A DNA stretch of 64,000 nt, taken from positions 1 through 64,000 of the forward strand of contig JAPHSS010000010.1 in NCBI GenBank assembly GCA_026195255.1, read 5' to 3'. Under the pieces are notes generated by a model. That model saw nothing but the letters and a program-made list of their open reading frames with translations. It had not been told where the DNA came from and ran no database searches. Position 1 is the first letter of the stretch. Every line of letters starts with the position of its first letter. The translations under genes and the position numbers were made by a program. The DNA is from Gammaproteobacteria bacterium. GTDB taxonomy: Bacteria; Pseudomonadota; Gammaproteobacteria; SZUA-229. Of this stretch, positions 1 to 64,000 are shown in pieces.

Positions 1-349
1 CCAGCAGTTTATTTTCAAATTCAAAATCCAGATCTAGTGAAATTTTACTCGCTGTATTATCTTTTAATGCATCAAATCGCCAATAACCCTGAAGGTGCTT
101 GAACGGCCCTTTAACCAGACGCATTTCGATCATTTTATCTTTTTGTAAACGATTTAAGGTGGTAAAAGATTTATTCAGTGCACCACGAGCTATTTCTATG
201 CTTGCCTGAACTTCATTTTCATTTCTGAAAATTACATCAGTTGAACGACACCAGGGTAAAAATTCGGCATAAGCCTCTATATCATCTACGAGTACATACA
301 TTTCTTCGACTGAATATGAAACCAGTGCATTGCGGGATATTAATGTCAC
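1..349 (-). CDS. ratA: RatA/COQ10-like START-domain protein, C-terminus beyond window
   Basis: RatA (YfjG) is a START/polyketide-cyclase-fold protein of the ubiquinone-binding COQ10 family. In E. coli it was described as a toxin that blocks 70S ribosome association, and the family is also linked to respiratory quinone function. The reading frame begins at a GTG whose product starts TLISRNALVSYS and continues with EMYVLVDDIEAY and FLPWC. This follows the E. coli protein residue by residue, and a later segment reads KGPFKHLQGYW. About 116 residues are visible; the remaining quarter to third lies left of position 1. GTG is chosen because it gives the family N-terminus and no better ATG exists. 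It starts 14 bp after the transporter stop, so the two are probably co-transcribed. smpB lies divergently beyond the transporter, and ratA-smpB proximity is typical of gammaproteobacteria. Confidence 0.9.
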   Translation of the reverse strand, partial: MTLISRNALVSYSVEEMYVLVDDIEAYAEFLPWCRSTDVIFRNENEVQASIEIARGALNKSFTTLNRLQKDKMIEMRLVKGPFKHLQGYWRFDALKDNTASKISLDLDFEFENKLL

Positions 350-363
350 ACCTAAAACCTGTT

Positions 364-1758
364 TTATTTAATTACGCCAATTACATTTAAGAAAACAACC
401 ATGACTGCTATGGGCGCAACAACTCGAACCAGCAGTAGCCAGAGATTATACCCTTTTTCTTTAGTATTAAGCTCTTTCTTGCTAGATTCTGACTTCATCA
501 ACCAGCCAGCAAAAATCGCAATAAATAAGCCCCCCATTGGCAACATAATATTTGCGGTTAAGCCGTCCAGAGTATCGAAGAAGGTTTTATTCTCAAATAA
601 GGTCTCACCAAACAAACTAAGACTCCAGGTTTTTTTAGCCCACAAATTAAATGACAAAACACTGCCAATCCCCACTAACCAGGTAGCAAAACCACACCAA
701 ACCGAAGCAGCAACCCGACTAATACCTTTATTTTCAACTAACCAGGCTACAGCAGGTTCTATTAGCGAAATTGATGAACTCCAGGCAGCAAACACCAGTA
801 AAACAAAAAACAATGTGCCTATTAATACACCGGCTTCCATTTGACCAAATGCAATAGGCAGCGTTTGAAATATGAGGCCAGGGCCTGCCCCCGGCTCCAG
901 GTTATTTGCGAATGCAATAGGAAATATCACCATACCCGCCAATAACGCAACCAGAGTATCTGCAACCGCTATCATCATTGAGGACTTGGCAATTGAGGTT
1001 TCTTTAGGTAGATATGAGCCATAAACCATAATCGCTCCCATACCTAAACTTAGAGTAAAAAAGGCATGCCCCATTGCCACTAATACTGAACTTGCTGTCA
1101 GTTTGCTAAAGTCTGGGGTAAATAGAAAATCGAGACCCTCAAAAAAATAACCCGTCGACATTGAATAAAATATAAGGATTATTAACAACACAAACAGCGT
1201 CGGCATCAGGTAACTAACGGCTCGTTCAATACCATTTTTAACACCTCTTGAGACAATAATCATGGTCGCGACCATAAATATGGTATGCCAGGCCAGTAGG
1301 CTTTCAGGGTTAGAAATAAAATTAGTAAATATACTGCTCACACCATCAGCTGTGGCACCCTCAAACACCCCCGATGCGGTGCGAAATACGTAAGAAAGGG
1401 CCCAACCAGCAATCACACTGTAATAAGACAGAATAAGAAAACCCGCTGCCACACCTAACCAGCCTAATAAAGCCCAGGAGGCAGGTCGACCTTCTTCGGC
1501 AGCCAGGGCAGACATAGTATTAATAGGACTTTGTCGCCCACGGCGCCCTAGCATGACCTCTGCCATCATAATAGGAACACCAATAACGGCTATACATATC
1601 AGATAAACAATAACAAATGCCCCACCTCCATTTTCACCCGCAATATAGGGAAACTTCCATATATTGCCTAAACCAACAGCGGAACCCGTTGCAGCGAGTA
1701 TAAAAACCATACGATTCGACCATTGACCATGAATTGAGGTACGAACTTCTTCAGACAT
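364..1758 (-). CDS. Neurotransmitter:sodium symporter (SNF) family transporter
   Basis: This is a 464-residue inner-membrane protein of the NSS/SNF family (LeuT, MhsT, TnaT relatives), which import amino acids or related amines with sodium. The first helix carries the family signature GSAVGLGNIWKFPY at about residues 25-38, followed by NGGGAF. These unwound-helix residues bind sodium and substrate in LeuT. The rest is a series of hydrophobic segments consistent with 11-12 membrane helices. The length is slightly short of LeuT and near the 11-helix bacterial members. Substrate cannot be predicted. It precedes ratA by 14 bp on the same strand and is divergent from smpB across a gap of 244 bp. 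Confidence 0.92.
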   Translation of the reverse strand: MSEEVRTSIHGQWSNRMVFILAATGSAVGLGNIWKFPYIAGENGGGAFVIVYLICIAVIGVPIMMAEVMLGRRGRQSPINTMSALAAEEGRPASWALLGWLGVAAGFLILSYYSVIAGWALSYVFRTASGVFEGATADGVSSIFTNFISNPESLLAWHTIFMVATMIIVSRGVKNGIERAVSYLMPTLFVLLIILIFYSMSTGYFFEGLDFLFTPDFSKLTASSVLVAMGHAFFTLSLGMGAIMVYGSYLPKETSIAKSSMMIAVADTLVALLAGMVIFPIAFANNLEPGAGPGLIFQTLPIAFGQMEAGVLIGTLFFVLLVFAAWSSSISLIEPAVAWLVENKGISRVAASVWCGFATWLVGIGSVLSFNLWAKKTWSLSLFGETLFENKTFFDTLDGLTANIMLPMGGLFIAIFAGWLMKSESSKKELNTKEKGYNLWLLLVRVVAPIAVMVVFLNVIGVIK

Positions 1759-1952
1759 TGAGACTCCAACGGTAAGTTACTTTATGTATAATTATTATCT
1801 TATTGTATTTTATGGACTTTATGATCAATTTAATAAACTTATTAGCGATTAAACCTACAAACATAAATATTAAAAATGCTAGTTATGAACTCTAAGTTTA
1901 AACGACTATTAACATTCGATAAACGTTTTCAAACCCTGCGCTGCATTTAACG

Positions 1953-1958
1953 TATAAT
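1953..1958 (+). promoter_or_regulatory. Putative -10 box of smpB
   Basis: A perfect TATAAT lies 45 bp upstream of the smpB start codon. No good -35 hexamer is present at 17 bp spacing; TTTTCA/TTTCAA lies at 20-21 bp. The call rests on the -10 match and position only. Confidence 0.4.
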
Positions 1959-2002
1959 CAGCAAACTTTAAAATCACCAGTATAACTATTACATATTTAA
2001 GA

Positions 2003-2491
2003 ATGGCAAAGAAAAATAAAAAAACAAGCAAGAAACCAGGCAGCGCAATAGCTTTCAACAAAAAGGCTCGTCACGATTACAGCATAGAAAAAACATTCGA
2101 AGCTGGTGTAGTGCTCGAAGGCTGGGAAGTTAAAAGCATACGTGAAGGCCGTGTTCAGATGACTGACACTTATGTCATGATAAAAGGCAATGAAATATTC
2201 TGGCTAGGTGGCCAGATAACTGCCCTGCTCACCGCTTCTAGCCATGTGAACCCGGAACCTACCCGCCCAAGAAAACTTTTAATGCACCGACATGAAATAG
2301 ACAGACTAATGGGTGCTGTCGATAGAAAAGGCTACACACTGGTGCCGTTAAAAATGTACTGGAGCAAAGGCAATGTAAAACTTGAAATAGGCCTGGCTAA
2401 AGGTAAACAACTTCATGATAAACGAGCAGATGAGAAAAATCGTGACTGGAACCGTGACAAAGCACGTATTTTAAAAGGCTCACATCACTAA
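2003..2491 (+). CDS. smpB: SsrA-binding protein SmpB
   Basis: SmpB binds the tRNA-like end of tmRNA and accompanies it into the A site of stalled ribosomes for trans-translation. The 162-residue product has the usual length. It carries the family core [18 protein letters not shown] and [15 protein letters not shown] (about residues 18-50), the MHRHEI segment, and the basic C-terminal tail ([12 protein letters not shown]) that enters the mRNA channel. A lysine-rich N-terminal extension of about 12 residues precedes the core, as in other gammaproteobacteria. Its partner ssrA is also in this window, about 11.5 kb downstream, rather than adjacent. Confidence 0.97.
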
Positions 2492-2701
2492 GCTGTGCGC
2501 ATACCCGACATGGCTTCTAAAGATAGTCAAAAATTATTTTAACTTTTAGTGTTTTAAACATATTAAAGAAAAACAACATAATACCTAGCTAAATCAGTCA
2601 CTTACAAGACAAGTGTGTTATTTTTTTTATACACTATACTCTACTTATGTTAATTTTTAGAGTTATTAATCTTTTTAAGCATACGTTATGCGGGTGTTAG
2701 T

Positions 2702-3466
2702 TTGAACAAATTAAATACAAAACAATGGCTTTCATTGTTTTTCTTAAACTTTATATTATTCCAGAGCACGCTTCTAAAAGCAGATGTAAATTCATTCGGC
2801 CACCGAATTTTTATTATGCAGGAAAAGCAGGCCCAAAAGGGCAATACTCTCGCAGAGTACAAATTAGGTACTTTCTATGAATTTGGTATCTCAGTGAAGC
2901 CGGACACTGAAAAAGCCAAAATATGGTATGAAAAAGCAGCTAAAAAGAAATACAACCCAGCAACCGATCGGCTGCTTTATCTTGATATTAAACAACATGG
3001 TTATAAGAAATCTTCGCATGCTAACTGGCTTTCTAATATATCCAGAAAGGCAAAAAATGGTAGAGCCAACGCTCTAATTTTATTTGGCCAAATGCATCAC
3101 CACGGACTTGGCGTTAAAAAAGACCTAAATAAGGCGATCGAATTATTAAGTAAAGCTAGTTCTCTAGGCCACACAGAAGTCGATAGAGAAATTGGCGAAA
3201 TTAAGCAAAAAATCGCCTCAAAAAACAAAGCTGTTGAAAAGCCTGCTGAGAAGAAGCAACCGGAAGTAGCAAAAAAAGTCGTTAAGAAAAAAACTAAAGC
3301 TGTCAAAGCGGCACCTAAAAAAGCGCGTATTAAGAAATCAGCGAAGAATAAAGAGAGAGAAGCTGCTCTAAAACGGCAGAAGTATGAAGAAACCATGCGT
3401 AAACTACGCCAGGAAGCATTAATACTTGAGCAACAGCAGGAGTGGACAGAAAAAAACGAAGAGTAA
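2702..3466 (+). CDS. Exported Sel1-repeat protein with Lys/Ala-rich tail
   Basis: The 254-residue protein starts at a TTG. An N-terminal hydrophobic segment (WLSLFFLNFILFQSTLL) looks like a signal peptide or anchor ending near residue 28. Two Sel1-type TPR-like repeats follow: one around GNTLAEYKLGTFYEFGISV (about 47-85) and one around NALILFGQMHHHGLGVKKD (about 121-158). The last 90 residues are extremely rich in Lys, Ala and Glu (repeated AKKVVKKKTK-like blocks) and are likely a basic coiled or disordered tail. Sel1 proteins act as adaptors. The tail could bind nucleic acid or anionic cell-wall polymer, but this is a guess. No operon partner is apparent. Confidence 0.7.
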   Translation: MNKLNTKQWLSLFFLNFILFQSTLLKADVNSFGHRIFIMQEKQAQKGNTLAEYKLGTFYEFGISVKPDTEKAKIWYEKAAKKKYNPATDRLLYLDIKQHGYKKSSHANWLSNISRKAKNGRANALILFGQMHHHGLGVKKDLNKAIELLSKASSLGHTEVDREIGEIKQKIASKNKAVEKPAEKKQPEVAKKVVKKKTKAVKAAPKKARIKKSAKNKEREAALKRQKYEETMRKLRQEALILEQQQEWTEKNEE

Positions 3467-3881
3467 TGCAATAACCAGCATTACCTGTATTACTCATAAT
3501 TTAAATCATAATATTATACCGATGATTTAAGCAGCATTTTTCTAATCGCCCTACAGCCATGTAGGGCCCAAAGCATCATCTCGTAATAATCACTATAACA
3601 ATATAGACATCTCAATTTATTGTAAGTTATTATGGCAGTGGATTTCACACTCTACAGGTCTCATATAACTAGATAATAATCTGCAAGTAAAATAGGTTAT
3701 ACAATGAAAATATGATCAGAGTTGTTGTGCGCCAATGAAAAGAGACCTGAACGATGACGCCAATATCGACCGTACGATAAACACTGAACATTGCCAGTTA
3801 TATTTTGAAAATTGAACTTTTATGAACACAACAATCTAGTTTTTAACTGTTATAATTATTTAACCCTTATATTGAGTCGCT
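3467..3881. other. Intergenic gap of 415 bp with one perfect hairpin
   Basis: No credible gene is present. The only structure seen is an 8-bp perfect inverted repeat, gccctaca/tgtagggc, at 3548-3555 and 3560-3567 with a 4-base loop. It is not followed by a T-run on either strand, so a classic intrinsic terminator is unlikely. It lies about 80 bp past the Sel1 gene. Confidence 0.5.
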
Positions 3882-4250
3882 ATGAAAGCACTACAAATAG
3901 TTGCAGCACTTTTAATATTATATTCACATAGTTTGATCGCCAATAATAACGCAAAGCCTATTAAGTATTCATCTGTAGAAAATGCATTGAATACTTTAAA
4001 AAACAAAAGTTCCGCTAACACCAGCTATCAGGCAGGCTGGACTATTATTTCTTTAGTTGAAAACGGCAATCATGTTATCTGGTATTTCTCTCCCAAAAAA
4101 CATACTGCCTATCCTGCTGTCATCAAGAAATCTATTGTTGCAAAAGGTAATGGTATTGAAACTAAGATAGTCACACTTTGTGAAGCGGCCAAGCCAGAAT
4201 GTGACAAATTAATCGAACAATTTAAAAAGATAAACAGCGATTATAAATAA
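3882..4250 (+). CDS. Small exported protein of unknown function
   Basis: I do not recognise this 122-residue product. It has a clear N-terminal signal peptide (ALQIVAALLILYSHSLIA, cleavage near residue 20). The mature part is a compact, probably mixed alpha/beta domain, with two cysteines close together (TLCEAAKPECDKL) that could form a periplasmic disulfide. The start ATG is the first in the frame. It stands alone between a long gap and the split-barrel gene 77 bp downstream. Its base composition matches the surroundings. Confidence 0.6.
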   Translation: MKALQIVAALLILYSHSLIANNNAKPIKYSSVENALNTLKNKSSANTSYQAGWTIISLVENGNHVIWYFSPKKHTAYPAVIKKSIVAKGNGIETKIVTLCEAAKPECDKLIEQFKKINSDYK

Positions 4251-4327
4251 TTATATTTATAGCTTCCCACTGCCAGGTCAAATACGCATAAAAAGCTAGA
4301 CTTAAAATACTTAAGGGAATATTACAA

Positions 4328-4879
4328 ATGAGCCAGCAATTTGCATCTTTATCAGATCAGCTAATAAGTTTTATAGAAGAACAGAAAATATTCTTCGTCG
4401 GCACAGCCACAGCTGATAGCCGAGTAAATATATCCCCTAAAGGTATGGACTCATTACGGGTGATTAGTAAAAACAAAGTTGTGTGGTTAAATTTAACCGG
4501 TAGTGGCAATGAAACATCTGCACATGTACAAATAATCCCACGTATGACCATTATGTTTACCGCCTTTGAAGGTAAACCTCTCATTCTTAGATTATATGGT
4601 AATGCAAAAGTAATTCATAAAAACGATTCAGAATGGGACGTTTTATATTCACTTTTTAAACCCACAATGGGTGCCCGACAGATATTTGAGTTAGATATAG
4701 ACCTGGTGCAAACTTCATGTGGAATGTCTGTGCCGTTATATGATTACGTTGAAGATAGAAAACTACTGACCAAATGGGCAGAAGCAAAAGGTATAGAAGC
4801 CATCAGAGAATACTGGTTAGACAAAAACCAGCTCAGCATAGATGGCATTATCACTAATATTGGTGTTAAAAATCGCTAA
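4328..4879 (+). CDS. Pyridoxamine 5'-phosphate oxidase-like (FMN split-barrel) protein
   Basis: This 183-residue protein belongs to the PNPOx-like split-barrel family, which bind flavin as dimers. The N-terminal segment FFVGTATADSRVNISPKGMDSLRV (about 22-45) is the typical opening of the uncharacterised 'pyridoxamine 5'-phosphate oxidase family' group. It is followed by a central barrel strand pair with LNLTGSGNETSAH and RMTIMF. The C-terminal region lacks the PLP-binding residues of true PdxH, so a vitamin B6 role should not be assumed. A general flavin or F420-type reductase is possible. It is apparently monocistronic. Confidence 0.8.
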   Translation: MSQQFASLSDQLISFIEEQKIFFVGTATADSRVNISPKGMDSLRVISKNKVVWLNLTGSGNETSAHVQIIPRMTIMFTAFEGKPLILRLYGNAKVIHKNDSEWDVLYSLFKPTMGARQIFELDIDLVQTSCGMSVPLYDYVEDRKLLTKWAEAKGIEAIREYWLDKNQLSIDGIITNIGVKNR

Positions 4880-5037
4880 ATCAAAAATTAGTCCCTGCGG
4901 CGCATTTTATCAGCGAGATCTATAGCTTATAATTAGCTTAGACATTTGTGATGTTATTTTACTAATACGTTACATTCAATACGTAATCAGCTGTATTAGC
5001 CTTTTAAATCCAGAGCCTGTCAATATCAGTTATAAAT

Positions 5038-5907
5038 ATGAATTTAGACATAATTAAACATAGAGCAATAGCCTTTGACTACCTTTTTGATGCCGTAGTT
5101 GTTACTGACCTACAGGGAATAATTATTGACTGGAACAGAGGCTCTGAAAAATTGTATGGTTATACAAAAGAAGAGGCTATTGGTCAACCTGTTAATATGT
5201 TACATGTTCCCGAAGATACGCAAAGCATTACCTCAGAAGTTATAACTACCGTAGAAAAATCAGGGCAATGGTCTGGTGAAGTAAGAATGTTACATAAACA
5301 GGGCCACATTGGCTGGATCGAATCAATGTGTGTACCCATTTTTGATGAAAATAAAGTAATGATTGGTGCGTTAGGCATAAATAGAGACATCACTGAACGT
5401 AAAAATGAAATTGAACATCTTAAACATTTAGCGCATTATGACTTCCTCACAAAAATTCCAAACCGCTCTTTATTATTTGACCGTGTTGAGCACTTAATAG
5501 CCCGATCTAAAAGAGACAAGCTTAGTTTTGCTCTGTTTTATATTGATTTAGATAATTTTAAAAATTTTAATGATACTAAAGGTCACGCCTATGGTGATCA
5601 GATATTAGTTGAAGTAGCATTACGTCTTAAGCAATGCATTCGCAGCTCTGATACGGTTGCCAGAATTGGCGGAGATGAGTTTATTCTTGTTTTAGAAAAC
5701 ATTACCGATAAAAGTTATATAAAAATAATACTTGAAACAATTACCATTACTTTAAAAACTAATTTTATCGTAGATAATGAAAATATTTATGTGGATTGCA
5801 GTATTGGTGTTGCGACCTACCCTGATAATGGTAAGACAATGGATGAGTTACTCGCTATCGCCGATAGTGCCATGTATAAGATAAAACATGATAATTGTGA
5901 ACATTAA
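5038..5907 (+). CDS. PAS-GGDEF diguanylate cyclase
   Basis: This 289-residue soluble protein is likely to make cyclic di-GMP. A PAS sensor domain spans about residues 10-120 (DAVVVTDLQGIIIDWN, then a PAC-like GALGINRDITERK). A linker helix follows, then a GGDEF domain at about 130-285. The catalytic motif GGDEF is intact near residue 210. The inhibitory I-site is also present: RSSD stands five residues before GGDEF, so product inhibition is likely. No membrane helix is seen. The PAS ligand is unknown. No partner gene is adjacent. Confidence 0.92.
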   Translation: MNLDIIKHRAIAFDYLFDAVVVTDLQGIIIDWNRGSEKLYGYTKEEAIGQPVNMLHVPEDTQSITSEVITTVEKSGQWSGEVRMLHKQGHIGWIESMCVPIFDENKVMIGALGINRDITERKNEIEHLKHLAHYDFLTKIPNRSLLFDRVEHLIARSKRDKLSFALFYIDLDNFKNFNDTKGHAYGDQILVEVALRLKQCIRSSDTVARIGGDEFILVLENITDKSYIKIILETITITLKTNFIVDNENIYVDCSIGVATYPDNGKTMDELLAIADSAMYKIKHDNCEH

Positions 5908-6024
5908 GTTGGCTTTTATTTCTAACACTGCATATTTAAAGACAGTAAACAAGTTTAATTGATTAAAAATAACCAAAACCGTATAAACTAACTATCACCC
6001 ATAAATTAAACGATGTAATGTAGC

Positions 6025-6489
6025 ATGACCCCTGACAACGATTCAAATCGCAGAAACTTTCTATTAGCTGCCGGCTCACTTGCTCTGGCAACAGCTACAG
6101 CATCAAGTACGGTTATTGCAGCTGATTCTAAACATCACCACCATCATGGCCCATCAAATCCTGATCTGGTTAAAACTGCTTCAAGTTGCACCGCTACAGG
6201 AAATGCCTGCATTGCTCACTGCCTGATTTTACTGGGAAATGGCGACACCGAGATGGCTGAGTGCGCAAAAAGCGTTCAACTAATGATACCTATGTGTCAG
6301 GCTGTAAGTTATCATGCAGCAGCCGACTCTAAACACCTTAAGGCTATGGTGAAAATTTGTCAGAATGTTTGTGAAGAATGCGAAAAAGCCTGCCGTAAAC
6401 ATGAAGATAAACATGCGGAATGTAAAGCCTGTGCAAATAGCTGTTCAGATATGATAGATGTTTGTAAAACTTATTTGAAAGCCGCTTAA
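6025..6489 (+). CDS. Tat-exported four-helix copper storage protein, Csp1-like
   Basis: The product has 154 residues. The N-terminus carries a twin-arginine signal (NRRNFLLAAGSLALA) ending in AxA near residue 33, then a run of five histidines. The mature domain contains 13 cysteines in CxxxC-type spacing along four predicted helices (for example CQNVCEECEKAC and CKACANSC). In the characterised methanotroph Csp1, 13 inward-facing cysteines of a four-helix bundle bind Cu(I) and the protein is Tat-exported, so the match in cysteine count and targeting is strong. The His run just after the signal could help capture metal. A copper-storage or buffering role in the periplasm is inferred. It is monocistronic, with a strong hairpin just downstream. 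Confidence 0.85.
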   Translation: MTPDNDSNRRNFLLAAGSLALATATASSTVIAADSKHHHHHGPSNPDLVKTASSCTATGNACIAHCLILLGNGDTEMAECAKSVQLMIPMCQAVSYHAAADSKHLKAMVKICQNVCEECEKACRKHEDKHAECKACANSCSDMIDVCKTYLKAA

Positions 6490-6510
6490 AATAAGCCCTT
6501 TAGATATAGC

Positions 6511-6542
6511 AATCACGGCTAAAGCAAAGTTTAGCCGTGATT
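6511..6542. terminator. Perfect 13-bp hairpin between convergent genes
   Basis: aatcacggctaaa (6511-6523) pairs perfectly with tttagccgtgatt (6530-6542) around a 6-base loop. It sits between the copper-storage gene and the convergent small membrane-protein gene, so it could end both transcripts. The flanks are AT-rich but lack a long T-run. Confidence 0.55.
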
Positions 6543-6603
6543 AATATTCATTTAATTACCATCACTCAAAAAAACTCTACTGAATAAGTCTGTTTATCAA
6601 TTA

Positions 6604-6981
6604 TTAGCCCCTGATTTTTTGACCAGACCAGGCTCGCACAATTGCCCAAACCGCAATTAATATAAAAACAGTATGCACAAAAGTAAAATAAGTAATCACA
6701 TATACCCATGTTAATGGCGATTCAAAGCCCCCCATAACAATCATCAAACCACTTACAACAAATAACGAGAAAGCAGCAAGAAGATTAAGTTTTATAGCTA
6801 ATAATGCGTGATAATGGTCTATTCTGCCTGTTTTTGATTTTTTTAAATTAAATAAAAGATAAATAAAAGCAAGTCCAGGAAGAAAAGTTAGATTTAAAAG
6901 AGAAGCTAATGCACTATTGGATGCCTGCTTAATTTGATAAGCTGTTAAATCAGCTGTTGAATTTGCATTTAATGTCTGCAT
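6604..6981 (-). CDS. Small membrane protein, three predicted helices, unknown function
   Basis: I do not recognise this 125-residue protein. Hydrophobic segments are visible at about residues 26-46, 63-84 and 90-115, with a Lys-rich loop (NLKKSKTGRIDHYH) between the first two. It runs towards the copper-storage gene. A 9-bp dyad lies 59-82 bp upstream of its start codon (7040-7063). Nothing in the sequence indicates a substrate or partner. Confidence 0.6.
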   Translation of the reverse strand: MQTLNANSTADLTAYQIKQASNSALASLLNLTFLPGLAFIYLLFNLKKSKTGRIDHYHALLAIKLNLLAAFSLFVVSGLMIVMGGFESPLTWVYVITYFTFVHTVFILIAVWAIVRAWSGQKIRG

Positions 6982-7039
6982 AACCCATTCCTTATTACAT
7001 TAGAGTAATATAATATTGATAACCATTCGATAACGATAC

Positions 7040-7063
7040 ATGTATTGAGGCATATCAATACAT
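7040..7063. promoter_or_regulatory. Dyad symmetry, possible operator
   Basis: atgtattga (7040-7048) and tcaatacat (7055-7063) form a perfect 9-bp inverted repeat with a 6-base spacer. It lies upstream of the small membrane-protein gene that starts at 6981 on the minus strand. The size fits a dimeric regulator site. It may also be chance in AT-rich DNA. Confidence 0.25.
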
Positions 7064-7231
7064 TACCATAATCAGACTTTAATAGCTTAATTTATATAAA
7101 TAATATACTTTTATTAATTAAAGCATGTGTAATTAATAACAATTTTTTTCAGAGGACGTTTTTTTAAAAATCACTAATATTCACAGCTTGGGACTGATAG
7201 ATTAATATTAAGATGTTAGCATAACTACGCC

Positions 7232-7565
7232 ATGTCATTATTTGACTGTATAAATGCGAATTCGAAAATTATTGACTTTTATGCGGAGCTTTTAAATTGT
7301 AATGATAGTGATAATATTGAAAACTTAAACTGAGAATGTCTGTTTAAAGTCTGTATATGAAGAACTTTATTTAAATGAAGCTTATTCACTTAACTTGCGT
7401 ATCAAACACAAACCTCGAAAAGTAATGGAACGAATAAACATGATTAATAAAAATCATACTTTTGAATACCCGACTATTCTCCAGGAGCCGCTTTTAAGAT
7501 TACATGTATTATATAAAATCACGAATAAAAAATGGAAGAATATTTACGCAGGTGAAATAACATAA
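7232..7565 (+). pseudogene. Small gene apparently split by a one-base frameshift
   Basis: An ATG at 7232 opens 33 codons (MSLFDCINANSKIIDFYAEL...) ending in TGA at 7331-7333. The frame one base further on is open from 7329 to a TAA at 7563-7565 (ending KKWKNIYAGEIT). Joined, they give a plausible protein of about 110 residues. The final TAA shares its last A with the ATG of the next gene (TAATG), a translational-coupling arrangement expected for a real upstream gene. No family is recognised. Either a point insertion or 2-base deletion has broken it, or the two parts are separate short ORFs. The stretch 6982-7231 before it holds only the dyad at 7040. Confidence 0.35.
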
Positions 7566-7879
7566 TGGATTTTCTAACTTTTAATCAATTCATTAGCACT
7601 GAGGTTTTAATTATATTTTACTACCTTGGTGCAATTGTAATGCCAGTCGGCTTATGGATAGGTATTAAATGGCTTATACACAAATATAATTTTTTAAACT
7701 CGGGTTTTGAAACAGGTAAAACACTATTTTTGAAATCGTTAACTTTTAAACAACAACTCAAGCTTGGTTTTATATTAATAATTTGCTTTCTATTGATGGA
7801 GCTATTCTGGCGACTATTATTTGAGTTTCTAATAGCTTATATGCAAATACGAGACGCACTGCTTGATACCGCGCTATAA
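7565..7879 (+). CDS. DUF4282-like small membrane protein
   Basis: This 104-residue protein starts DFLTFNQFISTEVLIIFYYLG, with a first membrane helix at about residues 12-38. After a basic loop comes a second helix (LGFILIICFLLMELFWRLLFEFLIAY, about 67-92) containing the RLLFE-type motif, then a short amphipathic tail. This two-helix layout with a conserved Arg-x-x-x-Glu on helix 2 matches DUF4282 proteins, whose function is unknown. Its ATG overlaps the stop of the broken ORF upstream, suggesting a former two-gene operon. Confidence 0.65.
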   Translation: MDFLTFNQFISTEVLIIFYYLGAIVMPVGLWIGIKWLIHKYNFLNSGFETGKTLFLKSLTFKQQLKLGFILIICFLLMELFWRLLFEFLIAYMQIRDALLDTAL

Positions 7880-8075
7880 TATGATTTAAGACTGATAGGC
7901 TTTTCTATACGTTAATTCAATCGTAAACTCTTAATCCAGGTCATATTATACAACCTGAAAATATGCTATTAATGACCCCAGACACATTAGTGACAAGTAA
8001 TATACGAGAACTAACTCACTGTTTTATATTACACAGGTTTTAAACTTTAACGTAACCCCTGTACGGAGAAGCCAT

Positions 8076-8717
8076 ATGACTGATAATGACCCAACAAATA
8101 AGTCTTCTGCCCCCAAAAAAGCAGCTAAGAAAAAAGCAGCCCCCGCATCTGCGGCGACTCTAGAGGCGCTTGAGAGCATTAAATCTGTACTCAATGAAAT
8201 GAAAACGGAAAGACAGAGTCGTGATAAACAGTTATCTCAGCTATTTGAAGGCCTTGATACCGCATTTTCACGAGCTGATGCTATTAACAATGACCGGGAA
8301 GATCTCAGCGCAGCCTCAATTAAGAAGTTAACTGATTCCATAATGCGTGACCACGAAGCCACTATGAAAGAAGTGCAGGAACAGGAAGCACTGGCAGATA
8401 AAAAATTAGGTTACTTACATCAGGTACAACAGCAACAGTCAGAGCGTAATAAATGGATAGCCATTCCCGGCAGTATCATGGCAGTAGTAGCCGTAATTTA
8501 TATGTTTTATGTTGTGACTATAATGGAAAATGCCATGAGCAGCATGTCAAATGATATGCAACATATAACCGTGTCCGTTAATAACATGTCTGGCCGAATG
8601 GATACAATTAGTCAGGATACGCGCGCCTTAAATATACACACCGGGCAAATGAACCGTGTGATGAACAACAGTGTTGCACCCGCAATGAATGGTATGAACA
8701 ATATGATGCCCTGGTAG
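8076..8717 (+). CDS. Membrane-anchored coiled-coil protein, Met-rich C-terminus, unknown
   Basis: This 213-residue protein has four parts. An Ala/Lys/Pro-rich N-terminus (APKKAAKKKAAPASAA, about 12-27) resembles a basic nucleic-acid or membrane-surface tether. Long heptad-like helices follow at about 30-125. A single membrane helix spans about 129-150 (IPGSIMAVVAVIYMFYVVTIM). The C-terminal domain at 151-213 is very rich in Met, Asn and Ser and has coiled-coil character (NNMSGRMDTISQDTRALN), ending MNGMNNMMPW. The basic N-terminus suggests it is cytoplasmic and the Met-rich end periplasmic. A good Shine-Dalgarno-like ACGGAG lies 8 bp before the ATG. The family is not recognised; a metal-binding role for the Met cluster is speculation. 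Confidence 0.65.
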   Translation: MTDNDPTNKSSAPKKAAKKKAAPASAATLEALESIKSVLNEMKTERQSRDKQLSQLFEGLDTAFSRADAINNDREDLSAASIKKLTDSIMRDHEATMKEVQEQEALADKKLGYLHQVQQQQSERNKWIAIPGSIMAVVAVIYMFYVVTIMENAMSSMSNDMQHITVSVNNMSGRMDTISQDTRALNIHTGQMNRVMNNSVAPAMNGMNNMMPW

Positions 8718-8857
8718 CAGTGAGAGATTCCTCCCTGATTTATACATAACTCCTGTAACAATATTTGAACGGCCTCAAAACTAAATCCTGCATACCAGCT
8801 AAAAAGCCAGGATAATAATTAATATTTTATTTGCTAGTAATGCACGCCTAGTTAAAA

Positions 8858-9778
8858 TCAGGCAACTGAATCCAGCAGTTTAGACAGCCCCTCTTTTAAT
8901 TCAGTTTCTGCTACCACTTTCAACTCATTGTTCATTCTTGACGGATCAGCTAATGAGTGGACTATATCCCCTTCTCTTGGCTCACCATGAGTGTAGTCAG
9001 CTTTATTTCCCGATACTTCAGATAAAACATTGATCAAATCCAGTAGTGATGTTTTCTTACCCGTAGCAACATTAACAGCACCGTGATATGTTAGTTCTAA
9101 TGCTGCAACATTTGTTCTTGCAACATCACGCACATAAATAAAATCACGCGTGTGCTCACCATCGCCATTTACAACAAACGGTAGTTGATCTTTAATTCGG
9201 TCCATAAATAATGCTATAACGCCTGCATAAGGTGATTTTGGATCTTGTCTTGGACCATATACATTAAAGAAACGCATGCCGACGGAATTAAAGTCATATA
9301 AGCGATGATATAAGTCGGCATAATCTTCGTTAAATTTTTTCTCTAAACCATAAGGTGAGAGCTGCTTCATTGGAACATCTTCGGTTAAAGGTAATACATA
9401 TGGTTCACCATAAATAGCCGCAGACGATGCGTAAACCATTTTTTTAACACCTTCATTTTTAGCTGCATCCAGTACATTTAAAAAACCAATAATATTTTGT
9501 TGCGCAGAAAACTCAGGATCTTCAAGTGATGCGACAACTGAAACCTGTGCTGCAAGGTGCACTACGTGCGTAATGCCTTTGATTACTTCTTTTACTGTTT
9601 TTGCATCTCGAATATCACCTTTAACAAATTCCATTAATGGATGCTCATCTGGTAAATTACAACGATGACCTGAAGTTAAGTTATCAAGTATACGAACATT
9701 AATTCCTTTTTCCATTAAAAGGTCAGCTGTATGTGAACCAATAAAACCGGCGCCACCTGCAATTAATACTTTTTCCAT
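8858..9778 (-). CDS. NAD-dependent epimerase/dehydratase, UDP-glucose 4-epimerase-like
   Basis: This is an extended short-chain dehydrogenase of 306 residues. The Rossmann nucleotide site GGAGFIGSH is at about residues 8-16, the catalytic serine in SSAAIYG near 118-124, and the catalytic pair Tyr-x-x-x-Lys in YGLEK near 143-147. RFFNVYGPRQ follows at about 169-178. The whole pattern is that of GalE/WbpP-type nucleotide-sugar 4-epimerases, which feed polysaccharide synthesis. The exact sugar (UDP-Glc/Gal or N-acetylated forms) cannot be decided. No glycan cluster surrounds it: purL lies upstream and a convergent unknown gene downstream. Confidence 0.85.
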   Translation of the reverse strand: MEKVLIAGGAGFIGSHTADLLMEKGINVRILDNLTSGHRCNLPDEHPLMEFVKGDIRDAKTVKEVIKGITHVVHLAAQVSVVASLEDPEFSAQQNIIGFLNVLDAAKNEGVKKMVYASSAAIYGEPYVLPLTEDVPMKQLSPYGLEKKFNEDYADLYHRLYDFNSVGMRFFNVYGPRQDPKSPYAGVIALFMDRIKDQLPFVVNGDGEHTRDFIYVRDVARTNVAALELTYHGAVNVATGKKTSLLDLINVLSEVSGNKADYTHGEPREGDIVHSLADPSRMNNELKVVAETELKEGLSKLLDSVA

Positions 9779-9801
9779 AATTTTCCTTTATTTTAAACTG
9801 A

Positions 9802-9967
9802 TTTGACACAGCGGCACAGAGACTCAGAGATTTTTAATATCATATCCAGGATTGCAGTTTAAGTATAAAAATGACTTTTTCTAGAAGCCAGCAGATTCAT
9901 ACTTTGTCTGTAATGTTAGAAACAATTATTTTAAGAGAACTCTGTGTCTCATCGCCTCTGCGTCAAA
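9802..9967. repeat. Imperfect inverted-repeat pair between purL and the epimerase gene
   Basis: A 28-base segment at 9802-9829 matches the reverse complement of 9940-9967 at about 22 of 28 positions (core TTTGAC.CAG.GG and CAGAG). The arms are separated by about 110 bp. The right arm ends 4 bp before the purL stop codon, read on the minus strand. It could fold as a long stem after the purL transcript or be a decayed mobile-repeat scar. Confidence 0.45.
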
Positions 9968-9971
9968 AAAT

Positions 9972-12900
9972 CTAACCAGCCCAAACACGGGCATTTCTAA
10001 ACATACGCATCCATGGGCTATCTTCATCCCATTCTTGCGGGTGCCATGAATGCTGGACACTTCTAAACACACGCTCAGGGTGTGGCATCATAATCGTTAC
10101 GCGACCATCATCAGTTGTAAAACCCGTTAAACCATCCGCAGAACCATTCGGGTTTAACGGATAGGTTTCAGTTGCTTCACCATAATGGTTAACAAAGCGC
10201 ATGGCCTGATGACTTGCATTGATATCAGCACCTCCCTTAAATTCTGCACGACCTTCACCATGAGCAACGGCAATAGGCATTTTTGAACCCGCCATACCCT
10301 GTAAAAACAGGGAAGGTGATTCAAGTATTTCTACTGTACTGAAACGCGCTTCAAACTGCTCTGATAAATTACGCACAAAATGAGGCCAGTGCTCAGCACC
10401 AGGAATTAATTCTTTAATGTTCGCCATCATCTGACAGCCATTACATACGCCTAATGCAAAACTGTCATTTCGTTGAAAAAACGCACTGAATTCATCACGG
10501 GCTCTTTCATTAAATAAAATGGTTTTAGCCCAGCCTTCACCAGCACCTAACACATCACCGTATGAAAAACCGCCACAGGCAACGAGCCCTTTAAAATCAT
10601 TTAATGAAACACGACCAGACAAAATGTCACTCATGTGAACGTCAAAACTTTCAAAACCCGCATGATCAAATGCAGCCGCCATTTCGATTTGCCCGTTTAC
10701 ACCCTGCTCACGTAAAATAGCCATTTTAGGCTTTACATTGGTTGCTATAAACGGTGCTGATACATTTTCATTAATATCAAAACTTAGTATGGGTGATATA
10801 CCGGGATCTTTTTCATCTAAAATTAAATCAAATTCCTGCTGTGCGCATTGTGGATTGTCACGCAGGCTTTGCATCTGATAAGTTGTTTCAGACCAGGTAC
10901 GCTGTAAATTAATTCGTGACTCTTCAAAAACAGGTTCTACGTCATTGAAGAATCGAATTGTGTCTTTTTCATTAGTGGTGCCGATAACATAACTGTGATC
11001 ACCTAAACCATTTGCTTTTAAGTCATTAATAATGAACTCAGCATCACTGGCCTCAATCTGAATGACTGCACCCAGCTCTTCATTAAATAAAGCTGCCATT
11101 ATATCTTCTGACATACCGGCAACATCAATGCTCACACCACAGTGACCCGCAAAAGACATTTCACAAAGTGTTGTAAATAAACCACCGTCAGAACGATCAT
11201 GATAGGCTAAAATTTTACCCTGGTGATTTAGATCCTGAATGACAGAAAAAAAGCTTTTCAATAATTCAGGTTTGTCTAAATCTGCAGGTATATCGCCAAT
11301 TTGCTTATATACCTGCGCAAGCGCTGAACCACCTAAACGGTTTTTACCTTCACCCAGATCAATTAAAACTAATAATGTACCGGGTTTGTTTTTCAACTGT
11401 GGTGTCATAGTGCTACGCACGTCAGTGACCGGGGCAAATGCAGTAATTACTAATGATAAAGGCGCAGTAACTGAACGCTCTTCACCATCTTGTTGCCACA
11501 CGGTTTTCATCGACATAGAGTCTTTACCGACAGGAATAGCTATACCTAAATCCGGGCATAACTCCATACCCACCGCTTTCACTGTGTCGTATAAAATAGC
11601 ATCTTCACCCGGATGTCCCGCAGGTGCCATCCAGTTTGCGGAAAGTTTTATATCACCCAGTTTATTTATAGCACTGGCGGCTATATTGGTAATCGCTTCA
11701 CCTACTGCCATACGCCCGGATGCAGCACCATCTAATAAAGCAATCGGCGAACGTTCACCGATTGCCATAGCTTCACCACTATGTACATTAAAGGATGTCG
11801 TGGTTACCGCCACATCAGAAACCGGAACCTGCCACGGGCCGACCATCTGATCACGCGCAACTTGTCCGCTAACACTTCGGTCGCCAATGCTAATTAAAAA
11901 TGTTTTATTCGCAACAGACGGTAAATTTAAAACCCGATTTACTGCTTCTTTAATATCAATATCTTTTGTTGTAAACGCTTTATGCTTTACACTTTCATGT
12001 TTTACATCACGCAACATTTTAGGTGGCTTGCCCAATAAAACATCTAATGGCATATCAACCGGATAATTATTAAAATGTTTATCGTGAACTTTTAATTCTT
12101 TGGCTTGCGTTGTTAAACCTAATACCGCATATGGACAACGTTCACGTTCACAGTGAGCTTTAAATTCTTCTAACCTGTCTTCTGCAATGGCCAGTGCATA
12201 ACGCTCCTGAGATTCATTACTCCAGATTTCCATAGGTGACATGCCGGGCTCATCAATATGCACCTCGCGCAGTTCAAACTCGGCCCCACGACCACCGTCA
12301 TTAACTAACTCGGGTAATGCATTTGAAATACCACCGGCACCCACATCGTGAATCCAGACAATCGGGTTATCACTTTGAGCCCAACAACGATCGATCACTT
12401 CCTGACAACGACGTTCCATCTCGGGATTACCCCGTTGCACTGAAGCAAAGTCAAGATTTTCAGCGCTTTCGCCTGAAGCCATAGATGATGCGGCACCGCC
12501 ACCTAGACCAATTAACATCGCCGGCCCGCCGAGTAAAACAATCGGCGTGCCCACTGGCATTTCTATCATATCAATATGCTCTTTACGCATATTACCGAAA
12601 CCACCCGCCAACATAATTGGTTTGTGATAACCGCGAATCTCGTCTCCATCTGTACCTGGTGTTTTTTCTTCAAATGTTCTGAAATAACCGTTGATATTCG
12701 GACGCCCAAATTCATTATTAAATGCCGCAGCGCCTAATGGGCCTTCAACCATAATATCCAGTGCGGAAACAATTCTATCGGGTTTACCGTTATCTGTTTC
12801 CCACGCTTGTGAGAAACCGGGAATTTGTAAGTTTGAAACAGAGAAACCACATAAACCAGCTTTAGGTTTAGAGCCACGCCCGGTTGCACCCTCGTCACGT

Positions 12901-13850
12901 ATTTCACCACCGGAACCCGTTGCAGCGCCCGCGAAGGGTGAGATAGCAGTAGGATGGTTATGGGTTTCCACCTTCATTAAGATAGGCATAGATTCCTGAT
13001 GCCACGTATATTCTCCATTTGGCCCATCAGCAAAAAAACGACCCGCTGTATTACCTTCAATAACTGATGAGTTATCGTGATAGGCACTAAGAATATTTTC
13101 TGGTGATTTATTATAGGTATTACGAATCATGTCAAACAGAGATATATCCTGCTCTTTTCCATCAATTACCCAATCAGCATTAAAGATTTTGTGACGACAA
13201 TGCTCCGAGTTTGCCTGAGCAAACATCATTAGCTCTGCATCACTCGGGTTACGCCCTATGGATTTAAAATACTCAAGCAAGTAGTCAATTTCATCGACTG
13301 ATAAAGCCAGCCCGAGCTCGGTATTAGCTGTTACTAAGGCATCTCGACCACCACCCATTACATCGACATGACTACCTTCTTTAGGCTCCGATTTATCAAA
13401 TAAAGCGGAGGCTGACGCAAAATCAGACAATACCATTTCAGTCATACGATCATGAATCAAAGATTTTATGGACAGCATATCTGAATCACTAAAACTGCCT
13501 GATTCCGTCTCTATATAATATGCAACACCTCTCTCAAGCCTTTTTATAGAGCCTAAACCACAATGATCGGCGATTTCTGTTGCTTTGGAAGCCCAGGGAG
13601 AGATAGTGCCAAACCGTGGAATAACCAGGAATAAGTCACCTTCATGCTCCTGAGCAGTAAAAGCCGGCCCGTAAGTTAATAACTTACTCAGAACTTTTGA
13701 CTGATCTGCTGATAAATTGCCCTCAATATCGGCAAAATGCACAAATTCAGCCTGTACATTTGATATAGTGGGAACCTTAGATTTAAGCTGAGAAAGTAAC
13801 TTTTCTACGCGAAAAGTAGATAACGCGGGGGATCCACGGAAATATTGCAT
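9972..13850 (-). CDS. purL: Phosphoribosylformylglycinamidine synthase (large single-chain)
   Basis: PurL converts formylglycinamide ribonucleotide, glutamine and ATP to FGAM in purine synthesis, in the cytoplasm. The 1292-residue length is that of the single-chain gammaproteobacterial enzyme. The N-terminal domain opens with [12 protein letters not shown]. The FGAM synthase core includes [11 protein letters not shown] near 214 and [13 protein letters not shown] near 300, the ATP-site signature of the PurM/PurL superfamily. The C-terminal class I glutaminase has its Cys nucleophile in GVCNGCQMM near 1133 and the His-Glu pair in HPERVFRS near 1260. It is transcribed alone. Divergent ssrA starts about 160 bp upstream. 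Confidence 0.98.
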
Positions 13851-13989
13851 TTATGGCCTCAATAACAAATCAAATTAGCCCTTATTTTTCAAATTATTCG
13901 TTATTTATCTGAAAATTAAGAGATTTATATAAGGTTGTGAATTTTAAAGCAATGTACGAACTATCGCTACCAATCGATGTCATATAGGA

Positions 13990-13995
13990 TATAAT
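13990..13995 (+). promoter_or_regulatory. Putative -10 box of ssrA
   Basis: A perfect TATAAT lies 14 bp before the mature tmRNA 5' end, which fits a short RNase P-cleaved leader. No convincing -35 is visible at the usual distance. Confidence 0.5.
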
Positions 13996-14008
13996 ATATA
14001 AACCTATT

Positions 14009-14372
14009 GGGGGTGACATGGCTTCGACGTGGGTTGTGAACCCACTGGTGCATGTCGAGGGGCAGAGTACCTCGTAAATCTAACTGCAAACTTTTAGTTG
14101 CCAACGACGACAACTACGCAATCGCTGCCTAAACACCAGTAGATTGCCTTCCGGCCAATGCTTGCTTGTAGGCGTTGGATTTCGGGAGTCATCCTATACA
14201 AGATCGTGATCTGATCGGCCTGAGGCCAGAACACTAAAACTTAAACGGGCTCGTTGATCAAAATCCTGTTCCGCCGGAGTTTGTGATATTAAATTAAAAG
14301 GCGAAAACTAAACATGTAGACCCAGTGGCAGATCGCTTGCGGACGGGGGTTCAATTCCCCCCACCTCCACCA
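14009..14372 (+). ncRNA. ssrA: Transfer-messenger RNA (tmRNA)
   Basis: The 364-base gene begins GGGGGTGACATGGCTTCGAC and ends with the T-arm GGGGGTTCAATTCCCCC followed by ACCTCCACCA. The 5' GGGGGUG pairs with 3' CACCUCC (one G-U) to make the 7-bp acceptor stem. The tag reading frame at 14100-14132 encodes ANDDNYAIAA followed by TAA, close to the E. coli tag ANDENYALAA. The conserved TTAGTT-like element stands before the resume codon. The near-3' segment AACTAAACATGTAGA is the family hallmark. It works with SmpB to release stalled ribosomes and mark the nascent chain for ClpXP. Followed directly by an intrinsic terminator. Confidence 0.98.
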
Positions 14373-14376
14373 ATAT

Positions 14377-14411
14377 AAAAAAGGCCCCCTGTTTTTCAGG
14401 GGGCCTTTTTT
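14377..14411 (+). terminator. Intrinsic terminator of ssrA
   Basis: The stem ggccccct/agggggcc (14383-14390 and 14398-14405) with loop gtttttc is flanked by an A-run before it and a T-run after it. It starts five bases after the CCA end of the tmRNA. The A/T flanks make it able to act in both directions. Confidence 0.92.
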
Positions 14412-14488
14412 ATGCACAGGACGTGCGGTATCTTAAAAATGCAGGAGCAATTTTTAATGATATTGGTAGAGATGGGCGGATGCGAACC
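14404..14488. repeat. Direct repeat after ssrA, copy 1
   Basis: An 85-base segment is repeated at 14648-14732, exactly 244 bp downstream. The last 68 bases (from 14421) are identical and the first 17 differ at a few positions. It overlaps the T-run of the ssrA terminator. Inside is an imperfect hairpin (ttaaaaatgc...gcaatttttaa). Read on the minus strand its inner end resembles a tRNA 3' end: a T-arm-like TTCGCAT flanked by G- and C-rich strands, then CATCTCTACCA. Position 58 of the T-loop is C instead of the near-invariant A, and no matching 5' half was found, so it is not an intact tRNA. Confidence 0.8.
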
Positions 14489-14585
14489 CCCAATGGGTTC
14501 AAAAAATCGTCTGGAACGATTTTTAACATAGTCATCGCTTTTCATGACTATGGCCCCGAAGGGGTGAAACACAGGGATGTGTTTC
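14484..14585. repeat. Row of five consecutive hairpins between the direct repeats
   Basis: Adjacent perfect inverted repeats occupy nearly all of this stretch. They are: gaaccc/gggttc (14484-14500); aaaaatcgt/acgattttt (14502-14524, 9 bp, 5-base loop); catagtcat/atgactatg (14527-14552, 9 bp, 8-base loop); cccc/gggg (14554-14564); and gaaacaca/tgtgtttc (14566-14585, 8 bp, 4-base loop). This is far denser than chance and implies selection for RNA or cruciform structure, or insertion of a structured element. No protein is plausible here. Confidence 0.7.
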
Positions 14586-14647
14586 ATAATTCCCCTCTAC
14601 AAATTACCAAAATAGCCATCACCCAAATCACCCTGTATTTCAAAAGC

Positions 14648-14732
14648 CCTCTTTTATGCACCGAACGTGCGGTATCTTAAAAATGCAGGAGCAATTTTTA
14701 ATGATATTGGTAGAGATGGGCGGATGCGAACC
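14648..14732. repeat. Direct repeat after ssrA, copy 2
   Basis: This is the second copy of the 85-base repeat described at 14404-14488. In this copy the minus-strand T-arm-like stem is better (GGTGG/CCGCC with one G-U). No acceptor partner for CATCTCT could be found in the following 100 bases on that strand. Between the copies, 14586-14647 holds nothing else recognisable. Confidence 0.8.
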
Positions 14733-14842
14733 ACCATTTCTTACTGTGGGTTTCCAGATAGATAGACAGTGAGATTAAATTTGCTACCAGCAAGAATTGA
14801 GCAGAGTCACTCATCACTCTGCCAATCTGATCGGAATTACCA

Positions 14843-14887
14843 CATGGGACAGGGCGCTAAAAAGCACCGGACTGTCCCTGATGGTCA
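14843..14887. repeat. Half-size member of the palindromic repeat family (element D)
   Basis: The segment catgggacagggcgct, then aaaa, then agcaccggactgtccctg resembles one arm of the elements at 30.5, 55.8 and 58.0 kb (gggacag...gcgc-A/T run-gc...gtccc). Only one arm is present, itself an imperfect hairpin (GGGACAG/CTGTCCC outer stem). The gaps 14733-14842 and 14888-15127 show no gene. Short ORFs across them look like artefacts. Confidence 0.5.
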
Positions 14888-15127
14888 TGTTCCAGAGCAG
14901 GGTATATTTTCACGGGCAAATTATAAGCAGGAATTAACCGTTTTATATACTTGATGTTTTGTGCCCTGCTATAGCTCGCCACCCTTCCCATCGACCAATG
15001 TCGTAACATCATCATAATCATAAACTTAGATAACCCGTCACGCTGAAATAAACAAATACTACCATTCAGCTGCATCTTAAATAGATCATGCTATTCTAAT
15101 ATGTATATTTAACTTTTCGGTCCACTG

Positions 15128-17455
15128 ATGAACAAATCAAAGTTACGGAAATCCGAGTCTTTTTACATTTTGACACTCGGTTTCAGTTTTTTAATACTAC
15201 TACTCACCTTCTTTGCTTATAGCAGCCTTGAGCAAATGAAAATCTCTCACGAAACCATAGAAGGTAGTAATAGGGCCAGTGACAAGATGAAGCTAATTGT
15301 TGAGCTTATAGAAACAGCTCGCACACGAACCCGCTTAACATTAGAAATGAGCTACGAGGGTGATGCATTTATAAAAGACGATATTAGTATGTCGCTCGAT
15401 AAATACTCTTTACAGTTTAGAAAATTACGTCAACAATTAATCGACTTGGGCCTGACTGAAAATGAAAGAAAAATCATGTTAGCTATAGATGAATCTATTG
15501 TACCCGCACTAAGCCAACAAAGGCAGGCAGCCCAAATGGCTCTCAGCAACGATATAGAAGACATTAAAAAAGCTCAGAAGGTTATGATTCAAAACGTGTA
15601 CCCCCTGCAACGTAAAATCATTGATAATTTCATGAGTTTATTAAACTATCAGAAAAATATAATTTTTGAATCAAGGGAAAAAGCATCAGTCCAGTATAAA
15701 AAATCTTATAAACTTCAAAGTACGATTTTTATTATAATTTTACTATCTGCATTAATGGTAGCTTTTTATGTTATCCGACGCAGTTTTATCATAGAGAAAG
15801 AGTTGTTTCTTGAAAAAGAAAAAGCTGAAATCACCTTACGAAGCGTGGGTGATGCAATCATCACAACCAATAAAGATGGCATGGTCGACTACCTGAACCC
15901 TGTTGCTGAAAAACTCACTGGCTACATCACACATGACATTGTCGGAAAACCTATAACTGAAATATATAAGGCATATGATCAAACCAATGAGCGATGGTTA
16001 GCTGACTGCATAATGAACTATTTAAAACATGGTAGTTACAATATGCCGTCTAATGACATTATTCTTTATGATTCAAATGACGAATTAATCGATATATCAC
16101 AGACCATCGCACCAATTCAGGACACTAACGACAATGTATTAGGCACAATCACTACTTTCCAGGACATCAGCAAAGAAAAATTACTCGCCAAACGTATAGA
16201 ACACCAGGCACAACACGATGCTTTAACGGGGTTACTTAACCGAAGGGAATTTGAAAACAAAGTAGAGCAATCATTAATACTCTATTCCGAAGGCACCACA
16301 CATGCTTTATGTGTAATGGATTTAGATCGATTTAAAATTGTTAATGATACATTAGGTCATACCGCCGGTGATGAGCTGTTAAAACAAATTTCCGCAAAGA
16401 TACAAAAACTATTAAGAAAGACCGATTTATTCGCGCGCATTGGTGGTGATGAATTTGCCCTGTTTTTATCTAATATCGATCAAAGTAAAGCTGAAGAAAT
16501 TGTAGAAAAAATATTAAACGAAGTACGCGAATATCAGTTTGTCTGGGGCAATAAAGCATTTAGAATTGGTGCAAGTATTGGTCTGGTTGACGCACCTGCA
16601 CAGGTATCAAATTATGAAAATTTATATCACGCAGCTGACACCGCATGTTACATGGCAAAACACGAAGGCCGCGACCGGTTTCATACCGTTACCTATGACG
16701 ATAAAAACGTTACTGAGAAACGTGAACAAACACAATGGGTTAACCGAATTAATGACGCGTTAAGCGAAAACCGCTTTACGCTTTATTGTCAGGACATTAT
16801 TCCACTGCATAATGACCGAAATTTAAAAACACATAAGGAAGTGCTTATTCGTATGTTAGACAAGGATGATAAAATCATACCTCCAATGGCTTTTATTCCG
16901 CCTGCTGAAAGATACAACCTTATGCCACAGCTCGATGACTGGGTAATCAAAAACGTACTTAAGCAACTTGAGGCAGATACCACCGCTTCAATATATGCTG
17001 TAAACCTGTCAGGACAAAGTTTAGCTGACAATAAATTTACACAACGAACCATAGAAACACTTAAAAACAAACAAGTTCAACATCAACGCCTCTGTTTTGA
17101 AATTACCGAAACTTCAGCTATAGCCAATTTACAAAATGCCACTGAATTTTTAAGCCAGTTACAGGAGCTCGGTTGTTACACTGCCCTGGATGACTTCGGC
17201 AGCGGCTTAAGCTCGTTTGGCTATTTGAGAAGCCTGCCTATTAACTATTTGAAAATAGATGGTATGTTTATTAAGCAAATTGTAGAAGACGAAACCTCAC
17301 GTGTAATGGTAGAAGCCATAAATTCCATTGGTCACACGATGAACTTAAAAACCATTGCTGAATTTGTAGAGGACAAAGCGATTAGTGACTTACTGAAAGA
17401 TATGGGCGTAGATTATGCGCAGGGTTATTATTATGGAAAGCCGCAACCCATGTAG
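15128..17455 (+). CDS. Membrane sensor with PAS, GGDEF and EAL domains
   Basis: The 775-residue protein is likely to control cyclic di-GMP. Membrane helices at about 12-32 and 195-216 enclose a helical periplasmic domain of about 160 residues. A PAS domain (about 228-345, SVGDAIITTNKDG) is followed by GGDEF (motif intact near 439, with an RKTD I-site five residues before it) and EAL (about 525-775). The EAL motif itself reads EVL near 570. The other catalytic residues are present: VNLSG, ITE, DDFGSG near 687, LKID and AEFVE. Both synthesis and hydrolysis are therefore possible; in many such proteins hydrolysis dominates. It stands alone, 255 bp before the hybrid kinase. Confidence 0.92.
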   Translation: MNKSKLRKSESFYILTLGFSFLILLLTFFAYSSLEQMKISHETIEGSNRASDKMKLIVELIETARTRTRLTLEMSYEGDAFIKDDISMSLDKYSLQFRKLRQQLIDLGLTENERKIMLAIDESIVPALSQQRQAAQMALSNDIEDIKKAQKVMIQNVYPLQRKIIDNFMSLLNYQKNIIFESREKASVQYKKSYKLQSTIFIIILLSALMVAFYVIRRSFIIEKELFLEKEKAEITLRSVGDAIITTNKDGMVDYLNPVAEKLTGYITHDIVGKPITEIYKAYDQTNERWLADCIMNYLKHGSYNMPSNDIILYDSNDELIDISQTIAPIQDTNDNVLGTITTFQDISKEKLLAKRIEHQAQHDALTGLLNRREFENKVEQSLILYSEGTTHALCVMDLDRFKIVNDTLGHTAGDELLKQISAKIQKLLRKTDLFARIGGDEFALFLSNIDQSKAEEIVEKILNEVREYQFVWGNKAFRIGASIGLVDAPAQVSNYENLYHAADTACYMAKHEGRDRFHTVTYDDKNVTEKREQTQWVNRINDALSENRFTLYCQDIIPLHNDRNLKTHKEVLIRMLDKDDKIIPPMAFIPPAERYNLMPQLDDWVIKNVLKQLEADTTASIYAVNLSGQSLADNKFTQRTIETLKNKQVQHQRLCFEITETSAIANLQNATEFLSQLQELGCYTALDDFGSGLSSFGYLRSLPINYLKIDGMFIKQIVEDETSRVMVEAINSIGHTMNLKTIAEFVEDKAISDLLKDMGVDYAQGYYYGKPQPM

Positions 17456-17710
17456 CTGCTAACTGCAGTAACCCATTTTCCAGCACAATCAACTTTTAAA
17501 AAACATCTAGCACGAGAAATTAATTAAATGAATAGCATTCAATATACTGGCTATAAATCACAGCCTGCTTTTAATTTCAAACGAGTAATATAATTTCTCT
17601 ACCTGAACACACATTATTAATGTGGTTTAAAAACTTCATATAAAACAGTACTTAGTCAACATTTATAACCTATGCTTAGTTAATTAAGTAACAATCATAA
17701 CCGAATATTT

Positions 17711-20700
17711 ATGTATATTAAAAACAAACGATTTCAGACTTATCTAATTGTTGCAATAGCACTGTCGGTTGGCTCTTTTCTGCTCAGCGGTTCGGGCTGG
17801 CAAACAACTACTCAGCTACACACCCTTATGGAAGCACTAGCAACGCTGCTTGCCTTATTTGTTGGAGTACTTTCCCTGTTACGATTTTACAGTAAAGGCG
17901 GTACTGACTTTTTAATACTTGGAGCCGGGTTTATTGGTGTTAGCCTGTTAGATGGTTACCACGCAGTTGTTAGCTCAACCTGGTTTGAGTCTCATTTACC
18001 TTCAGATCTACCCTCCCTGGCACCCTGGAGCTGGTTAGCTTCTCGAATGTTTCTAGCTGGTGTACTGCTTTCGCTGTATTTTATCCTCAAATGGCAATCA
18101 ACTAGCAAGTTACCAGACAAAATCTCACCTAAACTGGTCTACAGTATTGTTCTTGTTTTAACACTTGTTAGTTTTCTTTTTTTTGCGTTAGTGCCCTTAC
18201 CAAGTGGTTACATTGAGAATGTTTATTTCTACAGACCTGAAGACCTGATACCCGCAGTGTTTTTCCTGGCCGCATTAACTGGTTTTATCAAGCTGGGTGA
18301 CTGGCGAAGCAATGATTTATCACACTGGTTAATACTTGCCATTATTGTTAATCTTGTTGCCCAACTTGTAATGCCAATCTCCAGCGGCTTATTTGATGCT
18401 CAGTTTGATATTGCTCACTTATTTAAGAATCTGGCATACCTCTGTGTATTAACTGGTTTATGCATTAGTGTTTTTAAAGCATTTAAAGAAGCTGATTTAC
18501 AGTCGAATATTCGAAAAAAAGCCCAAGCCTCTTTAGAATCAAGTGAAATTAGAAATAGAACAATAATGAACTCACTAGTAGATGGCTTAATCTCAATAAA
18601 TGATAAAGGCATTATAGAAAACATTAATAATTCAGCCTGTCAATTATTCGGTTATTCAAAACTTGAAATTCTTGGAAAAAACATAAAAACACTAATGCCT
18701 GAACCATATCATTCTGAGCATGATAGTTACTTATCAAATTATAAAAAAACAGGTGAAAAGAAAATCATAGGAAGAGTAAAACATGTTACAGGGCGTAGAA
18801 AAGACGCCTCGACTTTTCCCATGGACTTATCTGTTAGTGAAATGATCATAGCGGGTAAAAGAAAATACTCCGCTATCATTAGAGACGATACAGAAAGACA
18901 GCATAATGAAACAGAGCTCATAAATGCAAAAAATCAGGCACAGTCTGCGGCAGAGGCAAAAAGTAATTTTTTAGCCACCATGAGTCATGAGATACGAACC
19001 CCTATGAATGGTGTTTTAGGCATGACTGAATTATTACAGGACACGCCTTTGAGCCCTCAGCAAGCAGACATTATTAAAACTATTTCTGATTCTGGAAATT
19101 CTTTATTAGGAATAATTAATGACATACTTGAATATTCAAAAGTTGAAGCCGGTAAAATTGAACTAGAACTCATAACATTCAACTTAGAACGAACCATTTA
19201 TGATGTCACCCGCTTATTACTTATTAAGGCCGAGGAAAAAGGTATTGAGCTTATTTTTTATTACCACACTGATTGCCCAAACTATGTAATAGGCGATGCC
19301 GGACGAATCCGTCAAATCATGTTAAATCTTGTTGGTAATGCCATTAAGTTTACGAATATTGGTCAGGTCATAATAGAAGTTAAATGCCTTGAGAAAAAAG
19401 ATAACAAGTTAAATATATGTATAGAAGTAATTGATTCAGGTATTGGTCTTGACAACAATTCAAGAGAAAAATTATTTGACTCGTTTACCCAGGCAGATAA
19501 TTCAACCAGTCGCACATATGGCGGAACCGGTCTTGGTTTAACCATTTGCAAGCGACTAATTGAATTAATGAATGGAAAAATAGATGTTAGAAGTGAACCT
19601 GGTAAAGGTTCTACATTCTGGTTTGAGATCGAACTAGAAAAAACCGGCTCACCTAAAAAACTTGAAAAACTTGAGCTAAAGAATGAACGTGTCCTTATAG
19701 TAGATGACAGCCCACTAAACCTGAAAATTTTAAGAGAGCAGTTAAGAAAATTACATATGCTGGTCGATGAAACTTCAGACCCTTTGCAGGTAATAACACT
19801 TATGCAGGCTTCACAACAAGCAGGAATGCCTTACAAACTGGTTATAATAGATAATATGATGCCAATATTATGTGGTGCAGATCTGGGTCGTGAAATTAAA
19901 AAACATGAAAATATAACTAACATACCATTAGTTTTATTAACATCCGCAACTGTCATGGGTGATGCGGCAATATTTAAAGACATTGGTTTCTCTGCATATC
20001 TAACGAAACCTATTTTGAGTGATTTATTATATAAAACCTTAACTCGTGTATTAGGTTTAAGTGAGAATAATGATAATGAAGACACTTTTCTTACCCGTCA
20101 CACAGTTTTAGAAGATGAAACAGAAGGTAATCCAGAAGTAACACATTTAAAAGGTAAAGTGTTATTAGTTGAAGATATCATTATTAATCAAAAAGTCGCC
20201 TTGGGCTTAATGGGCGGTTTTGATCTACAGATAGATGTTGCTAACAATGGCAAAGAAGCTTTGAATAAATTTAGCAATAACACATACGATTTAATACTTA
20301 TGGATTGTCAGATGCCCATCATGGATGGATTCGAGGCCACCCGTAAAATACGTGAAACCAATCAACAAATTCCTATAATCGCGGTAACTGCAAATGCATT
20401 ATCTACCGATAGGGATAAATGCGAGCAGGCAGGTATGAGCGATTACCTTGCTAAACCTTTTAATCGCCAACAACTTATAGATATTTTATCTCGCTGGTTG
20501 AAGCCTTCTACAGAAAATAACCTTAAACAGGATTATAAAGATAACGCCATGAACGATGACACTAAAAACATTACAGCTAATACTTCGACTCAACCAGCAC
20601 TTAACTTTAAAACGCTAACCAATATGAAAGCTGCAATAGGACCTGTTTTCGATCAGTTAATACCCACCTATATAGAGCAGTCAGATGACATGATAAATAG

Positions 20701-20935
20701 TATGCTGGAACTTCTTGAAAAAGGTGATATGAAAACTCTGGAAAGATATGCACACAGTATGAAATCTAGCAGCCTTAATGTGGGCGCTGAAATTATTTCT
20801 GCTTACGCATTAACTTTAGAAGATATGTGTAGAAATAAAAAAGATAAGTCAGAGTTAAAGTCGCAGATAATTCTGGTTATTAATGCATATGAACAAGCTA
20901 AAGATGCACTTCTAGATTTTCAGAATAATGATTAA
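17711..20935 (+). CDS. Hybrid sensor histidine kinase: MASE3-PAS-HisKA-HATPase-REC-REC-Hpt
   Basis: The 1074-residue inner-membrane kinase begins with a MASE3-type domain of about seven to eight helices (about 10-255; [22 protein letters not shown] is diagnostic). PAS follows at about 270-395. The phospho-accepting His is in [10 protein letters not shown] near 425. The ATPase domain has its N box ([10 protein letters not shown]) near 540 and a G box (TGLGLTI) near 606. Receiver 1 (about 660-785) has its Asp in IIDNMMP near 712; receiver 2 (about 815-935) has LMDCQMP near 864. The Hpt domain has its His in YAHSMKSSS near 1012. All phosphorelay residues are present. The output regulator is not adjacent. 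A CheC-like phosphatase follows. Confidence 0.95.
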
Positions 20936-21088
20936 TAGCATAATATTAAAAAAATCTCCCGAGATTATTTGTATAGAGGCAGCTAACAGTCAGAAAGCAA
21001 TACAAAACAAACCCGTACTAACAGGTACAAAATGTGTAAATAAACTTATTAGTGAAACAGGTATTATATCAATGCTGGAGTATTTTTA

Positions 21089-21679
21089 ATGACGAAAGCA
21101 GTTAAGTTAACAGACTCAGAGCTAGATATGCTTACCGGGACATTTAATTTAGGTGCCAGCAACGCAGCTTCTTCATTAAGCACAATGGTAAACCAGGAGA
21201 TTACGCTCTACGTACCACATGTTAATTTTTCATCAGTGGCAGAGCTTGCCCATGAACTGGGGGCAGACAATACGATATGCAGTGTTTCAAAAATGTTAGG
21301 CGGGCCTTTTTCTGCTCAGTCAATGGTATTATTTACAGAAAAAAATAGCCTGGAGATTGTTCGCCATTTGCTTGGCCAGGATCTCCCTGACGAAACAGTA
21401 GAAGAGTTACAACAAGAAGCTTTCTCAGAAATTGGTAATATTATACTGGATGCCTGTATAACTTCATTCGCTGAGGTCTTAAATACTGAGTTTGAAATGG
21501 GTTTTTCTATATTTGAGTTATCAAACCCTCTGGATTTATTAAATGTCTCTGAAAATAAAAACTACACAGCATTATTTATACATATAGACGTCACGCTAAG
21601 TTCAGATAAAATAACAGGGTATATGGCATTTTTAATGGGACCTAAATCTCTTCAGCAGCTAAAAGAAGCACTTTCTTGA
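21089..21679 (+). CDS. CheC-family CheY-phosphate phosphatase-like protein
   Basis: The 196-residue protein has the duplicated CheC fold. CheC/CheX/FliY proteins dephosphorylate receiver domains using Glu and Asn in the pattern S/D-x3-E-x2-N. The second site is intact in form (EAFSEIGN, near 112-119). The first (DMLTGTFN, near 12-20) has lost the Glu, so probably only one site works. No chemotaxis genes are nearby. Its neighbour is the hybrid kinase with two receivers, 153 bp upstream on the same strand, so action on that phosphorelay is a reasonable inference. Confidence 0.8.
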   Translation: MTKAVKLTDSELDMLTGTFNLGASNAASSLSTMVNQEITLYVPHVNFSSVAELAHELGADNTICSVSKMLGGPFSAQSMVLFTEKNSLEIVRHLLGQDLPDETVEELQQEAFSEIGNIILDACITSFAEVLNTEFEMGFSIFELSNPLDLLNVSENKNYTALFIHIDVTLSSDKITGYMAFLMGPKSLQQLKEALS

Positions 21680-21767
21680 ACATTAGCTAAACTAATAATA
21701 TTTTTCTATTTCAGACTTCCGCAATATGAAAAATAATTTCTCAGATTTATCTGCATATAACATATTT

Positions 21768-22640
21768 TTACTTATATATAGAGTTGATAATTTCATACAC
21801 CAGTTTTTCGGTTTCACGGCTTCCATCATTCGCAGGATCAAATTCTACAATTTCCAATCCTATAAATTTATCACTAAAATTAAGCTTTTCAAATGTTTTT
21901 AATAAGTCGTTTGCACTCAATCCTGTTTTTTCGCTTGTTACAACACCTGGTGCATCCTTTGGGTCAATTGCATCTAGATCAAGACTAATTGCAAAATAAT
22001 CATAACAGCGAGATATAGTTTCAATAAGTTGAAAAAGAACTTTCTGAGTCCCCCCATCTTTATCTATTCTTTGCATATCAAAAACATTTGCTTTTTTCTT
22101 ACTTAGCAGGACCATTTCTTCAGCTTCATAACATCTCACACCGAAAAGATATAAATCTTGTCCATCTATATGTCTCGCTGATGGATAACATGACTGCAAG
22201 TCATGACCAGCCTCGCCTAACAAAACAGAAATTGGCATACCATGTAAATTACCCGAAGGTGATGACTCCATAGTGTGTGCATCCATATGTGCATCAATCC
22301 AGATTAATGCAAACGTTGATTCTGCAGGCAACTGGTTCATGGCTCCTGCCCATGTGCCTATTGCACATGAATGATCACCGCCTAATACCAGGAAGGACTT
22401 CTTGTTTTCTATTTGTTGCCGGGAAAACTGATTAATGAGGCAGCTTTGCTTATTTAAAACATTCAGTGAGTTTTTGTTTTTATTAGAGACCTCAAGTAAA
22501 GGTTTCCACTTTAGTTCGCTATAATCCAATAAAGATGAATAGCCTGAAGCTTTCAATACAGCCGGCGCAGTGGCACAGGAGTTAGATGGCGCCCCCACAC
22601 ACGAAGCAACACCTAAAGTTGGAATAATTTTTTTAGCCAT
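21768..22640 (-). CDS. Arginase-family ureohydrolase
   Basis: The 290-residue protein carries all three metal-ligand motifs of the ureohydrolase family. These are GGDHSCAIG (about 86-94), IDAHMDAH (about 113-120) and SLDLDAIDP (about 218-226). These hold the two Mn ions that activate water to attack a guanidino group. The NLHGMP segment after the second motif is arginase-like, so L-arginine to ornithine and urea is the most likely reaction. Formiminoglutamase or other guanidino-hydrolases cannot be excluded. It follows rarA by 14 bp and probably shares its transcript, a functionally odd pairing. Confidence 0.85.
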   Translation of the reverse strand: MAKKIIPTLGVASCVGAPSNSCATAPAVLKASGYSSLLDYSELKWKPLLEVSNKNKNSLNVLNKQSCLINQFSRQQIENKKSFLVLGGDHSCAIGTWAGAMNQLPAESTFALIWIDAHMDAHTMESSPSGNLHGMPISVLLGEAGHDLQSCYPSARHIDGQDLYLFGVRCYEAEEMVLLSKKKANVFDMQRIDKDGGTQKVLFQLIETISRCYDYFAISLDLDAIDPKDAPGVVTSEKTGLSANDLLKTFEKLNFSDKFIGLEIVEFDPANDGSRETEKLVYEIINSIYK

Positions 22641-22654
22641 TATCTTTATAGACT

Positions 22655-23962
22655 CTATTTTTTTATTTTATTTTGTGAGCGTAAATAATCCAGTTTTTCC
22701 TTAATTTTTATCTCTAATCCACGTTCAACCGGATGGTAAATTTCATGTTCACCTAACTCATCAGGAAAATACGTTTCCCCAGCCGCAAAACCATCGTTTT
22801 CATCATGAGCATATCTGTAGTTTTTTCCATAACCCATGTCTTTCATTAAGTTTGTTGGTGCATTTCTGATATGCATTGGCACATCCATTGAACCACTGTC
22901 TTTTGCCAATTGCATTGCTGATTTATAAGCCATATAAACCGCATTTGATTTTGGTGCACAAGCCAGATAACTGACAGCCTGAGCGAGAGCCAGCTCTCCC
23001 TCCGGGCTACCTAATCGCTCATAGGTATGCCAGGCATTGAGGGATATTTCAAGGCCCCTTGGGTCAGCATTACCGATATCTTCCGAAGCCATGCGCACTA
23101 CCCTTCGTGCTAGATATATCGGGTCACACCCACCATCAAGCATTCTACACATCCAGTACAATGCCGCATCCGGGTTACTACCTCTTACAGATTTATGCAT
23201 AGCTGAAATTTGTTCATAAAATAAATCCCCCCCCTTATCGAAACGTCGCAGGGTTTGGGAGGTAACTTCATGGATAATGTTTTCATTGACGGTTAACTGA
23301 CCGTTTACTTCTGTCGCCAGGTCCACCGCTATTTCAAGAAAATTTAGTGCTCGCCTGGCATCACCATCAGCCTGTGTTGCTATAAGCTGTAACATGTCTT
23401 CGTTGATCTTTACATTGCTCTCGCCCAGACCCACTTCCTTATTATTAAGCGCACGTTTTAATAAATGCGTCATTTCATCTGTTTGTATTGACTTTAAAAC
23501 ATAGGTTTTGCAACGAGACAAAAGTGCATTATTTAATTCAAAAGAAGGGTTTTCTGTAGTCGCGCCTATAAAACTAACGGTGCCATCTTCGACAAAAGGT
23601 AAAAAAGCATCCTGTTGCGATTTATTAAAACGGTGCACCTCGTCTACAAATAAAATACTGGGTTTCTTATAAACATCGTAAAATTGATGGGCTTTCTCAA
23701 TAGCCGCCCTTATATCTTTTACACCGGAAAGAACTGCTGACACTGATAAAAATTGTGCATTTGAATAATTTGATATTAACCTGGCAAGTGTTGTTTTGCC
23801 TGTGCCCGGTGGCCCCCAGAAAATCATCGAGTGGAGCTTGCCCGACTCAATTGCAACTCTAAGGGGTTTGTCTTTGCCAAGTATATGGCTCTGCCCCAGA
23901 TAATCATTCAAATTATCCGGTCTAATTCGATCAGCTAAAGGTCGATAATCATTATCAGACAT
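22655..23962 (-). CDS. rarA: Replication-associated recombination protein A (AAA+ ATPase)
   Basis: RarA (MgsA) is a clamp-loader-related AAA+ ATPase that acts at stalled forks and interacts with SSB. The 435-residue product has family length. It has the opening PLADRIRPDNLNDYLGQ, Walker A GPPGTGKTTLAR near 50-61, Walker B ILFVDEVHRFNKSQQDAFLP near 103-122, the sensor region IGATTENPSFELN, and a C-terminal tetramerisation domain ending with RNAPTNLMKDMGYG. It lies downstream of ftsK and lolA, a conserved gammaproteobacterial order in which serS normally follows; here an arginase gene takes that place. Confidence 0.97.
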   Translation of the reverse strand: MSDNDYRPLADRIRPDNLNDYLGQSHILGKDKPLRVAIESGKLHSMIFWGPPGTGKTTLARLISNYSNAQFLSVSAVLSGVKDIRAAIEKAHQFYDVYKKPSILFVDEVHRFNKSQQDAFLPFVEDGTVSFIGATTENPSFELNNALLSRCKTYVLKSIQTDEMTHLLKRALNNKEVGLGESNVKINEDMLQLIATQADGDARRALNFLEIAVDLATEVNGQLTVNENIIHEVTSQTLRRFDKGGDLFYEQISAMHKSVRGSNPDAALYWMCRMLDGGCDPIYLARRVVRMASEDIGNADPRGLEISLNAWHTYERLGSPEGELALAQAVSYLACAPKSNAVYMAYKSAMQLAKDSGSMDVPMHIRNAPTNLMKDMGYGKNYRYAHDENDGFAAGETYFPDELGEHEIYHPVERGLEIKIKEKLDYLRSQNKIKK

Positions 23963-24065
23963 TATTCTGTGGCTCCGGATTCTGTGATCCCAGTATAAAA
24001 CCCGCGATGATTGATATAGGCATATTTAGTATTTTTTAACAGTATAACTTTTAAATTACGTTTTC

Positions 24066-24689
24066 TTAAAAGTCACCAATCACATCAGTTCCTGCAGGTG
24101 TTACAAACTCAAACTTTGAATCTTCGAATTGCGGGTTCACAACTAACTGCTCAAATTCTATTTGCGTTTGCTGTTCGAAATTATCAATAAAACGCATTGT
24201 TTTTATCTTTCCATCTAACAAACCGACCTGCATTTCTTTAAAGTCACTCTCCATGTTTCTGGGTATAAGTTTCACCCAGTATTGCCCATCTTTTTTGGGC
24301 ATATCTGCTACTTTAAATTCAATATCAAGTTTCTGATTATTGTCTAGAAGATTAACAGGTGATGAAGCCAGAACCTGATCGTATGGCCGCACATTAACCT
24401 GTTCTAATTCTGAATCATACATCCATATTTTTTTACCATTAGAAATAATGTTTTGCGGATAAGGTAATATATAGTCCCATCTAAATTTACCCGGGCGTTG
24501 CATATTTAAACTACCCGCAGATTGCTGTAACAAATAACCATATTTATCAACCAGTTTTTGTTGAAAACGCGCCGAGAAACTGCTGGTATTATCGAGAAAC
24601 TTCTCCAGTTTTACCTGTGAAGATACTGGCTCCGCATATATATTAAAGCTGCATAACAGTAGCGTTATTGAAAATATTTTCTTTAGCAT
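24066..24689 (-). CDS. lolA: Outer-membrane lipoprotein carrier protein LolA
   Basis: LolA carries lipoproteins across the periplasm from LolCDE to LolB. The 207-residue precursor has a signal peptide (KKIFSITLLLCSFNIYA, cleaved near residue 19). The family pattern follows: FSARFQQKLVDKYG, then SAGSLNMQRPGKFRWDY (about 58-74), then the hydrophobic-barrel strands with GKKIWMYDSELEQV. The C-terminus is VTPAGTDVIGDF. It lies 47 bp after ftsK and 103 bp before rarA. Confidence 0.95.
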   Translation of the reverse strand: MLKKIFSITLLLCSFNIYAEPVSSQVKLEKFLDNTSSFSARFQQKLVDKYGYLLQQSAGSLNMQRPGKFRWDYILPYPQNIISNGKKIWMYDSELEQVNVRPYDQVLASSPVNLLDNNQKLDIEFKVADMPKKDGQYWVKLIPRNMESDFKEMQVGLLDGKIKTMRFIDNFEQQTQIEFEQLVVNPQFEDSKFEFVTPAGTDVIGDF

Positions 24690-24736
24690 TCTTAAATAAA
24701 CCTAATATGACTTTTTTATTTGATTGAATTTTATAC

Positions 24737-27076
24737 TTAAAGTTCAGGTGGCGGTGGCGCTAAAACCTGGCGCTGTCCATTTGATTGCATCGCAGTAACA
24801 ACCCCCGATGCTTCCATCTGCTCTACCATGCGCGCTGCACGGTTATAACCAATTTTTAATCGGCGCTGTACATATGAAATAGACGCTTTGCCAGACTCTG
24901 TTACTATTTGCACGGCCTCATCATAGAGAACATCACTTTCCGCATCAGATTCTGCCTGTGACGGACCTTCACCGGGAAGTTTTATTATGTCGCTATTATC
25001 CGCAATCAGGTTTTCTATGTAATTTGGTTTAGCCTGTTGTCGTACGTGCTCACATACAGCATGCACCTCATGGTCATCAACAAAAGCCCCGTGAACACGC
25101 TCAGGAATACTACTGCCCGCATTCATAAATAACATATCGCCATGACCGAGTAATTGCTCTGCCCCCATCTGATCCAGAATGGTTCTTGAATCAACTTTCG
25201 AAGAAACCTGAAATGCAATTCTGCTCGGTATATTAGATTTAATTAGGCCCGTAATAACATCTACTGAAGGTCGCTGGGTTGCCAAAATCAAATGGATGCC
25301 TGATGCTCGCGCTTTTTGTGCCAGACGTGCAATTAACTGTTCTATTGGTTTACCCACGACCATAATGAGATCAGCAAATTCATCAACGACAACCACTATA
25401 AAAGGTAAGGCTTTTAAATCCTGCACCTTGTCATCACCACCTAAAAATTCATCCTTAGTAAATAATGGATCTTTAATCGGCTCGCCTGCTTCAATTGCGT
25501 CACTAACTTTACGGTTGTAACCGGTAATATTTCTTACCCCAAGGGCCGCCATTAATTTATATCGGTTTTCCATTTCACCAACTGCCCAACGTAAAGCATT
25601 GGCCGCTTCGCTCATATCCGTTACAACCGGTGTTAGAAGATGAGGTATATCATCATATACATTTAACTCTAACATTTTAGGGTCAATTAAAATTAACCTC
25701 ACATCTTCAGGGGTGCTTTTATATAACAGGCTGATTAGCATGGTATTGATACCCACAGATTTACCTGAACCTGTGGTGCCGGCAACTAATAAGTGCGGCA
25801 TTTTACCCAGATCAGCCACCATAGGTTGTCCGGAAATATCTTTACCCAATGCCACGGTCAAGGGCGAACTGGTTTTATCGTAAGCTTTAGACATTAAGAT
25901 TTCACTTAATGAAACGATTTCTTTATGTTCATTTGGAATTTCCAAACCAACATAGGTTTTACCTGGAATAACTTCTACAACACGAACTGATTGCACAGAC
26001 AGTGAACGCGCAAGATCTTTAGATAATGCAGTAATTTTACTGGCTTTAACACCGGGTGCCGGTTGCATTTCAAAACGCGTGATAACAGGCCCCGGGTGTA
26101 CCGCGACCACTTCTACTTCGATATTAAAATCTTTAAGTTTGATCTCAACTAATCGGGACAGAGCTTCAAGTGATTCAGTTGATAAACCTTTACCCGAACG
26201 TATTGCTTCATCAAGCAAACGTAATGGAGGTAGTTCTGTATCACCACCTGAGGCATCATCAAATAATGAAATCTGACTTTCTCTGGAATGCCTTTCACTC
26301 ACTTCAACTTTGTTAATAACAGGCTCTATACGAACCGGATTTTTACGCGCTTCTTTCTTTTTGGTCTCAGCTTTAACAACTTTTTCACGTGTTTCCCTGG
26401 CAATTTCGCCTTCTTTTTTCTCTTCACGTAGTTCTCTGTACTCGGCAATTTTTAATTGTAACCACTCATAAGTACTTAATAGCTTATCACCGATAGCATC
26501 CATCAAACTTAACCAGGATAAACCGGTAAAAACAGTTATGCCGGCTAAAAACACCGCCAGTAATATAAGTGTTGAACCCAGCACACCTAAAGCAGATGCC
26601 ATCGCGTCACCGATCCAGCGCCCAAGAATGCCGCCGCCATCTAATGGTAATGTATCTACAGGTATAACAAAATGTAAGCTGGTTAACGCACAGCCAGTAG
26701 CCAGCGTCATAAAAAAACCTAACCAGCGAATGCCCAGCACATGAAAATTAATATCTCCCTCATCGGTGCGTTCACGCAACACCAGCCAGCCACTGTAGGC
26801 AATCATGATCGGAAATAGATAACTCAGGTAACCAAACAGCATATACAGAACATCAGAGAACCAGGCGCCAACAATCCCCGCCATATTACTTATACTGGTT
26901 GACGGACCAGTGTAGGACCAGCCAGGGTCCTGAATATTATGTGTGATTAATGCTGTGAGTAAAAATAATGAAATTGCCAGCAGTATAAATAAGGCCGCTT
27001 CACGCAAACCACGACTAATGTGGATAGTGAGGCCTGATTTCTGTTTATCATCTTTTTTACGGCGCGCCTGTGCCAA
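24737..27076 (-). CDS. ftsK: DNA translocase FtsK
   Basis: FtsK anchors at the division septum and pumps DNA towards dif to help XerCD resolve chromosome dimers. The 779-residue protein has four membrane helices in the first 190 residues. A short charged linker (about 205-280) follows, much shorter than in E. coli FtsK. The motor domain has Walker A GTTGSGKS near 433-440 and Walker [11 protein letters not shown] near 560. The C-terminal winged-helix gamma domain (about 715-775; [23 protein letters not shown]) reads KOPS sites. It heads an ftsK-lolA-rarA run. Confidence 0.97.
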
Positions 27077-27170
27077 TGTTTTGAGCCCTTGTGCTTACGA
27101 TGCAATTACTTGATTAAAATGGTTATTTTTATAATATCAGAATTATACCAGCTTAATTCCATCCTATGCT

Positions 27171-28241
27171 TTATTGTTTTAAGGCCTGCTCAATCAACGG
27201 GTTATCAATCTCACCATCACGCACATTTATACCATTTTGCAGGTTTTTATCACTTTTCCAGCGACTTTCACATAAGCGCTGCACATAAGGCAGAATGGCC
27301 GCCGATAAAGCCTGAGAGGCAGTTATGGGCACGGCTCCCGGCATATTCGTCACCCCAAAATGAAGAATGTCATGTTTGAGATAAGTCGGTTCACTATAAT
27401 TTGTCGGCCTGATTGTTTCAATGCAGCCACCCTGATCTACCGATATATCAATTACCACGCTGCCCGCCTGCATACACTTCACCTGCGACTCCGAGACCAG
27501 TCTCGGTGCGTGTAAACCCGGCAGCAAAACAGCACCAATAAGTAAATCGGCCTCATTTACAGCCTGTGCAATGTTAGTTTCTGATGAGAGTTCACCCTTT
27601 ATATTGGGGTATAACTGACTTAAAGTTTCAAAACGGGATTCATCTCGATCAATCAGGCTCACTCTGGCACCTATTGCAGCCGCCTCGCGGGCAGCTGCAC
27701 TTCCCGCCACACCAGCCCCCAGCACCACAACATGCCCCGGCTCGGTTGTAGCAAGCCCACCTAACATTACACCTTTACCCCCCTGTGGCTGGTGCAGCAG
27801 ATGTGCGCCAATTTGAACTGACAACATGCCTGCGATCTCACTCATAGGTTTTAACAAGGGCAAACGCCCCGCTTCATCAGTTACGGTTTCAAACGCAATG
27901 GCGGTTAAACCAATATCACATAAGCGATGAGTTAATGAAAGATTTGCTGCCAGGTGTAAATAACAGAACAAAATATGGTCTTTGCGCAAATACTGTAAAT
28001 CATCATCAACCGGTTCTTTTACTTTTACGATTAAACAGGCTTCGCTGTATAACTCAGCAGCTGTTTGTTTAATAACCACACCATGAGCACTGTATTGCTC
28101 ATCTTTATAACCACTTAATTCACCCGCACCAGACTCTATAAAAACCTCATTACCCTGACGGATTAACGCAGCACAGGCATCGGGTATTAACGCGACTCGA
28201 CCTTCGAGAACTTTACTTTCTTTAGGTGCTCCAATCTTCAT
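27171..28241 (-). CDS. ald: Alanine dehydrogenase
   Basis: Ald catalyses reversible NAD-dependent oxidative deamination of L-alanine to pyruvate and ammonia. The 356-residue product starts MKIGAPKESKVLEGRVALIP with the substrate-binding Arg and Lys of the family, continues with VKVKEP near 73-78, and has the Rossmann site VVLGAGVAGSAAA near 172-184. Its length is slightly below the usual 370. It is divergent from trxB across 133 bp and upstream of ftsK on the same strand by 94 bp. Confidence 0.9.
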   Translation of the reverse strand: MKIGAPKESKVLEGRVALIPDACAALIRQGNEVFIESGAGELSGYKDEQYSAHGVVIKQTAAELYSEACLIVKVKEPVDDDLQYLRKDHILFCYLHLAANLSLTHRLCDIGLTAIAFETVTDEAGRLPLLKPMSEIAGMLSVQIGAHLLHQPQGGKGVMLGGLATTEPGHVVVLGAGVAGSAAAREAAAIGARVSLIDRDESRFETLSQLYPNIKGELSSETNIAQAVNEADLLIGAVLLPGLHAPRLVSESQVKCMQAGSVVIDISVDQGGCIETIRPTNYSEPTYLKHDILHFGVTNMPGAVPITASQALSAAILPYVQRLCESRWKSDKNLQNGINVRDGEIDNPLIEQALKQ

Positions 28242-28324
28242 TAGCTATTCCTGTCTACTATATGTAGATTATAGTCGTAAGTTTTAAGAGATTTTTTTTG
28301 CTTAAAGATTACTTAAGAAAGATT

Positions 28325-28333
28325 TGCTAGAAT
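28325..28333 (+). promoter_or_regulatory. Extended -10 promoter element of trxB
   Basis: TGCTAGAAT fits an extended -10 (TGn plus TAGAAT) about 42 bp before the trxB start. No matching -35 hexamer is seen at 17 bp, as is usual for extended -10 promoters. Confidence 0.4.
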
Positions 28334-28335
28334 AG

Positions 28336-29331
<996 letters not shown>

Positions 29332-29345
29332 TAAACTCATTGCTA

Positions 29346-29376
29346 CCTTCTACAATAAAAGCTTTATTGTAGAAGG
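29346..29376 (+). terminator. Strong hairpin after trxB
   Basis: ccttctacaataaa (29346-29359) and tttattgtagaagg (29363-29376) form a perfect 14-bp stem with a 3-base loop. It lies 15 bp after the trxB stop and about 25 bp before the next start. It lacks a long T-run, so it may be a terminator, attenuator or mRNA-stabilising stem. Confidence 0.65.
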
Positions 29377-29400
29377 GTTAAACAGGCGGCATCTCCCCCC

Positions 29401-30516
29401 ATGCAACTTAGCGTATGTGAATCACTGAAAGATATTCCGGCAGAACAATGGAATGCTCTCACAGATAATACCAACCCCTTCATTCAGCATGAATTTCTAC
29501 TCGCCTTTGAAACGGGTCAATGTCTGGATAAATTTGGCTGGTTTGCAAAATACTTTTTAATTCATTCAAATGATAATGAATTAATTGGTGCTATGCCCGC
29601 CTATGAAAAACATAATTCATATGGTGAATTCGTTTTTGACTGGGCATGGGCGGATGCATATCAACGAGCTGGAATTAATTATTACCCAAAGTTAGTTATT
29701 TCAATACCCTACTCGCCCTGTCAGGGGCCAAGAATTCTTGCTAAAGACAATGATAGTGAAATAAAAAAAACACTGATTAAGTTCGCTATAGATTTCTCTG
29801 AAAAAAACAGTTACTCAGGCGCTCACTGGTTATTTAATTTAAAAGATGATTTTGAACTGCTTAAACAACATACAGAATTACAAAGATTTGATTACCAGTT
29901 TCACTGGAAAAATAATAACTATGAAAATTTTGATGATTTTCTAAATGAATTAAAGCCTAAAAAACGTAAAAATATTAAACAGGAAAGACGTAAAGTTCGT
30001 GATCAGGGCATTGATATAAAAACACTCAATGGCACAGAATTAAGTGATGAACAGTGGGATAAAATTTATTATTTCTATCAGATAACATTCATGAAAAAAT
30101 CTGGCTCACCGACACTCAGTCTTAACTTTTTTAAATCTATTGCTGATAAATTACTGGTTATTTTTGCATATAATAAAGATGAAATAGTCGCGGGTGCAAT
30201 CTGTATTTTAGGTAACAACACCTTATACGGCCGACACTGGGGCTGTAATGAAAACTACGACAGTTTGCACTTTGAGGTTTGTTATTACACCGGTATAGAT
30301 TATTGTATTAAACATGGGTTGCAGACTTTTGAACCGGGTGCACAGGGTGAACATAAGATATCTCGCGGTTTTTTACCCGTAAAAACCTGGTCAGCTCACT
30401 GGATAGCCCATCCCGAGTTTAAGCGTATATTAGTACAACATCTGGAAAGAGAATCAGCTGCTTTAGAGAATTATGGCAGAGACCTTATCAGCGCCTCACC
30501 TTTTAAAGCCACTTAG
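29401..30516 (+). CDS. GNAT/FemAB-like peptidoglycan-type acyltransferase (COG3146-like)
   Basis: This 371-residue protein matches the group annotated 'GNAT family N-acetyltransferase / peptidogalycan biosynthesis protein', a double-GNAT fold related to FemAB. Visible hallmarks are NPFIQHEFLLAFE (about 24-36), the aromatic strand FVFDWAWADAYQRAG, the basic helix LKPKKRKNIKQERRKV (about 188-203), YGRHWGC near 280 and FEPGAQGEHKISRGFLP near 316-332. The true substrate is unknown. It starts 69 bp after trxB, and a palindromic repeat begins about 20 bp after its stop. Confidence 0.8.
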   Translation: MQLSVCESLKDIPAEQWNALTDNTNPFIQHEFLLAFETGQCLDKFGWFAKYFLIHSNDNELIGAMPAYEKHNSYGEFVFDWAWADAYQRAGINYYPKLVISIPYSPCQGPRILAKDNDSEIKKTLIKFAIDFSEKNSYSGAHWLFNLKDDFELLKQHTELQRFDYQFHWKNNNYENFDDFLNELKPKKRKNIKQERRKVRDQGIDIKTLNGTELSDEQWDKIYYFYQITFMKKSGSPTLSLNFFKSIADKLLVIFAYNKDEIVAGAICILGNNTLYGRHWGCNENYDSLHFEVCYYTGIDYCIKHGLQTFEPGAQGEHKISRGFLPVKTWSAHWIAHPEFKRILVQHLERESAALENYGRDLISASPFKAT

Positions 30517-30537
30517 TAAACGGTTAAAGATCTTATC

Positions 30538-30680
30538 CATCGGGGATGGACCGCGTTTTTTGCGCTCCGTCCCCTTAACCCATACCACCAAAAGCCGACA
30601 GTGCAGTTATCGACCCCGCAATATTCTTGATGGCATCAATAAGGGGACGGAGCTCAAAAAGCGAGGTCCATCCCCGAGTT
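30538..30680. repeat. Nested palindromic repeat, element A
   Basis: The outer arms (about 30538-30577 and 30641-30680) are imperfect inverse copies: catcggggatggacc... against the reverse complement of ...ggtccatccccgag. Each arm is itself a hairpin (ggggatggaccgc, T-run, gcgctccgtcccc). The centre (ccataccaccaaaag...tcttgatggcatc) forms a further weaker pairing. Homologous elements lie at 55776-55935 and 57958-58092. No transposase is present. It resembles the REP/MITE class of non-autonomous elements. It fills the gap between the acyltransferase and the lipoprotein gene. Confidence 0.85.
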
Positions 30681-30788
30681 TGATGAACCACAACCCGGCA
30701 AACTTTCAGAGCTGTGAAATAACTCACATTCACAATATCGTTATGTAATGTATATTGAACTGGTGTATTTTTGTGTGAAATAAGCCTT

Positions 30789-31544
30789 ATGAAAAAAATC
30801 AGCAGCCTGCTAGCCAGTTTACCTTTAATTACTACAGCCTGCGGTGGTGGCGGTGGCAGCGATAACACCGCTAGTAATCCAACATCCACAGCTAAAATAG
30901 ACTTAACGCCTTTAAAAGGCATATGGTCTGAAACAGGTATTCAGACTTATACCTCAGCATCAGGAAAAGTCACTACATTTCAGGCTCCAACCGCACTGGT
31001 TACCAGCCAGGAAGATATGATCATACTCACGGGGAACTCTGAGCTTTATGTAATTGAAGCTGGTAATGACACGGCGCACTATTTCAGCAGCTTCGCATAC
31101 TCCACCGAAATAACACCAGAAACAAAACTAACTAACACTAAATTTGTATTTAATTACTACAATCCTAAACGAGAAGCGAATGGGAGTGTAGAAATTTCGG
31201 CTGATGGACATTATGACTCTATACTGAACTTGGATTCGTTAGGTGGCACATGGAATGATGTTTACAATACAAATAACTGGGTATTCATAATTGATAATAC
31301 AGACGGAAGTTTTACCGCTGAGCGAAACGGGCCCTGCACTGCTAGTGGCAACTTATCAAACATAGATGGAACAAAAAGTGAGTTAGCAGTAAGTATTACA
31401 TTCACAGGTTGTGCACCTCTAGTTGGCACACACACTGGTTTTGCCTGGCCTGAAGAAGGCTTACCGAACACCTTAAATATGGCAGTTTATAGCACGCTAG
31501 ATATAAGTGGAAAAGCCATAGGCTGGAAACTAAATAGACCATGA
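30789..31544 (+). CDS. Predicted lipoprotein of unknown function
   Basis: The start is set at the ATG at 30789 (MKKISSLLASLPLITTACGGGGGSDN), not at an upstream TTG, because it gives a compact lipoprotein signal. The hydrophobic run ends at a Cys (position 18), followed by a Gly-rich and Ser/Thr/Asn-rich linker. The mature part is beta-rich, with two cysteines (GPCTASGN and FTGCAPL) that probably pair. Length is 251 residues. No family is recognised. Glycine after the lipidated Cys favours transfer to the outer membrane by Lol. It stands alone after element A. Confidence 0.7.
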   Translation: MKKISSLLASLPLITTACGGGGGSDNTASNPTSTAKIDLTPLKGIWSETGIQTYTSASGKVTTFQAPTALVTSQEDMIILTGNSELYVIEAGNDTAHYFSSFAYSTEITPETKLTNTKFVFNYYNPKREANGSVEISADGHYDSILNLDSLGGTWNDVYNTNNWVFIIDNTDGSFTAERNGPCTASGNLSNIDGTKSELAVSITFTGCAPLVGTHTGFAWPEEGLPNTLNMAVYSTLDISGKAIGWKLNRP

Positions 31545-31606
31545 ACCAAATTCAGAAGATAATAACTTTCAATTGTCTCCACTACTGAAATTATTAATCT
31601 TCCTGA

Positions 31607-32503
31607 CTATCGACCGTTAATATAACTGATTAACCCAGCCTCAATATCAATTGGCTTTTGAACAATGTTATGAACCAGTGAAAATAAAGGGTAATCTTCA
31701 TTTTTAAAAAGATTAAACTTATCGACCATTTCAAGAGTGTGCACACCTTCACCTGTGACATGAGTTCTATCACCCCTGGCCAATTTTCTACCAAGACTAT
31801 GATGATGCGAGTTCTCACTGGTAGCGGTGGTAATCAGGTCACCCAGACCAGCTAGATGATAAGGGCTGCCTGTTTCACCCCCCATACTTCGTACAATTTT
31901 ATCAAGTTCTCGAAGCGCCTCAACAGTAAGAAAACCACGCATATTATCGCCAAATTTCAGTTCATCAGACACGCCAAAAAGGATTGCGTAGACATTTTTC
32001 AGAATAACCGACCAGCTTATACCGCTAATATCAGACGAGTATTCAAGATGCATGCGTGTGTTTCTGAAAAGCTCTTTGATCATCTCAAACGAATCTCTGT
32101 ACTGGCAGCCAAGTTGAGCGAAGGCATAACGACCCGCACGAATTTCTTCAGAAATCATCGGCCCATATAACAAACCATAACGGTGCCTGTCCTGCAGACT
32201 CGCCTTAAATATCTGTGCAGCCGTTTGACCCCTCTCATCCAGCCCCTTAGCTATACTTAAACAGATACTCCCGTGTTTTAACAAGGGTTCGATTTGCATG
32301 ACGATTTCTCTATGAGGGTTTACCGGCAAACAGAAGAGTATAAAATCTGCCGGTGGGATGATATCCTCAAGCAGCTTTGATTGGAAATCTTCCTGAGGGA
32401 ATTTATCCCATATCGAGATATCATGCTCTGCACATAACAAATGTTCCATGGCGTGACCCATTTCACCATAACCAAGAACAGCAACTTTATGTTTTTTGTT
32501 CAT
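31607..32503 (-). CDS. NAD(P)-dependent glycerol-3-phosphate dehydrogenase-like protein
   Basis: The 298-residue protein has the GpsA layout. The Rossmann motif GYGEMG is near 11-16, CLPVNPHREI near 58-67, SIAKGLDERG near 83-92 and LYGPMISEEI near 112-121. The catalytic-helix segment is ILKNVYAILFGVSDELKFGDN (about 167-187), and the C-terminal signature AGLGDLITTATSENSHH is near 218-234. It is shorter and more divergent than canonical GpsA (about 330 residues), so it may be a paralogue with a different substrate; the main gpsA would then lie elsewhere. It is divergent from the hydrolase gene by 66 bp, suggesting a shared control region. Confidence 0.75.
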   Translation of the reverse strand: MNKKHKVAVLGYGEMGHAMEHLLCAEHDISIWDKFPQEDFQSKLLEDIIPPADFILFCLPVNPHREIVMQIEPLLKHGSICLSIAKGLDERGQTAAQIFKASLQDRHRYGLLYGPMISEEIRAGRYAFAQLGCQYRDSFEMIKELFRNTRMHLEYSSDISGISWSVILKNVYAILFGVSDELKFGDNMRGFLTVEALRELDKIVRSMGGETGSPYHLAGLGDLITTATSENSHHHSLGRKLARGDRTHVTGEGVHTLEMVDKFNLFKNEDYPLFSLVHNIVQKPIDIEAGLISYINGR

Positions 32504-32569
32504 TACTTAATATCCTGAGGTAATAACCCGCTTGAATGAAACATTACAAATACATTATATTAGATACAG

Positions 32570-33466
32570 ATGAATAAAAAACATATTATTTTTGTTCCAG
32601 GTAAAAACCCCAAACCCCCTGCCGAACAACACAGGGATATGTTATGGCGCACACTACTAGAAGGTATACGCAGGGCCGAACCTGAGATAGCCATTAATAT
32701 AGAACAACACAAAGAAAACTTTCACCTGATTGCGTGGAACTATGCCTTTTATCAGGAAAGTCGCGACACGGCTAAGGAGCTTCCGTGGATAGATGCATTA
32801 CTTAACAAACACGGACCAACTGAACAGGACATGCGTGAAGCCACATCCTGGTCAATTAATTTCAACCGCTTTTTATATAATCTGGTCGATCATCTTCCCT
32901 GGTTAATTCCCCTGCTACCAGAAGCAACAAGAAAAAACGTTGAAGAAACCAATCACTATTTTGAGAACAGAAATAATATCGGTTCCGAAATTCGTGGCAT
33001 GCTGAAGAATGTCTTACGCCCGATACTCAACAATAATGAATCAGTATTAATCATCGGCCATAGTCTTGGCTCAGTTATTACTTATGACACCCTGTGGGAG
33101 CTTTCACATAATGAAACACACCCGGGTAAAGTAGACTTTTTCAGTATAGGTAGCCCACTGGGTCTCAAATTTGTACAGCACAAACTGCAGGGAAGACAGT
33201 TTAAAAGAGAACATAAATTTCCAGACAATATCCATCGCTGGATTAACCTTTCATCCGTCGGCGATATCACAGCGGTTGACAGGTGCATTAATAACGATTT
33301 TTCAGAAATGCTGAAGTACGAATTAATTGACTCTATAGAAGATCATTGTGAAGGTATTTATAATTTTTACCGTAATGATAAAGGCCTCAACTGCCACCGC
33401 TCTTATGGTTATCTTGTAAACCCGGCTGTGGGCGAGATTATTGCTAAATGGTGGAAAGAAAACTAA
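32570..33466 (+). CDS. Alpha/beta-hydrolase-like protein
   Basis: This 298-residue protein contains the nucleophile elbow GHSLG after a hydrophobic strand (VLIIGHSLGSVITYDTL, about 162-178). The following IGSPLGLKFVQ gives a lipase-like strand. The opening KKHIIFVPGKNPKPP resembles the oxyanion strand of such enzymes. A candidate acid (SVGDITAVD, about 228-236) and a terminal His (NCHRSYGY, about 275) complete a possible triad. No signal peptide is seen, so it is cytoplasmic. The substrate is unknown; the divergent GpsA-like neighbour hints at lipid or phospholipid metabolism. Confidence 0.65.
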   Translation: MNKKHIIFVPGKNPKPPAEQHRDMLWRTLLEGIRRAEPEIAINIEQHKENFHLIAWNYAFYQESRDTAKELPWIDALLNKHGPTEQDMREATSWSINFNRFLYNLVDHLPWLIPLLPEATRKNVEETNHYFENRNNIGSEIRGMLKNVLRPILNNNESVLIIGHSLGSVITYDTLWELSHNETHPGKVDFFSIGSPLGLKFVQHKLQGRQFKREHKFPDNIHRWINLSSVGDITAVDRCINNDFSEMLKYELIDSIEDHCEGIYNFYRNDKGLNCHRSYGYLVNPAVGEIIAKWWKEN

Positions 33467-33705
33467 CAATCAGATAAGCCTAATGAGAATTATAAAAATA
33501 GTCATTAAAATATTTTTTAAGTTGTACTCATATAGAAATACTGATTAAACTTTTTAAGCATAACTAGCTACGGCTTTAATCAAGCTGGCTAGTAATCTAA
33601 CTAACTGAAACTGTTAACTTATCCGGTTTGACTCGAACCCCTTTCTGATTTTATGTTATATTTACTGTTAACAAACCACATTCACACACTTTACTGGAGT
33701 AGTAA

Positions 33706-34560
33706 ATGGCCATTTTAAAACGAAAGGCACTTCAGTTCAGCCTCATTATTTTTACCTTATTATACACGCTTCCATTATATGCTCAGACTGAGCAGCCGAC
33801 TAACAGCGAAAACACTTATTTGCATGTTGCCAGAAATCAGCTGACAATAGCCTTTGAAGAATACAACAAGGGTAATATTCCTGAGTCACGTAAAAGCCTA
33901 AAGAAAGCAAGCGAATGGTTATACAAAGCTGTAAATCATAGCAAGTCTGATAAAGTAAAACTTGAATCCAAAAAATTAGCCACGGAAATTGACAGCTTTC
34001 TTTTAACTTTAAATAAAACACCTGAAGAAAATAACCTGGGTCAATTCCTACACCAGGCATCATCACTTATAAAAAGAGAATCAGAACATCTATTTCATAG
34101 CTACACTGAATCATCGAATAACAACCGAACGCTCAAACATCTACTCGATGCAAAAATGCATTTTTACAGGGCCGATCACGACATTTTTGTGAGCCATGAT
34201 TCTAGCGATGCAAAACTCGAGCTAGAGAGCGCTCTGGAGTACCTGGATGAAGCGAGCGCCATAGCCAGAGCCGACATAAAACCACTCGTTAACAAATTAG
34301 CACAAAAAGTTAATAACTTAATCTTGCTTACCGAATCAAATCAGAACAACTGGAAGCAAAATAATTTAGTCATCTCACTGGATCGGTCGGTAAAAAACTT
34401 AAACAATGCAAAAAAAATAGCGACACCAGCAGACAAACTACGCCTCAACCTGATAATTGATAACATAGACCAGATAAAGTTAGGCATTCAAAAAAATAAT
34501 ATAAAAATCAAATACAATTCTATACTGCTGGATTTCACAGTGACTATAAATAGTATATGA
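33706..34560 (+). CDS. Exported all-helical protein of unknown function
   Basis: The 284-residue protein has a signal peptide (QFSLIIFTLLYTLPLYAQ, cleavage near residue 26). The mature part is entirely helical, with repeated motifs in which Ala/Leu helices carry small clusters of acid and base (NQLTIAFEEYNKGNIPESRKSLKKASEWLYKA; LLDAKMHFYRADHDIF; LESALEYLDEASAIA). This is similar in style to YfdX-type or TPR-like periplasmic proteins, but no firm family is assigned. No operon partner is apparent. The 239-bp gap upstream contains nothing recognised. Confidence 0.65.
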   Translation: MAILKRKALQFSLIIFTLLYTLPLYAQTEQPTNSENTYLHVARNQLTIAFEEYNKGNIPESRKSLKKASEWLYKAVNHSKSDKVKLESKKLATEIDSFLLTLNKTPEENNLGQFLHQASSLIKRESEHLFHSYTESSNNNRTLKHLLDAKMHFYRADHDIFVSHDSSDAKLELESALEYLDEASAIARADIKPLVNKLAQKVNNLILLTESNQNNWKQNNLVISLDRSVKNLNNAKKIATPADKLRLNLIIDNIDQIKLGIQKNNIKIKYNSILLDFTVTINSI

Positions 34561-34690
34561 TGACAGTATCTCTAATAACTTTTAGCATCATAACGAAGTA
34601 CCACAAAAAGCACTTTACCTTTTGGGTTATAAGGCACCCACTGTTAGCTACTTTGCTACAATATATACATCATACTGCCAAATGATTTCA

Positions 34691-35113
34691 CTAAATGTAT
34701 TTATGAAAAAAAAGAAGATCAAAGCCTTTCATGTACTCTTTAATCTCTAAAGTTTTCTCAAAACCATATTTTATATAAAATGAATGTGACTTTTTATTGA
34801 GTGTATCTAAACGAACCATATTGCATCCATGATTTTTCGCTACACTCTCTATTTCGGACAGTAACATTTATCCGAGGCCGATATTTCTATACTTTTTATC
34901 TACATATAATTGCGAAATATAAAATAAATTTAGCATGGCATAACCTTTTATACCGCCTATATAATTATTTTCGTCATCTTTAATGCAGTAAAAGATATAC
35001 TTAGGCTTATTTCCACCTGCTTCGGTTACGCTATAGTCAATAAGCTTTTGATTTAGATACCTTTCAAATTTTTCGTATTTTTAATCTATTTTTTCAACAG
35101 TGTAATTTTTCAT
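34691..35113 (-). pseudogene. GNAT acetyltransferase pseudogene with two in-frame stop codons
   Basis: A single frame of 141 codons from ATG at 35113 to TAG at 34691 reads as a small GNAT enzyme: MKNYTVEKID*KYEKFERYL at the start, then GGIKGYAMLNLFYISQLYVD, the acetyl-CoA loop YRNIGLG, and the C-terminal NHGCNMVRLDT...SHSFYIKYGFEKT. TAA interrupts it at codon 11 (35081-35083) and at codon 82 (34868-34870), just after the GLG loop. No frameshift is needed. Both stops are one substitution away from AAA or GAA. It is probably a recently silenced gene. The rest of the gap 34561-35231 is empty, apart from a GC-rich scrap near 35157-35195. Confidence 0.8.
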
Positions 35114-35231
35114 AACATTGGGGCGAAATTAATAGTATTCAGAAGACTGCAGAACTGAGGCGCGCGAGACTCCTTCCCGTCGCACCTGGTCCGCTCATTA
35201 TATATTTGTATTCCTGCTATAAATAACTTGT

Positions 35232-35501
35232 TTACACAGAAAACATAGCATCCAGATCATGTTTTGAATAGGCTTTAAAAGCCAGCATTGTATCTGTTTT
35301 TTTAACACCCTCTACTTCACCAAGCTTGCCTGTCACCAGCTCGGAAAGCTCATCATTTGTTTTAACGCGCACAATAGCAACCAGGTCGTAATTTCCTGTT
35401 ACCGAGTAGACCTCAGAAATACCAGTCATGCCGACCAGCTGTTCAGCCACTTCATTTACTTTATTTCTTTTGACATTTAATAGAACGATAGACGTAACCA
35501 T
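35232..35501 (-). CDS. Stand-alone Lrp/AsnC ligand-binding (RAM) domain protein
   Basis: The 89-residue protein is just the RAM effector domain of the Lrp/AsnC family, without a helix-turn-helix. It reads MVTSIVLLNVKRNKVNEVAEQL, then ISEVYSVTGNYDLVAIV (about 30-46, the typical ligand-face segment), then GVKKTDTMLAFKAYSKHDL. Stand-alone RAM proteins bind amino acids and can form mixed complexes with full-length Lrp proteins. It is the first gene left of a minus-strand run that includes the Cdd1-like and CopZ-like genes, 105 bp away. Confidence 0.88.
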   Translation of the reverse strand: MVTSIVLLNVKRNKVNEVAEQLVGMTGISEVYSVTGNYDLVAIVRVKTNDELSELVTGKLGEVEGVKKTDTMLAFKAYSKHDLDAMFSV

Positions 35502-35606
35502 ATTTAAAATTCCTGGTTTTTGAGGTTTAAATTATTAACATAACGTTTTAGCTGTGTAGTGAGCGTGTTTTTTCTCGAAACTAATCAAACGACTTGCTAG
35601 AGCACA

Positions 35607-35882
35607 TTATTCACCACTCAATTTAGCTTTACGTTGTTGTGTGAATTTCCACCATTTTTCAGGCGGGCCACCTTTCATATAATTCACAGCTGAAATAAAT
35701 ATATCTATAACGCATGGATCAAGTTTTTGCTGTGTAATATCGCATAGCTCATTATACATTAGATACGGATCTTTGTTGATTAACTCTACAGGTTCTTCTA
35801 AGCCTATAAGAATAAAATATTTTTCGATAGCTTTACCAACATTTGGTATGTCTTGAAAGCTTGTGATTTCATTCCTTATCAT
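35607..35882 (-). CDS. Cdd1-like helix-hairpin-helix protein
   Basis: The 91-residue protein matches the Cdd1/'pathogenicity locus' family. It has an HhH-type helix pair around FQDIPNVGKAIEKYFILIGL (about 9-28), then NKDPYLMYNELC and a second helical part ending KWWKFTQQRK. HhH domains bind DNA without sequence specificity, but the function of this family is unknown. The lengths and the WW-K ending are typical. It is transcribed away from the CopZ-like gene 97 bp upstream. Confidence 0.75.
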   Translation of the reverse strand: MIRNEITSFQDIPNVGKAIEKYFILIGLEEPVELINKDPYLMYNELCDITQQKLDPCVIDIFISAVNYMKGGPPEKWWKFTQQRKAKLSGE

Positions 35883-35979
35883 ATCTTTATTTGCACTCTA
35901 ACATTCTAATAGCCAGACAATAATAGAAGCTAGCTGGTCGTTAATGTAGTAGTTAGTAGCATTCTAAAAACAATGCAGT

Positions 35980-36444
35980 TCAACTGTTTTTGGTTTGCGT
36001 CAATTTACCTGTAAGAGATTTTTTACCCGGGAAGTCTTTCAAGCAACATTTACCTGATGGGTTGCGTGACTCACAAGCACACGAATGTTGTTTTGTTTGC
36101 TGAATGACAAACTCTTTAATGTTTGTGTTGTTCGTTGCCTCTTTTAAAGTAACGCCATAACAGTAGCAAATAAGTGAGTTATTTAATTTTTCTTTTATTC
36201 CTACTGTGGTTCGCATCTGAGACTTCTCAAGAATGGAATTATCCTTGCCAAAGTAAACTACTTCACATTCAGGGTCATCACAGAAATAGTAAGCCTGACT
36301 TTTGTTATGCCATGCCCATGGATTGTTGATGTGCAGCAAAATTGTTGATTGGGGCACACTAGAATATCTATTGCCATTTACTGGGCAGATATGTTTTTCA
36401 GGAGTTTTGTTTGCGGTGTGTGAAGATGAACAACATTGTGACAT
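35980..36444 (-). CDS. CopZ-like iron-sulfur/zinc metallochaperone domain protein
   Basis: The 154-residue protein has 11 cysteines. The N-terminus is MSQCC. A zinc-ribbon-like module follows (ICPVNG, then YFCDDPECEVVYF, about 19-68). Then comes a BFD-like [2Fe-2S] region (LICYCYGVTLKEA, about 91-103) with the conserved HSCACESRNPSGKCC near 119-133. This corresponds to the N-terminal domain of Archaeoglobus CopZ, which carries a [2Fe-2S] cluster and a zinc ion. The usual C-terminal HMA copper domain is absent, replaced by a short basic tail. A role in copper or mercury delivery or reduction is inferred. No P-type ATPase or metal regulator is adjacent. Confidence 0.75.
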   Translation of the reverse strand: MSQCCSSSHTANKTPEKHICPVNGNRYSSVPQSTILLHINNPWAWHNKSQAYYFCDDPECEVVYFGKDNSILEKSQMRTTVGIKEKLNNSLICYCYGVTLKEATNNTNIKEFVIQQTKQHSCACESRNPSGKCCLKDFPGKKSLTGKLTQTKNS

Positions 36445-36718
36445 TTTTATCTCCTTCTAACTCTGACTCAAATTAGATGCCAATGTCGAGGCTATAAATA
36501 CAGGTAACACCGACAAAGCACTGTTTATATTACACCTTATTGTATAAATACCCAAAAGCATTATTAAGATAAATTTATTAAGGCACCCTCATATTATTGA
36601 GAAGGATACCCTGATATTCTAAACGGCCTCACCCTAAGCATACAAATATAACAACAATCAGCTGATATTAAGCAACTTACGCTTATCAATATAGCCAAAT
36701 TATTAGTTCGCGAATAAA

Positions 36719-38044
36719 CTAACTATTGTTATCTAGCAGCGCTTTTTTACCAAATATTTTTTTGTCTTCAGGTAAAAAATTATCTGCTAAGGTCGTATAT
36801 ATTGGCGTTTTACAAATAGATTTCGATATACCAGTTGCTATAAAAGCAGTGACCATTAAAGGTAAAATCAATTCATGCTGATCTGTCATTTCCATGACGA
36901 TTACAAATGCCGTGATTGGTGCTTGCACAACTCCGGCAAAATAACCCACCATAGCAAATAAAATTATTGCACCGTATGGATAATTAACTAACCACTCTGC
37001 AATATGTACACCGATACCTGCACCAGTCGCTAATGAAGGTGCGAAAATTCCACCGGGAATACCACTTAAATATGAGACAAAGGTAGCCAGTAGTTTCAGG
37101 TAACCGTAATCAGCCCCGATCTCACCGGTATTTGCCATAATAGATTTAGCTTCTTCATAACCACTTCCATAAGTTAAACTACCGGAATAAAAACCAATAC
37201 ACGCCAGGGCTAATCCACACAAACCTGCTAGAACGTATGGATTCTGGCTTCTAAAGGGTGACACCAGTCTACTGCCATGAATTAACATTAAACTAAATAC
37301 ACCACCCAGCAAACCACAAACAATGCCACACACTAAAACCGGCACCAGCGCATCATTTAATTCAATTGTTGCACTGGTGCTTCCGAAATACGTGTAATCA
37401 CCTAAAATAGCAATTGCAACAATAGCCGCAACCATTACACCCGCCAGCATTAAACCACGCGTGCGCACTTCAAACGAGCGACTTAATTCTTCTATGGCAA
37501 AAACGATACCTGCTAATGGTGTATTAAATGCAGCGGCTACACCTGCTGCTCCACCCGCAATAATTAAAACACGCTCCATATCATAAATACGAAACCGCAC
37601 AAAACGACGCAAATAAAACATAATCGCCGCACCAACATGAACCGTTGGGCCCTCACGACCAATTGATGCTCCACTTAATAAACCCAGTATACATAACATA
37701 ACCTTGCCAAATGCAATACGCATAGTCAGCAATACACTTCGCTCTTTTTCATGGCCTAGCTCAAGCGTTGCAACCACTTGTGGAATACCACTTCCTTCTG
37801 CTCCTGGAAAATACTTTCGAGTGAGGTAAACAATTAAAATTAAACCTAAGGGGGATATAATAAATGGCAGATAATGATTTTTTTCAACTACCTTAAAGAA
37901 AGTATGGTTCGCCCAGTCACTTGATACCGCCATAAACACCGCAACCAGACCAACAGCCGCACCACCTAACATAAATATTAAATTAGCTTTCCAGTCTTTG
38001 TGTGATATTAGCCAGCGACCAGAGGTCTTGATATGTTTACGCAT
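36719..38044 (-). CDS. CLC-family chloride channel/transporter
   Basis: The 441-residue inner-membrane protein has all CLC signatures: GAEGSGIPQV (about 80-89), GREGPTVHVGA (about 123-133, containing the gating Glu) and GGIFAPSLATGAG (about 328-340). The gating Glu suggests voltage/pH-gated transport, possibly a 2Cl-/H+ exchanger as in E. coli ClcA; channel or fluoride-type behaviour cannot be excluded. There is no C-terminal CBS pair. It lies 157 bp downstream of the tandem-receiver gene, with the heptamer array in that gap. Confidence 0.92.
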   Translation of the reverse strand: MRKHIKTSGRWLISHKDWKANLIFMLGGAAVGLVAVFMAVSSDWANHTFFKVVEKNHYLPFIISPLGLILIVYLTRKYFPGAEGSGIPQVVATLELGHEKERSVLLTMRIAFGKVMLCILGLLSGASIGREGPTVHVGAAIMFYLRRFVRFRIYDMERVLIIAGGAAGVAAAFNTPLAGIVFAIEELSRSFEVRTRGLMLAGVMVAAIVAIAILGDYTYFGSTSATIELNDALVPVLVCGIVCGLLGGVFSLMLIHGSRLVSPFRSQNPYVLAGLCGLALACIGFYSGSLTYGSGYEEAKSIMANTGEIGADYGYLKLLATFVSYLSGIPGGIFAPSLATGAGIGVHIAEWLVNYPYGAIILFAMVGYFAGVVQAPITAFVIVMEMTDQHELILPLMVTAFIATGISKSICKTPIYTTLADNFLPEDKKIFGKKALLDNNS

Positions 38045-38124
38045 TATTCTGAGTGATTCTGATTTTTAATAACGGAGAAATTGTACCTGAAACACAGTCA
38101 TAAGTCTTAAGTCAAAACCTTATG

Positions 38125-38182
38125 CTTTACGACTTACGACTTACGACTTACGACTTACGACTTACGACTTAGGACTTAAGAC
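38125..38182. repeat. Heptanucleotide tandem repeat
   Basis: The unit cttacga occurs five times perfectly (38133-38167). It is flanked on the left by a degenerate ctttacga and on the right by cttagga and cttaaga, for about eight units in all. It lies between the tandem-receiver gene and the CLC gene, in the leader of the latter. Seven-base slippage would change spacing, not reading frame, here. The motif aagtcttaagtc at 38102-38113 is an inverted relative of the last unit. Confidence 0.9.
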
Positions 38183-38201
38183 TAATAATTTATATCTTTG
38201 C

Positions 38202-39002
38202 CTAAACATCTGACATCATTCTATTAATCATCAAACGTACCGTATCAGTTTCAAATGGTTTATCACAGATACCCGACACACCTGCCTGCTCAACTGCTGC
38301 AAGCTTGCCATGATTACCTTCCGAGGTAACCATTAAAACCGGTATTGAACGTTGATTACTATTGGCGCGGATATGTTCTAATAAAGCTTTACCGTCCATT
38401 TGCGGCATATTGTAATCTGTCACTACAAAATCAAAAAAAGATTCATCAAGTAAAGGTACCGCATTAACGCCATCATCAGCTTCTGTTATGTTTTCTATAC
38501 CTAAACCTTTTAACACTCGCTTAATATGGTTTCTCGCCATAGTGCTGTCATCAACGATTAGAACTCTTAAATCTTCAACATGAAAGCCACCTAAATCCAG
38601 AGTATCCGGGCTGAGAATATCAAGCGCATTATACAAACCTCTTTTTAATTGCTCTGATTTAAAAGGCTTAGGCAATATACCCGTTGCACCTGCCTGCCGG
38701 ATAGGATCTATATAATCAAACCCCGTTTCACTGGAAATAAGCATAAATGAGATATCTTTCAGATATTCATCTTCTCGCATTTTATGTACTAATTCAGTCG
38801 CTGTCATATCAGGAAGATGCATAGCGCTAATCACTAAATCTGGCTTAAATTGCAACATGGTTTGCAATGCAGATTCTCCATCTATGGCGATTTCAAAATG
38901 CGTTATACCTGCCGCTTTTAACTCACGATATATGTATTTTGCCTGTGCTTTAGATGGTTCAACCATAAGCACAGAAAGCTCAGCTAAAGATTTTTCCGGC
39001 AT
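38202..39002 (-). CDS. Tandem receiver protein: degenerate REC followed by canonical REC
   Basis: The 266-residue protein has two CheY-like domains and no output domain. In the first (about 8-125) the phospho-accepting Asp is replaced by Ala (LVISAMHLPDM), and the acidic pair reads EP, so it cannot be phosphorylated in the usual way. The second (about 143-262) is canonical: LIVDDSTMARN, VVTDYNMPQMDG with its Asp near 195, and the terminal Thr/Lys motif SEG...KPF. It likely acts by protein contact in a phosphorelay or chemosensory system. No kinase is adjacent. It is divergent from aat with 62 bp between starts. Confidence 0.9.
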   Translation of the reverse strand: MPEKSLAELSVLMVEPSKAQAKYIYRELKAAGITHFEIAIDGESALQTMLQFKPDLVISAMHLPDMTATELVHKMREDEYLKDISFMLISSETGFDYIDPIRQAGATGILPKPFKSEQLKRGLYNALDILSPDTLDLGGFHVEDLRVLIVDDSTMARNHIKRVLKGLGIENITEADDGVNAVPLLDESFFDFVVTDYNMPQMDGKALLEHIRANSNQRSIPVLMVTSEGNHGKLAAVEQAGVSGICDKPFETDTVRLMINRMMSDV

Positions 39003-39064
39003 TTATCTTCCTTTAAAACATCATAGTTATTGTTTGAGTGTAGCAGTTCTCTTAAACTTCGCTA

Positions 39065-39784
39065 ATGATCTCATTGCAATGGTTACAAGACGAATCAACT
39101 TCAGCCTTTCCAGCGGTAGAAACCTCACTTGATGAACCCGAGGGTTTATTAGCCGCCGGTGGCGACCTTTCTATAGAGCGTCTGGTACGTGCTTATAAAG
39201 AAGGCATTTTTCCATGGTATAGCGATGCTGAGCCTATATTATGGTGGGCCCCTGATCCACGTTTTGTATTACGACCTCAAGAGCTAAAAATTAGCCGAAG
39301 TTTAGGCAAAAATGTGAGAAATAATAATTTTGAAATTCGTATGGATACGGCTTTTGAAGAGGTTATATCCATTTGTGCCAGTCAGCCCCGTAAAAACCAG
39401 CCTGGCACCTGGATAACGAATGAGATGAAACAGGCATATATCAATATGCACTACGCAGGGCATGCACATTGTGTTGAGTGCTGGGATGGAAATGAACTGG
39501 TTGGCGGATTATATGGCATCCATACAGGACAGGTCTTTTGTGGTGAATCTATGTTTAGCAAACAAAGTAATGCATCAAAAATTGCACTGGTCCATCTATG
39601 CCAGTTTTTAAATCTTAATGGTTTTAAACTAATAGATTCACAGGTTTATACTGAACATCTAGAACGATTAGGTGCAAAGATGATATCTCGCGCTGAATAT
39701 ATTAATATTTTACAACAGTCACATCAGGTTGTTATGCCAGATAACTGGAGTGATTTATTTAATCGTTATATAAAACAGCTTTAA
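39065..39784 (+). CDS. aat: Leucyl/phenylalanyl-tRNA-protein transferase
   Basis: Aat adds Leu or Phe to N-terminal Arg or Lys of proteins, making ClpAP/ClpS N-degrons. The 239-residue product contains FPAVETSLDEPEGLLAAGGDL (about 16-36), RAYKEGIFPWYSD, ILWWAPDPRFVL (about 58-69), AHCVECWDGNELVGGLYGI (about 136-154) and CGESMFS. These are the family signatures in order. In many relatives it neighbours clpA/infA, but here it is alone, divergent from the receiver gene. Confidence 0.97.
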   Translation: MISLQWLQDESTSAFPAVETSLDEPEGLLAAGGDLSIERLVRAYKEGIFPWYSDAEPILWWAPDPRFVLRPQELKISRSLGKNVRNNNFEIRMDTAFEEVISICASQPRKNQPGTWITNEMKQAYINMHYAGHAHCVECWDGNELVGGLYGIHTGQVFCGESMFSKQSNASKIALVHLCQFLNLNGFKLIDSQVYTEHLERLGAKMISRAEYINILQQSHQVVMPDNWSDLFNRYIKQL

Positions 39785-39927
39785 CAGATTAAATTTCTGA
39801 CACTATAAGTACTAACATCAACACACTGGAGTAGATATGCAAGGTACTCACCAATAAAGCAGTGATGAAGTGATAACTATAATCATATCCTTGCTGCTTT
39901 CCAGGTTGCCCCCTCCTTTCTCTGCAT

Positions 39928-39966
39928 AAAAAAGCCACAAACTAATTAATAACTTGCGGCTTTTTA
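39928..39966. terminator. Bidirectional terminator between aat and hom
   Basis: AAAAAAGCCACAA pairs with TTGCGGCTTTTT across a loop, with a single mismatch. The A- and T-runs are on the two outer flanks, so it can stop transcripts from both convergent genes. The preceding 140 bp contain no gene. Confidence 0.8.
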
Positions 39967-40004
39967 TAGAGCTAAAGATTAATAAATGTAATGAATATTA
40001 TAAA

Positions 40005-41315
40005 TTAATCCAGATGCTCCAGACGTATCTTAACGACATCACCTTCAATAGACTCAAGCGCCTCAATTTTAGCCACCGCCTCTGACATGTTTTTCTCACT
40101 GATTAATGATGTCATCATAATTAAACAGGCGCGAGTCTGCCCTTCAGTGGGTTCTTTTTGAATAACCGCTTCAATTGAAATATCGTTATCTGCAAAAATG
40201 CGTGTTACATCAGCTAAGACACCCGGGCGATCATCCGCTAACAATCGCACATAATATGAGGTTTCAAATTCATCAGCTGATACAACAGGTGTATCCAGTA
40301 ATGAAGCTGGCTGAAACCCCAGCATAGCAACGCGATTTTCTACATCTGAGTCCATCGCCCTTGCCACATCAACAAGATCAGCTACAACGGCTGATGCGGT
40401 TGGTTCAGCTCCCGCACCCGCACCGTAATAAAGTGTTGGGCCTACAGCGTCAGCTTTAACTAATACCGCGTTCATTACACCATCAACATTAGCAATTAAA
40501 CGCTTTTCAGGGATCAGTGTAGGATGCACTCGCATCTCTATGCCTTTCGCCGTTTTACGCGCAATGCCCAAATGTTTTATTCGGTAACCCAGTTCTTCTG
40601 CAAAATTAACGTCTTCACGGGTAATTTTGCTAATACCTTCAGTAAAAGTTTTATCAAACTGCAAGGGAATGCCAAATGAAAGTGATGCCAGAATAGTTAA
40701 CTTATGCGCCGCATCTATACCTTCAACATCGAAAGTGGGATCAGCCTCAGCATAACCTAATGCCTGTGCTTCTTTTAAAACATCATCAAAGTCACGGCCC
40801 TTATCACGCATTTCAGTCAGTATGAAATTACCCGTACCATTTATAATTCCCGCAACCCACTCTATCTGATTTGCAGATAAGCCTTCACGAATCGCTTTGA
40901 TAATGGGAATGCCACCGGCAACAGCTGCTTCATAAGCGACAATCACGCCCCTGGCCTCTGCTGCTTTAAATATTTCAGTACCATGCATTGCAATCAGCGC
41001 TTTATTGGCGGTAACCACATGTTTACCATTTTCAATAGCTCGAAGTACCAGCTCTTTAGCCGGTGAATAACCACCGATTAACTCAACAACGATATCGACA
41101 TCAGGGTCATTTACCACACTGGCCGCATCATCAGATAACCTTACTTTAGAGCCATCCAGAATAGTCTGCTCTGCAATATCACGTGCTGCCGCATGCACTA
41201 CTTCCAGCTTGCGCCCAACACGACGTGTTATTTCTTCACAATTTCTAATTAAAACAGTAGCTGTGCCACCACCTACTGTTCCCAGGCCCATTAAACCGAT
41301 TTTGACGGGTTGCAT
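40005..41315 (-). CDS. hom: Homoserine dehydrogenase
   Basis: This enzyme reduces aspartate semialdehyde to homoserine, the branch point to threonine and methionine. The 436-residue monofunctional form has the NAD(P) site GLMGLGTVGGGT (about 7-18) and the catalytic region VVTANKALIA (about 98-107), AYEAAVAGGIPIIKAIRE and GIINGTGNFIL (about 160-170). A C-terminal ACT domain (about 350-430; RLLADDRPGVLADVTRIFADNDISIEAV) binds threonine in feedback control. The thrB/thrC genes that often accompany it are not adjacent. Confidence 0.95.
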   Translation of the reverse strand: MQPVKIGLMGLGTVGGGTATVLIRNCEEITRRVGRKLEVVHAAARDIAEQTILDGSKVRLSDDAASVVNDPDVDIVVELIGGYSPAKELVLRAIENGKHVVTANKALIAMHGTEIFKAAEARGVIVAYEAAVAGGIPIIKAIREGLSANQIEWVAGIINGTGNFILTEMRDKGRDFDDVLKEAQALGYAEADPTFDVEGIDAAHKLTILASLSFGIPLQFDKTFTEGISKITREDVNFAEELGYRIKHLGIARKTAKGIEMRVHPTLIPEKRLIANVDGVMNAVLVKADAVGPTLYYGAGAGAEPTASAVVADLVDVARAMDSDVENRVAMLGFQPASLLDTPVVSADEFETSYYVRLLADDRPGVLADVTRIFADNDISIEAVIQKEPTEGQTRACLIMMTSLISEKNMSEAVAKIEALESIEGDVVKIRLEHLD

Positions 41316-41491
41316 TTATTATTACTCCGCTGTCAGAACGAGCTGACTTATATTGTTTCTTTTAGTTGAGATGGATAATATAGGGAAATGGTTTTAGTTT
41401 CCACATTCACAGATCTTTATGTAGCACTAAACCTAATACTAAAGCCAAAGCGATACGACCATAAAACGAACACTTAAGAGTTATTCATGTT

Positions 41492-41860
41492 ATGAAGTTC
41501 AGCGAAGATTATGCAACTGGAACCAATGTCATACGCTCATTCACAGATACAACGATTGATGTAAACAATAAGACATATGATAAAAGCCTGATAATCGGCA
41601 ATAACTTACTCATAGATGACTGGAGTATTTCACATATCGAGCAGATGGAACCCGAACACTGGCAGGCCCTTCTCTCGCATAACCCGGAAGTAATATTAAT
41701 AGGCACCGGCAGCTCTTTAATCTTCCCACACCCTGCCAGTTATGCACCGGCAATTGATATGGGCATAGGGGTCGAGTTCATGGACACCAAAGCGGCCTGC
41801 AGAACTTACAATGTACTGGTATCGGAAGACAGGTTTGTTATAGCGGGAATTATTTTATAA
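41492..41860 (+). CDS. Mth938-domain (NDUFAF3/DUF498-like) protein
   Basis: The 122-residue protein belongs to the Mth938/NDUFAF3-like family. Eukaryotic members help assemble respiratory complex I, and bacterial ones are of unknown role. Recognisable parts are SFTDTTIDVNNKTYDKSLII (about 16-35), then VILIGTGSSLIFPHP (about 69-83), then GIGVEFMDTKAACRTYNVLVSEDRFV (about 92-117). All match the family core. It lies alone between hom (divergent) and rpoS (convergent). Confidence 0.9.
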   Translation: MKFSEDYATGTNVIRSFTDTTIDVNNKTYDKSLIIGNNLLIDDWSISHIEQMEPEHWQALLSHNPEVILIGTGSSLIFPHPASYAPAIDMGIGVEFMDTKAACRTYNVLVSEDRFVIAGIIL

Positions 41861-41883
41861 GCTCAGCTTAATGGCAGAGCATA

Positions 41884-41912
41884 AAAAAGGGAGGCAATAA
41901 AATTGCCCCCCT
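41884..41912 (-). terminator. Terminator of rpoS
   Basis: Read on the minus strand, a stem aggggggcaat/attgcctccct (one mismatch, 3-base loop) is followed by a run of six T. It lies about 35 bp after the rpoS stop. It could also end the convergent Mth938 gene. Confidence 0.75.
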
Positions 41913-41948
41913 AATAGTACAACGATTATAGTTATTAGTTATTCGAAA

Positions 41949-42977
41949 CTAGTCGTTTAGCAATAACTCTTCTGAGAAACCGTGGCTTTCCAGAATTTTA
42001 CGCAAGTGACGTAATGCATCCATTTGAATTTGACGCACACGTTCACGTGTTACACCTAATTCACGACCCACTTCTTCCAGTGTTGTGCGCTCATAACCAT
42101 GCAAACCAAATCGACGAACTACAACCTGACGCTGTTTGTCATCTAACTGGTTTAGCCACATTTCAAGGTTAGCCATAACATCTTCATTTTGCAAAATAGC
42201 AGATGGTTCAGGATTAGCCTGATCTGGAATAATTTCCAGTAGTGGGCGGTCGTTTTCTTTACCTACGGGCACATCAACCGATGAAACACGATCACGTAAC
42301 CCTAACATTTTTTCAACATTAGCTACGGGCTTATCTACTAACCTGGCAATTTCATCAGCCGTTGGTTCATGCTCGATAGATTGCTCTAACTTACGCGAAG
42401 CACGTAGATAAACATTAAGCTCTTTAATGACATGAATAGGTAAACGGATTGTGCGGGTTTGGTTCATTAATGCACGTTCGATGGTTTGACGAATCCACCA
42501 GGTTGCATAAGTTGAAAAACGAAAGCCTTTTTCAGGATCAAATTTTTCGACAGCTCTGATTAAACCCAAGTTACCCTCTTCAATCAGATCCAGTAATGCT
42601 AAGCCACGATTCATATAACGTCGTGCTATTTTTACAACCAGTCGCAGATTACATTCGATCATCTTCTTACGTGCTGACCCGACCCCTTTTCGAGACAGAC
42701 GTGAATAATAAACTTCTTCTTTGGCGGTTAATAATGGTGAGAATTCAATTTCGCGTAAATACAATCGAGTTGCATCCATTTCTTTTCTATTAACACTTCC
42801 AGCTGTGTACTTCTTTTTTGCGGTAGTTTCTTTTACATCCTTTTTAATACTGGGTTCCAAATCCAGCTCGTCATCTTTAACGACATCATTCAGAAATATT
42901 TCTGAAGTATCATCTTCAACCTTTAGTCCTGCCTGCTGTATTTCATCTGGTAGTTTTTTTTCACAAGATGCAGTCAT
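41949..42977 (-). CDS. rpoS: RNA polymerase sigma factor RpoS
   Basis: RpoS directs the general stress and stationary-phase response. The 342-residue protein has region 1.2 ([10 protein letters not shown] near 49-58), region 2 ([29 protein letters not shown], near 116-146; [19 protein letters not shown]), region 3 ([14 protein letters not shown]) and the region 4 helix-turn-helix ([20 protein letters not shown], near 296-315). The synteny with nlpD upstream is the classical RpoS context, which separates it from RpoD and RpoH. It has an acidic N-terminal extension of about 45 residues. The 237-bp gap to nlpD probably contains part of its leader; the main rpoS promoter usually lies within nlpD. 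Confidence 0.97.
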
Positions 42978-43214
42978 ATGAAGCCCTCCCCACGTGAGCT
43001 AGGTTATTATAATAATGCATAAATCAGCCTAAATTAGCTCCTCTTAATATTAGAAAAGATTAATAAATCCATGTAAATCACTAACTTATGCATCCTTTTT
43101 AATCCATATTAAAATATAAAACAAGAAAAATATGACTTATTTTGCAAATTTGGTGGTTTTTTTGCTATTTTTTGATATTTTTGTTTGACAAATAACCCAT
43201 TCGGGTGGTTTTCA

Positions 43215-44249
43215 TTATGACTTTGGAAGATAGTTCAGAGGGTTGACGGGTTTGCCATTGCGACGAATTTCAAAATGCAGCCTGGCTTTATTTTCCAGCC
43301 TGCCCAGTTTGGCGATAGATTGTCCGCGTTTCACCGAGTCACCCTCTTTAACTAAAAGAGATTTATTGTAAGCGTAAGCACTTAAGAAAGAGTGGCTATG
43401 TTTTATAATAACCAGATTACCGTAATTAATTAAACCGTTACCACTATAAACAACGGTTCCACCTGCCGCTGCTTTAACCGGTGCTCCAAACTTACCTGAG
43501 ATATGTATACCTTTTCTTGCTGTATCATTCGCTCGATAAGTTTGCACCACTCTACCTTTAACTGGCCAGTTCCAACGTGCAACTTTAACGGGTAGAGGTT
43601 TTGAAACGATCTTCTCAGCAACCAGAGGTGTTGCTTTAATCACACTATGCTGCAGAGGTTTAGTCACTGGCTGAGCTGATGCAATTGCTTGCGGTGTTCT
43701 TGTATCGCCCCCAAGTGAGCTACTGGGTGGGCTCAAACGTAATGACTGCCCGGGTTTTAAAACATAAGGTGAGCGTAAATGATTCCAACGAGCCAGTTGA
43801 TGATGTGAGTAACCTTCACGACGAGCTATTGAATAAAGCGTATCGTTTTTTTGCACGGTGCTATGAGACGGTTTTTTATCAGGCGTAATTTCAGTAGCCA
43901 TTACGGGTTCAGAATCAGGCTCATCAATCACAATCACCTGACCTGTTTCAGGCTCGGTCAAAATCTGCGGTCTGAGCTCATCAGTCAGGGTGCCATCTTT
44001 ATCGGCAGCCTGCATTCGTAAACGTTGCCCCGGATAAATTTCATAAGGTGCCTGTATATCATTAATTTGCGCAATTTGACGAAAATCTTTTTCATAACGC
44101 CAGGCAATAGAATAAAGCGTATCTCCCCGCTTTACCGTATAACCTTGAGGATCCCAATGTTTTGGCATCTCTCCACAGGCTGGTAACAGGCTAAACAGAA
44201 AAATAAATAAATAAAATTTATGTTTGTTTTTATGAATTTTATTTCTCAA
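43215..44249 (-). CDS. nlpD: NlpD: LysM-LysM-degenerate M23 lipoprotein (amidase activator)
   Basis: This 344-residue outer-membrane lipoprotein activates AmiC at division. The signal ends in the lipobox LLPAC near residue 26. Two LysM peptidoglycan-binding domains follow: YTVKRGDTLYSIAWRYE near 38-54 and TVQKNDTLYSIARREGY near 132-148. The C-terminal M23-like domain lacks the metal-binding residues: the usual His-x-x-Asp site reads KGIHISG, and the HxH site reads RLHFEI. As in E. coli NlpD it is therefore an activator, not an enzyme. E. coli NlpD has one LysM domain; two is a difference. It lies 6 bp after yqaA. Confidence 0.93.
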   Translation of the reverse strand: MRNKIHKNKHKFYLFIFLFSLLPACGEMPKHWDPQGYTVKRGDTLYSIAWRYEKDFRQIAQINDIQAPYEIYPGQRLRMQAADKDGTLTDELRPQILTEPETGQVIVIDEPDSEPVMATEITPDKKPSHSTVQKNDTLYSIARREGYSHHQLARWNHLRSPYVLKPGQSLRLSPPSSSLGGDTRTPQAIASAQPVTKPLQHSVIKATPLVAEKIVSKPLPVKVARWNWPVKGRVVQTYRANDTARKGIHISGKFGAPVKAAAGGTVVYSGNGLINYGNLVIIKHSHSFLSAYAYNKSLLVKEGDSVKRGQSIAKLGRLENKARLHFEIRRNGKPVNPLNYLPKS

Positions 44250-44255
44250 ATGACA

Positions 44256-44834
44256 TTACATATATTTATGAATAATAAAACCAACAACAGCTATAACAAT
44301 AATAGCCCAGCCTAACCATTCGATGTATTTACGTACAACTGGTTCCATTTTAGGACCAGCCCAGGCCATTAATAAAGCGATCATGTAAAAATGTGCTGCC
44401 CTGCCCACCAGAGATACCAGCAAAAAAGGGATGAATGACATGGAGAGCATGCCAGCAGTTATTGTAAATATTTTAAACGGCGCCGGTGTAAACGCCCCAA
44501 TACCCACAGCTAGAACACCATAAGTGACAAAATCAGCCCGTGCGCTTTCCAGCTTTGGTAACCAGCCCATTTGCGTAATCCAGGGTTCAATAATACTCAT
44601 TGCACCCCAGCCTAATAAATAACCAATAGCTGCACCAAATACTGACATTACAGTGGTGATGGTGGCCAGACGAATTGCCTTATCTGGTGTTGCAATTACC
44701 ATTGGAATCATTAACAGTGCGGTCGGCAAAGGAAAGATAAAAGACTCAAAGATACTCACGCCTACCAGGTATCTTTCACGTTTCGGATGCTCTGCCCATA
44801 GCATTGCCCGGTTATATAAACCTGCGAAAATCAA
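44256..44834 (-). CDS. YqaA-type DedA/VTT-domain membrane protein
   Basis: This 192-residue inner-membrane protein is of the YqaA subgroup of the DedA/SNARE-associated family. It has the short N-terminal region YNRAMLWAEHPKRERYLVGVSIFESFIFPLP (about 7-36) typical of the subgroup, then GYLLGWGAMSIIEPWITQMGW, and the re-entrant segment GAFTPAPFKIFTITAG (about 117-132). About four to five membrane helices are visible. DedA proteins affect envelope lipid transport, but the role of YqaA is not defined. It overlaps pcm by 4 bp and precedes nlpD by 6 bp, indicating an operon. Confidence 0.85.
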   Translation of the reverse strand: MIFAGLYNRAMLWAEHPKRERYLVGVSIFESFIFPLPTALLMIPMVIATPDKAIRLATITTVMSVFGAAIGYLLGWGAMSIIEPWITQMGWLPKLESARADFVTYGVLAVGIGAFTPAPFKIFTITAGMLSMSFIPFLLVSLVGRAAHFYMIALLMAWAGPKMEPVVRKYIEWLGWAIIVIAVVGFIIHKYM

Positions 44835-45505
44835 CTAATTGCTCCATTTAATAAAGGCACAAACTTCACCGCATCCAGCTCTTCTTCCACAAACTGATCA
44901 ACTTCACGGGTAATTAATAATAACTTCTGTGCGCCACGCTGTCCGCCAACGGGTATGACCATAATACCGCCAATATCTAACTGCTCTAGTAAACCCTGGG
45001 GTACCTTTTCAGGCGCCGCTGTCACTATAATCGCCTTATATGGGGCATGTTGAGGCCAACCCCACGAACCATCTGAGTGTTTTAGCGAAATATTATGAAT
45101 ACCCAACATGTGAAAACGCTCTCGAGCCTGACTTTGCAACGACACTATACGTTCAACTGAGTAAACCTTGGGCACTAACTGAGACAGAATTGCAGCCTGA
45201 TAACCGGAGCCAGTACCCACTTCCAGAGCGGCATCAGGAATACCCCGGCTGAGTAAAATTTCAGTCATTTTCGCGACAATAAATGGCTGGGAAATTGTTT
45301 GCCCGTGACCAATGGGTAATGAAGAATCTTCATATGAGCGAGAACTCATGGCCTCATCTACAAATAGATGCCGGGGCATGGAACGCATTACCTCCAGCAC
45401 CTGTTCGTTCTGTATTCCTTTACTACGTAATCGCTCAATAAGGCGATCACGGGTCCGCTGGGACGTCATGCCTATACCCTGCACGCGGGGATCAGATAAA
45501 TTCAC
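44831..45505 (-). CDS. pcm: Protein-L-isoaspartate O-methyltransferase
   Basis: Pcm methylates isoaspartyl residues in aged proteins so that they can re-form Asp or be degraded. The 224-residue enzyme has PRHLFVDEA (about 45-53), IGHGQTISQPFIVAKMTEIL (about 67-86) and the AdoMet-binding motif LEVGTGSGYQAAILS (about 94-108). The tail is VKFVPLLNG, typical of the family. Placement between surE and nlpD/rpoS is the conserved gammaproteobacterial order, with yqaA inserted. Confidence 0.96.
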   Translation of the reverse strand: MNLSDPRVQGIGMTSQRTRDRLIERLRSKGIQNEQVLEVMRSMPRHLFVDEAMSSRSYEDSSLPIGHGQTISQPFIVAKMTEILLSRGIPDAALEVGTGSGYQAAILSQLVPKVYSVERIVSLQSQARERFHMLGIHNISLKHSDGSWGWPQHAPYKAIIVTAAPEKVPQGLLEQLDIGGIMVIPVGGQRGAQKLLLITREVDQFVEEELDAVKFVPLLNGAIS

Positions 45506-45575
45506 TATTTAAGTAACCTGTAACACATAGGGACCTGTAGATGCGACCTCTGGATCGCGGTTTGATTGTTAGAAT

Positions 45576-46322
45576 TTAGAGGTTGTTTAACCACTGACTC
45601 AAATTTTGCAGGCTATCATACCGTGTTAAATCGATCTGCAAAGGGGTAACTGAAATAAAACCCTGTTTTACGGCATAAAAATCGGTTCCTTCTCCAGCAT
45701 CCTGCTCTGCACCCGCTGGACCAACCCAGTATACTGAATCACCTCTGGGGTTAGTTTGCTCAATAACCCCCGATGATTTATGGCGGTTGCCAAGACGGGT
45801 ACATTTAAAGCCTTTTATTAGCTCAATGGGCAGGTCTGGTACATTTACATTCAAAATTGTATCGTCGGTTAGCGGCCGATGCTGCAACTTGGCAATCAGC
45901 TTTTCTATTGCCCAGCATGCGGTTTCAAAATGCTGAGGATCAAAACTGCCCATCGATATTGCAATTGCTGGCAAACCCAGAAAACGACCTTCGGTTGCCG
46001 CCGCAACCGTACCGGAATAAAGCACGTCATCGCCCATATTTGGCCCATCATTAGGGCCCGAAATAACAATATCAGGCTCTTTAGCCAGGATACCGGTTAT
46101 AGCCAGATGCACACAATCGGTCGGTGTACCGTCTACTTTATAGAAGCCATTATCCGCTAACTGAATATTTAAAGGCCGCGATAAAGTCAGTGAATTACTT
46201 GCCGCACTACGATTTTTATCTGGTGCCACAACCGATAACTCACCCAGTTTTGATAAACAGGTAGCCATTATGCCCAGCCCCGGGGCCAGATAACCATCGT
46301 CGTTACTTAATAAGATTTGCAC
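45576..46322 (-). CDS. surE: 5'/3'-nucleotidase SurE
   Basis: SurE dephosphorylates nucleoside monophosphates and is linked to stationary-phase survival. The 248-residue protein carries the metal-binding opening MQILLSNDDGYLAPG (Asp-Asp near 8-9), RSAASNSLTLSRPL (Ser near 39), SGPNDGPNMGDDVLYSGTVAAATEG (about 88-112) and a C-terminal TDFYAVKQGFISVTPL. It heads the surE-pcm-yqaA-nlpD-rpoS run and is divergent from the Smr gene across 67 bp. Confidence 0.96.
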   Translation of the reverse strand: MQILLSNDDGYLAPGLGIMATCLSKLGELSVVAPDKNRSAASNSLTLSRPLNIQLADNGFYKVDGTPTDCVHLAITGILAKEPDIVISGPNDGPNMGDDVLYSGTVAAATEGRFLGLPAIAISMGSFDPQHFETACWAIEKLIAKLQHRPLTDDTILNVNVPDLPIELIKGFKCTRLGNRHKSSGVIEQTNPRGDSVYWVGPAGAEQDAGEGTDFYAVKQGFISVTPLQIDLTRYDSLQNLSQWLNNL

Positions 46323-46389
46323 AGGAATTCACTCAGTGGGTAATATGTTAATGATATAGAATTTAACAACATATGCACAGAGCAAAATA

Positions 46390-46905
46390 ATGAACAAAGA
46401 AGATGAAGACAAACTTTTTAGTGAAGCAATGCGGGGTGTGAACACGCTTGAAACTAACAAGGCTGATTTAAAACAGAAACCTGGAGCTATTAAAAAGCGC
46501 CCTGTTAACATAGAGAAAAAAATTGAAGACACTTTAAGTGATGAATTCATAACCGAGTGTGATGATTTTTTAGAGTTTATGCGCCCAGGTATACAAAAGT
46601 CTTATCTCAAGCAAATTCGAAATGGAAAAGTAACCATAGAAGATCACCTTGACCTACATGGTTATCGCCGGGATGACGCAAGAAAAACATTATTAGATTT
46701 TCTAGATCATGCACAACACCAGTCATTTAAACTAGTACGTATTGTTCATGGCAAGGGACACCATTCTGATGGCAGTCAGCCCGTATTAAAAGCCATGCTT
46801 AATAAATGGCTGCAGAGCATTCCAGAGGTATTAGCCTTTGTTAGCGCTATACCAAAAGACGGTGGAACCGGAGCAGTTTACGTTTTATTAAAGAAAGTTA
46901 AATAA
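46390..46905 (+). CDS. Smr-domain protein (SmrA/YdaL-like)
   Basis: The 171-residue protein has an acidic/basic N-terminal helix region (about 1-80) and a C-terminal Smr domain (about 85-171). Motifs are DLHGYRRDDARKTLLDFL (about 89-106) and the characteristic VRIVHGKGHHS (about 116-126), then VLKAMLNKWL and GGTGAVYVLLKK. Small Smr proteins nick DNA or cleave RNA; bacterial SmrB acts on collided ribosomes. The sequence does not say which substrate applies. It stands alone on the plus strand. Confidence 0.9.
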   Translation: MNKEDEDKLFSEAMRGVNTLETNKADLKQKPGAIKKRPVNIEKKIEDTLSDEFITECDDFLEFMRPGIQKSYLKQIRNGKVTIEDHLDLHGYRRDDARKTLLDFLDHAQHQSFKLVRIVHGKGHHSDGSQPVLKAMLNKWLQSIPEVLAFVSAIPKDGGTGAVYVLLKKVK

Positions 46906-47071
46906 AATAAACAGTGGAATTACCTGAAAATAGCCATATCTTGACCTATTTGAGGGATATATATAATTATGCAAAACGAATAATATGTAATAAGAATAAC
47001 GGTTATATAACTCCAGTTTAGTTATGTAACTTATTCAGATCACAGTGTTTGTTTACATATCAGGTACGATA

Positions 47072-49078
47072 ATGCGTAATAACTACAGGAACAAGTTAAC
47101 TCCATTAACATTTCTAGCAGTTTCAAGCATCTGCCTGGCAGATAATAACACAACAGACATAACAGAATTCTCATTAGACCAGTTGTTAAATATTGAAGTA
47201 TTTACGGCTTCCAGGTTTAACCAGAAATCGAGTGAAGCCCCATCTAAAGTCACTGTCATTAATGCTGACGCAATCAGGCAATACGGATACAGAACATTAA
47301 AAGACGTACTTAATAGTATGCCTGGTTTATATTCAACAAATGATCGTAATTACAGTTATCTGGGGGTGCGCGGTTTTGGCCTGGCGGGTGATTACAATAC
47401 CCGTGTTTTATTATTACTCGATGGCCAGAGAGTTAATGAAAACATTTACGATAGTTTTGGTATAGATTATGAAGGTATTGTTAATGTCGACAATATAAGC
47501 CGTGTAGAGTTTTCTTCAGGCCCCGGGTCAGCAATCTACGGCGCCAATGCCTTTTTTGGCGTTATCAATATCATCACTAAAAACGCCAGTGAAGTGGATG
47601 GCGTAACAGCATCTATTAATTATGCCAGTGAAAACAGCCGAACAGCAAGAATCACCGCAGCTAACACCGTTAACAATGATCTTGAAGTTTTTATATCCAT
47701 TTCACAATATAAGAGTGATGGTGCAGATATTTATTTTGCAGAGTTTGACGCCCCAGACAGCAACAATGGCATTGCTGAACAACTTGATTACGAGGAATCG
47801 AACAAGCTGTTATTAAAGCTAAACTATAAAGACTGGAAATTTGAAACCGCCTATAACGATAGAATCAAGGGTATCCCTACCGCATCTTATGATCAGGCGT
47901 TTAATACTCCACCCAGTGAAACAACTGATACGCTCGGTTTAATGTCATTATCATATAAAACCTTCATTAGTAATGAATCACAAATCTTTAGTAAATTATC
48001 ATATGCTAATTATAATTATGATGGCGACTTTACATACGACTCGCCACCCATAACGATCAACAAAGATGACTCTATAGGCAAATGGTGGAATTTAGATTTA
48101 CGCTATCAAACATCTCATATTGACAAGCAAAAAATAACTCTGGGTATAGAGTACCAAAACAACTACAAACAATATCAGGCTAATTTTGATACTGATCCAT
48201 TTGTAAGTTATCTTGATGATACACGTAGCAGTGAAGTATATGGCATCTACATTCAGGATGAAATTCGTTTATCTACAGATTTTATAATAAATGCAGGCAT
48301 ACGCTACGATAGAAATAAAATGGATTCAAGCTCATCAAACGACAACAAACAGAACATAGTTAACCCTCGTATTGCCTTTATCTACTCTTTACAAACAGCA
48401 ACAACTTTAAAATTAATTTACGGCACTGCTTACCGAAATGCCAATGCATATGAGTTGTATTACGGAGAAGCACTTGATTATTTGCCAAGTACCAACCTTC
48501 AACCTGAAGAGATTGAGACCTACGAGTTTGATATTGAGCATTATTTCAGTAATAACTTAAAGTTAACAACATCACTATATACAAATGAAACGACTAATTT
48601 AATTGAATTGAATAGTGATATTAATGGCGATATATATTATGACAATATCGGTACGGTTAATGCCATCGGCACAGACCTGGAAGTAGAATATATTAGTCAA
48701 TCAGGCCTCGGGTTACGCTCAAGTTATAGTTACGTAGAAACAGAAATAAAAAGCACGGGAGAAACATTAAGTAACTCACCAGAAAACAGTTTTAAATTTA
48801 ATTTAACAAATCCGATTTTTAATAAAAAAGCTAATCTAGGCGTTGAATTACTATACCTAAGCGAGAGAATCACACCTCAGGGTGACACGGTAAAAGGATA
48901 TAGCACAACCAATTTAACTATTTCAAGCCATAAACTATACGACCAACTTGAGTTATCAGCTAGTATATATAATTTATTTGACAAAGAATATGCCGATCCG
49001 GCCTCTGAAGAGCATCTACAGAACAGCATAATTCAAGACGGAAGAAACTACAGAGTTAAACTAACATATGATTTTTAA
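47072..49078 (+). CDS. TonB-dependent outer-membrane receptor
   Basis: The start is placed at the ATG at 47072, which has an AGG ribosome site 8 bp before it and a signal peptide right after (YRNKLTPLTFLAVSSICLA). An upstream GTG is less likely. The 668-residue receptor has a plug domain (about 35-150: FTASRFNQKSSEAPSKVTVI; LKDVLNSMPGLY; YLGVRGFG; FSSGPGSAIYGANAFFGVINI). A barrel of beta strands follows, ending with the aromatic LTYDF. It belongs to the FepA/CirA/BtuB-like class; the ligand is unknown. It is followed with 11-bp overlap by the YfiR-like gene, and then by the CHASE8 cyclase gene, so it is probably the sensor of that operon. Confidence 0.92.
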   Translation: MRNNYRNKLTPLTFLAVSSICLADNNTTDITEFSLDQLLNIEVFTASRFNQKSSEAPSKVTVINADAIRQYGYRTLKDVLNSMPGLYSTNDRNYSYLGVRGFGLAGDYNTRVLLLLDGQRVNENIYDSFGIDYEGIVNVDNISRVEFSSGPGSAIYGANAFFGVINIITKNASEVDGVTASINYASENSRTARITAANTVNNDLEVFISISQYKSDGADIYFAEFDAPDSNNGIAEQLDYEESNKLLLKLNYKDWKFETAYNDRIKGIPTASYDQAFNTPPSETTDTLGLMSLSYKTFISNESQIFSKLSYANYNYDGDFTYDSPPITINKDDSIGKWWNLDLRYQTSHIDKQKITLGIEYQNNYKQYQANFDTDPFVSYLDDTRSSEVYGIYIQDEIRLSTDFIINAGIRYDRNKMDSSSSNDNKQNIVNPRIAFIYSLQTATTLKLIYGTAYRNANAYELYYGEALDYLPSTNLQPEEIETYEFDIEHYFSNNLKLTTSLYTNETTNLIELNSDINGDIYYDNIGTVNAIGTDLEVEYISQSGLGLRSSYSYVETEIKSTGETLSNSPENSFKFNLTNPIFNKKANLGVELLYLSERITPQGDTVKGYSTTNLTISSHKLYDQLELSASIYNLFDKEYADPASEEHLQNSIIQDGRNYRVKLTYDF

Positions 49079-49649
49079 TTTTTCACATATGTTGGAATCT
49101 CAAGCAAAGATAAACAGTTTAAATATTTATCGGGAAAAACTATGGCTTTCGCTTATCTTAATATTATTAATTACAATATCAACTGAATCCCACTCTGACA
49201 GCGTACCTGAATACAAAATAAAAGCCGCCTTTATTTATAATTTTGCCAGATTTACACAATGGCCTGACAACAACACTGAACTTAAAATATGCATATACGG
49301 AAACGACCCTTTCGGACATTATATTGACCAGCTAAATTCTAAGAAAGCAGGCTCTAGAACTATAAAAATATTACGTACCAATATAATCAAAAACATTAGA
49401 TCATGTCACGTTGTGTTTTTAAATATAAATTCATCTGAAAATAATAAACTTGTAAAAATAATTAGCGGAATAAAAAACACGCACATCCTAACCATGTCAG
49501 ACACAAGAAAGGCTATCAATTCTGGTGTTATGGTTGGTTTTGAAATTATAGACAACAAGGTAACCTTTGAAATAAATTATACAGCCGCAAAATCAGCAGG
49601 CCTTAAAATAAGCTCTAAATTATTGGTAATAGCAGATAAGGTTAAATAA
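49068..49649 (+). CDS. YfiR-like (DUF4154) periplasmic protein
   Basis: The 193-residue protein matches YfiR/DUF4154. A membrane or signal segment spans about 26-42 (WLSLILILLITISTESHS). The family opening KIKAAFIYNFARFTQWP is near 50-66, then KICIYGNDPFGHY, then a C-terminal GVMVGFEIIDNKVTFEIN. YfiR in Pseudomonas represses the cyclase YfiN by binding its periplasmic domain. The first ATG overlaps the receptor gene by 11 bp; a second ATG at 49088 is also possible. It ends 2 bp before the GGDEF-EAL gene. Strict coupling of all three genes suggests one signalling relay. Confidence 0.88.
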   Translation: MIFNFSHMLESQAKINSLNIYREKLWLSLILILLITISTESHSDSVPEYKIKAAFIYNFARFTQWPDNNTELKICIYGNDPFGHYIDQLNSKKAGSRTIKILRTNIIKNIRSCHVVFLNINSSENNKLVKIISGIKNTHILTMSDTRKAINSGVMVGFEIIDNKVTFEINYTAAKSAGLKISSKLLVIADKVK

Positions 49650-49651
49650 AA

Positions 49652-51709
49652 ATGGCCTTGAATAAGACAAATAAAATCAGCAAAAAATTATCAATTCAGA
49701 ACAAATTAATTATTATAAATATGTCTGTTGTAATAATTACACTATTTTTTGCATCAACTATAGCTGTTGTAGGCGAATACAGAAATCAACACGATTTCTT
49801 TTTAAAATCAATTCAAATACAGGCAAAAATTATTGCCAATAACACCACAGCAACTCTTGTTTTTAAAGACAAAACAGGAGCAGAGAAAATATTAGAAGCG
49901 TTTACAGTATCACCAGATATACACAGCGCCACAATCTATGATGATTTTGGAAAAGTTTTTGCCAGTTATATAAAACAAGAAAAAACGAACCCAAACAACA
50001 AATACGACAATATAATAAAAAGCATACAGGGTTCATCGAATATATTTAACAACCAGTTCCATATAAATGAATCGATTATACTTGAAGATGAGCCAATCGG
50101 CACATTATACATACAAGTTGACACATCGAGAATATATGCTGATATTTTTAACTATCTTGTATATACAGTTATCATTGCACTAACCTGTCTCATCTTCGCT
50201 TCGCTTCTTCTTTTTAAGCTAAGTAAAAATATTACTCGCCCGCTGTTAAGACTTACAGAACTCATGAGCACAGTAATAAAAAACGATGATTATACTATCC
50301 GTATAGAGAATCACTCGGAAGATGAGATTGGTGTACTCTCTGAAGGATTTAATAAGATGTTAGCTTACATTCAGGTTAATGATGAACGTCTTGAACATGA
50401 GCTTTCTGAGCGTAACAAAACAGAAGAACACCTGGATAAACTAGCCTACTTTGATGTAACAACAAACTTGCCTAACAGGCATTTTTTTCACAAACAACTA
50501 GATCAAGCTGTTAAAAGGGCTATTTCCAGCAATCAAAAAATGGTTCTGCTTTTTCTAGATCTTGATAATTTTAAAACTGTAAATGATACAGCCGGCCATA
50601 AAACAGGCGACCTGTTACTCAAACAGGCATCTTCTCGCTTAACTGGCGTATTACGTCAGAATGACTATATTTGCCGCATAGGCGGAGATGAATTTGCTAT
50701 CATTATTGAAAATGTTAATGATATTAGCGATATTTCAACGGTAACTAAAAAATGTATTGAAATATTGTCCAACCCTTTCGAACTTGATGGAAATATTTTC
50801 TTTATTGGTGCCAGTATTGGTATAAGCATATGCCCAGATGATACCAGCACATCAAACGACTTACTGATTAATGCTGACATGGCAATGTATGAAGCAAAAA
50901 CTAATGGAAAAAATAATTACCAGTATTATAACCATGGGATGAATTTAAAACATAGCCATAAATTTCAAATTGAAAGTGATTTAAGGCATGCCATTTCCAT
51001 GAACCAGCTGGAGTTATACTATCAACCACAAATAGATTCTAATAGTGATCAGATCATAGGTTTTGAAGCATTGATGAGATGGACTCATCATGAGAACGGT
51101 ATAATATCGCCAGATGTATTCATTCCAATAGCCGAAAAAACAGGTTTAATACTGCCGTTAGGAAAATGGCTAATTGAAACAGCATGTATAGACGCTAATC
51201 AATTCATCGACTCAGGCATAACTGACTTTACAGTATCTATCAACATATCGGGCATTCAGATTCGTGACAAGTCATTTATAAAAAACATTACCGATTCATT
51301 AAGTTCGACGGGCTTAGACCCCAGACACCTGGAAATTGAATTAACTGAAAGTACACTGATGGACGATAGTGACCTTGTTATTAAAAAAGTTAATGCCTTA
51401 AAAAAACTAGGAATTAAAATTGCGATTGATGATTTTGGTACTGGCTTCTCCTCAATGAGTTATTTAAAAAGCTTTCCTGTTAGTAAACTTAAAATTGATA
51501 AAGGTTTTATTACAGGCCTACCAAATAGCAACGAGGACACGGCCATTGTGCGCGCAATCATTGCCATGTCACACGGCCTTAATATAAACGTCATTGCCGA
51601 AGGTGTTGAGCGACAGGACCAGGTAGATTTACTAAAAGAATTAAGCTGTGATATGTTTCAGGGATATTATTATGCTAAACCAGTTCCCATTAAAGACCTG
51701 ATTAAATAG
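49652..51709 (+). CDS. CHASE8-HAMP-GGDEF-EAL membrane protein (YfiN-like)
   Basis: The 685-residue protein has membrane helices at about 20-40 and 165-187. These enclose a periplasmic CHASE8-type domain (FFLKSIQIQAKIIANNTTATLVFKD, as in YfiN/TpbB). Then come HAMP (about 188-240), GGDEF (about 255-425, motif intact near 344, RQND I-site present) and EAL (about 430-680). Catalytic residues of EAL are present: GFEALMRW near 470, INISG, ELTES, DDFGTG, KIDKGF and EGVE. YfiN itself lacks EAL, so this version may both make and degrade cyclic di-GMP. It is the last gene of the three-gene operon. The YfiR-like product is the expected periplasmic inhibitor. Confidence 0.93.
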   Translation: MALNKTNKISKKLSIQNKLIIINMSVVIITLFFASTIAVVGEYRNQHDFFLKSIQIQAKIIANNTTATLVFKDKTGAEKILEAFTVSPDIHSATIYDDFGKVFASYIKQEKTNPNNKYDNIIKSIQGSSNIFNNQFHINESIILEDEPIGTLYIQVDTSRIYADIFNYLVYTVIIALTCLIFASLLLFKLSKNITRPLLRLTELMSTVIKNDDYTIRIENHSEDEIGVLSEGFNKMLAYIQVNDERLEHELSERNKTEEHLDKLAYFDVTTNLPNRHFFHKQLDQAVKRAISSNQKMVLLFLDLDNFKTVNDTAGHKTGDLLLKQASSRLTGVLRQNDYICRIGGDEFAIIIENVNDISDISTVTKKCIEILSNPFELDGNIFFIGASIGISICPDDTSTSNDLLINADMAMYEAKTNGKNNYQYYNHGMNLKHSHKFQIESDLRHAISMNQLELYYQPQIDSNSDQIIGFEALMRWTHHENGIISPDVFIPIAEKTGLILPLGKWLIETACIDANQFIDSGITDFTVSINISGIQIRDKSFIKNITDSLSSTGLDPRHLEIELTESTLMDDSDLVIKKVNALKKLGIKIAIDDFGTGFSSMSYLKSFPVSKLKIDKGFITGLPNSNEDTAIVRAIIAMSHGLNINVIAEGVERQDQVDLLKELSCDMFQGYYYAKPVPIKDLIK

Positions 51710-51859
51710 ACTGCATTAGATTTAATTACATTTTGAAAGTTACGCATAGAAGCTGATTTTTAATTTTAAAATATAAGTATTACAACATTTCCACAAGCAA
51801 CACCAGAACATCTGATGCCACTTCCTTTAGCGTATAACAGGCTACTGCCCCAGGGTCCT

Positions 51860-54800
51860 TTAGTAGACCATTGAAACATTATCCTCACCTGCCAGTTTGT
51901 CCAGGCGATTAATTAATTCATCACTGGGCTGCACTCGCCAATCATCACTTAATGATAATTTTGCGACAACGTCATTTCGAGTATAATTAATCCATACCGG
52001 ACATGCACCTTCTCGAAAAGGGTTTAACACCTGATTGAGTTGCTGCACTATACTGTGATCGCCATTATTGTCTTTTAAATTAATTTCCAGACGTTGAGCA
52101 AATTTCTGCCTGGCTTCAGTTATATCGTAAATGATATCTGCGGTTATCCGGTAACCACCAAAATAATCATCATAAATAACCTTACCTTCGACAATTATTA
52201 ACTTATCTTTATTTAAAAGGTAATTATATTGCTCAAACTTTTCTTCAAAAATTCTTACTTCAACACGCGCAGTTCTATCATCTAATACCGCTGATACAAT
52301 TTTTCCACCGGTTTTAGTTCTACGAACACGCATGCCTATCATCAAACCAGCCAGCTTGTAACTTTTTGCATTACGCTGTGACATATAACCGCCGCCAGCG
52401 CCAGAGGCAAGATCACTTTGATCAGCCAAAGCGCCCAGATTACAATCTATAAATCGTTTCAGCTCTTTTTCATATTTCTCTATAGGATGCCCGGTTAAAT
52501 ATAAACCCAGGGTTTCTTTTTCCAGCGTCAGACGTTTTTCTTCTTCCCATTCAGCGACTGTGACTTCTTCTATGGGGGCTATACTATTTTCTTCTGCAGC
52601 ACTACCAAATAAATCATCCTGACCAACACTGGCATTTTTCTGATATTGTTCCGCACCCTGCATTGCGTCACGTAAACGTGCCATTAAAGTTGCCCGGTTT
52701 GGGCCTAATTCTTCAAGTGCACCGGCTTTTATCAATGCCTCCAGAACACGCTTGTTAACTTTTCGACCTTCTACACGACGACATAAATCAAACAGGTTTT
52801 TATAAACACCGTTGTTACTGCGCTCTTCAATAATACCGTCGAGTGCCGCATCACCCACGCCTTTTATGGCACCTAAACCATATAAAACCTGTTTATCATC
52901 AGGCACTGAGAACTTAATAATTGAACGATTTATATTCGGCGTTAAAACATCTAACTCCATTCGGTGGCAATCTTCAATTAAAGTAACCACTTTATCGGTA
53001 TTATCCATATCTGCAGATAAAACCGCGGCCATAAATTCTGCAGGGTAATGTGCTTTTAACCAGGCTGTTTGATATGACAATAAAGCATAAGCAGCAGAGT
53101 GAGATTTATTAAATCCATAACCGGCAAATTTTTCCACCAGGTCAAAGATTTTAATTGCAAGCTCACCATCAATACCATTGGCCTTAGCACCATCTTCGAA
53201 AATAGCGCGCTGCTCAGCCATAACCTCTGGTTTCTTTTTACCCATGGCTCGACGTAACATGTCGGCGCCACCAAGGGTGTAACCAGACAGCACCTGGGCA
53301 ATTTGCATTACCTGCTCCTGATACAGAATAATGCCATATGTTGGTTCTAGTATTGTTTTCAGTGATTCATGTTGATACTGGGAGTCGGGGTATGAAACCT
53401 CTTCTCTGCCATGTTTACGGTTGATAAAGTTGTCAACCATGCCCGACTGTAAAGGCCCTGGTCGGAACAGCGCGACTAATGCAATAATATCTTCAAAGCA
53501 GTCAGGCTGTAAGCGTTTGATCAGGTCTTTCATGCCACTGGATTCCAGCTGGAATACGGCGGTTGTTTCAGCAGCCCTTAGAAGCCTGAAGGTTTTCTCA
53601 TCTTCGAGTGATATCAGGTTTATATTCAGGTCCTGTTGATCAGCATGTCGGGCTTTTATATTTCGCACGGCCCAGTCGATAATGGTTAATGTTCTTAAAC
53701 CAAGGAAATCGAATTTAACCAGACCAATGGCTTCAACATCATCTTTATCAAACTGGGTAACTATACTATGTCCACCCTGCTCACAGTACAGAGGTGTAAA
53801 ATCGGTTAATACCGACGGTGATATAACAACCCCCCCTGCATGTTTACCCGCATTACGGGCGCAACCTTCAAGTGACAAAGCCATATTAATAAGTTCAGTC
53901 ACATCTGCTTCAGACTTATAAGCATTTGCAAGGTCTTCAGATTCTTCCAGTGCCTTAGTTAACGTCATGCCAATTTCAAAGGGAATCATTTTAGCTATTC
54001 GGTCAACAAAACCATATCCCAGCCCGGAGACGCGACCTACATCTCGAATTACCGCTTTGGCAGCCATTGAACCATAGGTAATAATCTGTGAAACCGCATC
54101 TCGTCCATAGGTATCTGCTACATAAGCAATTACCCGGTCACGCCCTTCCATACAGAAATCGACATCGAAATCCGGTAATGAAACACGTTCAGGATTAAGA
54201 AATCGCTCAAATAATAACTCATACTGTAACGGGTCAAGGTCAGTAATCAGTAACGCATAGGCAACAAGGGAACCGGCACCTGAACCTCGACCCGGACCTA
54301 CGGGTATTTCATTATCTTTGGACCACTGTATAAAATCCGCAACAATCAGGAAATAACCCGGGAAGCCCATACTGTTAATTACGCCAAGTTCAGTATCCAG
54401 CCGTTCATAATAGGGCTTGCGTCGCTCAGCTGCATTTTCAGAATCGAGGGGTACAATAAGCTCAAGTCGTTTCTCAAGACCTTCTTTGGACACCCTTATG
54501 AAATAGGACTCAATTGTGTCGCCTTCAGGTACTGGAAAATTAGGTAGAAAGCTTTCACCCAGGCGAACATTCAGACTACAGCGCTGAGCAATTTCAACCG
54601 TATTTTGTAATGCCTCTGGAATATCCGCAAACAGCTCACACATCTCTTCCTCTGTGCGTAAATATTGCTGATCACTATATAATTTTTGACGACGAGGATC
54701 ATCCAGCGTTCTACCATCGGTAATACAGACTCTCACCTCATGACTATCAAACTCTTCAGTCTTCAAAAACCTGACATCATTAGTTGCAACTACTGGCGTA

Positions 54801-55375
54801 TTTGTCGTCATTGCCAGGCTCACCGCGGCATGTAAATACTCCTCTTCCTCTTCCCGGCCAGTGCGTTGCAATTCGAGATAAAATCGATCAGGAAAGATAT
54901 GTTTCCAGGCTTTTAGTAAGGCCTCTGCCTGCATCTGATTTCCAGACAATAAGGCTCGACCAATATCACCTTCCCGACCTCCCGAAAGTGCAATAATTCC
55001 TGCGCTAGATTCTCTTAGCCAGTCAACCTCAACCATGGGAATTCCACCATGCTGACCCTCAAGATAAGCACGAGAAATAAGCTGTGTGATATTAAGGTAA
55101 CCCTCATTGTTCTGGCACAACAAAACCATACGTGATGGCTTCTCTGTTTCAACTGCCGGACGCACCCAGATATCGACACCAATGATTGGTTTAATACCCG
55201 CTGCCATGGCTGCCCGGTAAAATTTCACCATAGCAAAAAGGTTAGATTGATCTGTTAAAGCGATAGCTGGAATATTTTGATCTGCAGCGGTTTTCATCAA
55301 AGGCTTGATGCGAACCACGCCATCCACTAATGAATATTCTGTATGTAAACGTAGGTGTATAAATCGCGGATTCAT
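51860..55375 (-). CDS. dnaE: DNA polymerase III alpha subunit
   Basis: DnaE is the replicative polymerase catalytic subunit. The 1171-residue protein has the PHP domain at the N-terminus ([15 protein letters not shown]). The polymerase palm has catalytic aspartates in PDFDVDF near 400-406. The fingers contain [34 protein letters not shown] is near 655-674 and [16 protein letters not shown] near 720-735. A helix-hairpin-helix follows and an OB-fold is at about 985-1060. The C-terminal clamp-binding part is present. In E. coli dnaE lies directly after rnhB. Here the 654-bp gap contains a palindromic element. Confidence 0.98.
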
Positions 55376-56029
55376 TTAAATATAATCTACTTTAAATATA
55401 TTATGTAACTGTTTGTTTTATAAGGAATGAGGTCAATATTTTTTATTTGTAATTATTGAATCCATTATGAAACAGAAACCACTGACTAACAATCACTAAT
55501 CACTATTTACCACTATAATTTGTTTTACCCGGTTGTAAATAAGGATGTTTACCCACTTTTAAGGTAAAAAAGCTTAAAAACAGATATAAATTAACCACTT
55601 TTTGGGTTACTGGGCCGCCGACCTGATTGTCAGAGTATTTTTATTTTACGCAGAGCAGATAAACAGATTAACAAACTTATATAAGTTATTGATATCTATA
55701 TAATTACAATCTTAATATTATTATTTAGCAAGTGCTAAGAAAAAACACAACAGTAGTGTAACTCAAAGCCATGGCGCATCTCCATCGGGGAAAGACCGCC
55801 GCTTTCTGGCGCTCTGTCCCCTTATTGATACCACCAAAAGTTGTACGGAGTCGACACCCTACACTGTCAGCTCCTGGTGGTATGGGTTAAGGGGACAGGG
55901 CTTAAAAAGCAAGGCCTTTCCCCGATGGAGAAATGCCTCAGCATGGTAAAATATTTGAAATATTAATGACTAAAATACGCCAGAATTATAGATGAAATAG
56001 TATGTGACTTTACGCAGAAACCTGACCGT
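55376..56029. other. Gap of 654 bp between dnaE and rnhB, containing element B
   Basis: Besides the palindromic element at 55776-55935 there is no plausible gene. The left 400 bp is AT-rich and without ORFs of note. This gap is unusual, because in other gammaproteobacteria rnhB and dnaE are nearly adjacent. It may be the scar of a rearrangement linked to the inversion of lpxB. Confidence 0.5.
55776..55935. repeat. Nested palindromic repeat, element B
   Basis: The 160-bp element has outer arms catctccatcggggaaag (left) and ctttccccgatggagaaatg (right). Inside each arm is a hairpin (left: ggggaaagaccgccgc, T-rich loop, ggcgctctgtcccc). The centre is formed by ataccaccaaaag...ctcctggtggtat. It is the best-preserved copy, with pairing over most of its length. 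It is homologous to elements A and C. Confidence 0.88.
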
Positions 56030-56629
56030 TTACGTTTCCAGCAAACGCCTTACTGGGCCAAAAGTTTTACGGTGCTCAGGGCACGAACCGTGTTCTTCGA
56101 GTAATGCCATATGGACTTTTGTGGGGTAACCTTTGTGCCTGTCAAATTCATATTGGGGGTACAGTTTATGTAAATCGAGCATCTGTTTATCACGCTCAAC
56201 TTTAGCAAGAATAGACGCCGCTGCTATTGATTTTACTCTGCCATCACCCTTCACAATCGCCTCAGCTTTACACGCCAAATTCGGCAATTTATTACCATCA
56301 ATAAGAGCAAAATCCGGCTCAACCGGGAGCCCCTCAATTGCCTTTTTCATGGCTAACAAACTCGCCTGTAGAATATTAATTTCATCAATAATCTCAGGCC
56401 CAACTGATGAAATTGACCAGGCTTTCGCATGCTGCTTTATCTGTTCAGCCAACAGCTCTCGTTTTTTAGCTGTAAGTTTTTTTGAATCATTCAAACCAGC
56501 GATTGGCTGCAAATCATCCAAAATAACTGCCGCTGCTACAACCGAGCCAACCAGTGGCCCCCTGCCCGCTTCATCTACACCTGCAATAAATTTATAAGCA
56601 CTTAGGTCAATATCAATGTCGTCAATCAT
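56030..56629 (-). CDS. rnhB: Ribonuclease HII
   Basis: RNase HII removes ribonucleotides and RNA from RNA:DNA hybrids. The 199-residue enzyme has the first catalytic Asp-Glu in [16 protein letters not shown] (about 16-31), LIDGNKLP with Asp near 110, and [17 protein letters not shown] (about 135-151). These match the DEDD set of type 2 RNases H. Minus strand, as in the canonical lpxA-lpxB-rnhB-dnaE order. lpxB next to it is divergent instead of co-directional, so rnhB must have its own promoter in the 171-bp gap. Confidence 0.96.
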
Positions 56630-56800
56630 GTTTTCCGGTACAATCCATTTACTTAAACTAACAATGTATAATACAGAGTTGCTCTTCTAAAGGGTAAGAT
56701 TTATAACATTAAAAACCATAAATATGGCCTAAAATTACAGCCTCAAATTTGATATTTAACGGATTTATTAAGCCAACATCAAAAGATAGCTAAACCCATA

Positions 56801-57934
56801 ATGAAAAAAATAATGATCAGTGCCGGAGAAGCTTCCGGTGATATGCATGCAGCCAATATCCTAAAAGCACTACATGCAATGGATGCGGATGTTGAGTTTT
56901 ATGGCATGGGGAGCCAGCAATTACGCGATGCTGGCGCAGAAATTTTAATTGATTGCTCAGATATTGCCGTGGTCGGTCTAATAGAAGTTTTATTCCACTA
57001 CCGTAAAATAATGAAAGCACTTAATACCTTACGTGAATCATTACGTAGTAACCCTCCTGATCTGTTGGTACTGGTTGATTATCAGGAGTTTAATTTCAAA
57101 CTGGCCGAAACGGCAAAGGAACTGGGTATAAAGGTTCTGTTTTATATCAGCCCTCAGGTTTGGGCGTGGCGCCAGCATCGGGTTCATAAAATAGGTAAAA
57201 TCATAGATATGATGGCTGTTATCTTGCCATTTGAAGAAAAATTCTACAAAGATGCCAATGTGCCGGTGCGTTTTGTAGGTAACCCCCTCACCGATAAAAC
57301 CCACCCGAATAAAGATCGACAGGCCTGCTTTAGTGAATATAAATTAAACAATACTCAAAAAGTAGTGGGTTTGTTTCCCGGTAGTCGTGGTGGTGAAATT
57401 AAACGCGTGTTACCCATCCAGCTTGCAGCAGCCGATAAATTACTTAAAGACAAATCCGATTTACAATTCATACTGCCCATCGCCAGTACCTTAAACGAAG
57501 AATTGTTCACTAGTTATCTTGAGAATTATAAACACCTGAATATCAAACTGGTAAAAGACCTGCCCTACAATGTGATGCAATGCTGCGATGCCATAATTAC
57601 TTCATCAGGAACGGCGACATTAGAAATAGCATTAATGGGTATCCCGAACTGTATAGTTTATAAAATAGCGACTATTTCATACCTGATTTTACGTCAGTTG
57701 GTAAAAATCAAACATATTGGACTTGTAAATATCGTCGCAGAAAAATACATTATAAAAGAGTTTTTACAGTTTGACGCAAAACCACAGCTGATAGCCGATG
57801 AGATAAATTTGATTCTGGATAATGATTCATATAGAAACAATATGATTAAGGAGTTAAACGCTGTACAGAACAAACTTGGAAAAACAGGTGGTATAAATAA
57901 TATGGCTGAATTGATTCTGGAGATGTTAGATTAA
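56801..57934 (+). CDS. lpxB: Lipid-A-disaccharide synthase
   Basis: LpxB joins UDP-2,3-diacylglucosamine and lipid X to make the lipid A disaccharide at the inner membrane. The 377-residue GT19 enzyme has ISAGEASGDMHAANI (about 6-20), FYGMGSQQLRDAG (about 34-46), DYQEFNFKLA (about 88-97), ISPQVWAWRQHRVHKI (about 115-130), GLFPGSRGGEIKRVLP (about 193-208) and TSSGTATLEIALMG (about 267-280). All are family signatures. It is on the plus strand, while lpxA, rnhB and dnaE around it are on the minus strand, so it has been inverted relative to the usual operon. Element C begins 24 bp after its stop. Confidence 0.97.
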   Translation: MKKIMISAGEASGDMHAANILKALHAMDADVEFYGMGSQQLRDAGAEILIDCSDIAVVGLIEVLFHYRKIMKALNTLRESLRSNPPDLLVLVDYQEFNFKLAETAKELGIKVLFYISPQVWAWRQHRVHKIGKIIDMMAVILPFEEKFYKDANVPVRFVGNPLTDKTHPNKDRQACFSEYKLNNTQKVVGLFPGSRGGEIKRVLPIQLAAADKLLKDKSDLQFILPIASTLNEELFTSYLENYKHLNIKLVKDLPYNVMQCCDAIITSSGTATLEIALMGIPNCIVYKIATISYLILRQLVKIKHIGLVNIVAEKYIIKEFLQFDAKPQLIADEINLILDNDSYRNNMIKELNAVQNKLGKTGGINNMAELILEMLD

Positions 57935-57957
57935 TTGTTTTTCACACATCTATGGAA

Positions 57958-58092
57958 CATCTTCCTCGGGGAAAGACCACCGCTTTTTGGTGCTCTGTCC
58001 CCTTAACCCATACCATCAAGAGCTGCCGGTGCAGGCATACTGCTCCGTAAAACTCTTGATGGTATCAGTGAGGGATATGAGCCCTAACAGGG
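57958..58092. repeat. Nested palindromic repeat, element C (decayed right arm)
   Basis: The left arm (catcttcctcggggaaag, then accaccgc...ggtgctctgtcccctta) and inner part (taccatcaagagctg...aactcttgatggta) are clear. The right arm is degenerate (agggatatgagccctaacaggg). It occupies the gap between convergent lpxB and lpxA. A stem at this place could end both transcripts. It is homologous to elements A and B. Confidence 0.8.
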
Positions 58093-58146
58093 TAAAAAAA
58101 CAATTGTTATATAAACTAAAAACTACCACTTATAATCAGTTGAAAC

Positions 58147-58917
58147 CTAACGAACAATCCCTCGTTCAGAATTGATAATAAAGTCAGCCATGTACTTCAC
58201 TTCCGGATACTGACTAATTAACTCTGCAGCTTCTTTCATAGCCTGTTCTCTGGGTTTTTTAGAACGCACCAATATTTTATAAGCATTTACAATTGCGCGT
58301 ATAACTTCATCACTACAACCACTACGTTTTAAACCTACCTTATTAATGCCCCCCGCCTTGCCGTAGTTACTAGCAACTACTACATAAGGCGGTACGTCCT
58401 GGTTTATGATTGACCCCATACTGGTAAATGCCTGGTTACCGATTTTTGTAAATTGATGAACAAGCGTAAAGCCACCTAAAATAGCATGGTCACCTACTTC
58501 AACATGACCAGCACAGGAAGCTGAATTTGCAAAAACAATGTGATTGCCAATTTGACAGTCATGTGCGATATGCACGTATGCCATAAGTAAATTATTATTA
58601 CCTATACGCGTGACACTACAACCATCATCTGTGCCACGTGAGATAGTTACATTTTCACGAATGGTATTTTCATCACCTATTTCGAGGTAGGATATTTCAC
58701 CAGAAAATTTTAAATCCTGAGGCTCTTCACCAACTGATGCAAACTGAAATATTTTATTATTTTTTCCAATTTTTGTCGGCCCGTTAATAACCACATGTGG
58801 CCCGACCCAGGTGCCAGAATCAATTTCAACATCCGCACCAATTACACTATAAGGACCAATGCTTACGTCATCAGCAATTTTGGCAGTTGCATCTATAATT
58901 GCGGTTTGGTGAATCAT
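58147..58917 (-). CDS. lpxA: Acyl-ACP:UDP-N-acetylglucosamine O-acyltransferase
   Basis: LpxA performs the first step of lipid A synthesis. The 256-residue protein is a left-handed parallel beta-helix of hexapeptide repeats (IHQTAIIDATAKIADDVSIGPYSVIG and onward). The catalytic His lies in HIAHDCQIGNHIVFAN (about 118-133). The C-terminal helical part has GINKVGLKRSGCSDEVIRAI (about 197-216). Start and length are normal. It lies 36 bp after fabZ on the minus strand. The lpxB gene that normally follows is inverted. Confidence 0.97.
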   Translation of the reverse strand: MIHQTAIIDATAKIADDVSIGPYSVIGADVEIDSGTWVGPHVVINGPTKIGKNNKIFQFASVGEEPQDLKFSGEISYLEIGDENTIRENVTISRGTDDGCSVTRIGNNNLLMAYVHIAHDCQIGNHIVFANSASCAGHVEVGDHAILGGFTLVHQFTKIGNQAFTSMGSIINQDVPPYVVVASNYGKAGGINKVGLKRSGCSDEVIRAIVNAYKILVRSKKPREQAMKEAAELISQYPEVKYMADFIINSERGIVR

Positions 58918-58953
58918 TTATAACGCCTCATTTATTATCATGATTAATTATTT

Positions 58954-59403
58954 TTAGGCAGGTCTTTCAGTAGCGGCACACATAATAGTAGCACTCGCAG
59001 CTAATTCACCATCTACCAGTGCTTTACAGTTAAACTTCCAGATAGAACGCATTTTTTTAACTAATTCAACTTCTAAAGTTAGTACATCACCGGGAACGAC
59101 CTGTCTTTTAAAACGCGCACCATCTATACCTACAAATAAATACAATGTATCTTCTTCCGGGTTTTCATCCATTGTTTTAAAACCCAGCAAGCCAGTCGCC
59201 TGAGCCAGTGCTTCCATAATTAAAACACCGGGCATAACAGGATAATCAGGAAAGTGGCCCTGAAAAAAAGGTTCGTTAATAGTGACATTTTTTACAGCTG
59301 TTAAGGTTTTTCCCACTTCATAATCAAGTACTTTGTCGACAAGTAAAAATGGATAGCGATGCGCCAGAAGTTTCTTAATTTCACCAACATTCATTGTGTT
59401 CAA
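58954..59403 (-). CDS. fabZ: 3-hydroxyacyl-ACP dehydratase FabZ
   Basis: FabZ dehydrates 3-hydroxyacyl-ACP in fatty acid elongation. It also balances the supply of acyl chains to LpxA/LpxC. The 149-residue hot-dog-fold protein has [15 protein letters not shown] (about 16-30). The catalytic His and Glu lie in [22 protein letters not shown] (about 48-69). Between lpxD (9 bp) and lpxA (36 bp), as in the canonical operon. Confidence 0.97.
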
Positions 59404-59412
59404 AATAACACC

Positions 59413-60435
59413 TTAACCTTTATTATTTATTTGTTTTTCTAACTGACGAATTCGTTTAGCCATACTATCAAGCTGTCTGAAGCGCACACTATTTTTACGC
59501 CATGATTTTGTTTCATCAATGGGTGTGGTTGATGAATATGATCCAGGCTTCTTAAGAGATTTAGATACAATCGTCATAGCCGTTATCATAACGTTATCTG
59601 TAATCTCGATATTATCACGTATACCTGCCATACCACCAATTATGCAGTTTTTGCCTATTTTAGTACTACCTGCAACACCTACTCCACGGGACATTACAGT
59701 ATGAGCGCCAACATGAACGTTATGGGCAATTTGCACATGATTGTCGAGTTTTACACCCTCTTCAATAACCGTATCATTTAAAGCCCCTCTATCGACAACA
59801 GAACAAGCGCCAATTTCAACTTTATTGCCTATTCTAACACCGCCTACCTGAGATATTTTTAACCACTCGGTTTTATCAAACTCAAAACCAAAACCATCAG
59901 ATCCGACAACAGAAGATGAATGAAGTATACATTGCTCACCAATGCTACAGCCGTAGTATACGGTAACATTAGGATATAAATGTGTGGATTTGCCTATCTG
60001 ACTGTTACGCCCAATCACACAACCCGCTTCAATAACAGCTTCATCGGCTATTTCAGCATTTGCATCTACAACAACATTTGCACCAATACTTGCAGAATCA
60101 GATACCTTCGCAGATGCATGAATACTGGCCGTTGGATGTATTCCTGCAACGGGTAACTGTTGTGGATAGAGCAAGTCAACAATTCGGGCATAAGTAGCAC
60201 GAGGGTTATCTACGACGAGTGCAGCAACATGCGTATTTTCTAACATGTCCTGTTTAATAATTACTGCACTGGCATTTGTTTCACGTAAAGCGTGCATATA
60301 TTTTGCATTAGAAACAAAACATATATCTCCTTGTTGAGCACTTTCAACAGAAGCCACGGAATTGATAACAACATTTTCATCACCCTGCACAGTCAAATCC
60401 AGAAGCTCTGCCAGTTGTTTCAATTTATAACTCAT
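59413..60435 (-). CDS. lpxD: UDP-3-O-acylglucosamine N-acyltransferase
   Basis: LpxD adds the amide-linked hydroxyacyl chain in lipid A synthesis. The start is set at the ATG at 60435 (MSYKLKQLAELLDL). This aligns with the family N-terminus and leaves 10 bp to skp; a longer frame would begin inside skp. The 340-residue protein has an N-terminal uridine-binding domain, then hexapeptide repeats with LDNHVQIAHNVHVGAHTVMS (catalytic His region) and VGVAGSTKIGKNC. It ends with the coiled-coil helix SMAKRIRQLEKQIN. Confidence 0.95.
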   Translation of the reverse strand: MSYKLKQLAELLDLTVQGDENVVINSVASVESAQQGDICFVSNAKYMHALRETNASAVIIKQDMLENTHVAALVVDNPRATYARIVDLLYPQQLPVAGIHPTASIHASAKVSDSASIGANVVVDANAEIADEAVIEAGCVIGRNSQIGKSTHLYPNVTVYYGCSIGEQCILHSSSVVGSDGFGFEFDKTEWLKISQVGGVRIGNKVEIGACSVVDRGALNDTVIEEGVKLDNHVQIAHNVHVGAHTVMSRGVGVAGSTKIGKNCIIGGMAGIRDNIEITDNVMITAMTIVSKSLKKPGSYSSTTPIDETKSWRKNSVRFRQLDSMAKRIRQLEKQINNKG

Positions 60436-60445
60436 TCTACGGTTT

Positions 60446-60949
60446 CTACTTGGCTGCTTTATTAACAAGCGCAGAAATTTCATCCGTTATATTCGCCTTA
60501 TCAGCTGCAAACATAACACCTTCATTTAAAATGAGATCATATTTTTTTTCTGCGGCAAACTTCTTTGTTACTTCAAAAACAACTTCTCTAAAATCAGTCA
60601 TTTCTTTATTACGCATAACTTTTAGCTCTTTTTCAAGTGCTGTACCTTTTTCACGATACTCACCAATCATCTGCTTTAATTTATTCTTTGACGAAGTCAA
60701 CTTACTCTCTGTCATCAACAGTTCATTAGTTTTAATCTCTTTTTCTAATGCTTTAATATCTATAACCAGTTTCTCAAGATCCTGCTTAGGGCCATTAAAC
60801 TTATCTTCAAGCATTTTATCAATGCCTTTAACTTTGGCATATTCATTAAACAGAATATTTACATTTACAAAACCTATTTTCTGCGCAAAACTCGCTGCAG
60901 GAACCGTTAACATACTCATTAAAAATAACGCTGATACTAATTTCTTCAT
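60446..60949 (-). CDS. skp: Periplasmic chaperone Skp/OmpH
   Basis: Skp traps unfolded outer-membrane proteins in a trimeric jellyfish-shaped cage. The 167-residue precursor has a signal peptide (VSALFLMSMLTVPAASFA, cleaved near residue 22), the family strand KIGFVNVNILFNEYAKVKG, and long charged coiled-coil arms (about 50-130). The C-terminal strand YDLILNEGVMFAADKANITDEI completes the body. It lies between bamA and lpxD, and the three-way spacing of 10-11 bp shows tight linkage. Confidence 0.94.
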   Translation of the reverse strand: MKKLVSALFLMSMLTVPAASFAQKIGFVNVNILFNEYAKVKGIDKMLEDKFNGPKQDLEKLVIDIKALEKEIKTNELLMTESKLTSSKNKLKQMIGEYREKGTALEKELKVMRNKEMTDFREVVFEVTKKFAAEKKYDLILNEGVMFAADKANITDEISALVNKAAK

Positions 60950-60960
60950 CTAAATCTCTC

Positions 60961-63348
60961 CTAAAAGAATGAACCTATACTAAACTGAAATGCCTGCCTG
61001 TCATCACCTGGTTTATCATCAATGGTTTCAGCGTAACTGAATCTTAATGGACCTATAGGTGCCAACCAGACAAATGAAACACCGTATGAACTTCTAAGCT
61101 CATCCGCATTAAAACCGCCTTCTATAGCAATACCACCTTCTACATAATCATTTTGTAAAAACACATTACCAATATCATAAAAGACACTTAAACGTACTGA
61201 GTTTGGTGCCTTTTCCATAAATGGCACTGGGAATATTAACTCTGCACTTGCTACCGTTCTTATATCACCACCAATAGGATCGTCTATAGCGGATTCTACA
61301 ACTAGACCATCAGCATCAAAAACCGCATCTTTTACAAAACGAGGTCCTAGTGAGTTTGAGTCATAACCACGAACCGTTCTTAAACCACCCGCAAAGAATC
61401 GTTCATAGAAAGGATAATTCGGCGTATCAGAATACCCCTTACCAATCGCCATATCTGTACGAATTAATGTCGTCACACTATTAGTGACTGGAAAGTAAAA
61501 TTTATTCCGATAAGTTAATTTATAATACTGTAAATCACTACCTGGTGTAGTTAAATCAAGTAAAACTGACTGACTATTACCCCGTGTAGCAAAAACTGTT
61601 CTATTTCGAGTATCGTGAGTGTAACTGGCTAACATAGTAAATGCAGCAACGCCTGCTTCCAGATTGTCCTGATCAGTATAGGCTCCATGTTCTGCCAAAA
61701 ACTGTAACACATCGTCTGTTACCGTTGTTGTTCCACGAAGTATGTCCGTCTGCTCAAAACCTACACCAAATCTTACCCGATCAAACTCAGATAAAGGTAT
61801 TCCATAGGATAAATTCAAACCGTAATTATTTTCCAGGTAATTAATAATATCATCTTCAGATGTATCTCTTTCTCGATATGACAGGGCAATTGTACGACTG
61901 ATACCATCTATTGTGTGGTAAGGATCAGTAAATGACACACTATATGTCTGACCTGCTGCTTCGCGATTTAGATTAAGCGCAAGCTTTTCACCGGTACCAT
62001 TTAAATTATCCAGCGTCATACCAAGATTAAAGACAAAACCCTGACTCTGTGAGAAACCTGCACCGACATTAAAACTACCCGACAAACGCTCTGTAACATT
62101 AATATTGATATCTACTAAATCGTCTGTACCGGGCACAGGGTCTTTATCAACCGTTACTTCTTCTATATAAGCCAGACGTTGTAAACGAATTTTCGAACGT
62201 TCCAACTTACTATTAGATAACTCACCGCCTTCCATTAATCGTATTTCGCGACGTAACACTTCATCATTAGTTTTATAATTACCCGTAAAATTAATGCGTC
62301 TTACATAAACTTTTTTACCCGGACTAATTAAATAACTTATATCAACTTCAAGTGTTTCATCATTAATAATCGGAGCCACTTTCACTTTTGCAAACGAATA
62401 TCCTTCATTGCCCAGTCTGCGGGTAATCAGATCTTTACCCTGAACCATTTTATCCCGTGAAAAAACATCGCCAGTTTCTATAAATATAAGTTTTCTAAGT
62501 TCTTTCTCTTCTAGTTTCAAGTCACCAGCCAGAGTCACATCTTTAACTTTATATTTTTCACCTTCAGTTACATTCATGGTGACATAAATATCTTTCTTAT
62601 CTGGTGTAATCGTTACCTGTGTAGACTCAACAGCAAAACGCACATAACCTCTATCCTGATAATATGATTTAAGCGTTTCTTCATCTGCTGCCAGTTTGGG
62701 TTTAGCATACTCATCCATACTGCTAAACCAGTCCCATGTACCTGGAACGCCTAACTGTAATTCTGACAATAGAGTATCATCATCAAATACCATATTTCCA
62801 ACAATGTTAACCTGCTTGATTTTCGCAACGACGCCTTCTGATATCACAATATCAATATCAACACGATTGCGCTCCAGTTCTTTTACAGATGTAGTAATAC
62901 GTACAGCATATTTACCGCGACTAAAATACGCCTGCTGCTTTAAACCCTGCTCTATTTTATCTAAAGCGGAAGGATTAAATACACGACCTTTAACTATTCC
63001 TATATCTGTTAAAATTTCTTCAAGCTGTGCGTCTTCAATATCACTATTACCAGACCAGGTTATCTCAGATATAGCTGGCCTCTCAAGCACCTTAACAACC
63101 AGAATATTGCCATCTTTTAAAAGTTTTACATCTTTAAAGAAACCAGTGTTATATAACTCCTGTATAACATATGTAGACTGAGAGGTTTCAAACGGATCTC
63201 CAACTTTAACTGGCAAGTAATTTAATACAGTACCATCGGGTATCCGTTCAAGACCCTCCAGACGAATGTCTTCCACTACAAAGCTACCGCTTGCATATAC
63301 ACTGTGTTGAAAAATCAAGATAAAAATTAAAAGTAATAACCTGCGCAC
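60961..63348 (-). CDS. bamA: Outer-membrane protein assembly factor BamA
   Basis: BamA is the core of the BAM complex that inserts beta-barrel proteins. The 795-residue precursor has a signal peptide (RLLLLIFILIFQHSVYASG). Five POTRA domains span about 20-420 (first: FVVEDIRLEGLERIPDGTVLNYLPV). A 16-strand barrel follows (about 425-795), with the conserved loop-6 motif VRGYDSN near 659. The C-terminal aromatic ends FSIGSFF. It lies 29 bp after rseP and 11 bp before skp. Confidence 0.97.
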   Translation of the reverse strand: MRRLLLLIFILIFQHSVYASGSFVVEDIRLEGLERIPDGTVLNYLPVKVGDPFETSQSTYVIQELYNTGFFKDVKLLKDGNILVVKVLERPAISEITWSGNSDIEDAQLEEILTDIGIVKGRVFNPSALDKIEQGLKQQAYFSRGKYAVRITTSVKELERNRVDIDIVISEGVVAKIKQVNIVGNMVFDDDTLLSELQLGVPGTWDWFSSMDEYAKPKLAADEETLKSYYQDRGYVRFAVESTQVTITPDKKDIYVTMNVTEGEKYKVKDVTLAGDLKLEEKELRKLIFIETGDVFSRDKMVQGKDLITRRLGNEGYSFAKVKVAPIINDETLEVDISYLISPGKKVYVRRINFTGNYKTNDEVLRREIRLMEGGELSNSKLERSKIRLQRLAYIEEVTVDKDPVPGTDDLVDININVTERLSGSFNVGAGFSQSQGFVFNLGMTLDNLNGTGEKLALNLNREAAGQTYSVSFTDPYHTIDGISRTIALSYRERDTSEDDIINYLENNYGLNLSYGIPLSEFDRVRFGVGFEQTDILRGTTTVTDDVLQFLAEHGAYTDQDNLEAGVAAFTMLASYTHDTRNRTVFATRGNSQSVLLDLTTPGSDLQYYKLTYRNKFYFPVTNSVTTLIRTDMAIGKGYSDTPNYPFYERFFAGGLRTVRGYDSNSLGPRFVKDAVFDADGLVVESAIDDPIGGDIRTVASAELIFPVPFMEKAPNSVRLSVFYDIGNVFLQNDYVEGGIAIEGGFNADELRSSYGVSFVWLAPIGPLRFSYAETIDDKPGDDRQAFQFSIGSFF

Positions 63349-63377
63349 AATTTCGCCAAATAAATATAAATTAAAAA

Positions 63378-64000
63378 CTAATTAACTAGACGCTGAATAT
63401 CATTAAAGATAGCCAGGCTCATTAATAGAAATAAAAGAGTTAACCCGAGTCTTTGACCTAATTCTTCAAAACCTTGTGACACCGGAGAACCTTTAACAAT
63501 TTCAATCAGGTAATACATCAGATGCCCACCGTCTAACATAGGCACAGGTAATAAGTTTAAAACACCAAGACTTACCGAGATCATCGCAAGGAATTTTATA
63601 TATGTAAGAATACCGATACTGGCGGTAATACCCGCATACTGAGCTATAGTGATCGGGCCCGAAATATTTTCGAGTGCAGCTTCACCCGTTACCATTTTTC
63701 CAAGAACTTTTAATGTTAATGCGGAAAAAACCCATGTTTCTTTAACTGCCCTGAAAAATGCAGCAGTAGGAGTATACTCAATTCGAGTTTTTGTCTTTTC
63801 CATTAAACCTTCTGGTATTTCAGGGTATGCCCCCATAAAGCCAACCAGCTTGTCACCGCGTTTTTTGCTCACTGGTGTTAGCGTTAATGATTGCTCTTCA
63901 CCATCACGTTGTATCAAAAATTGCAGCGACTTACCCCCACTACTCTGAACAATTGAAACCAGACTCTGCCAGTTTTTTACTGACTCATCATTAATCGAAA
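63378..64000 (-). CDS. rseP: RseP site-2 zinc metalloprotease, N-terminus beyond window
   Basis: RseP cuts RseA within the membrane after DegS, freeing sigma E. Only the C-terminal 207 residues are in the window, and the frame is open through position 64000. Visible are part of the second PDZ domain (INDESVKNWQSLVSIVQ; SLQFLIQRDGE) and a membrane segment. The C-terminal catalytic LNLLPVPMLDGGHL supplies the third zinc ligand, Asp. The HExxH motif lies to the right of the window. It precedes bamA, as in E. coli. Confidence 0.95.
   Translation of the reverse strand, partial: SINDESVKNWQSLVSIVQSSGGKSLQFLIQRDGEEQSLTLTPVSKKRGDKLVGFMGAYPEIPEGLMEKTKTRIEYTPTAAFFRAVKETWVFSALTLKVLGKMVTGEAALENISGPITIAQYAGITASIGILTYIKFLAMISVSLGVLNLLPVPMLDGGHLMYYLIEIVKGSPVSQGFEELGQRLGLTLLFLLMSLAIFNDIQRLVN

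Follow-up and report, generated by a model that had tools for sequence, protein, structure and literature searches.

The hairpin element that lies directly behind ssrA is, judging by its sequence, almost certainly a tmRNA-linked member of the family of tRNA-linked repeats (TLRs), which includes RtT and RrA, RrB and RrF. In E. coli, TLRs were already known in 1978. To our knowledge they have no agreed function, and those that bind CsrA had been regarded as limited to the rRNA operons of Enterobacteriales; the literature that we searched held no report of TLRs outside Enterobacteriales. The family is a known one, but the element described here is unusual in its location, its loop type and its distribution. 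New are the linkage to ssrA, the spread beyond Enterobacterales and the GGA loops on tRNA- and tmRNA-linked members. A GGA-bearing TLR behind ssrA and many tRNAs offers a function that is directly testable.

In the window, which is the whole 64,000-nucleotide stretch of DNA analysed, ssrA occupies positions 14009..14372 of the plus strand (ARAGORN; tag ANDDNYAIAA; Rfam: RF00023, 231 bits). A repeat search of the window found behind it a direct repeat of 106 nt (14387-14492 and 14631-14736) with 97 identical positions (92%) and the copies 244 nt apart. The first-pass annotation had described an 85-bp direct repeat 3' of ssrA that brackets a row of hairpins; the arrangement and the spacing were borne out and the repeat proved longer. 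Its count of 68 identical bases between the 85-nt copies was wrong, as a recount gave 82 of 85. The overlap of the first copy with the ssrA terminator, also noted there, was confirmed. This intrinsic terminator, T1 (14375..14413, plus strand), has a 17-bp stem and is terminator-like on the minus strand too. On the plus strand it is followed by the hairpins Ha (14414..14426, GCAC-AGGAC-GTGC) and Hb (14433..14457, TTAAAAATGC-AGGA-GCAATTTTTAA), which together make up a genus-restricted unit that follows terminators. At 14463..14488 there is a diverged inverted copy of the tmRNA 3' end, with T arm, acceptor and CCA on the minus strand, which on the plus strand is the 5' side of a predicted closing stem. 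The minus-strand T-arm and CATCTCTACCA without a 5' half, which had also been noticed, are real and correspond to this diverged reverse complement of the tmRNA 3' end.

The TLR core has the same orientation as ssrA and starts 129 nt behind it, and its upstream gene is a tmRNA rather than a tRNA or rRNA gene. As delimited by covariance model R2, the core covers 14479..14592 of the plus strand and comprises the hairpins H0-H4 and the start of the 3' copy. H0 (14484..14500, GAACCC-CCAAT-GGGTTC) is derived from a T arm. H1 (14502..14524) has a covarying stem and the loop CTGGA, H2 (14527..14552) has a variable stem and no GGA, H3 is found at 14554..14564 (CCCC-GAA-GGGG) and H4 at 14565..14586 (TGAAACACA-GGGA-TGTGTTTCA, in the context ACAGGGAUGU). 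These are the five adjacent inverted repeats of the first-pass annotation, three of which are perfect 9-bp stems. They are followed on the plus strand by a worn direct copy of the tmRNA 3' end (14588..14611, AATTCCCCTCTAC...), which is the 3' side of the predicted closing stem, by a degenerate second terminator T2 (14630..14657), by a second Ha (14658..14670) whose loop CGAAC has lost the GGA and by a second Hb (14677..14701) with the loop AGGA. A second inverted copy of the tmRNA 3' end lies on the minus strand at 14707..14732. The 85-bp repeat first reported is composed of the terminator end, Ha, Hb and the inverted tmRNA end, once on each side of the hairpin core.

Ha-Hb pairs, with ANGGA loops and stems that change with compensation, were found directly behind intrinsic terminators in four of five genomes of the genus, and several of these terminators belong to protein genes on the same strand. 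Besides the two copies in the window (14414-14457 and 14658-14701), they occur at the loci L004, L006, L008, L012, L263, L266, L268, L269 and L279. Ha-Hb is a second hairpin family of this post-terminator, CsrA-like kind.

The density of perfect stems had been claimed to be higher than in the other gaps, and 14373-14760 indeed contains the densest 250-nt stretch of the window. It holds six perfect stems of at least 7 bp, compared with a mean of 0.16 and a maximum of 2 in 300 mononucleotide shuffles. The RNA fold of the entire repeat-hairpin stretch has a z of -5.6 against dinucleotide shuffles, and each of the two strands folds much better than such shuffles. The segment 14462-14616 (z -5.4 against dinucleotide shuffles) is predicted to fold as a single closed multi-branched structure, with H0-H4 enclosed by the pairing of the inverted with the direct tmRNA-end copy. 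Both copies share a change of the tmRNA's CTCCAC to CTCTAC and therefore fit each other better than they fit the tmRNA; being one event, this matching change is only suggestive. A hammerhead-like reading of GATGAGAACC..GGTTCGAAA was dropped, as these are the T-arm copy and its partner.

The assignment to the TLR family is based on two covariance models, both built without the window's genus and without Enterobacterales. R1 was built from 30 elements of other genera (alignment A1, MAFFT) and matches the held-out window at 14502-14587 with 74.0 bits (E 2.5e-13) and the likewise held-out RrB of the E. coli rrnB operon, whose position between 5S and murB was confirmed, with 75.4 bits (E 1.3e-13). 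As R1 scored only 12 bits on E. coli RtT, we built the longer model R2 from 11 mostly tRNA-linked elements with their flanks included. R2 gives 80.0 bits on the window (E 1.8e-19) and, in E. coli, where selected regions rather than the whole chromosome were searched, 72.0 bits on RrB, 39-44 bits on the four RtT copies at tyrT-tyrV and no match in two control regions.

At gathering score, the Rfam models find only the tmRNA in the window. The RtT model (Rfam: RF00391), with a gathering score of 45 bits, has no match there at E values up to 5, and in relatives it gives sub-threshold scores of 28.9-31.6 bits at the same position. AaHKsRNA22 (Rfam: RF02902) scores 29.6 bits on the window and 28.8-31.5 bits on ssrA-linked relatives, all under its gathering score of 39.8. 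It seems that a single superfamily takes in both RtT and AaHKsRNA22, and a joint model would serve it better; the element links these two Rfam families.

The stems covary. Among 33 distinct sequences from a genome search, all from other genera and outside the training set, 95.3% of the pair cells are standard pairs and 190 cells have double-sided changes, compared with 57 +/- 5 in shuffles and 19-36 in slid structures, numbers that lean towards the structure since the alignment was fitted to the model. The H2 stem was not used in choosing the training set, and all six of its pairs have double changes in the MAFFT alignment A1. Compensatory changes are also visible between the window and the congener G004 at ssrA, in H1 (TCGT/ACGA to ACGT/ACGT) and in H2 (CATAG/CTATG to CAGAG/CTCTG). 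The ssrA-linked units of the sister species G140 and G141 have almost wholly different H4 stems, with the pairing and the GGA loop kept. The alternative suggestion of the first-pass annotation, a small structured RNA, is supported by these results: the stems covary from family to family, and the loops are conserved.

Of 77 copies, 74 have a GGA in the H1 loop and 66 in the H4 loop, compared with one copy for H2 (Fisher below 1e-29) and seven for H3; as the copies were found with models and queries that contain GGA, the absolute rates are inflated and the contrast to H2 and H3 is in part biased likewise. The GGA lies on the tRNA-sense strand. Most of the tRNA- or tmRNA-linked copies analysed here bear GGA loops, and the E. 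coli RtT copies have no GGA in H1 or H4. That loops are retained while stems are replaced argues, on comparative grounds, for selection acting on the loops. With GGA presented in hairpin loops and retained under stem change, the element fits the functional class of CsrA-binding RNAs in this respect.

The elements are linked to the tRNA and tmRNA genes upstream of them and carry copies of their 3' ends. A tRNA or tmRNA gene ends within 600 nt upstream on the same strand in 57 of 164 copies and on the opposite strand in one of 164. Same-strand genes downstream (27 of 164 copies) come from tRNA clusters. Roughly two in three of the copies lack a tRNA in the 600 nt upstream, a point against the trailer explanation. 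The far-end sequence matches the 3' end of its own tRNA or tmRNA over swapped tRNAs (p 1.9e-10), and in relatives this far-end copy is usually 19 identical nucleotides from the T-loop to the CCA of the upstream gene. The inverted near copy is likewise one of the element's own gene (p 1.5e-9), and near and far copies pair (p 0.0014). In relatives, among them the ssrA-linked loci L198, L213 and L223, mostly 19-20 nt are identical to the upstream gene's 3' end. Where TLRs repeat 18-19 bp of that end exactly, the direct copy in the window is made up of AATTCCCC and a diverged remainder, and its own tmRNA is still a better match than every other tRNA end compared. Because this copy and T2 are worn, the window's element may be partly decayed, though H1-H4 are intact. 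The earlier hunch about tmRNA 3'-end copies was right: an inverted and a worn direct copy are both present.

Among tmRNA loci, the model search found ssrA-linked copies at eight of 30 in the family and at two of 29 in the class; coordinates point to further ones in the genomes G072 and G078, and L218 has a degenerate one. Two tandem units stand behind ssrA in G140 and one in G141, the latter being 87% like the second and 77% like the first unit of G140. This pattern is consistent with whole units being gained or lost, in either direction, via the copied 3' ends.

The genome of the window contains 20 TLR copies, many of them away from tRNAs. One genome per genus was sampled in the class, and 41 of these 114 carry a copy with an E value of at most 1e-4. 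In the phylum, 30 of 200 genomes have a copy at 1e-5, among them some of other classes with lower scores. Named hosts include Rheinheimera, Kangiella, Alcanivorax, Psychromonas, Paraglaciecola, Serratia and Brenneria. Some copies stand in other contexts. One of the 20 copies of the window's genome, L168 (1478-1576, G000:C25), stands beside tRNA-Ser and behind csrA, about 170 nt from the CsrA-domain match; its TLR core lies within a copy of the 5' end (D arm) of tRNA-Ser, and similar tRNA-Ser 5'-end junctions were seen at L038 and L133. L150, L151 and L152 are near-identical TLR cores away from tRNAs, within another dispersed repeat with the arms ACTTTTCT...AGAAAAGT.

As a whole explanation we favour, on balance, a read-through trailer RNA that would bind CsrA; that the element's function is to titrate CsrA is plausible and falls a little short of being probable. 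RNA polymerase passing T1 would produce the trailer RNA, in which the near and far copies of the tmRNA 3' end would pair to form a closed multi-branched RNA. This RNA would display GGA in H1 and H4 as well as in the neighbouring Ha and Hb loops, CsrA dimers and perhaps Hfq would bind it, and a small share of CsrA would be titrated, an amount that scales with tmRNA transcription. Where other species have an exact 19-nt copy of the tRNA or tmRNA 3' end, the same processing probably also provides the trailer with a defined, tRNA-like 3' terminus.

In E. coli, RrB is produced by T1 read-through and binds CsrA in vitro in a GGA-dependent manner, and it also binds Hfq (PMC8144298). A deletion of RrA, RrB and RrF has no clear phenotype in E. 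coli, and the TLRs of the tRNA type are predicted not to bind CsrA there (PMC8144298). The genome of the window encodes csrA, as seen from a CsrA-domain match, and the Rfam models of CsrB and RsmZ have no match in the window or in the rest of this genome. The apparent strength of T1 is a point against read-through. Genomes with a TLR are not significantly richer in csrA than those without (35 of 41 versus 58 of 73, p 0.62; 32 of 34 versus 51 of 62 among the high-quality genomes, p 0.13), so the presence or absence of csrA was dropped as support for the sponge idea. One genome with a completeness rating of 100%, G037, lacks a csrA match yet has a copy that bears GGA.

A wider reading, possible though rather doubtful in its full extent, is that TLRs are old and widespread 3'-trailer CsrA sponges on the stable RNA genes of Gammaproteobacteria. 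Those at ssrA would couple the output of the ribosome-rescue RNA to the Csr system, the GGA-less tRNA-linked TLRs of E. coli would be decayed survivors, and units would spread and be lost via copied tRNA and tmRNA 3' ends.

The roughly 20 copies in one genome, many away from tRNAs, could instead point to a selfish dispersed repeat, a MITE- or REP-like hairpin element that inserts in or next to tRNA-like sequences and terminators and keeps its structure and loops for spreading via DNA hairpins or an RNA intermediate, with no benefit for the host. The tandem arrays in other genera, the insertion-like junctions in T-loop or D-arm copies and the varying number of ssrA-linked units between sister species would all fit such an element. 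However, the strand bias towards tRNA and tmRNA genes is strict (57 versus 1), and stems change wholesale while the GGA loops stay, unlike a transposon end that is recognised by its sequence. Moreover, no linked transposase was met in an unsystematic look, and we regard a purely selfish repeat as rather unlikely.

Considerably less probable is a device for tmRNA transcription or processing in which CsrA plays no part, either as a second line after T1 (fail-safe termination, or a read-through or RNase barrier) or as a decoy of the 3' end. The position behind the terminator, the tmRNA 3' end copies and the T1-TLR-T2 layout, with T2 intact, in G004 and at L213 agree with it, but it leaves unexplained why GGA occurs in two specific loops and not in H2 or H3, and most members of the family have ssrA without the element.

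The main idea of the first-pass annotation, a scar or degenerate att-like duplication left by an integrative element at ssrA, is very improbable for the window, where tmRNA 3'-end copies stand on both sides of the segment but the 244 bp between the repeat copies hold no integrase and do not qualify as an att site. The genus does use ssrA in this way. In G004 a 13.3-kb island with a tyrosine integrase (Pfam: PF00589 and PF13356; L257, G004:C14:182300-197500) sits between ssrA and a displaced ssrA 3' end that is followed by T1, the TLR and an intact T2. The window and the genome G002 have the element without the island, so ssrA is an integration site in the genus, yet the element is independent of the island. 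Furthermore, the unit is laid out in the way that is standard for a known repeat family and has a covarying core of its own, the same layout is found at tRNAs of many types and at the E. coli 5S, and the matches of the held-out models speak against the att reading, which was rejected; the TLR identity explains a repeat that can be mistaken for an att scar. Integrase-like ORFs begin right behind ssrA at L216 and L219, in two more genomes of the family. A functionless chance tandem duplication would account for the worn far copy, T2 and second Ha of the window, but it is refuted for the core by the model scores, the covariation and the loop conservation, and its probability is negligible.

Among known systems, the closest to the TLR behind ssrA are RrA, RrB and RrF, TLRs between T1 and T2 of rrnA, rrnB and rrnD that have been reported only in Enterobacteriales (PMC8144298). 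Common to both are the hairpin series H1-GAAC-H2-GGCCC..GGG-H4 with GGA in H1 and H4, the position behind T1, a far-side copy taken from the 3' end of the upstream gene and the matches to R1 and R2. The window unit differs in lying behind ssrA instead of 5S, in the additional T-arm-derived H0, inverted tmRNA-end copy and Ha-Hb units, and in its worn far copy and T2. RtT (E. coli tyrT-tyrV, RF00391) shares the overall frame, with the inverted tRNA-end copy, GAGAACC..GGTTCGA, the hairpins H1-H4 and a GAATAATCC..CCA that is identical to the tRNA end, whereas its H1 and H4 are short in E. coli and have no GGA loops. The hairpins of AaHKsRNA22 (RF02902) of Aggregatibacter align in the same order, but the family consensus has no GGA loop in H4. 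With the CsrB and RsmZ sponges, whose models do not match it, the window element shares multiple hairpins with GGA in the loop; in contrast to these free-standing genes, it would be the trailer of a stable RNA gene.
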